Origin: Cristatella mucedo
Taxonomy: Eukaryota > Bryozoa > Phylactolaemata > Cristatellidae
Assembly: GCA_009760855.2 (NCBI GenBank)
Contig: WPIO01000064.1
Span: 1,352,001 to 1,416,000, forward strand
Direction of reading: 5' to 3'
DNA length: 64,000 nt
Both the position numbers and the translations under genes were made by a program. Position 1 is the stretch's first letter. Each line of letters begins with the position of its first letter. Under the pieces are notes generated by a model. The model saw nothing but the letters and a program-made list of their open reading frames with translations, made no database searches and was not told the origin of the DNA. Shown here in pieces: positions 1 to 64,000 of this stretch.

Positions 1-105
1 ACAAAGGTCTGCGAGCGTCAAGGCTGACATGCGAAAATCACTTGCTAATAAGTATTTGATCGCTAAGAATCAGGATCCAAACTTGAAATCTCCAAGTTAT
101 AACCT

Positions 106-225
106 TATAATGTGTATAGCACCCTAAGAGAACACCATCTCTATTCAGACAGTGCGAATATGCCACGGGGCTCGCGCTCACGAATTTGATCGTTCAAGGC
201 GAGCAACTTCCGATTGGGCCAAACA
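106..225 (-). mobile_element. tRNA-derived SINE, decayed copy
   Basis: The minus strand carries the same sequence as the SINE at 34.5 kb: a B-box-like GAGCGCGAGCCCC, then CGTGGCATATTC, then a degenerate LINE-A style hairpin (CTGAATAGAGATGGTGTTCTCTTAG split over several mismatches). The A-box half is badly eroded. It was identified by similarity to the better copy, so the exact ends are uncertain. Confidence 0.5.
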
Positions 226-439
226 ATGAATCTGAGAATTTAATATATGAGCCTATGAATATGACCGTCTGCTTGGGATTGTATATGGAAAAATTCAATG
301 TCTTTAACAGTAATTTAACATGTTTACATCGGGCGAGTGCTCAGATTATTAAAGGGGCAATTACTTTGATCTTTTAGGGTTTTATCAGCAACGCAAATAA
401 AATAGTTGCGAATGCGCTTTGAATATAAGATCTTCGCTA

Positions 440-1392
440 AGCACATCTGGTCTCCAGAAATTAGCTACAGAAGCATTGTGCTTGGTGCCCTTCTTTTCAC
501 AACTTATACTCACCCCCCTGCCGATTTAATCACCATGCCGTATTTAGGGTCTTATTTCTTAGCTGATAAAAATGCTGCTATACATATGATTTGATTCCTC
601 CTAGCTTTCTGTCACTTCAAAATCTCAACAACCTTACCGCGCGTGTTGCTGCCATTCAAACTTAGTTGCGGCAACTTTCTGAAATTGAATTACGGTAGAA
701 TTAATTTGCTATTAAGGCATAAACCTAGCGTTACTCGGAAATATGAAAACTTCCCCTCAAATGGATCTTCTGCAGCACCTTCACAGAAGCTGTACATCCT
801 GTTACAAATATATCTTCACTAGATGACCACATCAGATACAGTGCCAAGCCTGATTACTTTTAGCAATATAAAACTGTAAAAATTCTAGCCTGCGTAGAGA
901 GGTATACCACATGCAAGTTGATAAGTTCATTTGCGACATCCCGTTTCTACTTTTTCGTAACTTAAAGGTTTTCCTACCTGTACAATCGGGCACTTACTAC
1001 AAATTGGTACAAAGCTCTGCAGCTAGGCTTCTCAGTCGTGACTGGCGCCATTGCCGCTTCACCCGCTTATCGCCGACCAGCATTGGCTCCTCGTCAAGCT
1101 TGATGCATCGAATTCAACGTTTCGTCACTCGCTGCTAGGTCTTTTCGTGCCTTGCTCCAGCCTACCTATTATAGCTACTTTTCACGAAGTATAAACGCAC
1201 TCACTTCGTTCTCAAACCATTGCCTAGATCCTTGCGAATTTTACTTTGTGCGGTAAGGCGTGATAACCCTGCGCGTGCTATCAATAGTCATCTTGACATG
1301 CTTTCTGTAAAGACTATCAAAAAGTGTCTAGAAGGAGGATTAGTTCTCTTAGGGCACTTTACAATTATATTATTATTATAATTATTAATTAC
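440..1392 (+). mobile_element. LINE-A (L2/CR1-like), decayed 3' part
   Basis: Old, frameshifted copy of the main LINE of this window. Around 475-590 the translation VLGALLFTTYT...YFLADK matches the reverse transcriptase block QGSVLGPVLFTVYT...FYADD of better copies, with the catalytic YADD changed to LADK. Around 911-1138 it retains the C-terminal block (VQSSAARL). The 3' end at about 1325-1392 shows the family hairpin (AAGTGTCTAGAAGGAGGATT...CTTAGGGCACTTT) followed by an imperfect (ATT)n tail. It is non-functional. Confidence 0.75.
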
Positions 1393-2165
<773 letters not shown>

Positions 2166-3439
2166 GAGATGATTTAGCCTCAAGGCACGGCCTCATGGCT
2201 AGCCAGCTGGGACTCAGTGTTCATTCACCCCACTACTTGACCTAACTCGTGACAGATAATTCAGTGGTACCTCACAGGCAGCTTTTGTTTCTGCCGCCGC
2301 AGATAAGTTGTATTACCCGATCAAGGTTGCTGCCTAGGCCCACGGGCGACAGTTTGCACGGTCAGTAAGCACTGATTATCGATGAGCTTTCGCAGTGGCG
2401 TTCTTAAGATATTGTGAGAGTGGGAGTGAACTACATAGATGGTGCCCTCTCGCCCCCCCCCCCTAGCACTAGGCACCCATTTTGGCACCATCGCTTGATC
2501 CACAGAGCCCCTGATCCAGCGCCGGGGGGGGGGACGTATGCCCCCTGACCTTCGTTACGCCGCCGGTTGTAAACTTGCATCTTGCAGCGCTCGCTGGGCA
2601 TTCTGGCATCTCGCGCTGCTGCTTCACATTACAACAGCACGAACTTCAAAGTGGAAGTGTTTACGTCCATTTTTAAGTTCATACTGTTCACGCTTTGCGT
2701 GCGATCACTGCCTTCAGTCGATGAAAAGGTACTGGCTGCAAGGTGGCTTGGTCTTTAATTGATATGCGACAACTAAGGCGTGGCGCATACTAGGCCCTAA
2801 TTAGTTTAGTTCGCACGCATGGAGCTACTCAAACTATGGACAATCTGCTGCGACGAAAACATGGATTCACGTCAGTAAGAACGGTTGCCCATTAGCCCGA
2901 CGGGCTGATTGGGTTTCGTGCACCGAGTACGCACTCAGTCTGCTCTCACATTGATAATTAACACAGCTGGATTAGCTGGAACGAACCCACCTCGGCATTG
3001 ACTGCCTGCCTGTTTCCGATGTATTGTCAATAGTTCTCAAAGTCCTATTTACTGAAAGCAAGTGCATGCACAGGAATAGTAGAGACTTTGTATACCTTAA
3101 GGCTCTAATCGGCCTGATGAAGGGAGCAGGTGAACTGCATCTGAACTGTGCAGCCAACTGACTATTCCATCGCACAAGCATAGAACGCTCGACCCTTGCA
3201 ATGCTACACTCTGATGTTGGGCACACAGTACTTTTGCATCAGTCTTTTTTTTCTTCATCATCTGAATACCTGACGTTAAATAATTTCCGAGCTTCCTACA
3301 GTGGGAGGTTTTTCACTTAAGTATCACCCCTCATCGTTCAGACCTCAGCCCGAAATTGGGCCTTTGCCAGTCTCACAGCTATGAATAATTCCGCGGGCGG
3401 CTGAGAAAGCAGGAACGGCAACAAATCCATTGTTATTCG
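2166..3439. other. No gene recognised
   Basis: Mixed-composition sequence with short poly-G and poly-C runs at about 2453 and 2525. Short ORFs here (for example 2538-2762 plus and 2972-3226 minus) show no recognisable domain and are probably chance. Confidence 0.4.
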
Positions 3440-3564
3440 TAAATAAAAATACATTTATATAGTGTCCTCAAAGAACTAAATCTCTTTCTAGGCACTTTGC
3501 ATACGCTGTAAAGGAAGCATGATCAAAGGGTTAGTGGTAACATACACAGTGTCAACAAGGAAAA

Positions 3565-3803
3565 CTTGATGTAATGTAATGTAACGTATCTCCGTCAGTA
3601 ACTCCACAAAGTCATAAAGACCATGTGGGTGTTATGCAGGAGAGTTTTGTATAGCGCACTCACAGCCTAAGCGGCTTTCGGTACGCATTCGGTAGCCAAC
3701 AGACTTCGTCTCACGCAACAAAGAGAAAGTGGGAAGCATAGCAGAGTTAGGAGAGCAGTTGAGAAAGTGAGATGCATAGAAGTAGCAGCTCAGGACCGCT
3801 GAA
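3565..3803 (-). mobile_element. LINE-B 3' end inserted in LINE-A
   Basis: About 240 bp closely similar to 29,515-29,735: both contain the complement of AGCGGTCCTGAGCTGCTACT and share GGTAGCCAACAGACTTC. On the minus strand it ends in a (TTACA)n-like tail (at 3567-3585). It is a 5'-truncated copy of the second LINE family. Confidence 0.75.
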
Positions 3804-3880
3804 AGATTAGAGCGACATGCATAGTATCAACACGTAAATGCAGTCAGTGGCATCAGTGACAGTCAGTGGCATCAGGCTGA

Positions 3881-4758
3881 CTAATAAAATTGGCTCTGCC
3901 AGCATATCTCCAGTTGAATCAGCTCGAAATCTAGGTGTCATATTCCAAAGCGACCTCTCGTTAGACGACCATATCAGCTCCACAGTCAAATCTGCCTATT
4001 TTCAGCTTCATAACATTGCTAAAATTCGGGCTTGTTTAGATAAAGAGACCACGTCCAAGTTGGTCCATGCATTCGTGACATCCCGTCTCGACTTCTGCAA
4101 CTCCCTGCTTACTGGCCTACCAGCATGTGCGATCAGGCGATTGCAGCTGGTGCAAAACTCCACAGCTAGGCTTGTCTGTCGTGAGCGTCGCAGTTGCCAC
4201 ATTACTCCACTTCTCGCCGACCTGCACTGGCTACCAGTCAAGCAACGGATTGACTTCAAGGTTTTGTCGCTCACTTTTAGGTCCCTTCATTCTATGGCTC
4301 CAGCCTATCTCTCAGATATACTACCCCATCAGGCCAAGCATCGTACCACCCGCTTTTCGGAATCCAACAGTCTAGAAATACCTCATACAAACCTCAAATC
4401 CTTTGGAGATCGTGCATTTAGTTCATATGCTCCCAAAACCTGGAACTCACTCCCGACCTGCGTCAGAACATCCCCTGACCTGACCACATTTAAAAGGAAC
4501 TTAAAAACACCCCTATTTAGGACAGCATTTAGTGGGTCCCTGTGATTCGTCCTTGATGTGCTTATGCGTGCTGACACTGTGCATGCTGCCACTAACCAAA
4601 TTGCATGCTGACCCTGTGCATGTCACCCCTAACCATATTATTCATTTCGTTTGTTTTTCAAGCATGATTTTACTTACCATACCATTGCATTTCACTTTAC
4701 AGCAGATGTAAAGCGCCTAGAGAGAGATTAAGTTCTCTGAGGGCGCTTTATCAAGTGA

Positions 4759-4795
<37 letters not shown>

Positions 4796-4797
4796 GT
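3881..4797 (+). mobile_element. LINE-A, young 5'-truncated copy
   Basis: The ORF remains open to the stop at 4543-4545 and encodes the C-terminal third of the LINE protein: post-RT region (ISPVESARNLGVIFQSDLS), SRLDFCNSLLTGLP, and HITPLLADLHWLPVKQRIDF to the end. It starts abruptly inside the pol ORF at IGSASIS (5' truncation) and lacks the RT palm. The 3' UTR ends in the hairpin at about 4708-4752, followed by (ATT)n to about 4795. Inserted into an older minus-strand LINE-A. Confidence 0.88.
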
Positions 4798-5560
4798 GTC
4801 AGTGCGCATAAGCATATAGAGAACAAATCACAAGTACTAGCCAAATACTGGCACAACAGGTGTTTTTTTTAATGCGGTCATCTCAAGAGATGTCGTGACA
4901 CAAGTCGGAAGAGAGTTCCAGTCTTTGGGAGCGCATAAACTAAATTCACGGTCTCCAAATAATTCTAGGTTTGTACGAGGTATAGGTAAACACTTATACT
5001 CCGAAAAGCGGGTGGTACGATGCTTAGCCTGGTGGGGCAGTAGATCTGATAGGTACGCTGGAGCCAAAGAATGAATGGAGATAACAGTGAGTGACAAAAC
5101 CTTGAAGTCAATGCGTCGCTTGAATGGGAGATATTGTAGGTTGGCGAGATTTGGTGTGATGTTGCAACTGCGACGCTCACGACAGACAAGTCTAGCTGCA
5201 GAGTTTTCCACCAACTCTAAGCGCCTTAGAGCACATGCCGGTAGACCCGCAAGAAGTGAGTTGCAGAAGTCGACACACGAAGTTACGATTGCATGGACGA
5301 ATTTATAAGCAGTATTCCTTGACAAGCAAGCCCGAGATTTAGCAATATCATGTAGCTGCAAGTAGGCTGTCTTTACTCTGGAGCTTTATTCGGTTGTCTA
5401 GCGCAAGGTCACTTGTGAACAAGATACCTAGATTTTGTGTGGATTCAACAGGAGATGTTCTGGCAGAGCCGAATTTTTAGCACTAAGCCACTTTCCAGTT
5501 TTTGAGTCACTCACGCTGGTTTTCACTGAACTATTAAGTCAGTTTGATATAAGCACAAAG

Positions 5561-8316
<2,756 letters not shown>

Positions 8317-10128
8317 CGATAATAATAATAGTAATCACGAGGCATCTGATATTGCGCCCTCAGAATACTCAGTCTCTTATTAGGCAATTTGCTGCATAGG
8401 AAGCAAGATCGAATGGTTAGTGGTACATTGCTCAATAAATAACATGAATAACATGGTTAGGCGTGACATGCCCACAGTCAGCATGCAGGTTTTGGTTAGT
8501 AGCAGCGTTCGCAGTACCAGCACACATAACCAAATAAAGGACGAGTCACAGGGATACAGTAAATGCTGTGATAAATAGCATGCGTTTTTAGTTTCTTTTT
8601 AAATGTGGACAAGTTCGGAGATGTGAAGCAAGTCGGGAGCGAGTTATAGGTTTTGGGAGCATAAGAACTAAAGGCACGGTCTCCGTATGATTTGAGATTC
8701 GCACGAGGTAGAGGTAAGCAGTTTGATTCCGAAAAGCGGGTGGTACGATGCTTCGCCTGGTGGGGCAGTAGATCTGATTGGTAGGCTGGAGCCAAAGAAT
8801 GTAAGGACCTACAATAAAAGCGACGAAACCTGAAAGTCAATACGTTGCTTGACTGGAGCCAGTACGAGTCGGTGAGAAATGGTATGATGTGGGAGATGCG
8901 AAGCTCACGACAAGCAAGCCTAGCTGCAGAAGTTTGCACCAGCTGCAAGCGCCTGAGTGCACAGGCCGGTAGACCAGCAAGCAGTGAGTTACAGAAGTCA
9001 AGACGGGATGTCACAAATGCACGGACCAATTTAGGTGTGGTATCCCTGTCTAAACAAGCCCAAATTTTAGAAATTGTATGTAGGTGAAAGTAGACAGACT
9101 TGACTGTGGAGCTGATGTACTCGTCTAATGAACAGTCGCTTTGAAACAGCACCTAGATTTCGTGCAGATTCAACAGGAGATACTGGCTGGCTGGGGAAAT
9201 TTTGGTAGCCTTTTCGATTTCTGAATCACAGTTGGTTTGCCCATAACTAGTAAGCTGGTTATATCACCATTCAATTTAAGAAAGTTTTCTGTTATCCGTG
9301 TGTGGCGATGTCATGAATACATGGAGCAAGGGAGTTAAGATAATTCGCTGTGCTAGAGGGCTGGAATGGATCAAAGCAAAGGTAAAACTGAGTGTCACTC
9401 GCATAGAAGTGAAAGCCTAGATGGTGCTCTGCAATCACATAGATAAGAGAGAGTGAGTATAAACCATGAAAAGAACAGGACTAAGCACGGAGCCCTGAGG
9501 TTCCCCATATTTCAGAGGCTCCTCAGATGGTCATTGTCCATTTACATCAATACACTAGATTCTCCCACTGAATTAGGACCTAAACCATGACAATACAGTG
9601 TGAGTGAAGCTCAGGCGATGTGAGAGGCGCTCGCGAAGAAATTAACGGCCGATAGTATCAAAACCCGCCGAAAATGTAGACAACAAGGGAAGATATTCTA
9701 CCTAAATCTGCATTCCTAAGTAGGTCGTTATAAAAGCGGAACAATGTGGACTCTGTGGAGGAATTAACTCTAAAACCACACAGGAACTTACCAGCAAGGT
9801 TTGAAGTGTTAGTTTATGAGTTCAGCTGGTCTGCCGCGACTCGTTCCAGTGTCTTTTATCGGAACGCTAGAAGGGAGACTGGGCGATAAATGCTCAATAT
9901 CTCTATTTAATAATAATTTCTAGAGTAGGTCTAGTATTAATTTCTTGAGTAGTGGCCTGACTGCAGCCTTTTTTAAAGGCGCTGAGACATGACCTGAGAG
10001 TAATGACATATGTATGGTGTTAGTTATGCATGGCAGCAGCAGAAAAATGCATCGTAAAAGTGTACATAGGCTAGGTGCGGTTGGCTGGGACAGGACGGCT
10101 GTAATGTGGTAAGGGTCACCGGCTAGAC

Positions 10129-13055
10129 CAGACATGCGCAAACTACGGCCCGCGGGCGGCATACGTGGGGCTTTTCAATCCGGCCCGCCAAACTCGTCCA
10201 CGTTATATTATTAAAATACATTTGATTCTAAAGACACCTCAGTCATTTTTCCTAGCTGTAATTCCAATCTTTCCCCAGCAGATGGCGCACCTCGAAGACA
10301 TTGACCCTTGAGTGTGTTGCATTATGGTTTTTCGCTACTTTATTTAGTCGCTTTTTACTTTCAGCCCTCCAGTAAAAACGAGCGGACCGAAGAAAAGAAA
10401 AGTATACAGTGAATTTCGAGTGTTCAATAAAGAGTGGACAACAAAATATTATTTCACTGAAGTCCGATCAACATCTGTATGTCTGATATATGCCAAGAAT
10501 TTGCAGCGGTTTTTAAAGAATACAACATCAGCCGTCCGCAAGAACAGGCGGCTACAGCTCAGAGATTGACGGCTTATTTACAGACTCAGAAAAACCTTTT
10601 CGCAGGCAAGCTAAAATTTTAAAGTCAAGTACTTAGGCAAGTTCGTTGCTGGCATCCAAATTAGCAAAGGTCTGTAAGCCTTTCTCCGAAGGCGAATTTT
10701 TAAAAGAATGCACGGTTGAGACTGCATGTCTTTTGTGTCCGGAGAGCGAAGGCGAATTTGAAAAATCCTTTTCTCACGAAAAACTGTTACGCGCCCTGTG
10801 GAATTGATTGACGAAGATATGGCCAGCAAACTAAAAAGAAAAGGCTGAGTCCTCTAACTTTTATTCACTAGCGCTGGATGAAAGTATGACTTAAAAGACA
10901 CTGCTCAGCACCTAATTTCTATCCAAGGGACAAGCGACAGTTTTGGGGTCACAGAGGAATATTTAACCATGGAGTCCATGAAAGAAAAAACGGGGGAGAG
11001 AACGAGTATAACCAGGTGTCTCCTTTCATCGAGAGAACGAAGTTACCTTGCAGTAAATTTGCCAATGTCACCACGGATGGATCGCCAAATTTAACTGGGA
11101 AAACGTCGAACTGCTAAAAAGACTGCAGGAAAAAGTAAAAGAGGAAAATCCTGATCAGAGTGTTATTTTCCTTCACTGCATCATGATTCATCAGGAAGTT
11201 CTGTGCAAGTGTATATTGCAGAGAAAAATCATGTTGTGAATCCAGTCGTAAAACTTTCTAACTTTATGCGAACAAGGGGACTTTAGCATCATCAGTTTAT
11301 TGCGTTCGTGAAAGTGACCAATGCAGTTCAAAAGGACTTACTTTACCACTCTCGTGTTTGCTGGCTAAGTTCGGGCTAATGGTGAATTCAAAGAATGTGG
11401 AAGCTGAAGGAGATCACGGCATTTTTGGAGTTAATGGGGAGATCTGACGAGTTTCCCGAACTAAGTGACGAGAACTGGCTTTGTGACTTTGCGTTTTTTG
11501 TGGACATACTTTCGCACATGAATGAGCTGAACACCAAGCTAGAGGGAAAGATCAATTGGTGCACGACATGTACACAAATTATAGGGCCTTCGAATCCATC
11601 TGACTCTTTTCACCAGAAAAATGTCAAACAAATCTTTCACTCATTTCCCCACACTAGCCATGCAGAAAGAGGAGACCCGAAACTCACATAAATACAGCAA
11701 ATCACTGGACGACCTGCACGGTAAATTCTGCCGTCGCATCTGTGACTTTGAAAAAATTGAAAATTCACTTCAGCTGGTTCCTGGCCCCTGTTAAAAAACC
11801 CTGAAACAGCATCACAGGAGCTGCAGCTGGAACTGATAGATCTTCAGTCTGTCTCTGTATTGAAGGAGACGTTCAACTCTCTTAAACTGATGACTATTTT
11901 GTATTAATAATAATGCACTTGATAAAGCGCCCTCAGAGAACTCACGCTCTTTGTAGGCGCTTTACATTTTTTGCAAAGGGAAACGCAATTAAATGGTGAG
12001 TAATATCATGCTTGGTAAACAACATGAATAACATGGTTAGGGGTGACAAGCATAGGGTCAGAATGCAAGAGAGGTTAGTGGCAGCATGCACAGAGTCAGC
12101 ACGCTTAAGCACATGAAGGACGAATTCTAAGGACCCACTAAATTCTGTCAAAAATAAGGGTGTTTTCAAGTTCTTTTTAAATGTATTCAAGTCAGGGGAT
12201 GTTCTGACACAAGTCAGGAGGGAGTTCCAGGCTTTGGGAGCATACGAACTAAATGCACGGTCTCCAAAGGATTTAGGGTTTTTACGATTATTGGTAAACT
12301 GTTGGATTCCGAAAAACGGGTGGTACGATGCTCGGCCTGGTGGGGGAGTAGACCTGAGATGTAGGCTGGAGCCAAAGAATGAAGTGACCTAAAAATGTGC
12401 GACAAAACCTTGAAGTCAATGCGTTGCTTGACTGGTAGCCAGTGCAGGTCGGCGAGAAGTGGTGTGATGTGGCAACTGCGACGGTCACGACAGTCAAGCC
12501 TAGCTGCGGAGTTTTGCACCAGCTGCAATCCCCCGATTGCACATGCTGGTAGGCCAGCAAGCAGTGAGTTAGAGAAGTTTAATGCTTCACTTAACGAAGC
12601 CACGTTTCCAAACCTCCGGAGGATGGTACAGAAGAAGCTGACATTGTTTGGCTCAACCTTTGTGTGTGAACAGACGATTCAGCGTCCTGAAAATCAACAA
12701 AGCAAGTTAACTGACCAACACCTCGGATCTATCTTGAGAATTGCCACAAAAAATAAAACGCCAGGCATTGATGCACTTTCAAAAAAAGGAGACCAACAAC
12801 ATTGTTCCCACTAAAACTGAATGGAAGTTTATTACTACTTTATTAATTCAATAAATTTGTAAAAATTGTTTACAATAAACTAAGCACAGTGGTGGTTCAC
12901 TTCCTGTAAAAGGCCAAATCTTTTTAGGTAGTTTTTTATACATTTAATTTATATTAGTTCACACAAACAGACCATTCTCCTACTCTGGCCCAACCCCTCT
13001 GTCAAATTTTAGAAACCACTGTGGCCCGCGAGTCAAAAAAGTTTGCCCACCCCTG
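10129..13055 (+). mobile_element. hAT transposon 1 (hAT-1), broken, with 8-bp TSD
   Basis: Termini CAGACATGCGCAAACT and, on the other strand, CAGGGGTGGGCAAACT form a hAT-type inverted repeat. The flanks GGCTAGAC (10,121-10,128) and GGCTAGGC (13,056-13,063) are an 8-bp target duplication with one mismatch. The plus strand from about 10,385 encodes a BED-finger-like start (KEWTTKYYFTEVRSTSVCLI). From about 12,583 it encodes the hAT C-terminal dimerisation region (ASLNEATFPNLRRMVQK, LTLFGSTFVCEQT, SKLTDQHLGSILRIAT). This resembles the Charlie/ZBED-like branch of hATs from which vertebrate GTF2IRD2 was domesticated. Many stops and frameshifts; a LINE-A fragment interrupts the coding region. Confidence 0.85.
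11904..12578 (-). mobile_element. LINE-A fragment inside hAT-1
   Basis: 5'-truncated LINE-A: (AAT)n tail at 11,904, hairpin complement, 3' UTR, then the C-terminal protein block (12,214-12,570: ITPLLADLHWLPVKQRIDF). It disrupts the hAT-1 transposase just before its dimerisation block. No clean target duplication could be fixed. Confidence 0.85.
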
Positions 13056-13063
13056 GGCTAGGC

Positions 13064-13742
13064 CGGGGTCCGACCTATGGCATGACCGGATGTGTGGTGA
13101 GGAGAGGTCACCGGTCGTCTTTGGAAAGGGAAGTTGGCCAAGTAAGTCGGTGTTTGGGGCTCCTGGCGTCGCCGAGTTATCCACCTGGATGGCTGCTGGC
13201 GTGCTCCGGCGATGCGGCCACGTACGCAAGGCGACAAGTACACAAGGCCCGAACGGAGCTGGACAGCACGCTCGTTGTTGTGACTTGTATATTCCGCGTT
13301 CCCGGTTTAGCATGTTTGCGGCCCCCACCGTGAGTTGGCGGCTTTCATCGGAAGCTATCGACTGTGGTAGACGTTGATTCCGACTAGCCAAGCAGTTACT
13401 CAGCTAGCCGGATCTTTTACGACACACGCTCGTACTGTTGGAATGGAGTTGGTACAACGGCGGGACTGCGGAAGCCGACTGACCAACTAACACGTTTGCT
13501 AGCTCTTGCTTCGTCGTCTCGCAAACCTATAGTATATTTTGTATTGGACCCTCCCTGTAGATTCGTTTAGTTCCCCCCCCCCCCGTTGTATAGCACATGC
13601 GTGATAATTGAATAAAGTGTTGTGTACCCGGTCGATCACCCGTGAACCGCTGTTGCCGGAGGACCCACGTGACGACCAACAACAGGCATAGATAGTAGCG
13701 AGCCGTAGTGAGAACAGGCTAGCACCCGTGAGCTCGGCTACA
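13064..13742. other. Right part of solo LTR, non-coding
   Basis: The overlapping ORFs at 13,002-13,391 (minus) and 13,021-13,377 (plus) lie in the LTR and hAT terminus and have no recognisable domain. They should not be annotated as genes. Confidence 0.55.
13611..13616 (+). promoter_or_regulatory. Polyadenylation signal of the solo LTR
   Basis: AATAAA in TTGAATAAAGTG, about 125 bp from the LTR 3' end, where an R-region polyA signal would be expected. It is preceded by a C-tract and T-rich DNA. Confidence 0.5.
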
Positions 13743-14167
13743 GAAGCAGGGCAGTGAGGATACTGTCTAGAGGTCTAATTGTCTGTATTGGTTGGGATAA
13801 AAACTTCAGGACGAAGTCACTACTGACCTGCTTGAATGTAGACATTGAGTTGCTGCACAGATTTGATGGACAGAATTCCATGTGAATTTCATGCCACCAT
13901 CTTCGCGATAGACTCTCTGATCTTGTCTATCTTGTTGACAAAGGAGCTGAGAAGCGATCAGCTAGATCATCACAGGGATCACTAGAAAAAATGATAACCT
14001 GGGATGGCTAAGAGGGTAAGTACGACAGTAGAGGGAGTTGTGTACCCCACCAGATGGGATTTACCCCCTACAATAAGCACGTTTGTTAATATTAGACAAA
14101 GACCTATAGAACAATTGGTATGAAAATTGGCACAAAGAGCAATAATAACACAAGCTATCTTTTGATG

Positions 14168-15664
14168 CAAGGTATCTACTACTGGCTTTAGAGCTAATCA
14201 CTCCGCAGAGTCAGCATTGCTTAGGGCATACAACGACCTACTTAGGAATGCAGACATGGGTAGAGTGTCTCTGCTAGTTTTGCTCGATCTTTCGGTACCT
14301 TTTGATACCATCGATCACAAAGTTCTTCTAGTGCGCCTCTCATCTCGCCTGGGCATCACTGGCACTGCTCTGCAGTGGTTCAGGTCCTATCTCAGTGGGA
14401 GATTCCAGAGTATTGACGTGAATTGACAACGATCATCCCAGGTACCTCTGAAATATGGTGCACCTCAAGGCTCCGTGCTAGGTCCGGTTCTTTTCACGGT
14501 TTATACTCTCCCTCTTGCTGATGTGATTGCCAAGCACAATCTAGGCCTTCACTTCTATGCGGACGACACACAGTTGTACCTTTGCTTTGATCCCTCCCAA
14601 CCTTCGAGCACCTCAAATTCTCTCAACTCACTTGCTGCGTGTATTGATGACATCAGCACATGGATGGCAGCAAATTTTCTAAAACTAAATGACGATAAAA
14701 CGAACTTACTAGTTATGGGCAAACCCAGTGTGATTCACAAATTGGAAAGGCTGACGTTCAAAATTGGCTCTGCCAGCATATCTCCAGTTAAATCAGCTCA
14801 AAATCTTGGTGTCATATTCCAAAGCGACCTCTCGTTAGACGAGCATATCGGCTCCACTGTCAAATCTGCCTATTTTCAGCTTCATAACATTGCTACAATT
14901 CGGGCTTGTTTAGATAAGGATATCACATCCAAGTTGGTCCATGCATTCGTGACATCTCGTCTCGATTTCTGCAACTCACTGCTCGCTGGCCTACCGGCAT
15001 GTGCGATCAGGCAATTGCAGCTGGTGCAAAACTCCACAGCTAGGCTTGTCTGTCGTGAGCGTCGCAGCCGCCACATTACTGCACTTCTCGCCGACCTGCA
15101 CTGGCTACCAGTTAAGCAACGCATTGACTTCAAGGTTTTGTCGCTCACTTTTAGGTCACTTCATTCTTTGGCTCCAGCCTATCTCTCAGATATACTCCCC
15201 CACCACGCCAAGCATCGTACCTCCAGCTTTTCGGAATCCAACAGTCTACAAATACCCCGTACAAACCTCAAATCCTTTGGAGACCGTGCATTTAGTTCGT
15301 ATGCTCCCAAAGCCTGGAACTCCCTCCCGACCTGCGTCAGAACATCCCATGACCTGACCACATTTAAAAGGAACTTAAAAACACCCCTATTTAGGACAGC
15401 ATTTAGTGGGTCCGTGTGATTCGTCCTTGATGTGCTTATGCGTGCTGACACTCTGCATGTTGCCACTAACCACATTTGCATGCTGACCCTGTGCATGTCA
15501 CCCCTAACCATGTTATTCATTTTGTTTGTTATCAAGCATGATTTTACTCACCATTCAATCGCATTTGCCTTTGCAGCAAATGTAAAGCGCCTAGAGAGAG
15601 ATTAAGTTCTCTGAGGGCACTTTACCAAGTGCATTCTTATTATTATTATTATTACTATGTTGAC
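14168..15664 (+). mobile_element. LINE-A, most intact copy, 9-bp TSD
   Basis: 5'-truncated LINE-A flanked by CTTTTGATG at 14,159-14,167 and 15,665-15,673, a perfect 9-bp target duplication. The 3' UTR ends in the hairpin (15,582-15,622) and an (ATT)n tail. Excision restores the reading frame of the minus-strand LINE-A it entered (...YRSSKDSL...). It carries the best reverse transcriptase of the window. Confidence 0.92.
14190..15419 (+). pseudogene. LINE-A reverse transcriptase and C-terminal region, one stop
   Basis: Single reading frame from the RT fingers/palm (ANHSAESALLRAYNDLLR) to the natural stop at 15,417-15,419. Visible RT motifs: LLDLSVPFDTIDH (motif A Asp), GAPQGSVLGPVLF (motif B region), HFYADDTQLYL (catalytic YADD), and the thumb/C-terminal region ending FRTAFSGSV. 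The only lesion in this frame is a TGA at 14,424-14,426, where other copies suggest Gly. The AP endonuclease is missing by 5' truncation, so it is dead on arrival. The protein resembles the L2/CR1 superfamily of non-LTR retrotransposons. The clade assignment comes from the overall motif pattern and is not phylogenetically tested. Confidence 0.88.
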
Positions 15665-16790
15665 CTTTTGATGACCTGTAAAAGTCAAGGTCACGTTTAG
15701 CACTGAGGCTCAGCCAAATATGGCTTTATCATCAAACCAATAGATTCATGTCTGTTGTAGATCATAGGCCTCCAAGGCGAGGGCTTAAAGTGCACTTTTT
15801 CAGAGGTGAAAACTCGTGGAGCATGTCAGCTAGCGTCGTGTTCTAACAATCTACTGATGATGACAGGTCAGAAGGGGGACTGAGAAGCAGAGGCGAGGCA
15901 AACATTCTCGCACGGACAGCATCGACGTCAAGGGTTCTTGAACTTTCGAGATTCACAGGTGATTTTAAATTAGGAGGAAGAGGATCAACATTGCAGACTG
16001 ACTGAGATCTGCGCAAATGTCAGATAAGCAGGATCTGATAGTAATTGGTATTGATAAAGTGCAGTTGCATGAGAAAATTCGGTCGAGTGACCCTTGATGT
16101 GAGTAGGGCCATGCACATGAGCCACAAGAGACAATAAGTCAGTCAATGCACGAAATTCTGGGCTGAAGGCGTCAGATGAGTTATCAAAATGAATGTTTAA
16201 ATCACCTATAATAAAGAAATGTCACTTTCTTGAGCAAAGAATTTAAATGAGATCCGAAAAATCGGAGACAGAGGATGACTTATTAACTGATGCGCGATAG
16301 AATAGTGCCACAATTGGTAGAGATTGTTCTCTGGTAAATGAAAACAATAGATTCGAAAGACTGCTTCGAGGGTACTGCAAGTTACTTGAAGTCAAATTTC
16401 AAGAACGTAATACTAGCAAATTCACCGTCAGTTTTGATTGATCTAGGGGTATGAAAGAAGGAAAAACCAACCAGTTAGCGTCTTTATTTGTCGGGCAGTT
16501 TACCGATTCTAGCCAAGTTTCAGTCAAGGTGAGAGGACCAAAACCTTGTTCCAAAATAAGGTTAAGCTTATTACTAGAGGTCTATTTTACATTGAGTAGC
16601 GATTCCAAGTAAAAGCATTAAGTTGGGACGATGAGGATAAATGAGTGGGTTACATGCCCACTAGCGTAAGGGCTATGCCCTGCAAGCAGTGTTGTCCTAA
16701 TCAGTTGCTTTGAAATTCTTTGGAACGTGCTTGGTCTACCATGGTTCTAATTGCAGACTCTTTTCATTTGGCCAAGTTTTTGTCGTCGCT

Positions 16791-16802
16791 TGTGTGTGTG
16801 TG

Positions 16803-16878
<76 letters not shown>
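16791..16878. repeat. (GT)n microsatellite
   Basis: TG dinucleotide run with one early GC interruption, about 88 bp. Confidence 0.97.
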
Positions 16879-16879
<1 letters not shown>

Positions 16880-16899
16880 CTGCTTGCGTGCACGTATGA

Positions 16900-17689
16900 C
16901 GGCGGCCTGATTTTGTACGGAACTAGTTCTGATAATCTTAGAGCAGTAAAAAGTAGGCATGGGTAGGGTACTTTTGGGATGAAAGAGTCACGTGAGCAAC
17001 GATTGCTCTGAAGAGTACCCGGGCACTAAGAGTGGATAATATAAGAATTTTTTGGAAACACAATAGCGACATACCGCGCTGAGAATTCAAAGCTCTTGAC
17101 ACGTTGTGGTGGTCGGCCCCTTGGCAAGCTCTCGCATTCATCTTGCAACGGAGGTCGTCTTGTTTTTCAAGCTACGATATACAAAAAGGTAATAGAAAAA
17201 TTTGCTGTGAAAGCACGCTTTTCGATTCTTGTATGAGGATTGAGTCTGAGTTAGCCATGCTCACAAACTGGAAGCTCGAGCCATGCTCTCAGTTATTTGG
17301 ACCACTGCATTTATCATAGCACATATTTATCTGTTTAATGGTCGTTATCAGTATAACGAGCTACGCTGAGTGGTTGGATATTCGTTTGGTAATTTCTTTT
17401 GGATATAGCTTGTTTTTTTATGTTTTTGATGCCCTATAAGCAAGGTTATCCGATTGAGCTTCGGCGTGATTTCAGATTTACCTGTGATAGTTATGAGGCG
17501 TAATGGGGATCTCTTGCAGCAAGTTTCGAGGGCGTTGCTTTCTGGCCTGACAATGTGTCTAGCCATGACGACAATCTGAGGTACTCAATCCTCGATTGAT
17601 TTGGTTACAATAGCGTTGTTAAATTTTGGATCTAGCCACCTTGTTTTCCATCTGTTGGGATTAGTGTTGAAAAAAACTAGCACCATGGG
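16900..17689. other. No gene recognised
   Basis: Could be the downstream continuation of the Gypsy element to its left strand-wise (integrase or LTR), but no integrase zinc finger or DDE motif could be read. Confidence 0.35.
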
Positions 17690-17774
17690 CAGCTCCAGCT
17701 CTATGCTTCATTTCGTAATCATAAGAAATTGACTTTTCAACCCACCAAGCCAGCTGATCCACTGGGTTTTTTTG

Positions 17775-17841
17775 GTGCGAAGCCATTTCAGAGCCGAGGT
17801 GCGAAGCCATTTCAGAACCGAGGTGCGAAGCCATTTAAGAG
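17775..17841 (-). repeat. 24-bp tandem triplication in the RNase H remnant
   Basis: Three head-to-tail copies of GTGCGAAGCCATTTCAGA plus CCGAG (the third is partial). On the minus strand each unit encodes LKWLRTS plus one residue, so the in-frame eight-residue stretch after TDHVS is present three times. Confidence 0.9.
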
Positions 17842-18568
17842 AAACATGGTCAGTGTGGATCGGCAAACTAGTGCCATACGCGTACGGATGAAAATTTCTC
17901 AGACTTTTTGTAATGGCTCACAATGTGTAATTCTTCTCTGGATGACTTAGGACCTTGCTAAAGTAAGACAACGCGTGCTCTTGCCTGGCATCGGACTGGG
18001 GCAGCCTCTAGCAATCCCGTCGTTGCTCTCATGACAATCCAGTATATAAGAACTGATGGATGCCTAAAATTGAATGCCGGCACGTGCGCCTACGAATGAT
18101 TCAATTGTTTGAATGCAGCATCGCCTGCGGCCTGCGACTAGTGAAACCTCACCCCGTTTCCCGCAATTCGATGGAGAGGATGCAGAGGATGAAGAAGAAG
18201 ATGCAGAGGTTAGGAAGGAGGATGAGGATGAAGAAAACCCGACCTTCACAAAACGCCGACCGATCGTAGGTTCCTAGACCCAGAAATCTTCTGAGAAACC
18301 TGTCCTGCGTCTCTCGGCGTCGGCCAGTCTACTGCAGTTGCTACTATATCCGTATCGCTCCGTACTCCCGATTCTCTTACAGCATGCCCTAGTTATTTCA
18401 CTTCCCTTTGAAGCGAGCGACACTTCTTAGGGTCCAAGTTTAATCTAGCAGCTCTAGGGTGATTTAGTACTTCAGACAACCCCTCCAGCTCCTGCTTAAA
18501 ATATATTCCCAAAAACAGTCAGGTCATCCAAATAAATCAGAGCCTTTGTTCAACTGAGACCTTCTGTA

Positions 18569-20291
18569 CAGTTACTTCCCGCTTAGGTACGCACACATTT
18601 TTTAATTGCACATCCCGTTTAGGTACGCATATTTTTCCATAAAATTCTGGGTTTAAGATTTATTAGTTAAACATGTCATGAATCGTCATTTGGTGCAGGT
18701 TTTGAAGTTTCTTTTGTTTGGATTAGAGGGAAACTGCCCGCATCTTGCTCTGAAAGGATTCAAACGATTTCTTAAGATCGTCGAATGTATCATCAGCTTC
18801 AATTTAAACTTCAGAGCAGAGCAGCTGATCCTTGATGTTGAGATCCTGCTTATAAAGGGATTCAAACCCCCGAAATATAACTTCACTTTCTAAGCAGGAA
18901 TTGAGATCTTGAGGATCAACGTTGTCATCATCATTCGTCAAATTTTCAGCAATCTCCATCGAATACAAAAGCTTGTCAACATCTTACAATGCCGCAGCAG
19001 CATATTCTTTGTTGTTCTCGTCGTCAACGTGAACGAAGTCTTCGTTCTGATGAAGCGTTAAATAAATTTAATGTTTGAAAAGCCTTCGCAAGTTTGGTGC
19101 ACACATCTTTGACGTTGACATCAGCATCAAGCTCTTGTTCAAAATTCATTAGTTCGTCCTTGGTGAATGCAATTCCTTATCGAGCTTGGCGAAACAGAAT
19201 CCCGGGCTTCTTTAACATAACTTTCAGCATCGAGCAGGTGCGCTGGATTCCCTTAAAAGATCCGTGCAGCGCAACACCAAAATCTTCACCCTTGATCTTT
19301 CTTTCGACTTGTTGTCTCCTCGTCAAGTTCATAAAAGTCAAGAAAACCCTCGTGATACAAATATTTGTATCCCCTTGTTAGAGCTGCTATTATTCCCGTA
19401 TCACAAAGCTGTTTCCAGCTTTTACGATTCGTGGTGAAGAAACGAATTCGAATAGAGTCGCGTTCGAAGGCTTCAAAATGTCCCGCAGCGTTGTCCATCA
19501 GCAATAGAACGCGACGCGCCCTGTTCTTTTTTTACTTCTGTAAAAAACCTCATTGAACCACTTCCTACAGGTTCCTGCATACATCCAAGCGTTTGCTCGA
19601 TTGGAATGAGGAGCTGGCCAATGTAGGTCCTTTAAGCGAGCTGGCTCTTCGGATTTTCAGATCAAAGCTCAAATAGTTTTGTGAGTTCCGGTTGCGTTGG
19701 CGAAAGCAATCAGGTACGACGCACGCCGTCAATCCAGACAGAAAAGCCTCTCCTCAAGCTCCCTCTCCTAAATCGTCCAGCGTTCAAGAAGTCTCCTCCT
19801 TGGCTTCTTCAGTCACCAGGACAGATCGTTCTTGGATCACGTCACGGCTCTCCAAAATCTTTCGGATGGCGCCTTCACTGACGTCGTACTTCCGCGCTAT
19901 GGCCCTCTTGCTGGGAGCAGACGCTTTGCTTAGCTTGGAGATGATTCTGCAGAGTTGAGACTCTTTCGTTGAGGCGCTTGTCGCTTGTATTTTTTGACAT
20001 CGTAGCAAAATCAAAGCTGTAGGGAACGAGACAGTTTCAAAGAACGAGAGAGGTAAATCAAAGGACAAACAGAAAGCGGAAACAGGAAAACGCGAGGCAA
20101 GTCTATTAAAAAAAAGCACAGATATCGAATGAATCCGTCAGATAGCGTGTGGGCGTCACAATAAACACCGTGCTGCCCGGTCCAGGCAAGCGCTCCGGCA
20201 AGTTTGCGGTATGCCAAAAAGTACACACCTACCGGATAAGTACGGACAAACTTCGCAGGTTCAAGTTGCTTACTTAAACGGGAGACTGCTG
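18569..20291 (-). mobile_element. pogo/Tigger transposon 1 (pogo-1), with TA target
   Basis: Element of about 1.72 kb bounded by TA dinucleotides (18,567-18,568 and 20,292-20,293). Termini are CAGTTACTTCCCGCTTAGG and, on the other strand, CAGCAGTCTCCCGTTTAAG. The motif CCCGYTTAGGTACGCA recurs 30 bp further in on the left, as expected for a two-site transposase-binding terminus. The minus-strand gene starts near ATG 20,000, with a frameshift in the HTH (SKRAIARKYDVSEGAIRKIL, about 19.87 kb). A CENP-B/DDE-type catalytic part is at 19.29-19.6 kb (WMYAGTCRKWFNEVF, LLMDNAAGHFEAF, TGIIAALTRGYKY). Pogo transposases cut and paste into TA. This copy is a pseudogene. Confidence 0.85.
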
Positions 20292-20293
20292 TA

Positions 20294-20611
20294 GTTTGAT
20301 AGTCTCCAAACCGCAGGCACGCGACACCACGCAGAACACCGAAGCGCTCTCAAAGAAACGTTTATTCACACTGACGCCGAAGCGAGCAATAAGCGACTGC
20401 CCTGCCCGGCGTTCTCGTCGTAAATCCCTGGCCTCTGTAGCTCATTACTTAACACTCACTGCCATAAATATCAGCAGCCCATAAAGCAACAGCAGAGCCA
20501 TAATCTTTACTGGGCCATACAAAACTCTAGGTCGTAAACCGGACCGCGTGGGAATAACAATGCAATAAATGCCATTGACCCTTAAACTACGAATACCATA
20601 AATCAGCCACA
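20294..20611 (-). mobile_element. Possible short LTR-like insertion
   Basis: Between the Gypsy RT pieces ERALT (20.62 kb) and GLS.TKALIYLDD (18.55 kb), besides pogo-1, lies about 320 bp of foreign non-coding DNA. On the minus strand it starts TGTGGCTGATTT, contains AATAAACG, and ends ACTACA across the pogo insertion point. The TG...CA ends and polyA signal suggest a small solo LTR. No target duplication could be matched, so this is tentative. Confidence 0.3.
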
Positions 20612-20652
20612 AATGTTAATGCTCTCTCTCCATCGGCCGCTCCAATGTGGCT

Positions 20653-22854
20653 TAAGGCTGCGCACAATAATATTGTTATTGTATTCAATTTTCCTATGTT
20701 AAAAAATAAATATATTGCAATATTCAATTCCAAAAATACAGTATATTACAATATTCTGTGCCACCAATGCAATATATTTCACATCTTACACGTTACATAT
20801 TGCAATTTATCGTCTGTGATTTTTTACCAATCCTTTCATATTATTCGTTCTCTTCGTTGTTATCAACTATCTATCTCTAAGTCATTTTCATTCACTGTCA
20901 AGACGACTAGAGCCAAAGCCCACAGTTACTTGTTTTGATTCTGAGAATGCAGCGCCTCCTTCTGGGTTGCAAACTACGACTTTAAGGACAGAACACTCGC
21001 TTTGCCATGGAGAAAAGTCTCCATCTCACATGATGCTGGAAGCAAGAAGCGCGTGCTGATATACTTGATGCATGCTTTATTCTCTTCAACACGATTTCGC
21101 TTCAGTGCTCACTCAGCCAAAGACAATTGAACATAGCTACAGCTTCTTCCGAGTCCTGGGCTGCAGGTAGCAATAATTGTTCAAGAGCACGCTCTCCATG
21201 AATTTGAAGATTTTTCTCCTTGTTTGCCTGCAGTTGTCTCCTTGTTTGATGATGGGCGTTTCTAAATCTCTGCTTTGGATGATATCTGTATCGTTGCCAA
21301 GGTAGTGGTCGAAGGCAAACTCTGGGTAAGAGTCAATGATCGATCGGAATAAAACATCCGATTCTTTCAACGACACGTGGCATCGCTGCAGCCCTATCGT
21401 AACATACTTGAAATCGGCCAATGAAATGCTTACGATTCCTGCTATTCCTTTTCCGCCTAGCTGTGGGAACAAGGTCCATGATTTCGTCGTCTGCCTCATG
21501 AAGATTTGGAAGGAGTCTTTCGAAGTGCTGAAACATATCTGGAACGGCCGTCAAGCGGGTGACGTTGCGCTTGTCTGGGCACAGGGATTTCATCAAGCCC
21601 TATCGACCTGACTGTTTGAGTGTTGACAATTTTGACATGAGCTTCCAAATCAATTCCGATCTAGTGCGATGAATGGGCTCATGCATGCCTCAACAGCCAA
21701 ATTAAACGGTCACTGAGGCATCCCAGAAGTGACACCAAGAAGGTTCGCTGTGGCCTTGTTGATTGAGCAGTTTCCCCAGTCAAACAGAAAATGGGGTCGA
21801 GAGACAAGGAGTACCACTCAAGTATCGATTTGATGGAATTTTCATGGTTCTCGGCAGTAAAATTTGTCTCGTCAAGGAGAGATGCGAAGGCCAATAGATG
21901 AAGTCCAGGATCAGCAGCATGCTGCTTGCCAGTGTAGACGATAGAAAGACCTATAAAGTGTGTTGAATCCTCAGACCAGCAATCAAACACAAGAGCGAAA
22001 GTGGTAGCAGTAGCGACCTTGGCAGATATCTTTTTACACCGCCTCCACCAACTTGAGCATATATTTCTTGAGTGTTTTGACAGAGATCGGTTGCAGTTTC
22101 GTATTGCTTCGGGTGAGCTCTTTTTCGGAAAAGGTCAATTCGAGCTCACCCACGACGATCCATTCCAGCCATTTGATAATATATATGTTGATCGACTACC
22201 AAGCATGTACTCCAAGGTTTTATGTCCAGATACCGATTGTCCAGTTCCGGTGATGACACTTGCTGTTTCGGATTTAAGTCTCCAAGTGCTTGTTGCGCTC
22301 ATTGAAACATCTCTAGATAATTTGGGTGCTTCTGCTTGATGTGGGATATCAGATTCGTGTAGCCGAACTTGGTGTTTTGTCTGCGAATGGTTCCACAAGT
22401 ACATTTCCACGTACTGCTTCAGAACCACCAGGATTCTTGCGAAAGGAAAGCTGTGAGACCGTGTTGTCAGGTCGGACTGTAGGACGAGAGCTTGAACTCA
22501 ACATCAAAGTTGGCGACCTCTGAGACAAAAATGGCGTCACCACAATTGTACACGATTATCCACTTGGACAATTGTGATTGGTTAAAAGTGATGTACACGG
22601 ATATATGTCCGGATATGATTTATTTTGATTGGATCTTTTTAAATTTGTTAAGTCAATTTATGTATTATGTATCACATGAAAGACAAATAGGTTAATAACA
22701 ATACCTCCATATATTACAATATAATATCAAATATTTTGGCACTGCCGACCAATCCCGTACAATATATTGGTATTGTCAAACGAATCAGCACAATATATTG
22801 TAGCCAATATATTGCAGTATATTCTATCTACAAATGTATTGTTTCGCAGCCTTG
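20653..22854 (-). mobile_element. hAT transposon 2 (hAT-2), complete ends, 8-bp TSD
   Basis: A perfect 8-bp target duplication ATGTGGCT (20,645-20,652 and 22,855-22,862) flanks inverted termini TAAGGCTGCG and CAAGGCTGCG (about 2.2 kb element). AT-rich subterminal zones at both ends repeat CAATATATTG-like palindromes, probable transposase-binding sites. The minus-strand gene shows a BED finger (22,302-22,412). A central block lies at 21.68-21.99 kb (FDCWSEDSTHFIGLSIVYTG, LLDETNFTAENHENSIKSIL, LDPIFCLTG). A C-terminal part lies at 21.14-21.6 kb (LKESDVLFRSIIDSYPEF). Several frameshifts break it. Excision restores the Gypsy RT frame (APAT-LERPMER). Confidence 0.92.
22302..22412 (-). pseudogene. 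BED-type zinc finger of hAT-2 transposase
   Basis: Minus-strand frame reads TWKCTCGTI, then TKFGYTNLISHIKQKHPNY: C-x-C, an aromatic/basic spacer, and H-x4-H, a typical BED finger for DNA binding by hAT transposases. Upstream and downstream frames are shifted. Confidence 0.8.
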
Positions 22855-23100
22855 ATGTGGCTGGTGCTTTCAACAGACCAAAAGGCAGCACCGTAAATTG
22901 CCATTGGCCTCGCCCATATGAGAAAGCGGTTCTTGTCAATCTTCGTCAGTGTAGAAAAAAACATTTAGCACCTGACAGCGCCTCAAGGTTAACGTCAATC
23001 CGAAGGATACAACTCCTTCTCCGTTATCTTTTTAACCGCTCTAAATTCTAAGCAGTATCTCATAGTGCCAGCGATTAACATGGTGCTGATTTTAACAGCT

Positions 23101-24048
23101 AATCTGTGTGCGTGTCGGTCTGTATGAAGGGTTTTGTGTGAGGCTTTTCGATTGCTATACTCGGGTTTCTCACTTTGCCGGACTTGGAATGGTCCGATTT
23201 CGATTGAGCTCGGTTCCAGCGGCTCGTGGATCTTCGTCTTTGTAAGGTAGCCGCATCCTTCCTTTTTCTATGCTTGAACGATTGAGTTGCGATCGGAGCC
23301 TGGCTTTGAGAGGCTCGTGTGTCTTTTGAGACGGTGATCACGGAACTGTTACTTTATCCGTGCAAGATTAAGTCTTGAGTTCAGCCCTTTCGAGGGGCTC
23401 TCGTAGATTTTGTTCGTGTTGTAGGATACTGTGTTTACGTATGTTTGCGCCATTTCTTCCTGGACTAAAATATCAGTTACCATGGATTACAAAATAGTAA
23501 TAATAAATGAATAAACGTGCTCCTCAGCACCATCATGTCCATAGAAGCTACAGGATGCGTGCAGTTTGCATGATTTTTTGAGCCGAGCTACGGGCTCCCA
23601 GCGAAATCCTGAGGTCACTTGAAATGGTTCTCGATGGCTCTTCATACCATTGAAACAGCAGTTATGCACGAGATTAAAGAATTTACTTTGGTCGTTTGGT
23701 CGCCTCTCTTGTTTTAGCAAGAAAATGATGTTTCTTGTCGACAGTTCGACGACAGTACCTTAGGGCAAACTCTGTCTGGTCTTTGGCTGATGTGCGGTGT
23801 AATCAACTGACTATGCTTAATAAGAATACGCACGGGCCGGCAAATAGGCATTCCTTTTTTCTGAGTATTTCCATTTTCGGAATGAGACGAACATTTGCTT
23901 AAAATTGCTTAAAAGTTCCTTAAAAAGTGCTTAAAAGTTAACAGAATTTTTTTTACTGTCAATGTAACAAGGCAAAACAATTAAGGTACGCACAATGCTG
24001 TTCAGAGTATTGAAGAAAGTGTGCAATGTTTTGCCACTTGAGCCTGTT
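23101..24048. other. Probable Gypsy leader or gag remnant, unrecognised
   Basis: Minus-strand ORFs at 23,099-23,341 (basic, Ser/Lys/Arg-rich) and 23,487-23,720 lie just upstream of the Gypsy RT and could be gag or protease remnants. No CCHC knuckle or DTG protease motif was seen. Confidence 0.3.
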
Positions 24049-25888
24049 GCGGTAACCCGGGTTGCCATGGTAACCCGGGTGGGTGCGGACTGCGATAACT
24101 ACCTAAATACTGGTCAAAATTATATGCGAAAAGGCTAAAAATGTTGGGCTCGTCAAGTACTATTCGTCAGCAGGAAGAAAGCGATTTAGAAAACGATGAT
24201 TTATATTGCGCCAGTGGGCAGCGGCTGACCAGATCCAGGGCTAGGATTCATGGCTCGAAGACGAAAATTGAGCCTATTTTTTCTATACATAGCTCTATAT
24301 TAATGAATAATTTGGGATAACCGCTGGTGCATTCTTCGAGCGCCCCACAGAGCGTATCTGCACGCCCTGAACAGACGGGAAATGATTCCAAGAACTTGCA
24401 CACCAGTTCAATTGGGTTGTTAAGAACATCAGAGCTCCGAGCGATCAGAGGTCCGGTTCTTTTCACGGTTTTTACTCTGCTTTTTACTTTACTTTACTCG
24501 CTGATGCGATTGCCAAGCACAATCTAGGCTTTCACTTTTATGCGGATGACACTCAGTCGTACCTTTGCTTTGATCCCTTCCAGCCTTCGAGCACCTCGAA
24601 CTCTCTCAACTCGCTGCATGTATTGATGACATCCGCACGTAGATGGCAGCCAATTTTCTAAAACTACACGATGATAAAACTAACTAACTAGTTATGGGCA
24701 AACCCACTGTGATTCACAAATTGGAAAGGCTGACGCTTAAAATTGGCTCTGCCAGCACATCTCCTGTTGAATCAGCTCGAAATCTAGGTGTCATATTCCA
24801 AAGCGACCTCTCGTTAGACGACCATATCAGCTCCACAGTCAAATCTGCCTATTTTCAGCTTCATAATATTGCTAAAATTTGGGCTTGTTTAGGTAAGGAT
24901 ACCACGTCCAAGTTGGTCCATGAGTTCGTGACATCCCGTCTCGACTTCTGCAACCCACTGCTTACTGGCCTACCGGCATATGCGATCAGACTGTAGCAGC
25001 TGGTGCAAAACTCCTCAGCTAGGCTTGTCTGTCGTGAGCGTCGCAGTTGCCACATTACACCACTTCTCGCCGACATGCACTGGCTACCAGTCAATTAACG
25101 CATTGACTTCGCGGTTTTGTCGCTCCCTTTTAGGTCCCTTCGTTCTTTGGCTCCAGCCTATCTCTCAGATATACTACCCCATCAGGCCAAGCATCATTCC
25201 ACTTGCATTACGGAATCCAACAGCCTACAAATACCTCGTACAAACCTCAAATCCTTTGGGGACGTGCATTTAGTTCATATGCTTCCAAAGCCTGGAACTC
25301 CCTCCCGACCTGCGTTAGAACGTCCCCTGACCTCACGAAATTTAAAAAGAACTTAAAAACACACCTATTTAGGACAGCATTTAGTGGATCCCTGTGATTC
25401 GCCCTTGATGTGCTTATGCGTGCTGACAATGTGCATGCTGCAACTAAACACATTTGCATGCTGACCCTGTGCATGTCACCCCTAACCATGTTATTCATGT
25501 TGTTTATCAAGCCTGATATTACTCACCATTCAATCGCGTTTGCCTTTGCAGCAAATTTAAAGCGCCTAGAAAGAGATTGAGTTCTCTGAGGGCACTCTAG
25601 CAAGTGCGTTATTATTATTACTATTACTATTATTATTATCATTACTAACATCTTTTTATATCGTCATTATAGCCAACCACAGCGTACATCCTTTGATTGA
25701 GCTCTTGCATACTTTGATTGAGCTCTTGCATTCTTCAAATTGCCTAAACATGGTTCTGACGGTGCTGCTTCTAAATTAGGTCAACGGCGTTTTCGACTTT
25801 GAAACGCTATATTTTTAGAGCAGCTATTCGCAAAATAAAGAATTAATCCCAATTCTAATTGCGGAAATTTGGTAACCCGGTTTACCGC
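24049..25888 (+). mobile_element. Inverted-repeat element split by LINE-A (unclassified)
   Basis: GCGGTAACCCGGGTTGCC (24,049-24,066) and the complement of GGTAACCCGGTTTACCGC (25,871-25,888) match at 16 of 18 positions in inverted orientation. Without the LINE-A and its target duplicate they bound about 618 bp. Inside are a short acidic ORF from ATG 24,141 (MLGSSSTIRQQEESDLENDD, stop after about 60 residues) and a 20-bp direct repeat (CTTTGATTGAGCTCTTGCAT, about 25,690 and 25,713). No target duplication was resolved. It might be a MITE, or the two motifs may belong to neighbouring elements (the right one abuts the end of pogo-2). Confidence 0.4.
24431..25646 (+). mobile_element. LINE-A, 5' truncated, in the inverted-repeat element
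   Basis: Flanked by AACATC at 24,425-24,430 and 25,647-25,652 (6 bp, short but exact). It begins inside the RT at GPVLFT and includes the YADD region (24,541-24,560: FYADDTQSY). The C-terminal block carries several stops and frameshifts, and the hairpin plus (ATT)n tail is at 25,557-25,640. Confidence 0.85.
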
Positions 25889-25956
25889 TAGTGCACTCAT
25901 TTTCTATTTCAAAATGTGTTTTTCTAGATCATGTCTGCAATTGCATAGTACTCGTG

Positions 25957-28230
25957 TTATGTAAGATTTTGCTTCAAGTAAAGTCGAACAGTTTCAAGTG
26001 CATGTAGTGCTTCTTTTGGCGTTACTCTGCGTGCCCAATGAAACTGTATCTCTTCAAGCTCTTCTGCGTCGCTGTCATCAGCCCCATTTTTATGCTTGTG
26101 CTATACGTGCTCAAAAATTTCAGCATCGGTTAACGTGCCTGGGCATGTGAATTCGTTATCGCAGTCTACAAAACTCTCTACATCCTCTTGGTTGACTGAT
26201 TCCCCAGTAGCTCAGTAGCTTGAATCCTTGAATCGGCAGAACGTCATCTCCATTGTCGTCCGAACCGATATTTGAGAAGCCAGCTTTTCTGAAACAGTTT
26301 CGGGTCGTAGCTGGAGACACCAGAAACCACGAGTGCTACACCAGGTGTACGGCAACTACTAGCACATCAATTGACTTAGCGTAATCAATAATCGAGCATT
26401 CTTGCTTTATAGCCTGAAGCATCTGCCACATCACTTGCATTCTGCAGTGGAATGCCATGGTGCGGATGATTCCTTGATCCATTGCTTCCGTATAAGAAAT
26501 GTTGTATTCGGTGGCATAAACTCCCATTTAGCATTCTTGAGCTGCTCTTTAACTTTATGAAAAGCCGCATTATCAGCAAGTAGAATGAGATTTCGATTGC
26601 GCAGCTCCCGATCGATCGAGCTTCAGGAAGAACATCAGCCCAAATTCGACTCATCATCCAAACGTAGCTGCTACTGAAGTAGGTGAAGGCAGTCGAGCAG
26701 TTTGAAATATCGTGAGTGCGAAAACTTCCCACTACGCGTGCCTTCTTTTTGGTGCCATTAGCTTGGCGGAAAAGAAGCACATAGTTATTCGTTGTTTGGG
26801 TCTTTCCGCCAGTTGTTCGAGTACCAGTGACAGCCAAGGTGACAGAGGATACCGCTTTGTACAATAGGCCTATTTTGTTGGCATTAAAAAGATTAGATGC
26901 ATCAGATCTGATAGGATGCATATATCGGGGATAGGAATCTGATCCTAAGGGTATCCCTTCAGTCAATTAGGACAAAAAAAGGTTGGCAGTTTTCCAGTTC
27001 TCGGCTCTGCTTTCTGATCTGCAGCAGCTCTTTCACCACCAATCTTCATAATCGCATAATCACATAAGTGCAACGCTATGCCGAATTGTAGGATCCATGC
27101 ATTCGTGACATCTCGTCTCGACTTCTGCAACTCACTGCTTACTGGCCTACTAGCATGTGCGATCAGGCGATTGCAGCTGGTGCAAAACTCTGCAGCTAGG
27201 CTTGTCTGTCGTGAGCGTCGCAGTTGCCACATTACTCCACTTCTCGCCGACCTGCACTGGTTACCAGTCAAGCAACGGATTGACTTCAAGGTTTTGTCGC
27301 TCACTTTTAGGTCTCTTCATTCTATGGCTCCAGCCTATCTTTCAGAGATACTACCCCATCAGGCAAAGCATCGTACCACTCGCTTTTCGGAATCCAACAG
27401 TCTAGAAATACCTCGTACAAACCTTAAATCCTTTGGAGACCGTGCATTTAGCTCGTATGCTCCCACAGCCTGGAACTCCCTCCCGACCTGCATCAGAACA
27501 TCCCCTGACCTGACCACATTTAAAAGAAACTTAAAAACATACCTATTTAGGACAGCATTTAGTGGGTCCTTGTGATTCGTCCTCGATGTGCTTATGCGTG
27601 CTGACACTGTTCATGCTGCCACTAACCACATTTGCATGCTGACCCAGTGCATGTAACCCCTAACCATGTTATTCATTTTGTTTGTTTTTCAAGCATGATT
27701 TTACTTACTATTCTATTGCGTATCACTTTGCAGCAAATGTAAAGCGCCTAGAAAGAGATTAAGTTCTCTGAGGGCGCTTTATCAAGTGCAATATTATTAT
27801 TATTATTATTATTAGGATGCTCTAGCCAGCCATTTGTGGAAAATAAAATGGCGTACAGCCAAGCGTCACATCTAAAGTTTCCGAGCCTTCTCCATCGTTA
27901 ATGGGCCACTGATCGCATTTGGCTGCTGCGTTAGATTAATTAAGCCAGTGCATCAGAGCGTCGGCAACTTCTTCATTTAGACTTTCGCGTTTTATTTTTC
28001 GGTTCAGATTCCCGTTGGTTGGCGCTTCGTGGCAAATGCCTTGTTCTGCTTTCTTTATTTTTGAGACAGACGACTCACTCACGTTAAACTCCTCAGCAAC
28101 AGCAGTGTTTTTTATTCTAATGCCTCCAAAACCAGCAGCTCTTTCTCAATTGTAAGCGTATTACTTTTTAAAGCAGTAGCAATCATACTGCTATAAGAAT
28201 TTATTGAATAACTAGTTATTAGCTATCTTA
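25957..28230 (-). pseudogene. pogo/Tigger transposon 2 (pogo-2) transposase, split by LINE-A
   Basis: Minus-strand transposase remnant. The N-terminal HTH is at about 28.17-27.95 kb (NTAVAEEFNVSESSVSKIKK). A LINE-A (27,093-27,815) follows, then the DDE region at 27.08-26.3 kb (AIMKIGGERAAADQKAE; FNANKIGLLYKAV, where the usual first catalytic Asp of FNADE is Asn here; GGKTQTTNNYVLLFRQANG). The C-terminus is acidic and helical (DDSDAEELEEI, then TPKEALHALETVRLYLKQ) and stops at 25,957-25,959. That tail is characteristic of Tigger-type transposases. Two or more frameshifts and stops. Terminal repeats could not be fixed. Confidence 0.82.
27093..27815 (+). mobile_element. LINE-A fragment inside pogo-2
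   Basis: Starts at CCATGCATTCGTGACATC (5' truncated) and encodes the LINE-A C-terminal block without interruption to the stop at 27,573-27,575. It ends with hairpin (about 27,738-27,780) and (ATT)n. TAGGAT occurs just before the start (27,088-27,093) and just after the tail (about 27,814-27,819), a likely short target duplication. Confidence 0.85.
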
Positions 28231-29479
28231 AATGATGGTGTCATAACCGCGAAACATTCACTAGCTGGAGTAGCGGTACAACGTGTGCAATGTTCTAAGA
28301 CCTTTGTTAGCAACGCGCCAACGATAACAACACAGCGATCAATTTTCTGCACGCAGCACTAACGACAGCACCACACTAACAAAAAGCGCAACAATAGCCT
28401 GTCCGTTCTGCCGACTCGCTAACAGGCTAACAGCTACTCATGCTCAGCACTAAGACTAGCAAGCGGACCAGCAGACCATTGCTCCAAGAGGAAGTGACTG
28501 TGGTCTCGACTGCGCTTTATATAATGGCCAGTTCATAAGTCATGCATTAATCTTTTTCCCATTTATTCATGCATTGCGCTGCTTGTAAGTCTCGGCTTAC
28601 AGTGGTTATTTCAGAAACGGCTCAGTTCTAATTCATTGGTAAAGCTTATAGCTCGGCAGAGCTCATAGTTCGTAATTCAGATGCAGTCGATAATCGTGGG
28701 GCATTACAGCGGGCAAGCAACGTGCACTTAAAAAACTAATGGTAAAAATCCCCACATAAACTTAATATAATAATTTATAATTTTTATAATTATTGTTATA
28801 ACAAGCATTTACTTATCGCTATTCAGTATTTTTATTTTATTTAACAATATTAATTTTATTATAATTATTCAGTTACAATTGTTGTAATTATTATGTTAAT
28901 AAATTATAGTTATTTAATTATATGATGATACTTATTGTCTTATAAGCTGTAAATATGCATTGAGTGAAGTAAAATCTTAAATCAGTCTCAACTTCTATTC
29001 TTGTACGTGGAGTTTCCTTAAATCTAATAGTCATTAAAGTGGAGTTCCCACTGAGAAAACTTGCAAAAACACCTAGGACGCAGAGCTGCTGTACTTGTAA
29101 GCGGCGTATTCCTATATGTTTGTGGTATTTCGGAGTTACAGACGGAGATACACGACATCCGATGTACTTAAACGTAGAGTATCCTGCTCTCAACAAAGGT
29201 GAATATTGTTCATTAGTCCAGAGTATCCGTGGACATGTCGTATAGTGGAAAATGCGATCCTAGTGGAACAGTATAAGTGTCTTGGCCAAGGTACGTTTTC
29301 TTTATGGGTACGATACGCATGGCTCAGATGGTCTGTCCACCTTGGTAATTAAAATTGTCGATGTCATTCATTGTTCCTCCTCAGCTGTGATATAAGTCAG
29401 TCTTTCCACCTTTTTCATTTCCGCTTGTATTCCTCGGTCACGTGTTCTTACTGCACATTTACGTACTCAAAGGATACTG
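28231..29479. other. No gene recognised; AT-rich
   Basis: The 28.75-28.95 kb part is very AT-rich with ATTAT/ATAAT repeats. Small ORFs at 28,918-29,196 (minus) and 29,039-29,245 (plus) overlap on opposite strands and show no domain. Upstream non-coding DNA of pogo-2 probably occupies the first few hundred bases. Confidence 0.4.
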
Positions 29480-31225
29480 ACTGTATGTATGTGTGTATGT
29501 ATGTGTGTCTGTATGTAACTCCATAAAGCCATAAAGACTATGTGGTTTTTACGCAGCAGAGTTCTCTATAGCGCACACGTAGCCTAAGCGGGTTTCGGTA
29601 CGCATTCGGTAGCCAACAGACTTCATCTCATACAACAAAGAGAAAGAAGGAAGCATAGCAGAGTCAGGAGGGCAGTTGAGGTAGTGAGTAGCATGGAAGT
29701 AGCAGCTCAGGACCGCTGGAAAGGATGAGCCATAGTCGGCAGCAGGGGATTAGTTATCGTTGCATAAGAATTGTGGAAGTGAGTTCCACAGTCCAGGATC
29801 AGCAGAGCTAAAGCTTCTGTCGCCAACGGTCTTTAAGCGGAAGAATGGAACAGCTAATTTATTGTTGATGCAGGACTTGAGGGCGCGAAGAGGCTGAAAC
29901 TGATGCAGAAGTTCAGCTAGCTATGACGGAGCCAAGCCGTAGCGGGGTCAGCGTAAGAACTTTGCTCTGTATCCGTTGATTAACCGGCAGCCATCCTAGC
30001 TCTTCTAGCAAAGAGACACGTGCTCCAACCGCTGGGACTGGAAGACTAGCCTTGCAGCCATATTCATAGTCCGCTGCAGTTGCCTAGTTGCCTTCTTTGG
30101 TAGACCAGCCAAACGGGAATTACAATAATCAAGCCGAGACAGAACTAAAGAGCTAGTTACATTTTTTGCAAGTCACTGTGGAAGACAGCCCTTAATCTTA
30201 CATAGGGATCGGACGTGATGGATAGCTGTAGAAGCAGTCTTTTGAATGAAGCTTTTGAAATTGAGGCAGCTGTCGAACACGACACCTAGATTACGAGCAC
30301 GTGGTGAAGGTCGCACAATAGCATCACCTATTAGAAGAGCAAAGCCTTTTAATCCAGCCACATGCTTAGGGTGTCCTATGAGCAGTACTTCGATTTTATC
30401 GTCAATTCGTTTCAGGAAGTTTTCCGACATCCAAGATCGAATATCGGCAAGGCAAGCATTCAGTTTCTCAGTTGCTGCAGCAGATTCCGACGGTTTAAAT
30501 GACAAATACAACTTGAGTATCGGCAGCATAGAAGTGATATCCTACTCCATGGGCCTTAATCACTTTTCCCAGAGGTTGCGTATAAATGGAGAACAGCAAG
30601 GGACCAAGTACAGACCCTTGAGGGACTCCACAGGTGACCATTCTCATGTCTGAGACCTGACCCCCACACGACACGGATTGAACACGATCAGACAAGTATG
30701 ATTTAAACCACGCCAGTGCTTCATCTGCCAGACCGATCGTTGTTCTCAATCGTTCAAGCAGAACTTCGTGATCAATGGTGTCGAAGGCAGCAGACAGATC
30801 TAGCAGAGCTATGGCAGTGACATTCCCATCATCGTTGCCACGTAGAATGTCATCGTTAACACGGAGGAGAGCAGTTTCAGTGGAGTGCTGCCTCTAGAAC
30901 CCCAATTTGAATGTTTCTGACATTACATTCTTTTCAAAATGAACAACTAGCTTCTTAGCGACAATTCGTTCAAGAATCATTGACAAAAAAGGAAGAAAGG
31001 AAACTGTGCGATAGTTTGCTAGGACCTCTGCTTCTAATCCAGGTTTTTTTTAGAATCAGTCTAGCGATTGCCGATTTGAAATACTTGGATACGACTCCTT
31101 TTTCCATAGAAGCATTACAAATCTCGGTGATGGCAGGGCTAAGTTTGGTCTGCCAGTGAAGACCACAGAGATGATGGTATGGGGTCTTCAGAAGCCGAGC
31201 TCCTTTTGCTAGACCTTATTAAGGT
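29480..31225 (-). mobile_element. LINE-B, second L2/CR1-like family, long copy
   Basis: Minus strand: RT from about 31.2 kb (SPAITEICNASMEKGVVSKY, SMILERIVAKKL). Motif A region DLSAAFDTIDHE is at about 30.78 kb, VPQGSVLGPLLFSIYTQPL at about 30.6 kb, and YHFYAADTQ at about 30.53 kb, where the catalytic YADD is changed to YAAD. The RARNLGVVFDSCLNF to LCKIKGCLP region lies at 30.17-30.3 kb. The 3' UTR ends in a TACA/TACACA-rich tail at 29,480-29,520. The protein is distinct from LINE-A (different thumb, no (ATT)n tail). Broken by frameshifts. Confidence 0.85.
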
Positions 31226-32789
31226 AGGCACACCGAAAGAAGAAACCTCGGAAAACTTTTTTTAAGGAAGCTCACAGGTTGTGATTCCACAATTGCTTTA
31301 CTCGGAAGGGGCTTTATGAAGGCACTGATGTGCACAATGTTTTCAGTAAAGAAGGCTGAAAAACTTTACATTCCCAAAGCAGAAGATGCAAGAAAAAGGT
31401 CGATTTTTTGGCTTCTCTCAAGTATGATTGAAATCGGGGGGGGGGTGATGGGGTGAGAGGAGGCTGCCACGACATTTTAAAGAAGAGATGAAAGAGAAGA
31501 TGAGGATAGCGAGAGGAACGAGTGTGTGAAAAGTAGGATAATTTGCTTAGAACAAGCGATCCTGTGTAGTCGTTATTATAATTGAACTATTCTTCCAGTT
31601 TTTTAGGGCCACTTGGCTCACTAGGTCCAGCCGATGGATGCCCGAAACTTTACTTCGTCAGGCCAGCGTTAATCGTTAATCGTTATCGTCAATCGTTAAT
31701 TGAATCCTTAAAATAAACAACAATGCAGATTAAAATTTGCATTTAATAATTATATTAGAAAATTAAAGAAATTGTGGAATCTACTTATCTTATTTTTGCA
31801 GATTTATTACATTTTTCCTTGCTTTTGCACACCGACTATAATAAATTCACATTGATTCGACCTCTGCATACTCATAGTGCATCCCGGTGCAGACTGCTTA
31901 GCCATCGGCTGCCGAGCAGATATATTCTGAGCTTCGTTATATGGCAACCGGCTTCGCTGTAGACGTATATTATATGCTATATTATAATACTATAATTAAT
32001 TTATATTATTAATTAATTAATTAATAATGATAATAGTGTTATTAATTAACAATAATTAATTACGAGTATGATATTATTGGGTATAATAGATGCATTACAT
32101 TATTGAGTTTATTACTCGTGCAAATCAACTAAGGAGAACAAAACGCGAGCCAGTCGAGCAGTAAGCAGAGGCTAGAGGCTAGAGGCTTGGGTGGCAGCAG
32201 CTCGTGAATCTGCTGGTCCATACCCACAACTTCTCGACTGAAGTTCTTCTCTTAATTCCCCATCGCAAGACGATTGCCCAGTATATCCAGCACACTGCGA
32301 CTTTTGAGCCAGAAAAGACAGTGTTTATTGCGACTGCAAACGCGTGCAGGTCTTAACTCCATACTCAATACTCAAGTACGATTGCCGGTGTGCGGCGAGG
32401 CTGCCATGACACGCGGGCAGGACTTGAGCAGCGTTACGGCGTATACAAGCAAAACTATTCCCCACCAGCAGAATCTTTACTTTCTAAGCAGTCATTCATG
32501 ATAAGGCCGTCATAATTGTCATGGCGTATTATTCCCGAGAGATCCAAGGCATAGATATACCGTCTGGCTGTCGCTCTTCGACGCGACGCCGTATCGACGA
32601 CAGCATGGCGAATATTCATCCTTTATTCAACGTGGAGAATACATGACATGTGCAGTGACTCGGCAAGAAGTGAAGATTCTATTGGTGCTAGTTTAAGGCA
32701 TGCTAAGAGCCATGCCTGCTGCGCCACAGGGCTACGAATAAGGGTTTGAATCAACCTACATAAGAACTCACTCACTCGCGACCCGGTTC

Positions 32790-32970
32790 ATGGACCTCAA
32801 GTACCTTACCGCTTAGAGCTGAGACCCGGGGGCTAAACAACATAATCTGCATAACTTCTTAAGACAACTTGCTTTACATATGCAGCAAAGCTCGAACCCG
32901 CGACCCTGGTCCTTGAAAATAAGCAGCTTAACCCTAAGCCAAACGAGAGCCGCTAAAATGTCTAGTCTAA
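32790..32970 (-). mobile_element. tRNA-derived SINE or tRNA-like element
   Basis: Minus strand: A-box-like TGGCTTAGGGTTAAGCT (32,934-32,951) and B-box CGCGGGTTCGAGC (32,890-32,902), spaced as in pol III tRNA promoters. It does not fold into a convincing tRNA (no matching acceptor stem), so a SINE head is more likely. Confidence 0.5.
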
Positions 32971-33015
32971 AAAGCTTTAATTTAAGTATCGTATTAAGTA
33001 AGTTACGATCCTTTA

Positions 33016-33050
33016 GATTTACGCTCCTTTAGTCTAAAGGAGCGTAAATC
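33016..33050. repeat. 35-bp perfect palindrome
   Basis: GATTTACGCTCCTTTAG, one T, then the exact 17-bp reverse complement. Confidence 0.95.
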
Positions 33051-34401
33051 GCATGAAACGTGACCGCTGACGCTTGACGTGAAGTCACGCTCACGTTTTT
33101 CCTTCGGTTGTTTATACTTACTGTGATGGTACGGCTATGGGTGTGTCATTTCAAAAATCGCTATATTTACTTATATGTGTAGCTGTATCTTGAACCCCCG
33201 AATGCAAGCTGGCGACGATACAGAAATACCTTCGTCTCCGACGATAGCTTAATGCGTATTTGGGTTCGTAATGCGACGGCTCACAAAAATCCTCTCCTGC
33301 ACCCGCGTTCCCAGTTCTTCCCTCACTCCAGGCGGTGAGTGATCGCCAAAAACATCGACACATTAAACCATAACGCCATACAAACCATAAACTAGACGCA
33401 GCGCCATATCACCGCAAGAGCCATAATGTTCGCTACTGTAGTTGAAACATTCAAATTCAAATTGAGCTTTCAAGCAAAATTTAATATCTTTAAAAGCAGT
33501 TTTACATAATGATATTATCCATAGAACGGTTACGTAATTGTTCGTACCTTTTAGTTTTCTGTATTGAAAGATTTTCAAAGATTTAGAATTAATTGCTTGA
33601 TCTGCCATTAGCAAGGCTTGTTCACCAACTAAATGAGCTGACGCTTAGGCTCACCCTATGAAGCAAAGTTGGTGTTTCTCCTGGTTTTTTGTATATATTG
33701 ACTAGTACGAGCGGGGTAACAGACGGTAATGAAGTTATAGTCTTTCCTGGATCTGTGTTAAACCGAGGAGCAGACCCCGAGGTTTGTCTAATTCCAGCTT
33801 ATGAATAGGCATTTTTGATACGATTCGAAGGGCACCATCCCGTAACCGTATGAGAGCTAGAAGATATTTACTAAAGAAGATCAAGATGAGAACGATGCAA
33901 ACTTTCTCAGCGTTCGATACTGACGATAGATCGTTAGATATGGAACCTGTTCTACCTTCAGTTATACGAAAAAATGTAGTGTCGTCCAGAGAGAAATTCA
34001 TTCAAACCTCATCTCTACTCCTCAACTGAGTGACTGATTCTTCTAAGCCTAATTTCAATTTAGGAAGCTGTAAAATTGGATCGTTGAGTAATACATAATG
34101 ACAATAGCAATAATACTACAGTTGTATAGTGCCATCAGAGAGCTTAATCTTTTTTTTAGGCACTTTACATGTGCTCACCCTAACAAAAGCGTGATCACAT
34201 TTTTAGCGGAAACATCAAGATGCCAGCAAGAATAATATTGTCAGAGGTAACGTGCAGTATACACTGGTTAAAATGGTTAGTGGCAGCAGGTAAAGTATTT
34301 CAGATACTAAAAATGACAGGGACCCATCAAATTGGCAAAAGGGCACCGTCTCGAAAGGATTGGAGGATCGTTCGAGTTATATCTAAACGAGTTATACATG
34401 C

Positions 34402-34404
<3 letters not shown>

Positions 34405-34445
<41 letters not shown>

Positions 34446-34512
34446 CTCGAATATATACATGTATATATATATATATATGTGCGTGTGTGTGTGTATGCAT
34501 ATATATATATAA
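34405..34512. repeat. (TA)n/(GT)n compound microsatellite
   Basis: TA runs separated by ACTCGAATATA and a GTGCGTGTGTGTGT segment. Confidence 0.9.
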
Positions 34513-34519
34513 TTCATTG

Positions 34520-34636
34520 TTATAACGCTCTAAGGGAACTTAATCACTATTCAGGCGCTTCAAATATACCACGGGGCTCGAGCCCACGACCTCAGCCAGA
34601 CCTTGGTCGGGGCAAACAGCTTAACCACGAGCCCAA
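34520..34636 (-). mobile_element. tRNA-derived SINE carrying the LINE-A 3' hairpin
   Basis: On the minus strand it starts with A-box GGGCTCGTGGTTAAGC (34,619-34,634) and B-box GGGCTCGAGCCCC (34,573-34,585), about 34 bp apart as in a pol III promoter. It ends with GAAGCGCCTGAATAGTGATT...CCCTTAGAGCGTT, the same stem-loop that closes LINE-A. The element is therefore a tRNA head fused to a LINE-A tail, the classic arrangement that lets a SINE use the LINE's reverse transcriptase. It sits inside a LINE-A copy. Confidence 0.75.
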
Positions 34637-35244
34637 ACCAGCTCGGCTTTAAGTCAGAACGGTGGGTGGTACGATGCCGATCTTGGTTGTGGAGTAGCTC
34701 CTATAGGTAGGCTGGACCCAGAGAATGAAGGGACATAAACGTGAGTGACAGAACCTTGAAGTCGATGCACTGCTTGATTGAAAGCCAGTGCAGGTTTGCG
34801 AGAATTGGTGTGATGTGGAAACTGCGACACTCAAGACGGACAAGCCTCTGCAGAGTTTTGAACCAACTCTAAGAGCCTGAAGCTAGAGGACCTGAAATCA
34901 GTGAGTTACATAAATCGGTACGGTATGTCACAAATGCAAGCGCCAATTATGTAGTATCCCTGTCTGAGCTGGCCCAAAATTTAGCAATGTTATGTAGCTG
35001 AAAGTAGGCAGACATAACTGTGGTGCTCATGTGGTGGTCTAGTGATGGGGGTCACTTTGGAACTAGACAACTAGATTTCGCGAAGGTTGTTAAAAGATAC
35101 CCTGTATGCTGGCAGAGCCAATTTTGGCGATAATTTATCCAATAGCTGAGATTGTTGCAAAGTCACATAACGGCAAGCTCGTTTCTTGGCAAAGCTTTGC
35201 TACCACTGATCGGACCTAGTACAATACGAAACTTCAGCATATGC

Positions 35245-35850
35245 ATTCACCTTAACTGCCTTAATCTGTACGGCTGAAATCTTGGCTTTACCAACCTCTC
35301 TAAGGCAGGCAGACGTGGCGATAAAAATGTATCATTATAATTATAGACTGCTTGGAAAGCGGACGGCCAGAAATGGATGAGAGTCGATTTCAGATGGGTA
35401 GGCCGGAGCAATGAAATAAAGGTACCTAATAGAAAGTGACAAAACCTTGAAGCTGGTATCCTGCATGATGGGTAGCCAGTACAGGTATCTGATAAGCGGT
35501 GTGATGCAGCATGCAATATTGCAATATTTATTAATATGCAATATCTCAAAATTTGCAATATTTACAACAAAGAAGCCTGGTCTCAGAGTTTCGTACAAAG
35601 TTCTGTACGCGCCTTATTGCGCACAGGAAGAAAGCCCTTTGATTTACGTAATTCATTATGGATTATCACATATTATGCAGGGATCATATTAGCTACGGTA
35701 TTCGCGTATTGGCAGGCCCAAATTCCCTACTAAGTTACGTAGCTGAAAGTAAGGCCATTGTGAACTGTGGAGTGGGTTCGGTCATCTTGTGAAAGGTTAT
35801 TTTGAAAAAGGTCAACCAGGTTGCTCGATAATGCTATAGAAGAAATGCTG
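35245..35850 (-). mobile_element. LINE-A, very decayed minus copy
   Basis: Similar to the reversed C-terminal block: GACAAAACCTTGAAGC, GGTAGCCAGTACAGGT and GTGATGCAGCA near 35,440-35,510, and GTAGCTGAAAGTAAGGCC near 35,740. No intact frame. Confidence 0.6.
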
Positions 35851-37404
35851 ACCGACCCGAGTAAGAGGATTACGTTTTCCAATGCATGGACTCGATCTGA
35901 GGTTTAGGAAATATTTGATATATTTATTTAGAATAGCTATGCGCGGCAGCTGCAATTCTATGCATCTCACACGGGAGACCAGTTGGTTTAAATAAATTCC
36001 TTAGTGTCAGGCTGTGAAGCGGAAGAAATGGAGGCAGTGAAAGGAAGTGAGGGTTACGATTCCAGCCAATGGGAATTCCGCCCAGAGGATGGCACGATGC
36101 TCTGATCTTAGGCATTGCACCGCGTCACCGTCTTTTCTATTTTCATCACGTTATTTTACTTTTGGTAGCATGACGACTTTTCTAGAAGTGGAGAGACACG
36201 CACCTACGTCATTTACACGTCACGCTTGGTGCTCGTAACTAATGACTGCATGCATACTCGGGGTTTGTCGTGTAGGACTTTGCGTGAGGGCTTAGGGACT
36301 ACGGATTGGGGCTTGGGGACTACGGATGAGTGCAGCGAGCGTGAGCTCATCCGCTGCTCTTCATCAGATGGTTCGCTCGCAGAGCTCCAACTGCAAGAGA
36401 ACTGAGTCTGTTCCTATGAACTTTACGTACGCTTGACTGGACAGTAAGCGCGCCAAAAGTTTACTGCTCTGGCTCGCACGTGGTCAATTTCAACACGTGC
36501 GAGCACGTAAATCCCAATTCACACAAAGAGAGACAGAGAGAGAGAGAGAGAGAGAGTGCTTCTTGAATTTAATAAGGATTTTGGTGGATTTTCAGCATCC
36601 ATCTTTTTATATGTCGTCGAGTCAGTCGAGCGGTAGCGTAGCGACTTTGAGCAGAATGGCGAATCGCCGCATGTGCTAAGCATTAAGCAAACACAGTTCC
36701 TCGCTCTTTCACTTGAGTCCACTTCGATATCATGGCAGTGCAGTCTGCCTATCTGAGACTGGCTTTCTGATCAATGCAGAGCAGTGCGAAGCACCGGCTT
36801 GGCACAGGCTCCGGCCGGCCTCACAGGATTATGCGCTTGATGTGATCAGTGATTGAGTGACTATCGATGTAATTTTGTGTCTCTTTCTATGCATATTGTG
36901 TCTTGTGGTTTCAACTAATTCAGTGTGATATAGCAGCTGCTCAAAGGCTAGGCGAGGAACAGAAAGAACTTATTACCCACGAGACGTGCACTATGTCTAC
37001 CGCCAACCGTAGCGGTGCATCTTATTTCTGCTCGTCTAACATTACACAGCGATTCAAGAATTGAACTCTTTCACCGACGCCATTGCCCTTGCAGGTTTCC
37101 TCTGCGGTAGAAGTAATGCTCCTGCACAGTTCGCTTGGTCTGACCGTCTCGCAGTCACATTTAATGAAAGCGGTAGCAATCATTGACCCTTTAATAAATC
37201 CACTTACTTCCGTCCGCCCTGAAAATATCTCATTGTCCGAAACGCGTCAATGTGCTACGAACTACAAAACTGCGCAATCGTTACTGCAGCTTGAAAAGTA
37301 CGTGTCAGGATCCGCTCAAACTACGAGCAGCCGTAGAATGACATATATTTAAAATGAACATATAATCTTATTCAATTGGGCCAGCCGCCGGCATTTTGAA
37401 GAGA

Positions 37405-37472
37405 GGCGACGGCGAGTAATGAGAGGAACACTCGCCGAGTAATGAGAGTAATGGCGAGTAATGGCGAGTAAT
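37405..37472. repeat. Short tandem repeat, unit GGCGAGTAATGA-like
   Basis: GGCGAGTAATG occurs four to five times with variable spacers (CGGCGAGTAATGAGAGG, CGCCGAGTAATGAGAG, TAATGGCGAGTAATGG). Confidence 0.8.
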
Positions 37473-37682
37473 GAGAAGGGGGAACACGCGGAGGCAGAGG
37501 AGCGGAGACTGGGAGCCCGGCTAAGCGGGTTGAGCGCTGGACCAGGGAGCGGGGGGCCGTGCAGGGGATGTGCAGACGCTGCTCTCTAGAGGATACCTTC
37601 CGCCCATTATTCTTGACAAAAAAGCGCCCGAGCGACGTAATACGGACTAAAACCGTGGATTACACACAATTCAGACGCGCGC

Positions 37683-37904
37683 GTGTTAACGGTCATGGAG
37701 TGTTTTAAGCGCTTCGTTCAAAGTGTGAACGTGAGGATATCTCGAGAATACTCTCGCATTCGTGAGATGTACGAGTCTAGAACGCTGAATGATGCAAAAT
37801 ACTGCCAGCGCCTGGGAGCACGTAGGAGGCGACGGCATGCGCTCGAAGACTTTTTCATTCTACTAGAGGACACCTGGCCGCCAAAAATCTATGCGGCACT
37901 TTAA
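37683..37904 (+). CDS. Small ORF, unknown function (weak death-fold resemblance)
   Basis: 73 codons using the upstream start; MECFKRFVQSVNVRIS at the second ATG (37,695) is an equally good start. The product is basic and helix-rich: repeated hydrophobic heptad spacing and a C-terminal HALEDFFILLEDTWPPKIYAAL. That ending resembles the last helices of CARD/death-fold domains (FxxLLxxL...PxxxxxL) only loosely. No introns are evident and no neighbour supports a role. It could be a single exon, a transposon remnant or chance. Confidence 0.2.
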   Translation: MLTVMECFKRFVQSVNVRISREYSRIREMYESRTLNDAKYCQRLGARRRRRHALEDFFILLEDTWPPKIYAAL

Positions 37905-38771
37905 CAGCAATAGCTCATAACTCAGCTTCATCCGGCCCCACCGCATTAATTTAAGGACAGTGATATCTCACAGTTGCGACAAATACAACAAGTTAAATGT
38001 CCACTCTGGTTTCTCCGAGCTTGCCATAGCAAAACTTGCCGTTGCATTGGCCGATTCGCATGGTGGCTCGAATTTTTAGTGAAAATGCTCTTTCATATAT
38101 ATCCTTCGGACTCTTTCATAAATATATTTTCATATATATATATATATTCATATATCTTTCATCTTTACATGCTTTCATACTTCAAACATAATTTACTAAG
38201 GAGCTACGTCACGATTCTAGTACTGCTACGTTGTTCTATTTAAGCATGATGGAATGAGCAGCGCGTTCCATTCTATTAGCTATCTATTATTTTATATATT
38301 TTATTATTTTTGTTATTAAATTAGTTATCAATTATCTATTAACCGAGAACGTTGGCAGTGCCTGCAGAGGCATCACAGCTTGACAAAATAGATAGCTATT
38401 ACAAGCATCTGTTAAGTTTTCGGCATGTACTCTTTAGCAAACAGAATTTAGCCCCAACGCTTTCACAGTGTACTAGCCGCACTATGAACTCAATTTACTC
38501 GGTAACGCGCAAGCAGACTGCCTTGAAGTTTGACGATAATCTTCCGGCTGAGTGCTGTGTAAAATGCAATCGCCATTTGAGTTTCTCCCCAGCTCCCTTT
38601 TATGTGGATGCTGGTTGATATAATAAGTAACTCTTATAAATAGTAACTCTTTGGTAATCGCATGAAGCAACAACCAGACAGATTTCCGTCCGTTAATGAC
38701 TTTTCGCTAATCTAGCTCTGCGCACGAGTGCAAATGCTCCGTACATGACACGATCGCATGGCGACTGAGTA

Positions 38772-40174
38772 CGGACATCCCCCCGGACAACGCCCGGACA
38801 TTTGCCCCTGGGGTAGGACATTTACGCCCCGGGGTAAGGCCTTTCCTCCCCTCCCGTATGGAAATATCGTGGTATAAATTGTCTTGTTTACGTATCTTGT
38901 AAAATTATTATTATAACTATTATATATTATATTTATTATAATTATTATAACATATAATATATAAAATATTCCTACAGTATAGTCTTTTGAAATGCGGTCG
39001 CTGCAGCTCGGCTATACGGCAGACCACCAAGTGCAAGGTCAAAGCTCTGCCCCGGGCGGCCAGTAGCAGACGCTCTCGGCAGCAGCCGTGAGCGCGTAGC
39101 GGTATCTTCGGCCGCCGCCGCCGACGACGACGACGATGACGACGACGACGCTGCCGACCCTCCCGACATCGGCACCACCGGCTACCGCCCGTCCAAAGCT
39201 CACCGCCGCCGCCCGAGTCGTTGCTGCACCGGGCGTCACGCGACAGCCGACGCTGCAGCCGCGAACGCCTCGCTGGCCTCGCTGGCAGTACCGCCTCCGT
39301 CGGTCGTGCTATCGAATCGCTGCTTATACTGAGTTGTTTTATTTCAATAGAGCGTGAGCTTCATTTGATCGTGTATATACACAGTCGTCGCTCGCGGCTT
39401 CGCGCTTTGACTTTCGCGGCTTCACTCTATCGCGGTTTTTTCAAATGTCTTCATTAAAAAGTTGATCGATATGGGGAAAATGATGCAGCGCGCGCGCTCG
39501 GTTGTCTAAATCAATTACGCACCCCAGCATCACAATTGAAATTAAAACTACTGTACGTATGGGCTGTTGGTCTATTTATTCGAGCAGCCCCACAAGTTCT
39601 TCAGCGTCAGGTGCAGCCTCTCATTGAGAGCAGTAATCTTGCTCTTCTTTGCCGTGCAGTACACCTCTTTATCATCATCGAGCAAATTGCACTATTTTCA
39701 TAAGTTAGTGGTTGTGTGTGAAAACTGTGTGTGCGTGTAATTAAATGCAAACTAATAATAAGGATATTTTAACGTCTAATACGTCTCATTTGCCCTTACT
39801 TTGTCTAATAAATTTGGTAATACCGGTGTAATTGTGACTAAAAGGGTGTTTTTTCATGTCCAGAGGGCTTTAATAATGTTGAAACCGAATTAGAGGGTCG
39901 TGAACAGGTTTTCTATGCTCCAGTTACGAAAATATTCGATTTATAAATAAAGAATCGTACTTCGCGGAAATTCACCTATCACAGCAGAGTCTGGAACCGA
40001 CTAACCACGATAAGCGAGGGACGACTGTATATATCTGTATTCTTAGTTATACATTCACCAACATAGGGGGGAATGTCCGACCCCGGGGGGCGGTACATTT
40101 CCGGGGGGAAATGTCCTAGGGTCCATCAGGGTGGGTTAATGTCGGGGGAGGGGGGACGTCCGGGGGGGGATGTC
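38772..40174. mobile_element. Candidate DNA element with long GGACATCCCCC inverted ends
   Basis: Left end GGACATCCCCCCGGACA, then repeated GGACATTT-x-CCCC motifs to 38,850. The right end has the inverse (GGGGGGGATGTCC at 40,160-40,173, with repeated AATGTCC/ACATTTCC-GGGG motifs from 40,070). The two ends are inverted about 1.4 kb apart. No transposase is visible inside, so a non-autonomous element is possible, as are two independent fragments. Confidence 0.4.
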
Positions 40175-40319
40175 CTAAAAGCTCTGGCGGCTACTTGCTG
40201 GGCTCATACACCGCAGGACGATAACGAGGGCAAGGACTGTCGGCAGTAGGACTTGCTTGCTTCGTCTCGGTTCTTTGCTGGCCTTTTCGCTGAATGCAAG
40301 GTCATGTGGGGTCATACCA

Positions 40320-40359
40320 TGCTCTCACCACGTGTATGTTAATCCACGTGGTGAGAGCA
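40320..40359. repeat. 15-bp inverted repeat with two CACGTG boxes
   Basis: TGCTCTCACCACGTG, a 10-bp loop, then the exact reverse complement CACGTGGTGAGAGCA. Each arm ends in a CACGTG E-box core at the loop. Confidence 0.9.
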
Positions 40360-40662
40360 CAATTTGTGGCATCGTACATTTGTTCGCGGTCAAAGCCTAA
40401 TTGAGGATTCCCTTGCGGACTTGCATAACTGTTTCTTTGCTGGTCTTTGCAGGTCAACGCGAAGGCAATGGTGCATTCTTGTATCATCATACTCGGTATG
40501 GAATTTCAAAATTGAGCGAGTACTCGAGTCTAGAGTTACTCATTGCGGACTGATTAGTCAGAAGAAAATCCACGCATTTTCATAGAAAGCAGCGATATGG
40601 CTTTAATTAGTCGTAGTAAACTTTTGCAAATTTAAACACTACGTGAATAATACTTATACATA

Positions 40663-41850
40663 GAATAATAATAATAATACATCTTTATAGCGTCCCAGAA
40701 AACTCCGCCTCTTTCTAGGCACTTTATGTTTACTGCAAAGGAAGCATTATCGAATTGTTAGAGGTAGCATGCTCAATGGCAATAAGCAGATCATGGTTAG
40801 AGGTGACAAGGTGACTTAGCACAGGGTCAGCATGCAAATATCGCTAACGGCAGCGTGCAAAGTGTCAGCTCTCATAATCATGGAAAAGACGAATCGTGTG
40901 GGTCCATTAAATGCCGTGATAAATAGATGCGTTTTAGTTTTATTTTAAATGTGATCAAGTCAGGGCATGTCGCGATGCAAGTCGGAAGTGGGTTCCAGGC
41001 TTTGCGAACATACGAACTAGATGCACAATCTCTAAAAGATTTGAGGTTCGTGTTATGTAGAGGTAAATTAAAAGATTCCGAAAAGTGGGTGGAACGATGC
41101 TTGGCCTGGCGTGGGAGTAGATCAGATAGCTAGGCTTGAGCCAAAGAATGAAGGGACCTAAAAGTGAGCGACAGAACCTTGAAGTCGATGCATTGCTTGA
41201 CTGGGAGCGAGTACAAGCTTCGAAAAGTGGCATGACGTAGCAACTGCGACGCTCACGACAAAAAAAGCCTTGCTGCAGATAATTTTACCAGTTGTGAGCG
41301 CCTGATTTCGCAGGCCAATAAACTAGCAAGCGGTGAGTTGCAGAAGTCAAGGTGGGATGTCACAATGTATGGATCACTTTAGATGTGGTGTTCCTGTCTA
41401 AAAGAACCCGATTTTTAGCAATGTTACGTAGCTGAAAGTAGGCAGACTTGACTGTGGAGCTGATGTGGTCGTCTAATTAACGGTCATTTTCGAATAGGAC
41501 ACCTGGAGATTTCGATTTCGTGCAGATCAATAGGAGATATGCTGGCAGGGCCCAGAGAGAGAGCATTCGCCTTACCAATTCCTGAATCACACCCCTGGTT
41601 TTCCCATAACTAGTCAGCTGGTTTTATTATCATTCAATTTAAGAATGCCTGCTGCCATCCATGTGCGGATGTCGTCAATATATGCAGCAAAAGAGTTGAG
41701 AGAATTCGACGTGCTGGATGGCTATCAGGCATCAAAGCAAAGGTACAGTTGAGTGCCATTACCTTGAGGTGAAAGCCTAGATTTTGCCTGGCAATCTCAT
41801 CGGCAAGATGGAGAGTATAAACCGTGAAATGAACGGAACCAAGCACAGCA
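40663..41850 (-). mobile_element. LINE-A, minus copy with RT remnant
   Basis: (AAT)n at 40,663-40,680, hairpin complement (CTCTTTCTAGGCACTTTATG), 3' UTR, C-terminal block, and at 41,634-41,846 the RT stretch VHFTVYTLHLADEIARQNLG with a frameshift destroying YADD. Lies downstream of the guanylate cyclase gene. Confidence 0.8.
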
Positions 41851-42031
41851 AATAAGCTGAAGCTCTGAATTGTTGTTAATTAAATTAATTAAGAAACTAT
41901 TGACCATATTCGAAGTCTCAAATAGCATGTGCCACACTTAAAAAAAGTTTTCTGAAAAACCTCATTGAGAGCATTTTCAGATTTAAGCGATGAAAATTTG
42001 ACATTTCAACAGAAAATATATTATTAGTACA

Positions 42032-42037
42032 TTTATT
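42032..42037 (-). promoter_or_regulatory. Possible polyadenylation signal of the cyclase gene
   Basis: Minus-strand AATAAA in GAAATAAATG about 200 bp after the inferred stop codon, in AT-rich DNA. Confidence 0.3.
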
Positions 42038-42240
42038 TCAAGATAATTATACGTATATATATATATATATGCATACTTTACATATGTATATTCATATAAG
42101 TAGATATACTACTGACGTCTTGAGAAGATGTAGCCTTCTATTAAATGAAGCAACAATTATGCCGCCTGCAGCCACAGGTCTATCACTTTGGTGAATGTCA
42201 CCTGGTCGATCTGCTGTCTCTAAGAGCATGGACTACTCAT

Positions 42241-42288
42241 TCAATCGAAAGCAGTCTTCAGCCAATACGTTTTGTATAAAATGTTTCC
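42241..42288 (-). CDS. Cyclase exon 9 (last): GxxxxxTYWL end
   Basis: Acceptor CATGTCTTTTCAG in phase 0 with exon 8, then [15 protein letters not shown] and TGA (42,241-42,243). Homologues continue VK-GKGTMGTYWL, so TYWL and the leading Gly fit, while the GKG lysine is replaced by Asn. It lies 3.2 kb from exon 8 and is short, hence moderate confidence. Confidence 0.65.
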   Translation of the reverse strand, partial: GNILYKTYWLKTAFD

Positions 42289-45200
42289 CTGAAAAGACAT
42301 GCTGGGAATTACGCTCAGCATATTCAGGCTGCTTACCGCGGAATGGTAAATAGTCCTAATTTTGAAACTCCGGAGACAGGGATCTTGGCCTGGGATCAAT
42401 AGATGATTTTCAGGGATCTGTATAGGTCAAATAAAAATGTAACGTTTATATTTATTAGCCTATCCTCTTCAGGTGAAGAGTTATAGATGCTGTGATTCCG
42501 TTTACCACTGAATTGCATGCTGACCCTGTTCATGTCTCCCCTAACCCTGTTGTTCTTGTTGTTTATTGAGCCGGCCACCACTAAACATTCGATCGTGCTT
42601 CCTTTGCAGCAGATGTACAGTGCCTAGAAAGAGATTGGTTTCTCTGAGGTGAGGGCGCTATATCAAATGTATTTTCATTATTATTAAAAATTTGGTGAGT
42701 CAACTTTCAGCATTTCATTATATCAAAACAAAAATTTGAAATTGATTGCATGTCGAAGGTTATATATATCTTACTTGCCGATGACCATTCTAGTTTTTAT
42801 CTTCTTAATTAACCTATACAACAAAACAAATCATTGAAATTAACTTTTGATTAGAGTTTTAATACACATACTATTGATCTTAATGCAAGTTCATGAAGCT
42901 ACCACTATTTTTTGCAGGAAATAGAGGGAGAAAAAATAAGTATTTTTAGGATAACATTTTTTACTGTACCTATTCTTTGCATGCGTCGTGCACTACAGGA
43001 ATCAATCAATTATCAATCAAATTAAACGTACATCAAATTCATGCACATTTTCTTTGTGCTTCCTTCTTTTTTCTAGACAGACGATCTGTATCTTTCACTT
43101 TTTTTCAAAGACGTCATTGACTCAGAAAAGATTAAGAAACACTGCACTTAATGACGCTGCTAGGGTCTGCGTGTATTTTGCTAGTAGGACCGCCAAATGC
43201 AATCAAAAATGAACGCGTGTTTATTACGCTCTAAGAAGAAGCTCGCAGCACTTAGTTCGCGAGAATGTCGAGCACACGTTTTCAGTTACCAACAAATTTC
43301 GCTACGTAAAGACAATCCTAACAATAAAGACTTTAAATAGTGTGGTACGATCCTTTGCAGCGATTGTAAAGCGCCTAGAAAGAAACTGAGTTATCTGAGG
43401 GCGCTTGATCAAGTGTATTATTATTATTACGATGCATTCTTCTTGATGCACTCTCGGGCTCATTAATATTCATTTACAACGGAGTTCCTTGCTAATAAAT
43501 TGCGTAAGCACTAATTACCTTTGTCGAAAGACGCGAGGAGCTTGAAGGCACTGAGTCTGTATTATTCGTGTACAGAGCATGATTAGGGACGTTAATCAAG
43601 TGGTTTCAAAATAAAAACAACCTTGGCATTTAAGCAACCATGAAAAAACCAATTTGACCTTCAAATCTTCTAGAATGCTGCAAAACTTGCACCAATTTCC
43701 ATTCATTGTTAACTTCACGTTTTCTGTAATGAACAGACGGCCTATTGTAGATATATAAAATTGTATAGCGCCCAGATAAATCTAAATGCCATTCTAGATG
43801 CTTCGTAAATGCAAGGCTCAACAAGTCGGTTGGGTCATATTACTACTAAGTCCGAGCTTTTGTATTTTAGTTTCGAACAGCTCTAGCTACATTTAGGAAA
43901 GACGCTGCATCCCCTAAAGTGTTAGATGGGCGCGCCGCCGTCAATGGCCATCGATGCGAGGCAGTAGCTATCGTCAAGCAATCTTTCACTTGCGAGCTCT
44001 GATAGTTGCTAGAATTGACTCAACTTGGCGGTCGATGCTGATTTAGACTCAAGTCTATGATGATCTAGGTCATTGAACGCAAAGCGCGGAATATGGAGAC
44101 GAGGCCGATAATTGCCGCCGAGGACTTGGCCGATAATTACCGCCGGCCGTCCTTCCAGCACTGAAACCGACTCGATGGGCTTTCTCCCGGGCTCGAAGCA
44201 TCGAGGCGCGGGGGAAACTCCCCTCCACCTCCTACCCTCCCCCTCCACCTCCATCTCCTTTTGTCCCTCCCCTCAGAGACCAAAAGCGCCGTGCCATAGG
44301 CCCTGCTTGCGGCGCAGAGCCCGATCTACGCCTGGCCCACCACAAAAAAAGGCCGCTGGCGGCAGCAGCAGATCAGTAGGAAACTCTCGTAGCTCGCAAC
44401 TCCTTCCTACGACTAATCATCCCACGGAAACCTCAAATGACCCTACCGGCCGAACTCGAGGTCGAACAAAGTGAAGAGTGCCCTCAGCAAAATATCACGC
44501 GAGACGTCGCGGCCGCTGCGCGCTATCCAGATGCTTTGCGTGTGCATTAAGGCCTACGGCCTCCTCTGCACGATCGTCTGCAGCTTCGAAAGAACGCCGC
44601 CACGGCGACGCCATCTGTTGGCGTTTCCTTCGGCTTCCGCGGCGGGCATTTTTCTCGTTCCGTTCCCTGCTCCTTCCGCTACTCGGCTACTCGATCTCTC
44701 CTCACTCGATCGTCCTGTCGACTCCTCCGCTCATTCCATCGTGTGAGGCAATGGTGGAAATTCCGGCAGAAATCCCCGGAATGGCCGTTTTCTATTGGCT
44801 ATTTTCTATTGGCTCGCTTTATTTCCGGAATTTCACCCTCGAGATCGGCCAACGCTTCGCTATTCAACGCTCTCGTCGCGTAGCATCCACTTCCGTCTCG
44901 TCCTGGAGTTTTAGCGTTACAGAAGCAGTTATGTGACGGTACGGCCAAGCCAGTACGCTGTAAGAATGTCTGGCTGCTCGAGGCGGCACAAATCTCTGCG
45001 AGAAAGACGCGGCTCGCTAGCTTGATAAAAAGAAAAACTCGGCCATAAACGGTGGTCGTATTATGACAATCGATCGCGCCGCTGCGTGAGCAGAGCGAGC
45101 CACAAGCAGCCACCGCAAGGTTTACATAAAGACCACGTGCATGCATCTACATTCGCTAATGCATAGGCAATGGCGGCGGTGCCGTTTGCCCCGGCCCCTG

Positions 45201-48200
45201 GCCCGATGCCCCGCCGCCATGCTCACGCGCGAGTGGCTCCCTCTGGCCGCTAGACACACGTCCTTGCTATTTCGACGGAACGGCTCGTTAACCGCATCGC
45301 GTTCCGCAGCTCGCGCTGTATCTGGCCAGCCACGTTTGCATTTCCGTTCTAATTGCCGGCGCCAGCAAGTGCTGCGGCAGCATTGCCGGCTGCCGGCCCG
45401 TCGCGACGGAGAACGGTTCGCAGCCGGCCGCTTCGCTGTGCGCCTGTCCGCCCTCACCTTGACCTCGACGGTGCCTCGCTCCACTGTCTCGTACCTTGGA
45501 TCGGCGGGCAGACCAGCGCGCGTGCTCTCGCTCAAGTGGATCTTCATGGCCTGCAGAGCAAAGGCACGGCGAACGCAGTCCTCCCTCCCTCGCTCGCCGC
45601 GCGCGCGCGCCCCGGCGCCTGCGCCTGCCGCTCGCTGGCTCGACGGCAGCCAGCGAGCGGCAACTACGATCGGCGCCGCGTGTCGGCGCCGCGTGCTCCG
45701 GAGGGTGACATACGCCGGGGGCAGCCCGGTGACCGGCACCGGTGACAGCTGCCATCGGTCGGGGCCGTGGCGACAGTGGCGGCCACGAGCGGCGAGCGCC
45801 GCGTCGAGCGATCGCGTGCGCTATTGAGGAACGGCCGCGCGAGCGAACGTCACGTCCTGCCCCGCTCCCGACCGCCTCGGGCACCCGCTTACTTCTCCGG
45901 TGACTTCCAATCGTTCGGCAATGCTGACGGTGTCGCCGAAAAGGCAGTACCTCGGCACCTTTAGGCCGACGACCCCAGCGACAACCGCACCCGTGTGAAC
46001 GCCTTCAAGAACGTAGCGAGCGCGAACCCTCGTGCCGCTGCCGCCTCGAAACGCGCGCAGCTCAAGCGATTCGGTCAATTGATTGCATAGCGCTGTTAAA
46101 CAAACTAAAAATGTCACGCTGACTAGACTTTTTGGCTTCAGTGCGCGAGGGTGTGCCTTTGTGCGTCTTCTTGTCGATGACATTCGATCGCTATTGACGA
46201 CGGTCGCAACAGCTCCTATATTATGTTCGAGGCTTTTTTTAAGTGGAAAAGTTAACCACAACGTTTTGACCTCCCGCTAGCTTTCCACAGATCCTTGGCC
46301 TATGCCCTCCAAGGCTATCTTTGAGGGCTGCAGGGACTGAGGAGAAGTGGCGGCTGCAGGGACTGCGCCTGAGGACTGAGGGCTGAGCAGAAGCTAGATT
46401 GCCAGTGACTCGACCAACGAGCGCCAGCCAGCGCCATTCCGCCCACCGTTAATTGTTTCAATTAAAAACTATATCATTAAGCCCAGCAAGGAATGACCTT
46501 GCATTAGGGCACTTCCGGGCAGCAGTCCTACTGTTGAGATTCGTGGGTGTGGCTATCGTCTATCGCTGCCACTAGGGCAGCGTGCGCGCAAGCGCGGTGG
46601 TGCTTCGGCTTTTAATCGTGCGCAGCTCGATGATGCCGTAAGTCGCAATGCACATTCGCGGGTGCGTTGCCTTATCGTCGGTGGTTGCGCCTGTTTGGCG
46701 CTGCTGGCACCGTCTCCGACCCGCGACACGCGGCAGCTTTTGCCCCATTAAATCGTTCCGATCAATGTGCGTTTAATTAGTTCCTTCAAACTGGTCTTGC
46801 ATTCTTTTCCGGCAACTAGAGCAGCGACCACTCGGCTCGTTGAGACCGCGTACTCGTATTATCGAACGCTCCGGCGTCACCGTGCAATGGTGCATGTATA
46901 ACCCTCTCAATGAATCATGCTGACGTTTTGAATGGCAGTTAAACCTCATAGCCGAATAGCAACTTTCCCGCACATTTCTTACAGCGCGCGAATCGCGATA
47001 GACCGGCCCTCAGGCAGCATGACTGCTCACCACTTGACCACTCGTTCACTCGTCTGCCCACCTACCCTTGCTAAGCCAGATCTCGAGCTTTCGTCGCGGC
47101 GAAATGCATTTCTCACGCTTCACGACGCAAGTGCTTTGCTCAGATGGCCCCAGCTCATTCAGCGAGCGATTCTCAATTAAATTGCCACATCCACCGACGC
47201 GACGGCGGCGAAGCGGCGGGGGGGGGGGGGAGGCGGCGGTGGCTGCGTCGGATTTCCGTCTCGCCTCGACGCGCTGCCCAGGCGCTGACGATGACGACCA
47301 CCGGCTTACGACGCACTGCAAGTCGGCGTTCAAAGAAGCTCTGCTGGCAGAATTCAAATCCAGTGTCTCTGAGCCCCTGCTATTGCTGGCAACCTATGGC
47401 GGCCTCTCGCTGGGACTGGGGCAGGCAGGGAACTGCAGCCCCGTCGAGCGGTCGGTCGGCTCCACCAATCCGAGGCAAAATGAAACCGAGGCTTGAGGAC
47501 CGACCGTGGAGCTGGCCCGTAGTTCTCGAGGTGGCGCTTCGTTGATCGATGCTTGGAGCACGCTCGGTCACCGGTACCGGCTCGCGCTACACCAAGTAGA
47601 GAGGCCCTTGATCGATTGATTGACCTCCTATTGAATGAAGCAGCCGCGCCGAGCACTCAAGGGAAATGAGCGGGGCGGGTGGAAGGTCGGTAGGCATTCG
47701 GCGGCAGCGCTATCGGGGAGTCGTGCTCAGATCGACGCTGAATCTCGGTGGCGGCCGTCTCTAGCGAAGGAACGAGCGACGGCCATTGTTTACTGGCGAC
47801 CCGGTCGTGCTGAAAGTTCGCGATACTTTGGCAGCGCCAAAATCTGACCCTTACCGACGCGAAGTCTCAGGTGCGAGTATTTCAATGAATCCGACGGGTC
47901 GCAGAACCTGCGAACCGTTATTAACACGTCGGCGGCCATGTCCACGACATCGACTTGGTGCGTCGTCGATCTGGTCGGCACTCCGCCAACGACCATGTAT
48001 GCATCCCCAATTGTCTCCACCTGAAAGATGGCATCGCAGCAAACGGGCCAAAGTGAGAGCAGATCAGTGTATCGCAACTAGAAAGTGTATCGCAACTAGA
48101 AAGTGTATCGCAACTAGAAAGCCAAGCGGGAGCACTCCCGCACTGAGGCCGCTGCGCCTGCATTCTTGACACGATGCGGCGGCGCAGCCAGCAGTTGTGC

Positions 48201-51200
48201 ACAAGCGATCTACTACCTCCAAACCGTCGAGCGTAGACAATTTCCCAAGCCGGATGCCATAAGTTTGATGCTTGCAGCTTGTAATACTGCATCCTAATAT
48301 CTACTCTCTGAGCTAATGAAGATAATAAAATTAAGATTATGAGATATTGAAATCCGGCCAGGTGCTCAAAATACGTTGGATTAATGCTGGTACGAATGCA
48401 CGTTCTATGAATCGGCTGCTAACGACAGTCTTGAGTGGCGGAGCCTGGTGCTCAATCCTCTATGGTAGCTCTGCCTTCCTTCGACATGAACGCGAAGGTA
48501 GCAATAGTTTTTTTAGCACTTAGTTACTTCAATTGGTCTTGAAAGAATCCCAGCGTCTGCACATTGGTTTCTCGGTTCAATTAAAATAATTTCCTCACCA
48601 TCCTCTCAGTTGGCAAGTGCAAGATTTAAATTGCATTCACTCGGCCTCCTTACTGTGCAATTTTTTTAAAGCATACACGCGAGTCTTTTTTACTGGTCTG
48701 CGAAATATGCTGACCGCGGTAAGTTGGCCTCGCAGCACGTGTACTATTCAAAAAGTATAGACTAGGCCGAAAGGCACGACGTTCAAGGAAGTGACTTCAT
48801 AAAAAGTATTGCCATCTATTGTCTAAGTATGGCTGTTTGACTGGAACTGTATACTCTCTAAGCATCACACAGCATGCTAATGCTAATCCATAATGGCGAC
48901 AGTACAGAATCGGGAGTAGATATTTCGTTCGCTGTACAAGCTGACAGCAGCGCACCATGCCGCATGCTGCACCCGCCTACCTTGTAACATCTATGCCTTT
49001 CAATAAGTGTGTCGAAGCAGGTGTACATATCGTTAAGCATGTAGACGACCTGCATGGGGCTAATTGAACTGCATATGACAGTGAAGTCGACGACGTCGCA
49101 CAGCATGACGGTGCAGCTGTCGAATGCCTGCAGCAACGGCAGCCAGCACTAATGCCGCGCGAGCAGGGGCTTCAAATGTTCCGATGTCGCACCGATCGAA
49201 AACCCAGCAGTAATTCTCCAGCCGACTTGGCAGCACCTCGAGGCTCGAGTGCTCGCTCCTCTGCCCCTTGCCCAGCCCAGCCCAGCCCCCCCCCCCCCGC
49301 GCCCCTCGCGCCCCGCTTAGCCACTGCACCTCGCACGTATTCACGGCCGGTTCGCCTCGTCTCAGCCGATCGGCGACCGGCTTGGGTATCATCTGGTGGA
49401 GCAGCTGGTCGGTGCGCTGCATCTGCTCCTCCAGTCTCTTCACGCTCTTCTCCAAGCGCTCGCTCTTTCTTTGCTCCTGCGGGCGGGCGGCGCTTCGTTC
49501 GAGACGCTTCGACCGCGAGCGCTTCGAGACGCACTGCTGCAAGGCCGCCTCTGACGCGATGGGCTAGCGAGCAGCAGCCGCCGCCGCAGGCAGCGGCGGC
49601 GGCCCCGGCGGCGGCGGCAGCAGTGCAAGCGCTGCAGCGGTGGCGAGCCGACTCGTCGGTCTGACTCGTGTCGTGAAGCGGCTACACTTTTGCCATTCAA
49701 GGGCACTGGTGACCGTACTCCTTCATAGCGGACCTCGGCAGCACTAAAAGCTGCTGACAAGCGACACTGCAGTCGGATCTCTACATGCAGTGCATTCACC
49801 GCTCTCTGTGTGCATCGCTGCCCGACTGTAGCCCGCGAGGCTAGCGACAGGCTGGTACATTACGCGAACGCTTGAAAGCAAATTTAACAGCATCGCGACA
49901 GCGATTGCAGGCTCTCACTTTGACAATAGAAACCATGGACGAATTCATGACAGAGGATTTCGTTTTATTGTTTATTTGTTATTTTTATTATTTATTATTT
50001 TATTATTTTATTTTTATTATTATATTTATTTATTATTTATTTCTAGGATTTCGTCTTATCACTGAAATGAGTCTGTCATTCGCTGCTGCTCTTTTCAAAA
50101 ATGATTCGAAAAATAGCTTTATTGTATCTAGACGCTAGTTCGCTCATTTGAACAATTGCTCAGTACGTCGTGCCAGGTCATCGCCGGCTACTTAAACTCA
50201 TTCGAGCGTGCGTATATGCACGCGGTCGGACACAGCATTCTCTAATAAAGTTCATTTCCTTAGACCGTTCAAGAAATGGTAGCAGATCTGATTGCTTATA
50301 CGCACACAGTGACCCCATGTATTTTGTAAAGTGGCATTAGACAATCCGAAATCGTTACCACAGAGGCTGTCGCCGCTAGAGTTTTGCCTTGGCATCGGCG
50401 CTGATTTGAGCATTAGGCCACAAAGCTGCTGGTGTAAGTCGTGGCCGCATTTGAATGCCTGCAATATTCCGTTACTTTCAAACAGATCTATGCAATGAAT
50501 ATGGACTTGTTATCTTAAAGTTATAGGTGATCTTCACTGCTGCCGTTTTCCACTGCTGTCTAACTACCGCGGTGCACTGTCGCTGCTCTTGCAAGTCTTT
50601 AGTCGTGATAGAAATTTCAAGTGTCTTGGGTATTTGTCGCTCTTTGACAGAGAACTTGCCAAGTTAGGAGCTCTATGCTTACGGCCTATTTCTGTTCTGA
50701 TGAAGAAGCCGCTACAGCCCGCTTGTAAGAGACCTGTGCTGCTTCTTCGTTGCCGCCTCGTTATGGCGACCTCAGCATTTTCTGGGTTACGAGCGACACG
50801 CAGCGACCGGCAGGCGCTAAATCAAGCATCTATGTTGTCGCGATCACTCGTAGAGAACGCTTTCAGATAAGCTAAAGCTAGGCTTTTCAGTTTTCTCGCA
50901 GCAGCAGCTGCTGCTGCTTACTCGTTCACTATCATCCCTGTGTCGAGCACTGCCGTGGCTTGCCAGTGAGGTGGCTCGGTAGCTTAAGAAGGAATGCATG
51001 CATACAAAATGTAGATAGTCTGTCGTGCAATCTCACGCGCTGACACGGATCGCTGCTGGCCACGGTGAAGGCGGAAGGTTTCTTTTCCTAAATGTGTCAG
51101 CAACGGAGGCGGCGCGGCTCTAGTGCTGCAGCGACCAGCGGGTCTTTCTTCCTGTACGACTATGAGGAATAAAAAGCTGTAGATGCAGAGTAAGGAATGA

Positions 51201-54200
51201 CGCAAGTAAAAGCACCTAGTTGGCTGAACGACGACGTTCCAGCGGGAGCTCTCTCGGTGGAAAGCTTTTAAAAAGGACCTCTGGTCAGTACTCCCTAAAA
51301 AACCGCTCGGTAAATGCAAGATTAAATTACTACGTAGTGTAATGGCATCGCTGTACTGGGAACCGAGAATGACGCTTGACTGGAGTTGTTGGGCGACTAG
51401 AGCGACTGTGGCAGCAGAGCAGCGGCCAGCGGTGCTGAACAGCGACCTTGCCTGGTCGAGCAGCAGTTTCAGCTCAGCCGACTGCTGAGATCCCGCGAGA
51501 AAGAGGTCTCTGCTCGAGTCGTGAATGCTCAAGTCGTTCACAAACAGTCCAAGTCGAGACATCTGCTGCAGATCCGCCAACCTGAAAGCGTCAGCTGTTG
51601 CATCATGCAAGAATAAAAAACGCACAATGTCGCTATAAACCGCAGCGTCGGGGCTTTGACCTTCACCTTCGCACGAATAATAAAGAGCGAGCGCCCGCTT
51701 GCGTTAGCGAATCTCGCGCTAGACTCGCAGCCACCGTGGGCCCCGAATAGACCGAATAGTAGGAAAATCGTAGCGAAGCATACAAGCTGGCGATCCGTAC
51801 AAGCAGCTCGTCCGACGCGCGAAGCAGGCGCGACCAAGGCTATTGCTAGTCCGTGCAATTTCCGGTTTCGCTTCCCTTAGTGCAAAAGGGTGACACCTGT
51901 CCAGCCAAGAGGCAGGATGTAATGTGACCAAGCATTGACATAGCCATGCTTCAACCACTGCAGCTGCGGTTCTTTGTTATAATTCTGGAAGCGCTAATCC
52001 CGGCAGCCATTACTCGAGGTAGTATTAAATAACGAATAATATAATATTAATAATATTATTAATAATAATAATATTAAAGTGCGTTTTTGTCAGATGCAAA
52101 TCTGAGGATGAATACACTTGGCGCCAACCGTTACTTCGTGGCTTAGCTTCAACAATTAATCTTCAACGATTAATCATACGCAAGGTGCTAACTCAACTAT
52201 TCTTCAAAAACCTCTGGTTTCCGGAAGAATATCTAAGGAATGAATGAATTGAATCCGTGTTTAGTTTAAAAAAACTTAAGACCCGAGCAAAAAAAAACAG
52301 TCAGTCCTACAAGTTCAAGCCATCCGAAATTTGCATTTAAGCTCTCATCGCCACTAGACGGGTGAGAGTGATTAATGCCTTAAATACTGCCTGAAGTCAA
52401 AGCGGCTTCGACTTTATAATAGTTACAGGTTAGTTACCAGTTACAGGTTTCGCAGCCTTTCGCCTACGTTGATTACTGACCTGGAATTGTGCACACTAAT
52501 ATTCGTAACAAGCAGTTTTTCAAGTCATGGTGGATTAATGATAGCAATAAGTAATAATAAACCTTTATAACAACCTACCATGGCTAAATCTCTTTCCAGT
52601 CTCTTTAAATATCCTCTAAATGAATCGTGTTAACAGGTTAGCGGTAAAATGCACACCGTCACCCCGCGTAAGTATATAAAGAACGATTCACACAGACAAG
52701 GCTAATGCTTGGAGGAATTCGTACGGTTCGAGGTTCTAAAAGCCGACAAGTCAGGAGATGCTGCGACGTCAGTCGGTAGTGCGACTCGAGTTAAAGAGCG
52801 CGCGGTGCGATTTAGGGAAGTAGTTCTGACTGGAGCTGGAGGTTAGGAGCGAAGCGAGTGAAGGGACCTTAGCAGAGGCAGAGCAGCCAGACTGTTCATC
52901 TAGGTAGGTCATGACCTGAACTATTTGCACGTCGGCTGGGCATCAAGATCCGCAAGATTTGCATGTAGGCGGGACTAGAGCAAAATTCGCTGAAACGCTA
53001 TGACATAAAATTATTACAGTGCTCATCTGACATGAATCCTTCGGTTGCCTAGCGAGTGGAATTAAGGCGCAATTTCTTCATCGGTGGTGGTAGTGAGGAG
53101 GCGTAAGAATAGGTGGTGGCCAAGCAAGCTGACTCACCGTAGGTGAGCAAATCCCACCTTTCCCACTGGCTCAGCCACTGAACCTGCGATTTAGTGACAA
53201 AACCTTGAAGTCAATACGCTGTGGCGTATGGGTAGCCATTGCAGGTTGATGACAGGTGTGTACTTGCGGCAACTGCGATGCTCACACGGACAAGCCGGGC
53301 TGAAGGTTTTGGCACCATCTTTTAAGCACCTGACTGCACAGGCCTGAAGACTTCTGAGTAGTGACCTCCAGAAATCGAGACGCGATGTCAGGAATGCATG
53401 GACAAACTTGGGTGTGGTATCCCTGTCTATGCAGGCCCCAATTTTGCGATTTTACTTAGCTGAAAGTAGACAGACTTGACTGTGGAGCTGAAGCGACAGT
53501 CTCGTAAAACTTCACATAGAAACAGTACATTCAGATTTCGTGCAAGTGCACAGCAGGTATGATGGCCGAGCTCGCTTTGAGGGCTATTTTTTCAGATTTC
53601 TGATTGACAGTGGGGTTTCCATAATTAAATAGACAGTAGGCCATTCACCGATCAGCACGCGACTGCTTTCCGTGCACTAAAACGTTGCGTTTTTCTCTAT
53701 CCTCTTCATTTGAATGAGCTGAGCTAATGGCCTTCATCTGTTTGAGCGTCAAGGCGTCTCTCTATCTAACGATGTCATGAAAACACCTCTCGCCAATGTC
53801 TCACAGAAAGTATGAGGTCCACTCTGCCGAAAGCTCTCCTTCCTCGCTAGCATATATGTTCTTGCAGATTATATATATTTATTTATTTATTTATTTAATG
53901 TAGAAATATGCTGGTCTTTAAAGGCTGTAGAATAAATCAAGTTGTGAAATAAATACGATGCGGATGGTTTTATAGGTTATAGGGCAACGGGTAGATTTCG
54001 GAGGATGTATTCTTTTGAACGATCGCTGTAACGTCCCACCAATCTGCTACATCACTGTGATTGATTTTCAACTTTTCCTACGAGAAACTTATTGCATACT
54101 TCGTCCATTATCCAAATTTACCTTGGCTTTAACTGTAGAGGATTTGGCACAAGCAAAAATGTAGGCGGTACGAAATCTCTAAAGCTTACTGTAGATCTTC

Positions 54201-56793
54201 AGCAGTTTCTGCATTCCAACGGTTTTTCGCGTACTTGAGGAATCAGAATTAGTACTGTTTAGCCGAAATGTAATACTTACACTGGAGTTGCTATGAATAA
54301 CACGGACTTCCACTCTTGCATGCAAATCATCTCTCCCTTGAGGACCAGGTGCTGTACGCTTTGATGCCGCTCCGACAAGGCCGAAGGAGAGCTCCGCAAG
54401 TCAGTGGAAAAAGCAGAACTAGACGGTTTGCCCTCTCTGATGCTTGAACGATCGTCTGAGATGAATACAAAGCATCAAAAATCGTCAATAATGCGCAAGT
54501 GTAACTCAACAATCGTTAGCACTCTAGATACTTTTAATCTATGCCCTTACCACCACAGCATACTGATAGTTCCTGCACTGATCGTAATTCGAAGACGTTA
54601 TTTACGTGATCCAGAACCTGAAAGATAATACCAGCGTAGGGATTAGCTTCCTTAAAAAGTTAAAGTAGTAATAGACTTGCTTATGTCAGTCAAAGTATCG
54701 TGTAGCTTCCTTTAGAATCTTGAGGGTCGGCTGGAGAAGCACTGGTTGCTGTATACAAGTAAGAAGAATATCAATTGAGAACTGACGCTTTGGTAACGCA
54801 TGAGAGAGACCTACGCGATTGCAAAATATAAAGAGCTCTTACTTTTCCAAGTTCATTGTGATGGAAACAAAACAAAGGCTGCTTTCTTACTTCTTTACTT
54901 ATTACTTTCTTACTTCTTTCTTTACTTCTTCTATCCGGCAGTGCATTCACTACCAGCGGCTATTACGTTTCAATATTTTCAATTTTTGCCGATATTTGAG
55001 CGCACGATCGTCTGTGCGTGGGTTGCGTGCATTGCCAACTAGCCGTCCGATAGTCAGGTGACTATAATCAGGGGCAGCTGGGGAAGCAGCAGATTCATGT
55101 TACTGCACATTTTTGACGTACCAGTAGATGCGGCGGCTAGCAGAGTTTGCTAGTAGATGGTGCTGACAGATGTGTCCACAGGTTGCATTGGCATTCGCCA
55201 CACACTAGTACCATCTATCGGCATATTAATATGCATAGCTACGCATGCCTTGCCAGTACAAAATACTGTAGGTAGGCTTGTCTGTCGTAGATGTCGCAAT
55301 CGCTACATTACACTACCTCTCACCAACCTACACTTGCTCCCCACTCAACCAGCGCACAGACTTTAAGTTTCTGTCACCCAGTTTTCCCTTCATTCTCTTT
55401 TCTGCATTTGAAAGCTTTGAAATTTTTTTTTAAACTTCTCGCGGCTGCCCTCGCTACAGCTGGATTATGTTAGTTACGTCACACTTTTTGATGTTATGTC
55501 TTCATTAACTATGTTCTAAAAGCCTAGAGCTCAATAATCTACTGATATCACGACGGCCCTGAACTTTACCAGATTAAAAATTTAGATAGAACCTCACCTT
55601 TTCCACATTGCATCTGTTCCGTCCATCTGCATTTTTTTAAAGAGACTCCAGTGGCATGGCGATATCCTGGTTTGCAAGGCAGTGTCGGTCAACCTACGGC
55701 ATTGGCCCAAGGATCGTCAAAATGGTACCACGCTCACGAAGTGGCCTTAGCTGGTGAGTGCAGTTCTGCAGTTCTGGTGAGTGCGACGCAAACATTAACT
55801 TTTCAAAACCTTGCTGAATTTCCTAATGCAAGAATGTCTTGATTCTTGGCTGTGTAGCTTTGCTCAGTTTGGCCTTCACAAACTAACAAACTAATCGATA
55901 CGTGACAGGCACAATAATTTAATCAATCGTGCTCTCGTCCGCTCTGCAATCAATCTAATTAGAGGCGCCCATCTTCCTGCTTAGAATCCCTAAAAAATAA
56001 CGCGGCTTACCGTCTGAAGGTCGAAACCTTCAGTCGCCGGTCTCTGGAGGTTGAACACATCGTCAATCTGTGAGCTTAACAGCTGAGGCATGATGGTGGT
56101 CAGACTTTTACCGACGGATGTAATAGTCAGTTGCTCATCGAATACAATATGGAATGGAAACAAGCTGAAAAACTCCGAACTCTGTATCGGAAAGTCTTCC
56201 AGCTGGAGTACGAGGCTTCCAGCTGGAGCAAGGTAGGAGCTATTGTCAAATGTCACTCTCATCTCATACACGGTCCACTGAGAAGTTTCAACTGCCTTGA
56301 GCACTGACAGCTCCACGTCAACGCCGTAGAAGAGCTTGGCTACTTGTCTTACTTGACCTTGGACGTAGTTAGCAAAGCCTTTCCTTTTGCTCCGGTAGTG
56401 CAAGGTCAGACCTGTCGCCGACTCGTCGGAAACGTAAAACGAAGGCGGGCTCATCTGAGGATAGCTAAGACGCAAGTACTCGTGCAGATTGTCCAAATTA
56501 TTCAAGAAGTCTCTGAGATTTCGACCAAGCACCCTTAGCAGTCGATCGTAGCCAAACTTGGCAACGAAGGATACAAACATGGCGCCGAACGTCTCAGTGA
56601 GCTCTTCGTAGCGCTTCCCGGTGACGTCATGCGCGGCCTTGGCGAGACGCGGGAATACGCTTTCGCTGTACTGCCGACTGGCAGTGAAGACTGCGTCGTG
56701 CAGATTGGCCCTTCTCCGAATCTCGCTGCACACATCGTCACCGAAGAGGCTCCTGAGGCTGGTGTAGACCCCTTCGAGAATCAGTCCGTACAT
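42241..56793 (-). CDS. Atypical soluble guanylate cyclase (Gyc-88E-like), split gene
   Basis: Cytosolic heme-protein enzyme converting GTP to cGMP. Drosophila Gyc-88E-type homologues respond to oxygen and only weakly to nitric oxide. Nine coding exons were recovered with compatible phases: 56,793-56,011; 54,617-54,551; 51,581-51,452; 49,476-49,330; 49,127-48,981; 48,020-47,855; 46,002-45,893; 45,550-45,458; 42,288-42,241. They encode HNOB (1-180), HNOBA, a signalling helix and a class III cyclase domain, about 560 residues in all, near the length of beta-type sGCs. A short HNOBA exon expected between 54.55 and 51.58 kb (LKGQM...FLGSP-type) was not found. The catalytic Asn is Ser (exon 7). Introns carry LINE-A debris and GC-rich DNA. 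Whether it is Gyc-88E itself or a lineage-specific paralogue is not decided. Confidence 0.85.
42490..42686 (+). mobile_element. LINE-A 3' UTR fragment
   Basis: TTGCATGCTGACCCTG... through the hairpin (CAGTGCCTAGAAAGAGATT...TGAGGGCGCT) and a short ATT tail. Lies in the last cyclase intron, antisense to the gene. Confidence 0.8.
43340..43432 (+). mobile_element. LINE-A (or SINE) tail hairpin fragment
   Basis: GTAAAGCGCCTAGAAAG, then GAGTTATCTGAGGGCGCTT, then (ATT)n. Only the last ~90 bp of the family remain. Confidence 0.75.
43745..43850 (-). mobile_element. LINE-A or SINE tail remnant
   Basis: GTATAGCGCCCAGATAAATC, ATTCTAGATGCTTCGTAAATG: a degenerate complement of the family hairpin. Boundaries unclear. 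Confidence 0.4.
43860..45457. other. Cyclase intron 8, GC-rich part; no other gene
   Basis: 44.1-45.4 kb is GC- and CpG-rich with C-rich runs near 44,220-44,270. ORFs at 44,112-44,474, 44,478-44,936 and 45,141-45,827 (plus) are long because of base composition. They overlap cyclase exons on the other strand, and I see no domain in them. Confidence 0.5.
45458..45550 (-). CDS. Cyclase exon 8: C-terminal part of catalytic domain
   Basis: 31 codons, phase 0 to 0. Acceptor [43 protein letters not shown], donor AAG|GTGAGG. It matches the conserved KVHISEST...YKIIERGEIDVK segment. It sits inside a longer GC-rich ORF whose other parts are intron. Confidence 0.93.
45893..46002 (-). CDS. Cyclase exon 7: substrate loop with Asn-to-Ser change
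   Basis: Two bases plus 36 codons. [20 protein letters not shown], then [17 protein letters not shown], donor GAA|GTAAGC. The Cys in RYCLFG is the guanine-specificity residue and the Arg of AERLE is kept. The usual Asn in DTVN-xx-SR is Ser (AGC codon), a change at a transition-state residue. Confidence 0.95.
46003..47854. other. Cyclase intron 6; no other gene
   Basis: Contains GC-rich DNA at 47.0-47.8 kb and a G-run at 47,219-47,232. ORFs at 47,068-47,545 on both strands have no recognisable domain. Confidence 0.5.
47855..48020 (-). CDS. Cyclase exon 6: second metal Asp and guanine-binding Glu
   Basis: 55 codons plus one base. Acceptor CCATCTTTCAG, then [20 protein letters not shown]...[13 protein letters not shown] and SHLRLRV, donor G|GTAAGG. 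Glu of VETIGDAYM selects guanine and Asp of the same motif binds the second metal. The loop after [11 protein letters not shown] is more divergent than in insects. A tandem 18-bp repeat lies just upstream in the intron. Confidence 0.95.
48066..48121. repeat. 18-bp tandem triplication near a splice acceptor
   Basis: GTGTATCGCAACTAGAAA three times head to tail, ending about 45 bp upstream (in gene sense) of the exon 6 acceptor. Confidence 0.95.
48981..49127 (-). CDS. Cyclase exon 5: catalytic domain, first metal Asp
   Basis: 49 codons, phase 0 to 0. Acceptor GTTGCTGCAG, then [39 protein letters not shown] and ...RCYK, donor AAG|GTAGGC. CDVVDFT carries the first metal-binding Asp (SDVVTFT in homologues, here with Cys replacing Ser). 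Confidence 0.95.
49330..49476 (-). CDS. Cyclase exon 4: coiled-coil signalling helix
   Basis: 49 codons, phase 0 at both ends. After acceptor CCCGCCCGCAG it reads [20 protein letters not shown], then [20 protein letters not shown] and GE...NTCE. This is the family's heptad coiled coil plus the [18 protein letters not shown] entry to the cyclase domain. Donor GAG|GTGCAG is weak but the join to exon 5 (NTCE|AFDS) fits. The longer GC-rich ORF around it is not coding beyond these limits. Confidence 0.92.
49477..51451. other. Cyclase intron 3 (GC-AG); no other gene
   Basis: Includes a GCC/GGC-rich stretch at 49.57-49.63 kb, an ATTT-rich stretch at 49.97-50.04 kb and a (GCA)n at about 50,901-50,917. 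ORFs 50,589-50,870 and 49,152-49,664 (plus) show no domain. Confidence 0.5.
51452..51581 (-). CDS. Cyclase exon 3: end of HNOBA and start of signalling helix
   Basis: One base plus 43 codons after acceptor GCTGACGCTTTCAG. It encodes [20 protein letters not shown] and [19 protein letters not shown], closely matching the conserved [20 protein letters not shown] block of Gyc-88E. It ends in LLLDQ at donor CAG|GCAAGG, a GC-AG intron of the usual strong consensus. A GT alternative four bases on would break the family match to the next exon. Confidence 0.92.
51582..54550. other. Region that should hold the missing HNOBA exon
   Basis: Between exons 2 and 3. A (TAA)n-rich stretch lies at 52,020-52,075 and LINE-A remains at 52.5-53.65 kb. 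No minus-strand LKGQM...FLGSP-like segment with proper splice sites could be read. TLKQMK at about 53,740 is the only weak echo and lacks the following motif. Confidence 0.4.
52545..53650 (-). mobile_element. LINE-A, old minus copy in cyclase intron
   Basis: Degenerate tail (AATAATAAACC...CTCTTTCCAG) at 52,548-52,605. CAAGTCAGGAGATGCTGCGA lies near 52,750. A clearer C-terminal block is at 53,193-53,470 (GACAAAACCTTGAAGTCAAT; GTAGACAGACTTGACTGTGG). About 300 bp at 52,880-53,190 does not match the LINE. Confidence 0.65.
54551..54617 (-). CDS. Cyclase exon 2: HNOBA continuation
   Basis: 67 bp, too short to stand out as an ORF. The acceptor TTATCTTTCAG precedes [17 protein letters not shown], which matches the HNOBA segment ILSHINTVFVLRSKEG of sGC beta1 and joins in phase 0 to DLQT of exon 1. 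The donor GTAAGG gives phase 1. The exact donor is less certain than the acceptor. Confidence 0.8.
55160..55420 (+). mobile_element. LINE-A fragment in cyclase intron 1
   Basis: GTAGGCTTGTCTGTCGTAGA and CACTACCTCTCACCAACCTA match the LINE-A segment coding RLVCRERR...ITPLLADLHWLP. No 3' tail was found. Confidence 0.65.
56011..56793 (-). CDS. Cyclase exon 1: heme-binding H-NOX (HNOB) domain and start of HNOBA
   Basis: 261 codons from ATG (MYGLILEG, the family's invariant MYG start) to donor CAGACG|GTAAGC. The preceding GTG-ACA in the same frame is not a plausible start. His104 in [10 protein letters not shown] is the proximal heme ligand (His105 of beta1 sGC), and Tyr133-x-Ser135-x-Arg137 in LHYRSKRKG is the heme-propionate motif. 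[20 protein letters not shown] begins the PAS-like HNOBA domain. TTCATTGCCTTGTAG about ten bases upstream of the ATG looks like a splice acceptor, so a 5' UTR exon is likely. No frameshift. Confidence 0.95.
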
Positions 56794-56799
56794 TGTCAC

Positions 56800-57336
56800 A
56801 GCCTACAAGGCAATGAACCGCGTGCGTCAGACAGCGTGTCCGGCAGGAATTGCATTGCCTTGGGCTAACAGCCAAAACGAGTCCAGTGCTTTGATGTCCG
56901 ATACGTTAACCAATTAAGTGCTGCGTAAATTTATTTACGTGCTCATTTTTATAGTTCTATATTACGTCTAGGGTAGTGAGCATTAGAGTGCTATCTTCTA
57001 AGCACTGGTAAATACAAGAAATTAGAGCTTTCGTGTGATGTATTAACAGCACTTTTTTATATTTCTGGTTAGAGCCAATGTGTTTATGAAATATCTGTTC
57101 TTTCTTAAATGGAATATTAAGCCATTAAATTAACTGAATTGGCGTCTTCGAGCCACATTGAATGACGAATCTGTATAAAATTCAGTGCTCTAGGAGTCGT
57201 TTTGCTTTGCTTGCAACGCTCCGCGACCTTAAGTTTGCAGTCGTTTACATTCATAAAGCATAATTGTCTGCACGTGAGCACGTTTGACGACTAACTATTC
57301 TGAGTGGTGGAGCGCTGAGCAATAAGAGAGATTCGA
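56800..57336. other. Upstream of the cyclase start; no feature recognised
   Basis: Likely 5' UTR intron or promoter region of the minus-strand gene. No TATA-like or repeat feature stands out. Confidence 0.4.
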
Positions 57337-58131
57337 CATGGGGAGTAATCAAAAACATGCTAGGATTGCCTATATTGCAGCACTAGTCATTGGTGCGAGC
57401 ACGCCACAATTGGCCGCCGTATTGAACTTAGAAAGGAAACAAGTATTCCACGTAATGTGGCAACACCCACGTCCTGTCCCCGATAAATAATTGAGCGATT
57501 GCTGTGTGACGAAGGTGCCGTTTCTCATGATCTGGTTATGTCATTAAGAAATAAGACAACGAGCAGATATTCAGTGATCCCTTTGGTATCAACTATTCCC
57601 TTCAATTATTGCGCCATGGTATAATAAAAAATGTTGAATCCCTACAAAGCCTCGGCCTGAGCAGGATTTATGTTCAGAGCCACAGTATACGCACACAATA
57701 CCGCTTCAAACTGTGACTGTCTTGATCTGCACTTGCGTCATTCACAATCAACTCAGCATGGTAGTATGTCAAGCATGCTCAACTCTCGTCTTACACGAGA
57801 TTTAAATCTAGCAGCTATGAATTCCCATTTTCAACAAATTACGAAAACAACCCCGGATGGCTACCCAGGCATTGTGGGTGGTAATTACATCCGGCGGATG
57901 CTCAGCGTTTGGTACTACTCGTCCTCCATTTATCCTAGCGGATTTGTAAAGCAGTTTAAAATTAATTGTGTATTGCCTTATTTTGAGGGGGATTCGCTGC
58001 ATCAAACGGAGGTTAGCCTTTTGAGTCATCCTTCGTGTAACTGTCTCACCGCCGCGTCACCGATGGCTTGTCGGCTTCCGTTATATGTTCCGGTGTCAAT
58101 CGACCAGGTACGAATCCATACCGTCTTTTAA
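57337..58131 (+). pseudogene. Unclassified degenerate coding region
   Basis: ATG 57,337 opens a 50-codon frame (MGSNQKHARIAYIAALVIGA, STPQLAAVLNLERKQVFHVM) with an HTH-like feel (AxxLxxVLNLERKQVFHV), stopping at 57,487. Downstream frames remain open in pieces, including 57,670-58,131 (152 aa; NSHFQQITKTTPDGYPG). I do not recognise a family. An old transposase is a guess based on the short HTH-like start and the broken frames. Confidence 0.3.
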
Positions 58132-58533
58132 ACTTGATCTCTGACAATTTCAATCTTAAGAAGCCTTGAAACCGACTACTTAGACATAGCTAGGCTAAAA
58201 AAACGACTGGTTAACAAATTGTCCCAACGATCAGGGGAGGGTGCACAGCTACTTCAAGATCTGTGCCAATCGTCACAATCCAGCTTATGCAGCCATTTGT
58301 GATGGGCGGCATCAATATCCAGTACATAGATTACTGTGTATCGTTGAGCGGATGCGTGCACACTACCCAGCTTTCCATCGTCCGACTGCTCATCGGCTGC
58401 CGCGGGACTCCTGCTCTCGCTACAGAATGACCACTTGGCTCAAGTGAAGGCTTAAGAATTAAGCTAGCATCATCTTTAAGCGTCTATCTCATTCTAGAAG
58501 GTACAGGCTGACCTCGGGTTTCTGCGCGATCTG

Positions 58534-58665
58534 CTTCGATAGCCTAGGGGGTAAGGTGCTCGCTCTGAATGACGCAGGTCTCGGGTTCAAGTCATGGAGC
58601 GGGCGATCATCTATCGCCTCCTGCTGCGGCCATAAAGGCTCTTCTGCCGCTGTATAAATGAGGCT
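58534..58665 (+). mobile_element. tRNA-derived SINE head
   Basis: A-box TAGCCTAGGGGGTAAGGT (58,540-58,557) and B-box GGGTTCAAGTC (58,583-58,593) with tRNA-like spacing, followed by CATAAAGGCTCTTCTGCCGC. No full tRNA fold was evident, and the trailing region is unlike the LINE-A hairpin, so this may be a different SINE family. Confidence 0.55.
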
Positions 58666-58699
58666 GTTAAATCAGCTCAAGTTTTTTCTAGTAGAACCC

Positions 58700-58980
58700 A
58701 GCATCTTTTCGTCATCTCGACGATGCAATAGCAATAGCCAGGCACAGTCTGTGAATTCATTTGCTGGCAGACGACACGCACAGCTGTACCGGCGCTCTGA
58801 TGATCCATCAGGCCCTCGAGGACGTCGAACGCTCTTAACATCCTTGCAGCCTGTATTGCGTAGCCATCAGGTGCAGCTGATCTCGACAGCAGCTGCTGGC
58901 ATAGAAACCTTTGCAAACCTGACGGGCGGAGTCACTGTTCGCTGTTCTGCCCGATCGCGCGACGGCTGCACTTGATGCCA
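58700..58980 (+). mobile_element. Decayed non-LTR reverse transcriptase fragment
   Basis: One frame reads LLADDTHSCTGALM, then QALEDVERS, matching the YADDTQLY catalytic block and following helix of L2/CR1-like RTs. The rest is frameshifted. Closer to LINE-B or a third family than to LINE-A. Confidence 0.5.
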
Positions 58981-59184
58981 CTGATCTCCTCCGAGCTCTC
59001 CTTGAGGGCACGCAACCATCTCTCTGCTCGGTCAAGTCGCAGTGAGAGATGGATCCCCGAGCGAGCGCACTACGTCACTGGGCTACTATTATCTCCAGGG
59101 AGCCTGCTGCTGCTTCGTAACTGCTTGCGGCACCCCCCTGGGATCTGTGCGCTTGCCTTTGGCCACTTCTTTTCGCAATCGATG

Positions 59185-59186
<2 letters not shown>

Positions 59187-59224
<38 letters not shown>
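59187..59224. repeat. (TC)n microsatellite
   Basis: Pure TC run of about 38 bp. Confidence 0.97.
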
Positions 59225-59226
<2 letters not shown>

Positions 59227-59399
59227 GCAGAAGCGAGAGCTGCAAGCGCGAGATTAGTAATCTTGTCGTGCGCAAGCCGCCGCCGTAGACTCTGCCCATT
59301 CCTGCTTTGATCTCCCTGCGCCCTGCGGCGCGCCAGGCTCTCCCTCGGCGAACGGCTTGCTGCCTTTAGAATTGATTGACTTCGAGCTCCGCAAATTTA

Positions 59400-60320
59400 A
59401 TCCCGACAAAACAACATGCTAGCCGTGAGCGAAAACATAGTATTACTTGGAAAGCGGATTGTCTGAAGCCCAAAATGGGCTTGGCCAGCATATCTTGTTT
59501 AGCTTTTTCTCAAAATACAGGCGTCTTCCGTTTTTGTCTTTCACAAGACAACCATTTTGGCAGGCCAGTTAAGTCAGCTTGCTGTCTGCTATTTAATACC
59601 GTAAAAGTGTATAGCAGAATAGATAAGAAGACCTCAGAGTCAAGCTGGTCAACGCATTTTCAGCGTCGGGATTACACCTCTGACTCTCTGCTACTATGTC
59701 CTCTTACAGGTCTACTAAGACTCTTCCACTTTACCCAGTACACAGCTCTGCACCTGGGGATGCAGTAGTGAACGTAGCAGATGCTAAAGAATGCCACTTC
59801 TTCCCGAACTGCACCGACTCTCTATCAGGCAGCGTATGAATACTTTCTGCCGCTCACTTATAGATCCATGCGCTTACTACGGCATACTTATCCAAAATTC
59901 TTCTTAATTTGGCTTGACATCGTACCACCTGCTCTTCTGACTCAAGTCAGTTAGCTGCGATTCTAAGCAAATTCAAAACCTTGTGTGACCGTCCCGTCAG
60001 ATCTTATTCTCGTGGGCCTTGAAATGCAGTTCGACTAAAGTCAAAACATACCCTCAATTGACAAAATTTAAAAATAAGCTATACATTTTTTTTGTCTTTA
60101 CAGTATTTTTTCCATCCATGTTGCTTATCGAGTTCGTCCTTTTGTTTACAGCACGCATTGTATCACTAACCAATTCGGTTGCTTCGTTTCCAGCAAATGG
60201 AAAAGGCCTAGAAAGAGATTAAGTTCCCTTGATGCGCCATTCCGAAAATGTAAAGCGCCTAGAAGGAGATTGAGTTCTCTGAAAGCGCTATGTCAAATGT
60301 ATTGTATTTGTTATTATTAT
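59400..60320 (+). mobile_element. LINE-A, decayed plus copy with doubled tail hairpin
   Basis: Similar to the LINE-A post-RT region (GGGCTTGGCCAGCATATCTT near 59,480; AAGTCAGCTTGCTG near 59,570). Two consecutive tail hairpins follow: 60,205-60,245 (AAAGGCCTAGAAAGAGATT) and 60,250-60,295 (GTAAAGCGCCTAGAAGGAG), then an ATT tail. The second hairpin probably belongs to a separate tiny insertion or a duplication. Confidence 0.65.
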
Positions 60321-60354
60321 AGCAGTCTTATCATAAAAATAGCTATAATATAAT

Positions 60355-61970
60355 ACATCTGTTATAGGACTCTTGGAGAGCTCAATCTCTTTCTTGGCAC
60401 TTCATATTTACTACAAAGGAAGCGTGATCGAATGGTTAGCTGTAGCACGCTTAACAATAATAATAATAATGCACTTGCTAGAGTGCCCTCAGAGAACTCA
60501 ATCTCTTTCTAGGCGCTTTACATTTGCTGCAAAGGGAAACGCGATTAAATGTTGAGTAATATCACGCTTGATAAACAACATGAATAACATGGTTCAGGGT
60601 GACATGCACAGGGTCAGCATGCAAATGTGGTTAGTGGCAGCATGCACAGTGTCAGCACACATAAGCACATCAAGGACGAATCACAGAGACCCACCAAATG
60701 CTGTCCTAAATAAGTGTGTTTTAAAGTTCTTTTTAAATGTGGTCAAGTCAGGGGATGTTCTGACGCAAGTCGGGAGGGAGCTCCACGCTTCGGGAGCATA
60801 CGAAGTAAATGCACGGTTTCCAAAGTATTCTAGGTTTGTACGAGGTATTGGTAAACTGTTGGATTCCGAAAAGCGGGTGGTACTATGCTTGGCCTGGTGA
60901 GGGAGTAGATCTGAGAGATAGGCTTTAGCCAAAGAATGAAGTGACCTAAAACTGAGCGACAAAATCTTGAAGTCGATCCGTTGCATGGCTGGTAGCCAGT
61001 GCAAGCATAGCATGGTTCCAGGTGATATGCACAGAGTCACCTTGCAAATATGGTTAGTGGCAGCGTGCACAGTGCCAGCACGCATAGGCTCATAAAGAAA
61101 CAACCATGTGGACCCCCTAAATGCTGTAGCAAGTAGATGTGCTTTTACTTTCGTTTTAAATGTGATCAAGCCAGGGGATGTTGCGATGCCAGTCGAAAGT
61201 TAGTTCCAGGCTTTGGTAGCATATGAACTAAAGGCACTGTGTCCAAATGATTTGAGGTTTGTAAGAGGTATAGATAAACTATCAGACTCCGAAAGTGTGT
61301 GACGCTATGCTTGTCCTGAGGGGTACATCTGACAGGTAGGCTGGAGCCACAAAAAGAGGAGACCTAGAAGTGAGTGGCAGAATATTGAGGGCGATGCGTT
61401 GCTTAAGTGGGAGCTAGTACAAGTCGGCGATAATTGGTGTGATGTGGCAACTGCGACGCTCACGACAAGCAAGCCTAGCTGCCGAGTTCTGCTTCAGCTG
61501 CAAGCGCCTGATTGTACAGGCCAGTAGACCAGCGAGCAGTGAATAACAGAAGTCGAGATGAGATGTCACAAATGCTTGCATATATTTAGATGTGGTATAC
61601 CTGTCTAAATAATCCAAAATTTTAGCAATTTCATGTATCTGAAAGTAAGCAGACTTGACTGTGAAGCTGACTAGGTTGTCTAATGAAAGGTCACTTTGGA
61701 ACAGGACAACTAGATTTCGAACAGGACGCATGCTGTCAGAGCCAATAGTGAGCGTTCACCTTTCCAATTTCTGAATCATACTTGATTCGCCCATTACTGG
61801 TAAGTTAGTTTTACGTTCATTCAACTTTAGAAATTGTGCTGCCGTCCATGTATGGATGTCATCAATACATGCAGCCATGGTCTTATCACTATAATTATGG
61901 AACTGCAAGGCCACTAATGACCGTTTGCTGTCGTTATCTGGCATGGATTGCACGCTTATTCGACATGCAT
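60355..61970 (-). mobile_element. LINE-A, minus copy interrupted by another LINE-A
   Basis: The tail complement at 60,370-60,450 is interrupted at about 60,455-61,006 by a younger copy in the same orientation and resumes to about 61,970. The 61,414-61,731 frame encodes NLVVLFQSDLSLDNLVS and SLLAGLLACTIRRLQLKQNS, broken by stops. Confidence 0.8.
60456..61006 (-). mobile_element. LINE-A, young 5'-truncated insert
   Basis: (AAT)n tail at 60,456-60,473 and a clean hairpin complement (GCCCTCAGAGAACTCAATCT, CTTTCTAGGCGCTTTACATT). The C-terminal frame is nearly intact (LSDLLPHQAKHSTTRFSESN). Same family, same orientation, inside an older copy. Confidence 0.85.
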
Positions 61971-63559
61971 TTTAGATAGCGTTCATTGATCACAATTTTA
62001 GCCTGCTCCAAATGAATGAAAGGGCCCGCGCTTACAAATGATTATTTTAGGGTGATACGATAGCAAAGCAGCTTACCGGTTTTCGCGATCACTTGCCTGC
62101 CTTCTATAGGCTTCTATGAGCTAGTTGCACGAGCACACCTGAACCGAAAGAGTCTGAGGTTAACATTGAGTTATGTAGCCTCTCCAAACCACTCTTGCTC
62201 TGCCTTTCTTACAGACTACGATTGGTCAGCAGGATTCTAATTACGGCCTACTGACAGCCGCAGCTTTTCCTATGCCCACGGAAATTGATTCGCTGTCAAA
62301 TCAATTCCTCAGTAACCAGCGAAATGGATAATGATGCAATCCCAGCTTCAAAGGCCGAAGCGGCCCAGTCAGGCGCTACACCGGCTTCAATTATTTGTGA
62401 AAATAAGAATCGCGGGAAAATTCTCGCTGTAGCAACTCCTCGGCAGCCAAAGCAAGGCAGCCGGAGCCCTGCCACTTTTCGACGTTTGAACTACACTACA
62501 AAGGAAACGATCTACGAGGATTTGTCACGATGAATGATTGTTCATCGACAGACAGCCAAGCGGAGGGCCAAGAGACCATGACCTTGGAGCCTCATTGCTT
62601 TATGTATTACCAGAGCGGAGGCATCGAAGTAAAGTAATAATAACTTTAAGGTTAGATGATCAAACAGCCTCATTTATATGTTAGCAGAAGAGCCTGAACG
62701 GCTACCACTCTGCTTGCAGTTGGCCATGAAAGATTGCTTGCTGCAAGACTAAACCCACGTGACCTTGATCGTGAAGTGACAGCATGCCTGAGCTAAGAGG
62801 GGGATAGAATGTGCTAGAAAAGACGGCAGGAAGAAAATTTGAGGAGACTATAGAATCACCCTCAGTTCTGGCAGAGACCAACTCATCCAACCGCCTCAGC
62901 GCTTAGACGGGCGCTTGGAAGCTCGAGACGTGACGCGATGCGACCTGCTGACGTCGGCCGCCAACATGCAGCGGCGGCCCAATACCTACTGTGACTGGCC
63001 TAGCTGAACCACCCCGGGCCAGTCGCGATAGTTTCAAGCCACTATGCAGCACCAGTCGCCACGGGTTGGAAGGAAGGAAGGAAAGAGGCAGAAAAAAATG
63101 GAGAGCGAATGTCGCTTCGAACGACCTCAGCTTATTTCGACGGCAGCTAGAGATGCCTGATGAGAGAGCAATGAAGCCCGGTACGCCACGCTAGCGGGTC
63201 CGCTCATCCGACTTCCGCTCCAAACCATGCCTGCACTCGGGATCACCTCGCAGCCATCGTTCGCTGGTGACAACGTCACGTCCAGCCCATTAGAGCTTTA
63301 CTGTGGGCAGATTTTTAAAGTTGCGAACAAAGGCTTCGCAAGCGACGAGATTGTTCCGTTGAACTCCTCCTCCTCCTCTTTCGCAGCACAAAGAGTTCAA
63401 TCGGAATCGACTTTTCGCCATTTAGTCCGAGTTGCCTTATTAAGGCCTTCAACTCAGGGAGCGGCCTCGGGGGGGCGGGCGGGGGAGGCGCCGGAGAAGA
63501 GTTCATTTCCTTCATTTTCTACCTCTACCTTTACCGCGACCGGTGATCGTGCTCTGCAT

Positions 63560-63560
<1 letters not shown>
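61971..63560. other. No confident gene
   Basis: Contains a short GGAA run at 63,070-63,085 and the hypothetical ORF at 62,285-62,533. Nothing else was recognised. Confidence 0.4.
62285..62533 (+). CDS. Hypothetical short ORF
   Basis: 82 codons from the track-style start; a better start is the internal ATG at 62,324 (MDNDAIPASKAEAAQSGATP). The product is hydrophilic, Ala/Lys/Arg-rich, ending in RLNYTTKETIYEDLSR. No domain recognised. Could be chance or a single exon. Confidence 0.15.
   Translation: MIRCQINSSVTSEMDNDAIPASKAEAAQSGATPASIICENKNRGKILAVATPRQPKQGSRSPATFRRLNYTTKETIYEDLSR

Positions 63561-63652
<92 letters not shown>
63561..63652. repeat. (CT)n microsatellite
   Basis: Pure CT run of about 92 bp. 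Confidence 0.98.
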
Positions 63653-63654
<2 letters not shown>

Positions 63655-63947
63655 ACAATCAGTGGCACCTCGCACCGTAGGTTAGCAGGCGAAAGTGATG
63701 CGCTAGCAAGCTCCCGACTCTACCTACGCTCAATTACCGTAATCCATTGTGCTCCATGCTCCACGCTCCGGCCTACTGAGAAATCCGGCCGAGTTGTCGC
63801 GGCTGACGCGAGTCTCGCTTGGCTTGATCGCCTTCCAATCCAAGAACTCAGCCGCGGATTTCCATGCTGCTAAAGGATCTACGATGCGCTCCTGGTGGGG
63901 AAGTTGCATCCGCTCACCTATCCACCATCGGACAAGTATCGGGTATG

Positions 63948-64000
63948 CATATCCAGTAATCGGTATCCAGTATCGGCATATCCAGTAATCGGTATCCAGT
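63948..64000. repeat. 29-bp tandem repeat reaching the window edge
   Basis: CATATCCAGTAATCGGTATC plus CAGTATCGG, then the same unit again cut off by the window end. May be the start of a minisatellite. Confidence 0.85.

Follow-up and report, generated by a model that had tools for sequence, protein, structure and literature searches.

The window (the whole 64,000-nucleotide stretch of Cristatella mucedo DNA that was analysed) contains a minus-strand gene of ten exons (56793-42241). It codes for a predicted 621-residue atypical-type soluble guanylate cyclase with H-NOX, H-NOXA, and class III cyclase domains, in which the catalytic Asn is replaced by Ser565. Judged from sequence, the gene forms a tandem pair with a second predicted atypical-type soluble guanylate cyclase. 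Dimerisation, activity, and gas response are our inferences, and we lean, if not strongly, towards reading the Ser protein as a diverged subunit that would pair chiefly with the product of the neighbouring gene, forming a gas-regulated heterodimer that makes cGMP, while its own homodimer would be weak.

All ten exons are predictions from the DNA. Nine were located manually, guided by homology and reading frames; joined in phase, they encode 606 residues with no stop. The tenth was placed by a scan of downstream sites preceded by AG, in which it scored 32; the next such site scored 18, and the best AG site on the plus strand scored 17. Without the AG condition, the runner-up anywhere in the window scored 25 (against 32). 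The predicted features were as follows:

56011 to 56793, minus strand: exon 1, H-NOX domain and start of H-NOXA (MYGLILEGV...DLQT), with heme ligand H104 and Y-x-S-x-R
54551 to 54617, minus strand: exon 2, H-NOXA; length (67) and phase equal to the sister gene
54281 to 54455, minus strand: exon 3, H-NOXA
51452 to 51581, minus strand: exon 4, H-NOXA; GC donor (gcaagg) after the exon, length (130) equal to the sister gene
49330 to 49476, minus strand: exon 5, linker preceding the cyclase domain; 147 nt in both paralogues
48981 to 49127, minus strand: exon 6, first metal loop LCDVVDFT (D445); FSDVVGFT in the sister gene
47855 to 48020, minus strand: exon 7, carrying E485, D489, and R537
45893 to 46002, minus strand: exon 8, carrying C558, R569, and Ser565 in place of Asn
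45923 to 45925, minus strand: AGC codon of Ser565
45458 to 45550, minus strand: exon 9, with VEVK at its end and the triphosphate Lys K606; 93 nt in both paralogues
42241 to 42288, minus strand: exon 10 (predicted), last strand of the cyclase fold and stop, with GNI at the GKG loop

The frame of the Ser copy has 621 codons and no internal stop. All nine introns have AG acceptors, and the donors are GT in eight and GC in one. The GC donor after exon 4 (51450-51451, minus strand; CAG/GCAAGG) is non-canonical, and the sister gene has GT there. Exon 8 is bordered by an AG acceptor (ttcttgaag) and a GT donor (gtaagc); numbered exon 7 in the initial annotation, it is counted here as exon 8 of ten. 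Elsewhere in the window, open stretches at 61755-60684 (minus strand) resemble, by eye and by their motifs, the 3' portion of a reverse transcriptase from a non-LTR retrotransposon. A short translated piece like ADLTVEL-WSSN recurs near 24848 and 3995, both on the minus strand, and near 41442 on the plus strand, which suggests copies of one interspersed element.

A Pfam search with the first 606 residues gave HNOB (3.3e-49, residues 2-163), HNOBA (4.1e-62, residues 202-423), and Guanylate_cyc (4.6e-53, residues 434-606), in the domain order that marks the soluble guanylate cyclase family. The cyclase score was 180 bits for the 606-residue protein, with the profile matched to position 171 of 183. 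The cyclase domain plus exon 10 scored 195 bits over profile positions 5-182 of 183, from a query whose length differs from that of the 606-residue query. No NCBIfam family was found for the cyclase domain of the window gene. Its identity was 55% to GC-A and 49% to GC-C. Alignment to beta-1 showed that the heme residues H104 and Y133-x-S135-x-R137 are retained (residue numbers counted by hand), consistent with the heme His and Y-x-S-x-R motif recorded earlier. The beta-1 cysteines important for the NO response are C78 and C122. Val stands at both of these columns (V77 and V121, columns counted by hand), as is characteristic of atypical soluble guanylate cyclases. The atypical class, to which Gyc-88E/89D and GCY-31/33 belong, is marked by a response that is weak to NO and strong to O2. 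The cysteines are absent from Manduca beta-3 and C. elegans soluble guanylate cyclases, according to the available part of PMC1435932.

The catalytic Asn column falls on Ser565, whose AGC codon (45925-45923, minus strand) is in frame within the ten-exon gene. The Asn-to-Ser change that the initial annotation had noticed in this exon was thus confirmed, and the ribose-orienting Asn of a canonical site is missing. The seven other catalytic positions checked, namely D445, E485, D489, R537, C558, R569, and K606, are retained by alignment to solved cyclases and to the sister gene. The class III guanylate cyclase set of two metal Asp, guanine-selecting Glu, Cys, two Arg, and Lys is present, in agreement with the earlier listing of Arg, both Asp, Glu, and Cys as intact. 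The further claim that only the Asn is changed held for the catalytic residues it listed, but changes were also seen at other positions that three outgroups conserve. Departures of the Ser copy beyond the Asn include LCDVVDFT, where the sister has FSDVVGFT, and an alpha-4 helix reading SIAERLEV.

According to the available part of the Chlamydomonas structure paper, the Asn is ribose-orienting and the Arg is transition-state-stabilizing (PMC2576301). Both are named as transition-state residues in the accessible portion of PMC6592433. The earlier statement that Asn and Arg stabilise the transition state agreed with the latter source, and with the former for the Arg only. The two Asp bind metal, and another Arg and a Lys position the triphosphate (PMC2576301 and PMC3591389, as far as available). 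Loss of the catalytic Lys along with the Asn was suspected from GNI for GKG in exon 10, and was rejected: K593 of beta-1, given the role of catalytic Lys in the accessible part of PMC3591389, aligns to K606 in exon 9.

The paralogue lies about 50 kb 3' of the window gene on the same contig and strand, in ten exons (C603:1344349-1328210). It encodes canonical FGDTVNTASRMESTG and EIK-GKGLMSTYWL and keeps all eight catalytic residues; among the catalytic positions, the two paralogues differ at one only. Exon phases are equal at all ten exons, and exons 2, 4, 5, 6, 8, and 9 are identical in length. The last exon of the sister (L091, L090 locus) was cut by us after TYWL. Its frame is open past GKGLMSTYWL to the end of the stretch read, which suggests a C-terminal extension. 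In the cyclase-domain tree, the window gene and its neighbour grouped as sisters (ultrafast bootstrap 96), with a branch length of 0.40 for the Ser copy against 0.15 for the neighbour. The tree sample consisted of PDB chains and own-genome exons only. The own-genome rows were stitched from tblastn pieces, and some span only part of the alignment (91 to 140 of its 142 columns); four rows with fewer than 90 columns (L099, L105, L106, and L108) were dropped, and L110 and L111 came after the tree. The window and the contig stretches 1318001-1353000 and 1416001-1426000 yielded no third copy. The presence of a canonical paralogue nearby lends circumstantial support to the partner-dependent subunit that had been suggested in the initial annotation.

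A sequencing or assembly error, or a private allele, would mean that the codon is really, or usually, AAC. A single transition separates AAC from AGC, and one miscall could produce the latter, but S568E lies in the same helix as Ser565, at a position fixed in three outgroups and with Glu in none of the best 80 bacterial loci. T566I, M570L, and S572V also depart, but relatives vary there, and these changes were given little weight. The 141-base stretch around exon 8 matched once in the 572 Mb assembly, in a search that scores the best candidates only, and neither a second copy of the exon nor a haplotig, with AAC or otherwise, was found among the candidates scored. A second copy encoding Asn, which had been named as evidence against the Ser reading, was likewise absent from the results of this assembly search. 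In the window, tblastn and a motif scan for a second copy gave nothing beyond chance-level matches, and the search for an internal repeat around exon 8 gave short pairs only. Adenosine-to-inosine editing could not restore the Asn, since it acts in the opposite sense. S568E and the single exon match weaken the error or allele that had been offered as the simple alternative, and we consider it very unlikely.

The conservation of the Asn was investigated among bacterial relatives and in the same genome. At least 586 bacterial relatives were confirmed, and the best 80 were kept; their sites are adenylate-type, with Lys and Asp at the base positions. Asn was present in all of these best 80. The S568E column had 69 Ser, 9 Ala, 1 His, 1 Asn, and no Glu in the best 80 of at least 586 loci, and Ile occurred at the T566I column in 19 of the same 80. 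The survey of the own genome (572 Mb, 688 contigs) listed 40 cyclase places, of which 17, not counting the window gene, include the Asn column. All 17 were read: 13 have Asn, and E, T, K, and D occur once each. The guanylate-type PRY motif was found in nine of the 17, all with Asn (9/9). The four exons with E, T, K, and D are among the remaining eight. The E, T, and K exons look like adenylate cyclase C1, and three C2-type exons have N, the types being assigned by eye. Of the C1-like exons, L095 groups with AC9 C1 in the cyclase tree. In L108 (G000:C17:337000-339000), a cyclase-like exon that reads WGDAVDDARKLE, the Asn column holds Asp. Among the PDB chains with alignments shown (5 of 52 and 5 of 41), two soluble guanylate cyclase alpha chains have Thr, and the rest have Asn, including AC9 C1. 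A literature search at the level of titles and the beginnings of abstracts, with most subscription journals outside its scope, found no case of Ser for Asn or of a pseudo guanylate cyclase.

The main rival to the heterodimer is an active homodimer, in which Ser or a rearranged alpha-4 helix would replace the Asn, perhaps with an altered rate or nucleotide preference. It is possible because an active bacterial cyclase has Ala at the Asn position. According to the available part of PMC4215837, this enzyme, the Mycobacterium avium adenylyl cyclase Ma1120, is active with Ala, and the change of Ala to Asn abolished activity. The accessible portion of PMC4886424 gives His for Rv1900c and mentions further established cyclases as lacking the Asn. 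The seven retained catalytic positions are consistent with an active homodimer, and S568E, beside Ser565, could compensate. The Asn in all of the best 80 of at least 586 bacterial relatives and in all nine other guanylate-type exons of the genome argues against it. We regard an active homodimer as unlikely, though deserving real weight.

Divergence between the paralogues was then compared. Pairwise dN was 0.39 and dS 1.98, with dS near saturation and the figure averaging both copies. Private changes relative to an outgroup were similar in the sensor domains, numbering 6 in the Ser copy and 10 in the neighbour for H-NOX, and 18 in each for H-NOXA, with no significant difference. In the cyclase domain, with three outgroups, the counts were 14/12, 19/16, and 20/10 (Ser copy/neighbour), and relative-rate tests on this domain against the three outgroups were not significant (chi2 0.15, 0.26, and 3.33). 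Outgroup letters were taken from PDB alignments. General relaxation of the Ser copy was not supported by these private-change counts. The change of the Ser copy into a young pseudogene on its way out would fit its cyclase branch, which is longer than that of the sister. The frame and splice sites are intact over 621 predicted codons, and pairwise dN is far below dS (dS near saturation, both copies averaged); with both against it, this fate is hardly credible.

At 62 columns identical in the three outgroups, the Ser copy alone departs at 8 and the neighbour at 3. The eight lone departures of the Ser copy are F443L, S444C, G448D, A505Q, I538V, M554V, N565S, and S568E. Clustering of departures near catalytic residues was not significant (hypergeometric p 0.34-0.72). 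A catalytic position is at most 4 residues away for seven of the eight Ser-copy departures and for none of the three in the neighbour (p about 0.02, worked by hand, post hoc, and not relied on). A pseudo-cyclase, that is, a heme sensor subunit that would bind a partner without a working site and serve as regulator or inhibitor, could account for changes in both half-sites: F443L, S444C, and G448D in the metal loop, and N565S and S568E in helix alpha-4. GNI at the GKG loop and the short predicted C-terminus also point this way. However, the two metal Asps, the two Arg, Lys, Glu, and Cys have all been retained, and this would be difficult to account for unless nucleotide binding were under selection. 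With seven of eight catalytic positions retained and no general decay of the Ser copy, the pseudo-cyclase raised in the initial annotation became less favoured, and we judge it quite improbable.

Class III sites lie between two cyclase domains, one chain supplying the Asps and an Arg, and the other Glu, Cys, Asn, Arg, and Lys. The neighbour has the full catalytic set, and the window gene has lost the ribose-orienting Asn and carries an altered metal loop and alpha-4 helix. In a heterodimer, the window protein would contribute its Asps and Arg to a first, nominally complete site, to which the neighbour would bring Glu, Cys, Asn, Arg, and Lys; the second site would be weakened. A heterodimer subunit is favoured because the neighbour could supply the canonical second half and because fly atypical cyclases are reported as heterodimers. 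The Thr of soluble guanylate cyclase alpha and the E, T, and K of the own-genome C1-type exons at the Asn column, together with the intact Ser copy and its eight lone departures (three in the neighbour), are consistent with this reading. Several observations argue against it, among them the non-significant relative-rate tests and clustering of departures. The Glu, Cys, Arg, and Lys of the base-binding side are retained, unlike in soluble guanylate cyclase alpha. Asn is present (VNLANLME) in the solved C1 domain of AC9, likewise a metal-binding half, so loss of the Asn is no fixed mark of metal-binding halves. In the Ser copy, the metal loop has itself changed (LCDVVDFT), and the half-site expected from the window protein could be weaker as a result. 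Lowered catalytic activity of the Ser protein is possible.

More tentatively, the pair may record an early shift from homodimer to obligate heterodimer. After the tandem duplication, one copy would have stayed complete, and the other would have lost the ribose-orienting Asn and reshaped its helix and metal loop, independently paralleling soluble guanylate cyclase alpha and the adenylate cyclase C1 exons of the same genome. Heterodimeric cyclases in which one site works and the other has degenerated are familiar; to our knowledge, early steps toward them are seldom seen. Two nearby copies with the same exon structure and one catalytic difference make the order of loss testable. If the Ser protein were active alone, it would instead be an animal counterpart of the bacterial cyclases that function although they lack the catalytic Asn. 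The canonical paralogue nearby and the departures of the Ser copy at other conserved sites go beyond the initial annotation.

The pair was compared with known cyclases. Drosophila Gyc-88E, Gyc-89Da, and Gyc-89Db likewise have H-NOX, H-NOXA, and cyclase domains, with more than one atypical subunit per genome; Gyc-89Da and Gyc-89Db are reported as heterodimers with Gyc-88E in the available parts of PMC9075734 and PMC11568450. The present genes differ from the fly proteins, which were compared by description only, in forming a tandem pair with equal exon phases and one member without the catalytic Asn. Soluble guanylate cyclase alpha (6jt0_A and 6pas_A) is similar as a heterodimer partner with a non-Asn residue (Thr) at the same column and both metal Asps kept. 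It differs in having Lys for Arg, whereas the window protein keeps the Arg and the heme residues. The alpha-like loss of base-side residues besides the Asn was not seen, as Glu, Cys, Arg, and Lys all remain. The H-NOX-like region of alpha binds no heme, according to the accessible part of PMC2576301. Chlamydomonas CYG12 (3et6), GC-A, and GC-C share the homodimer-type residue set with the window protein. The Asn is kept in GC-A and GC-C by alignment, in contrast to the Ser here, and Asn 599 is kept in CYG12 (PMC2576301, available part). The mycobacterial class III cyclases Ma1120 and Rv1900c resemble the Ser protein in the natural replacement of the catalytic Asn. They differ in being bacterial and in having Ala or His rather than Ser, and H-NOX goes unmentioned in the consulted portions of their descriptions.
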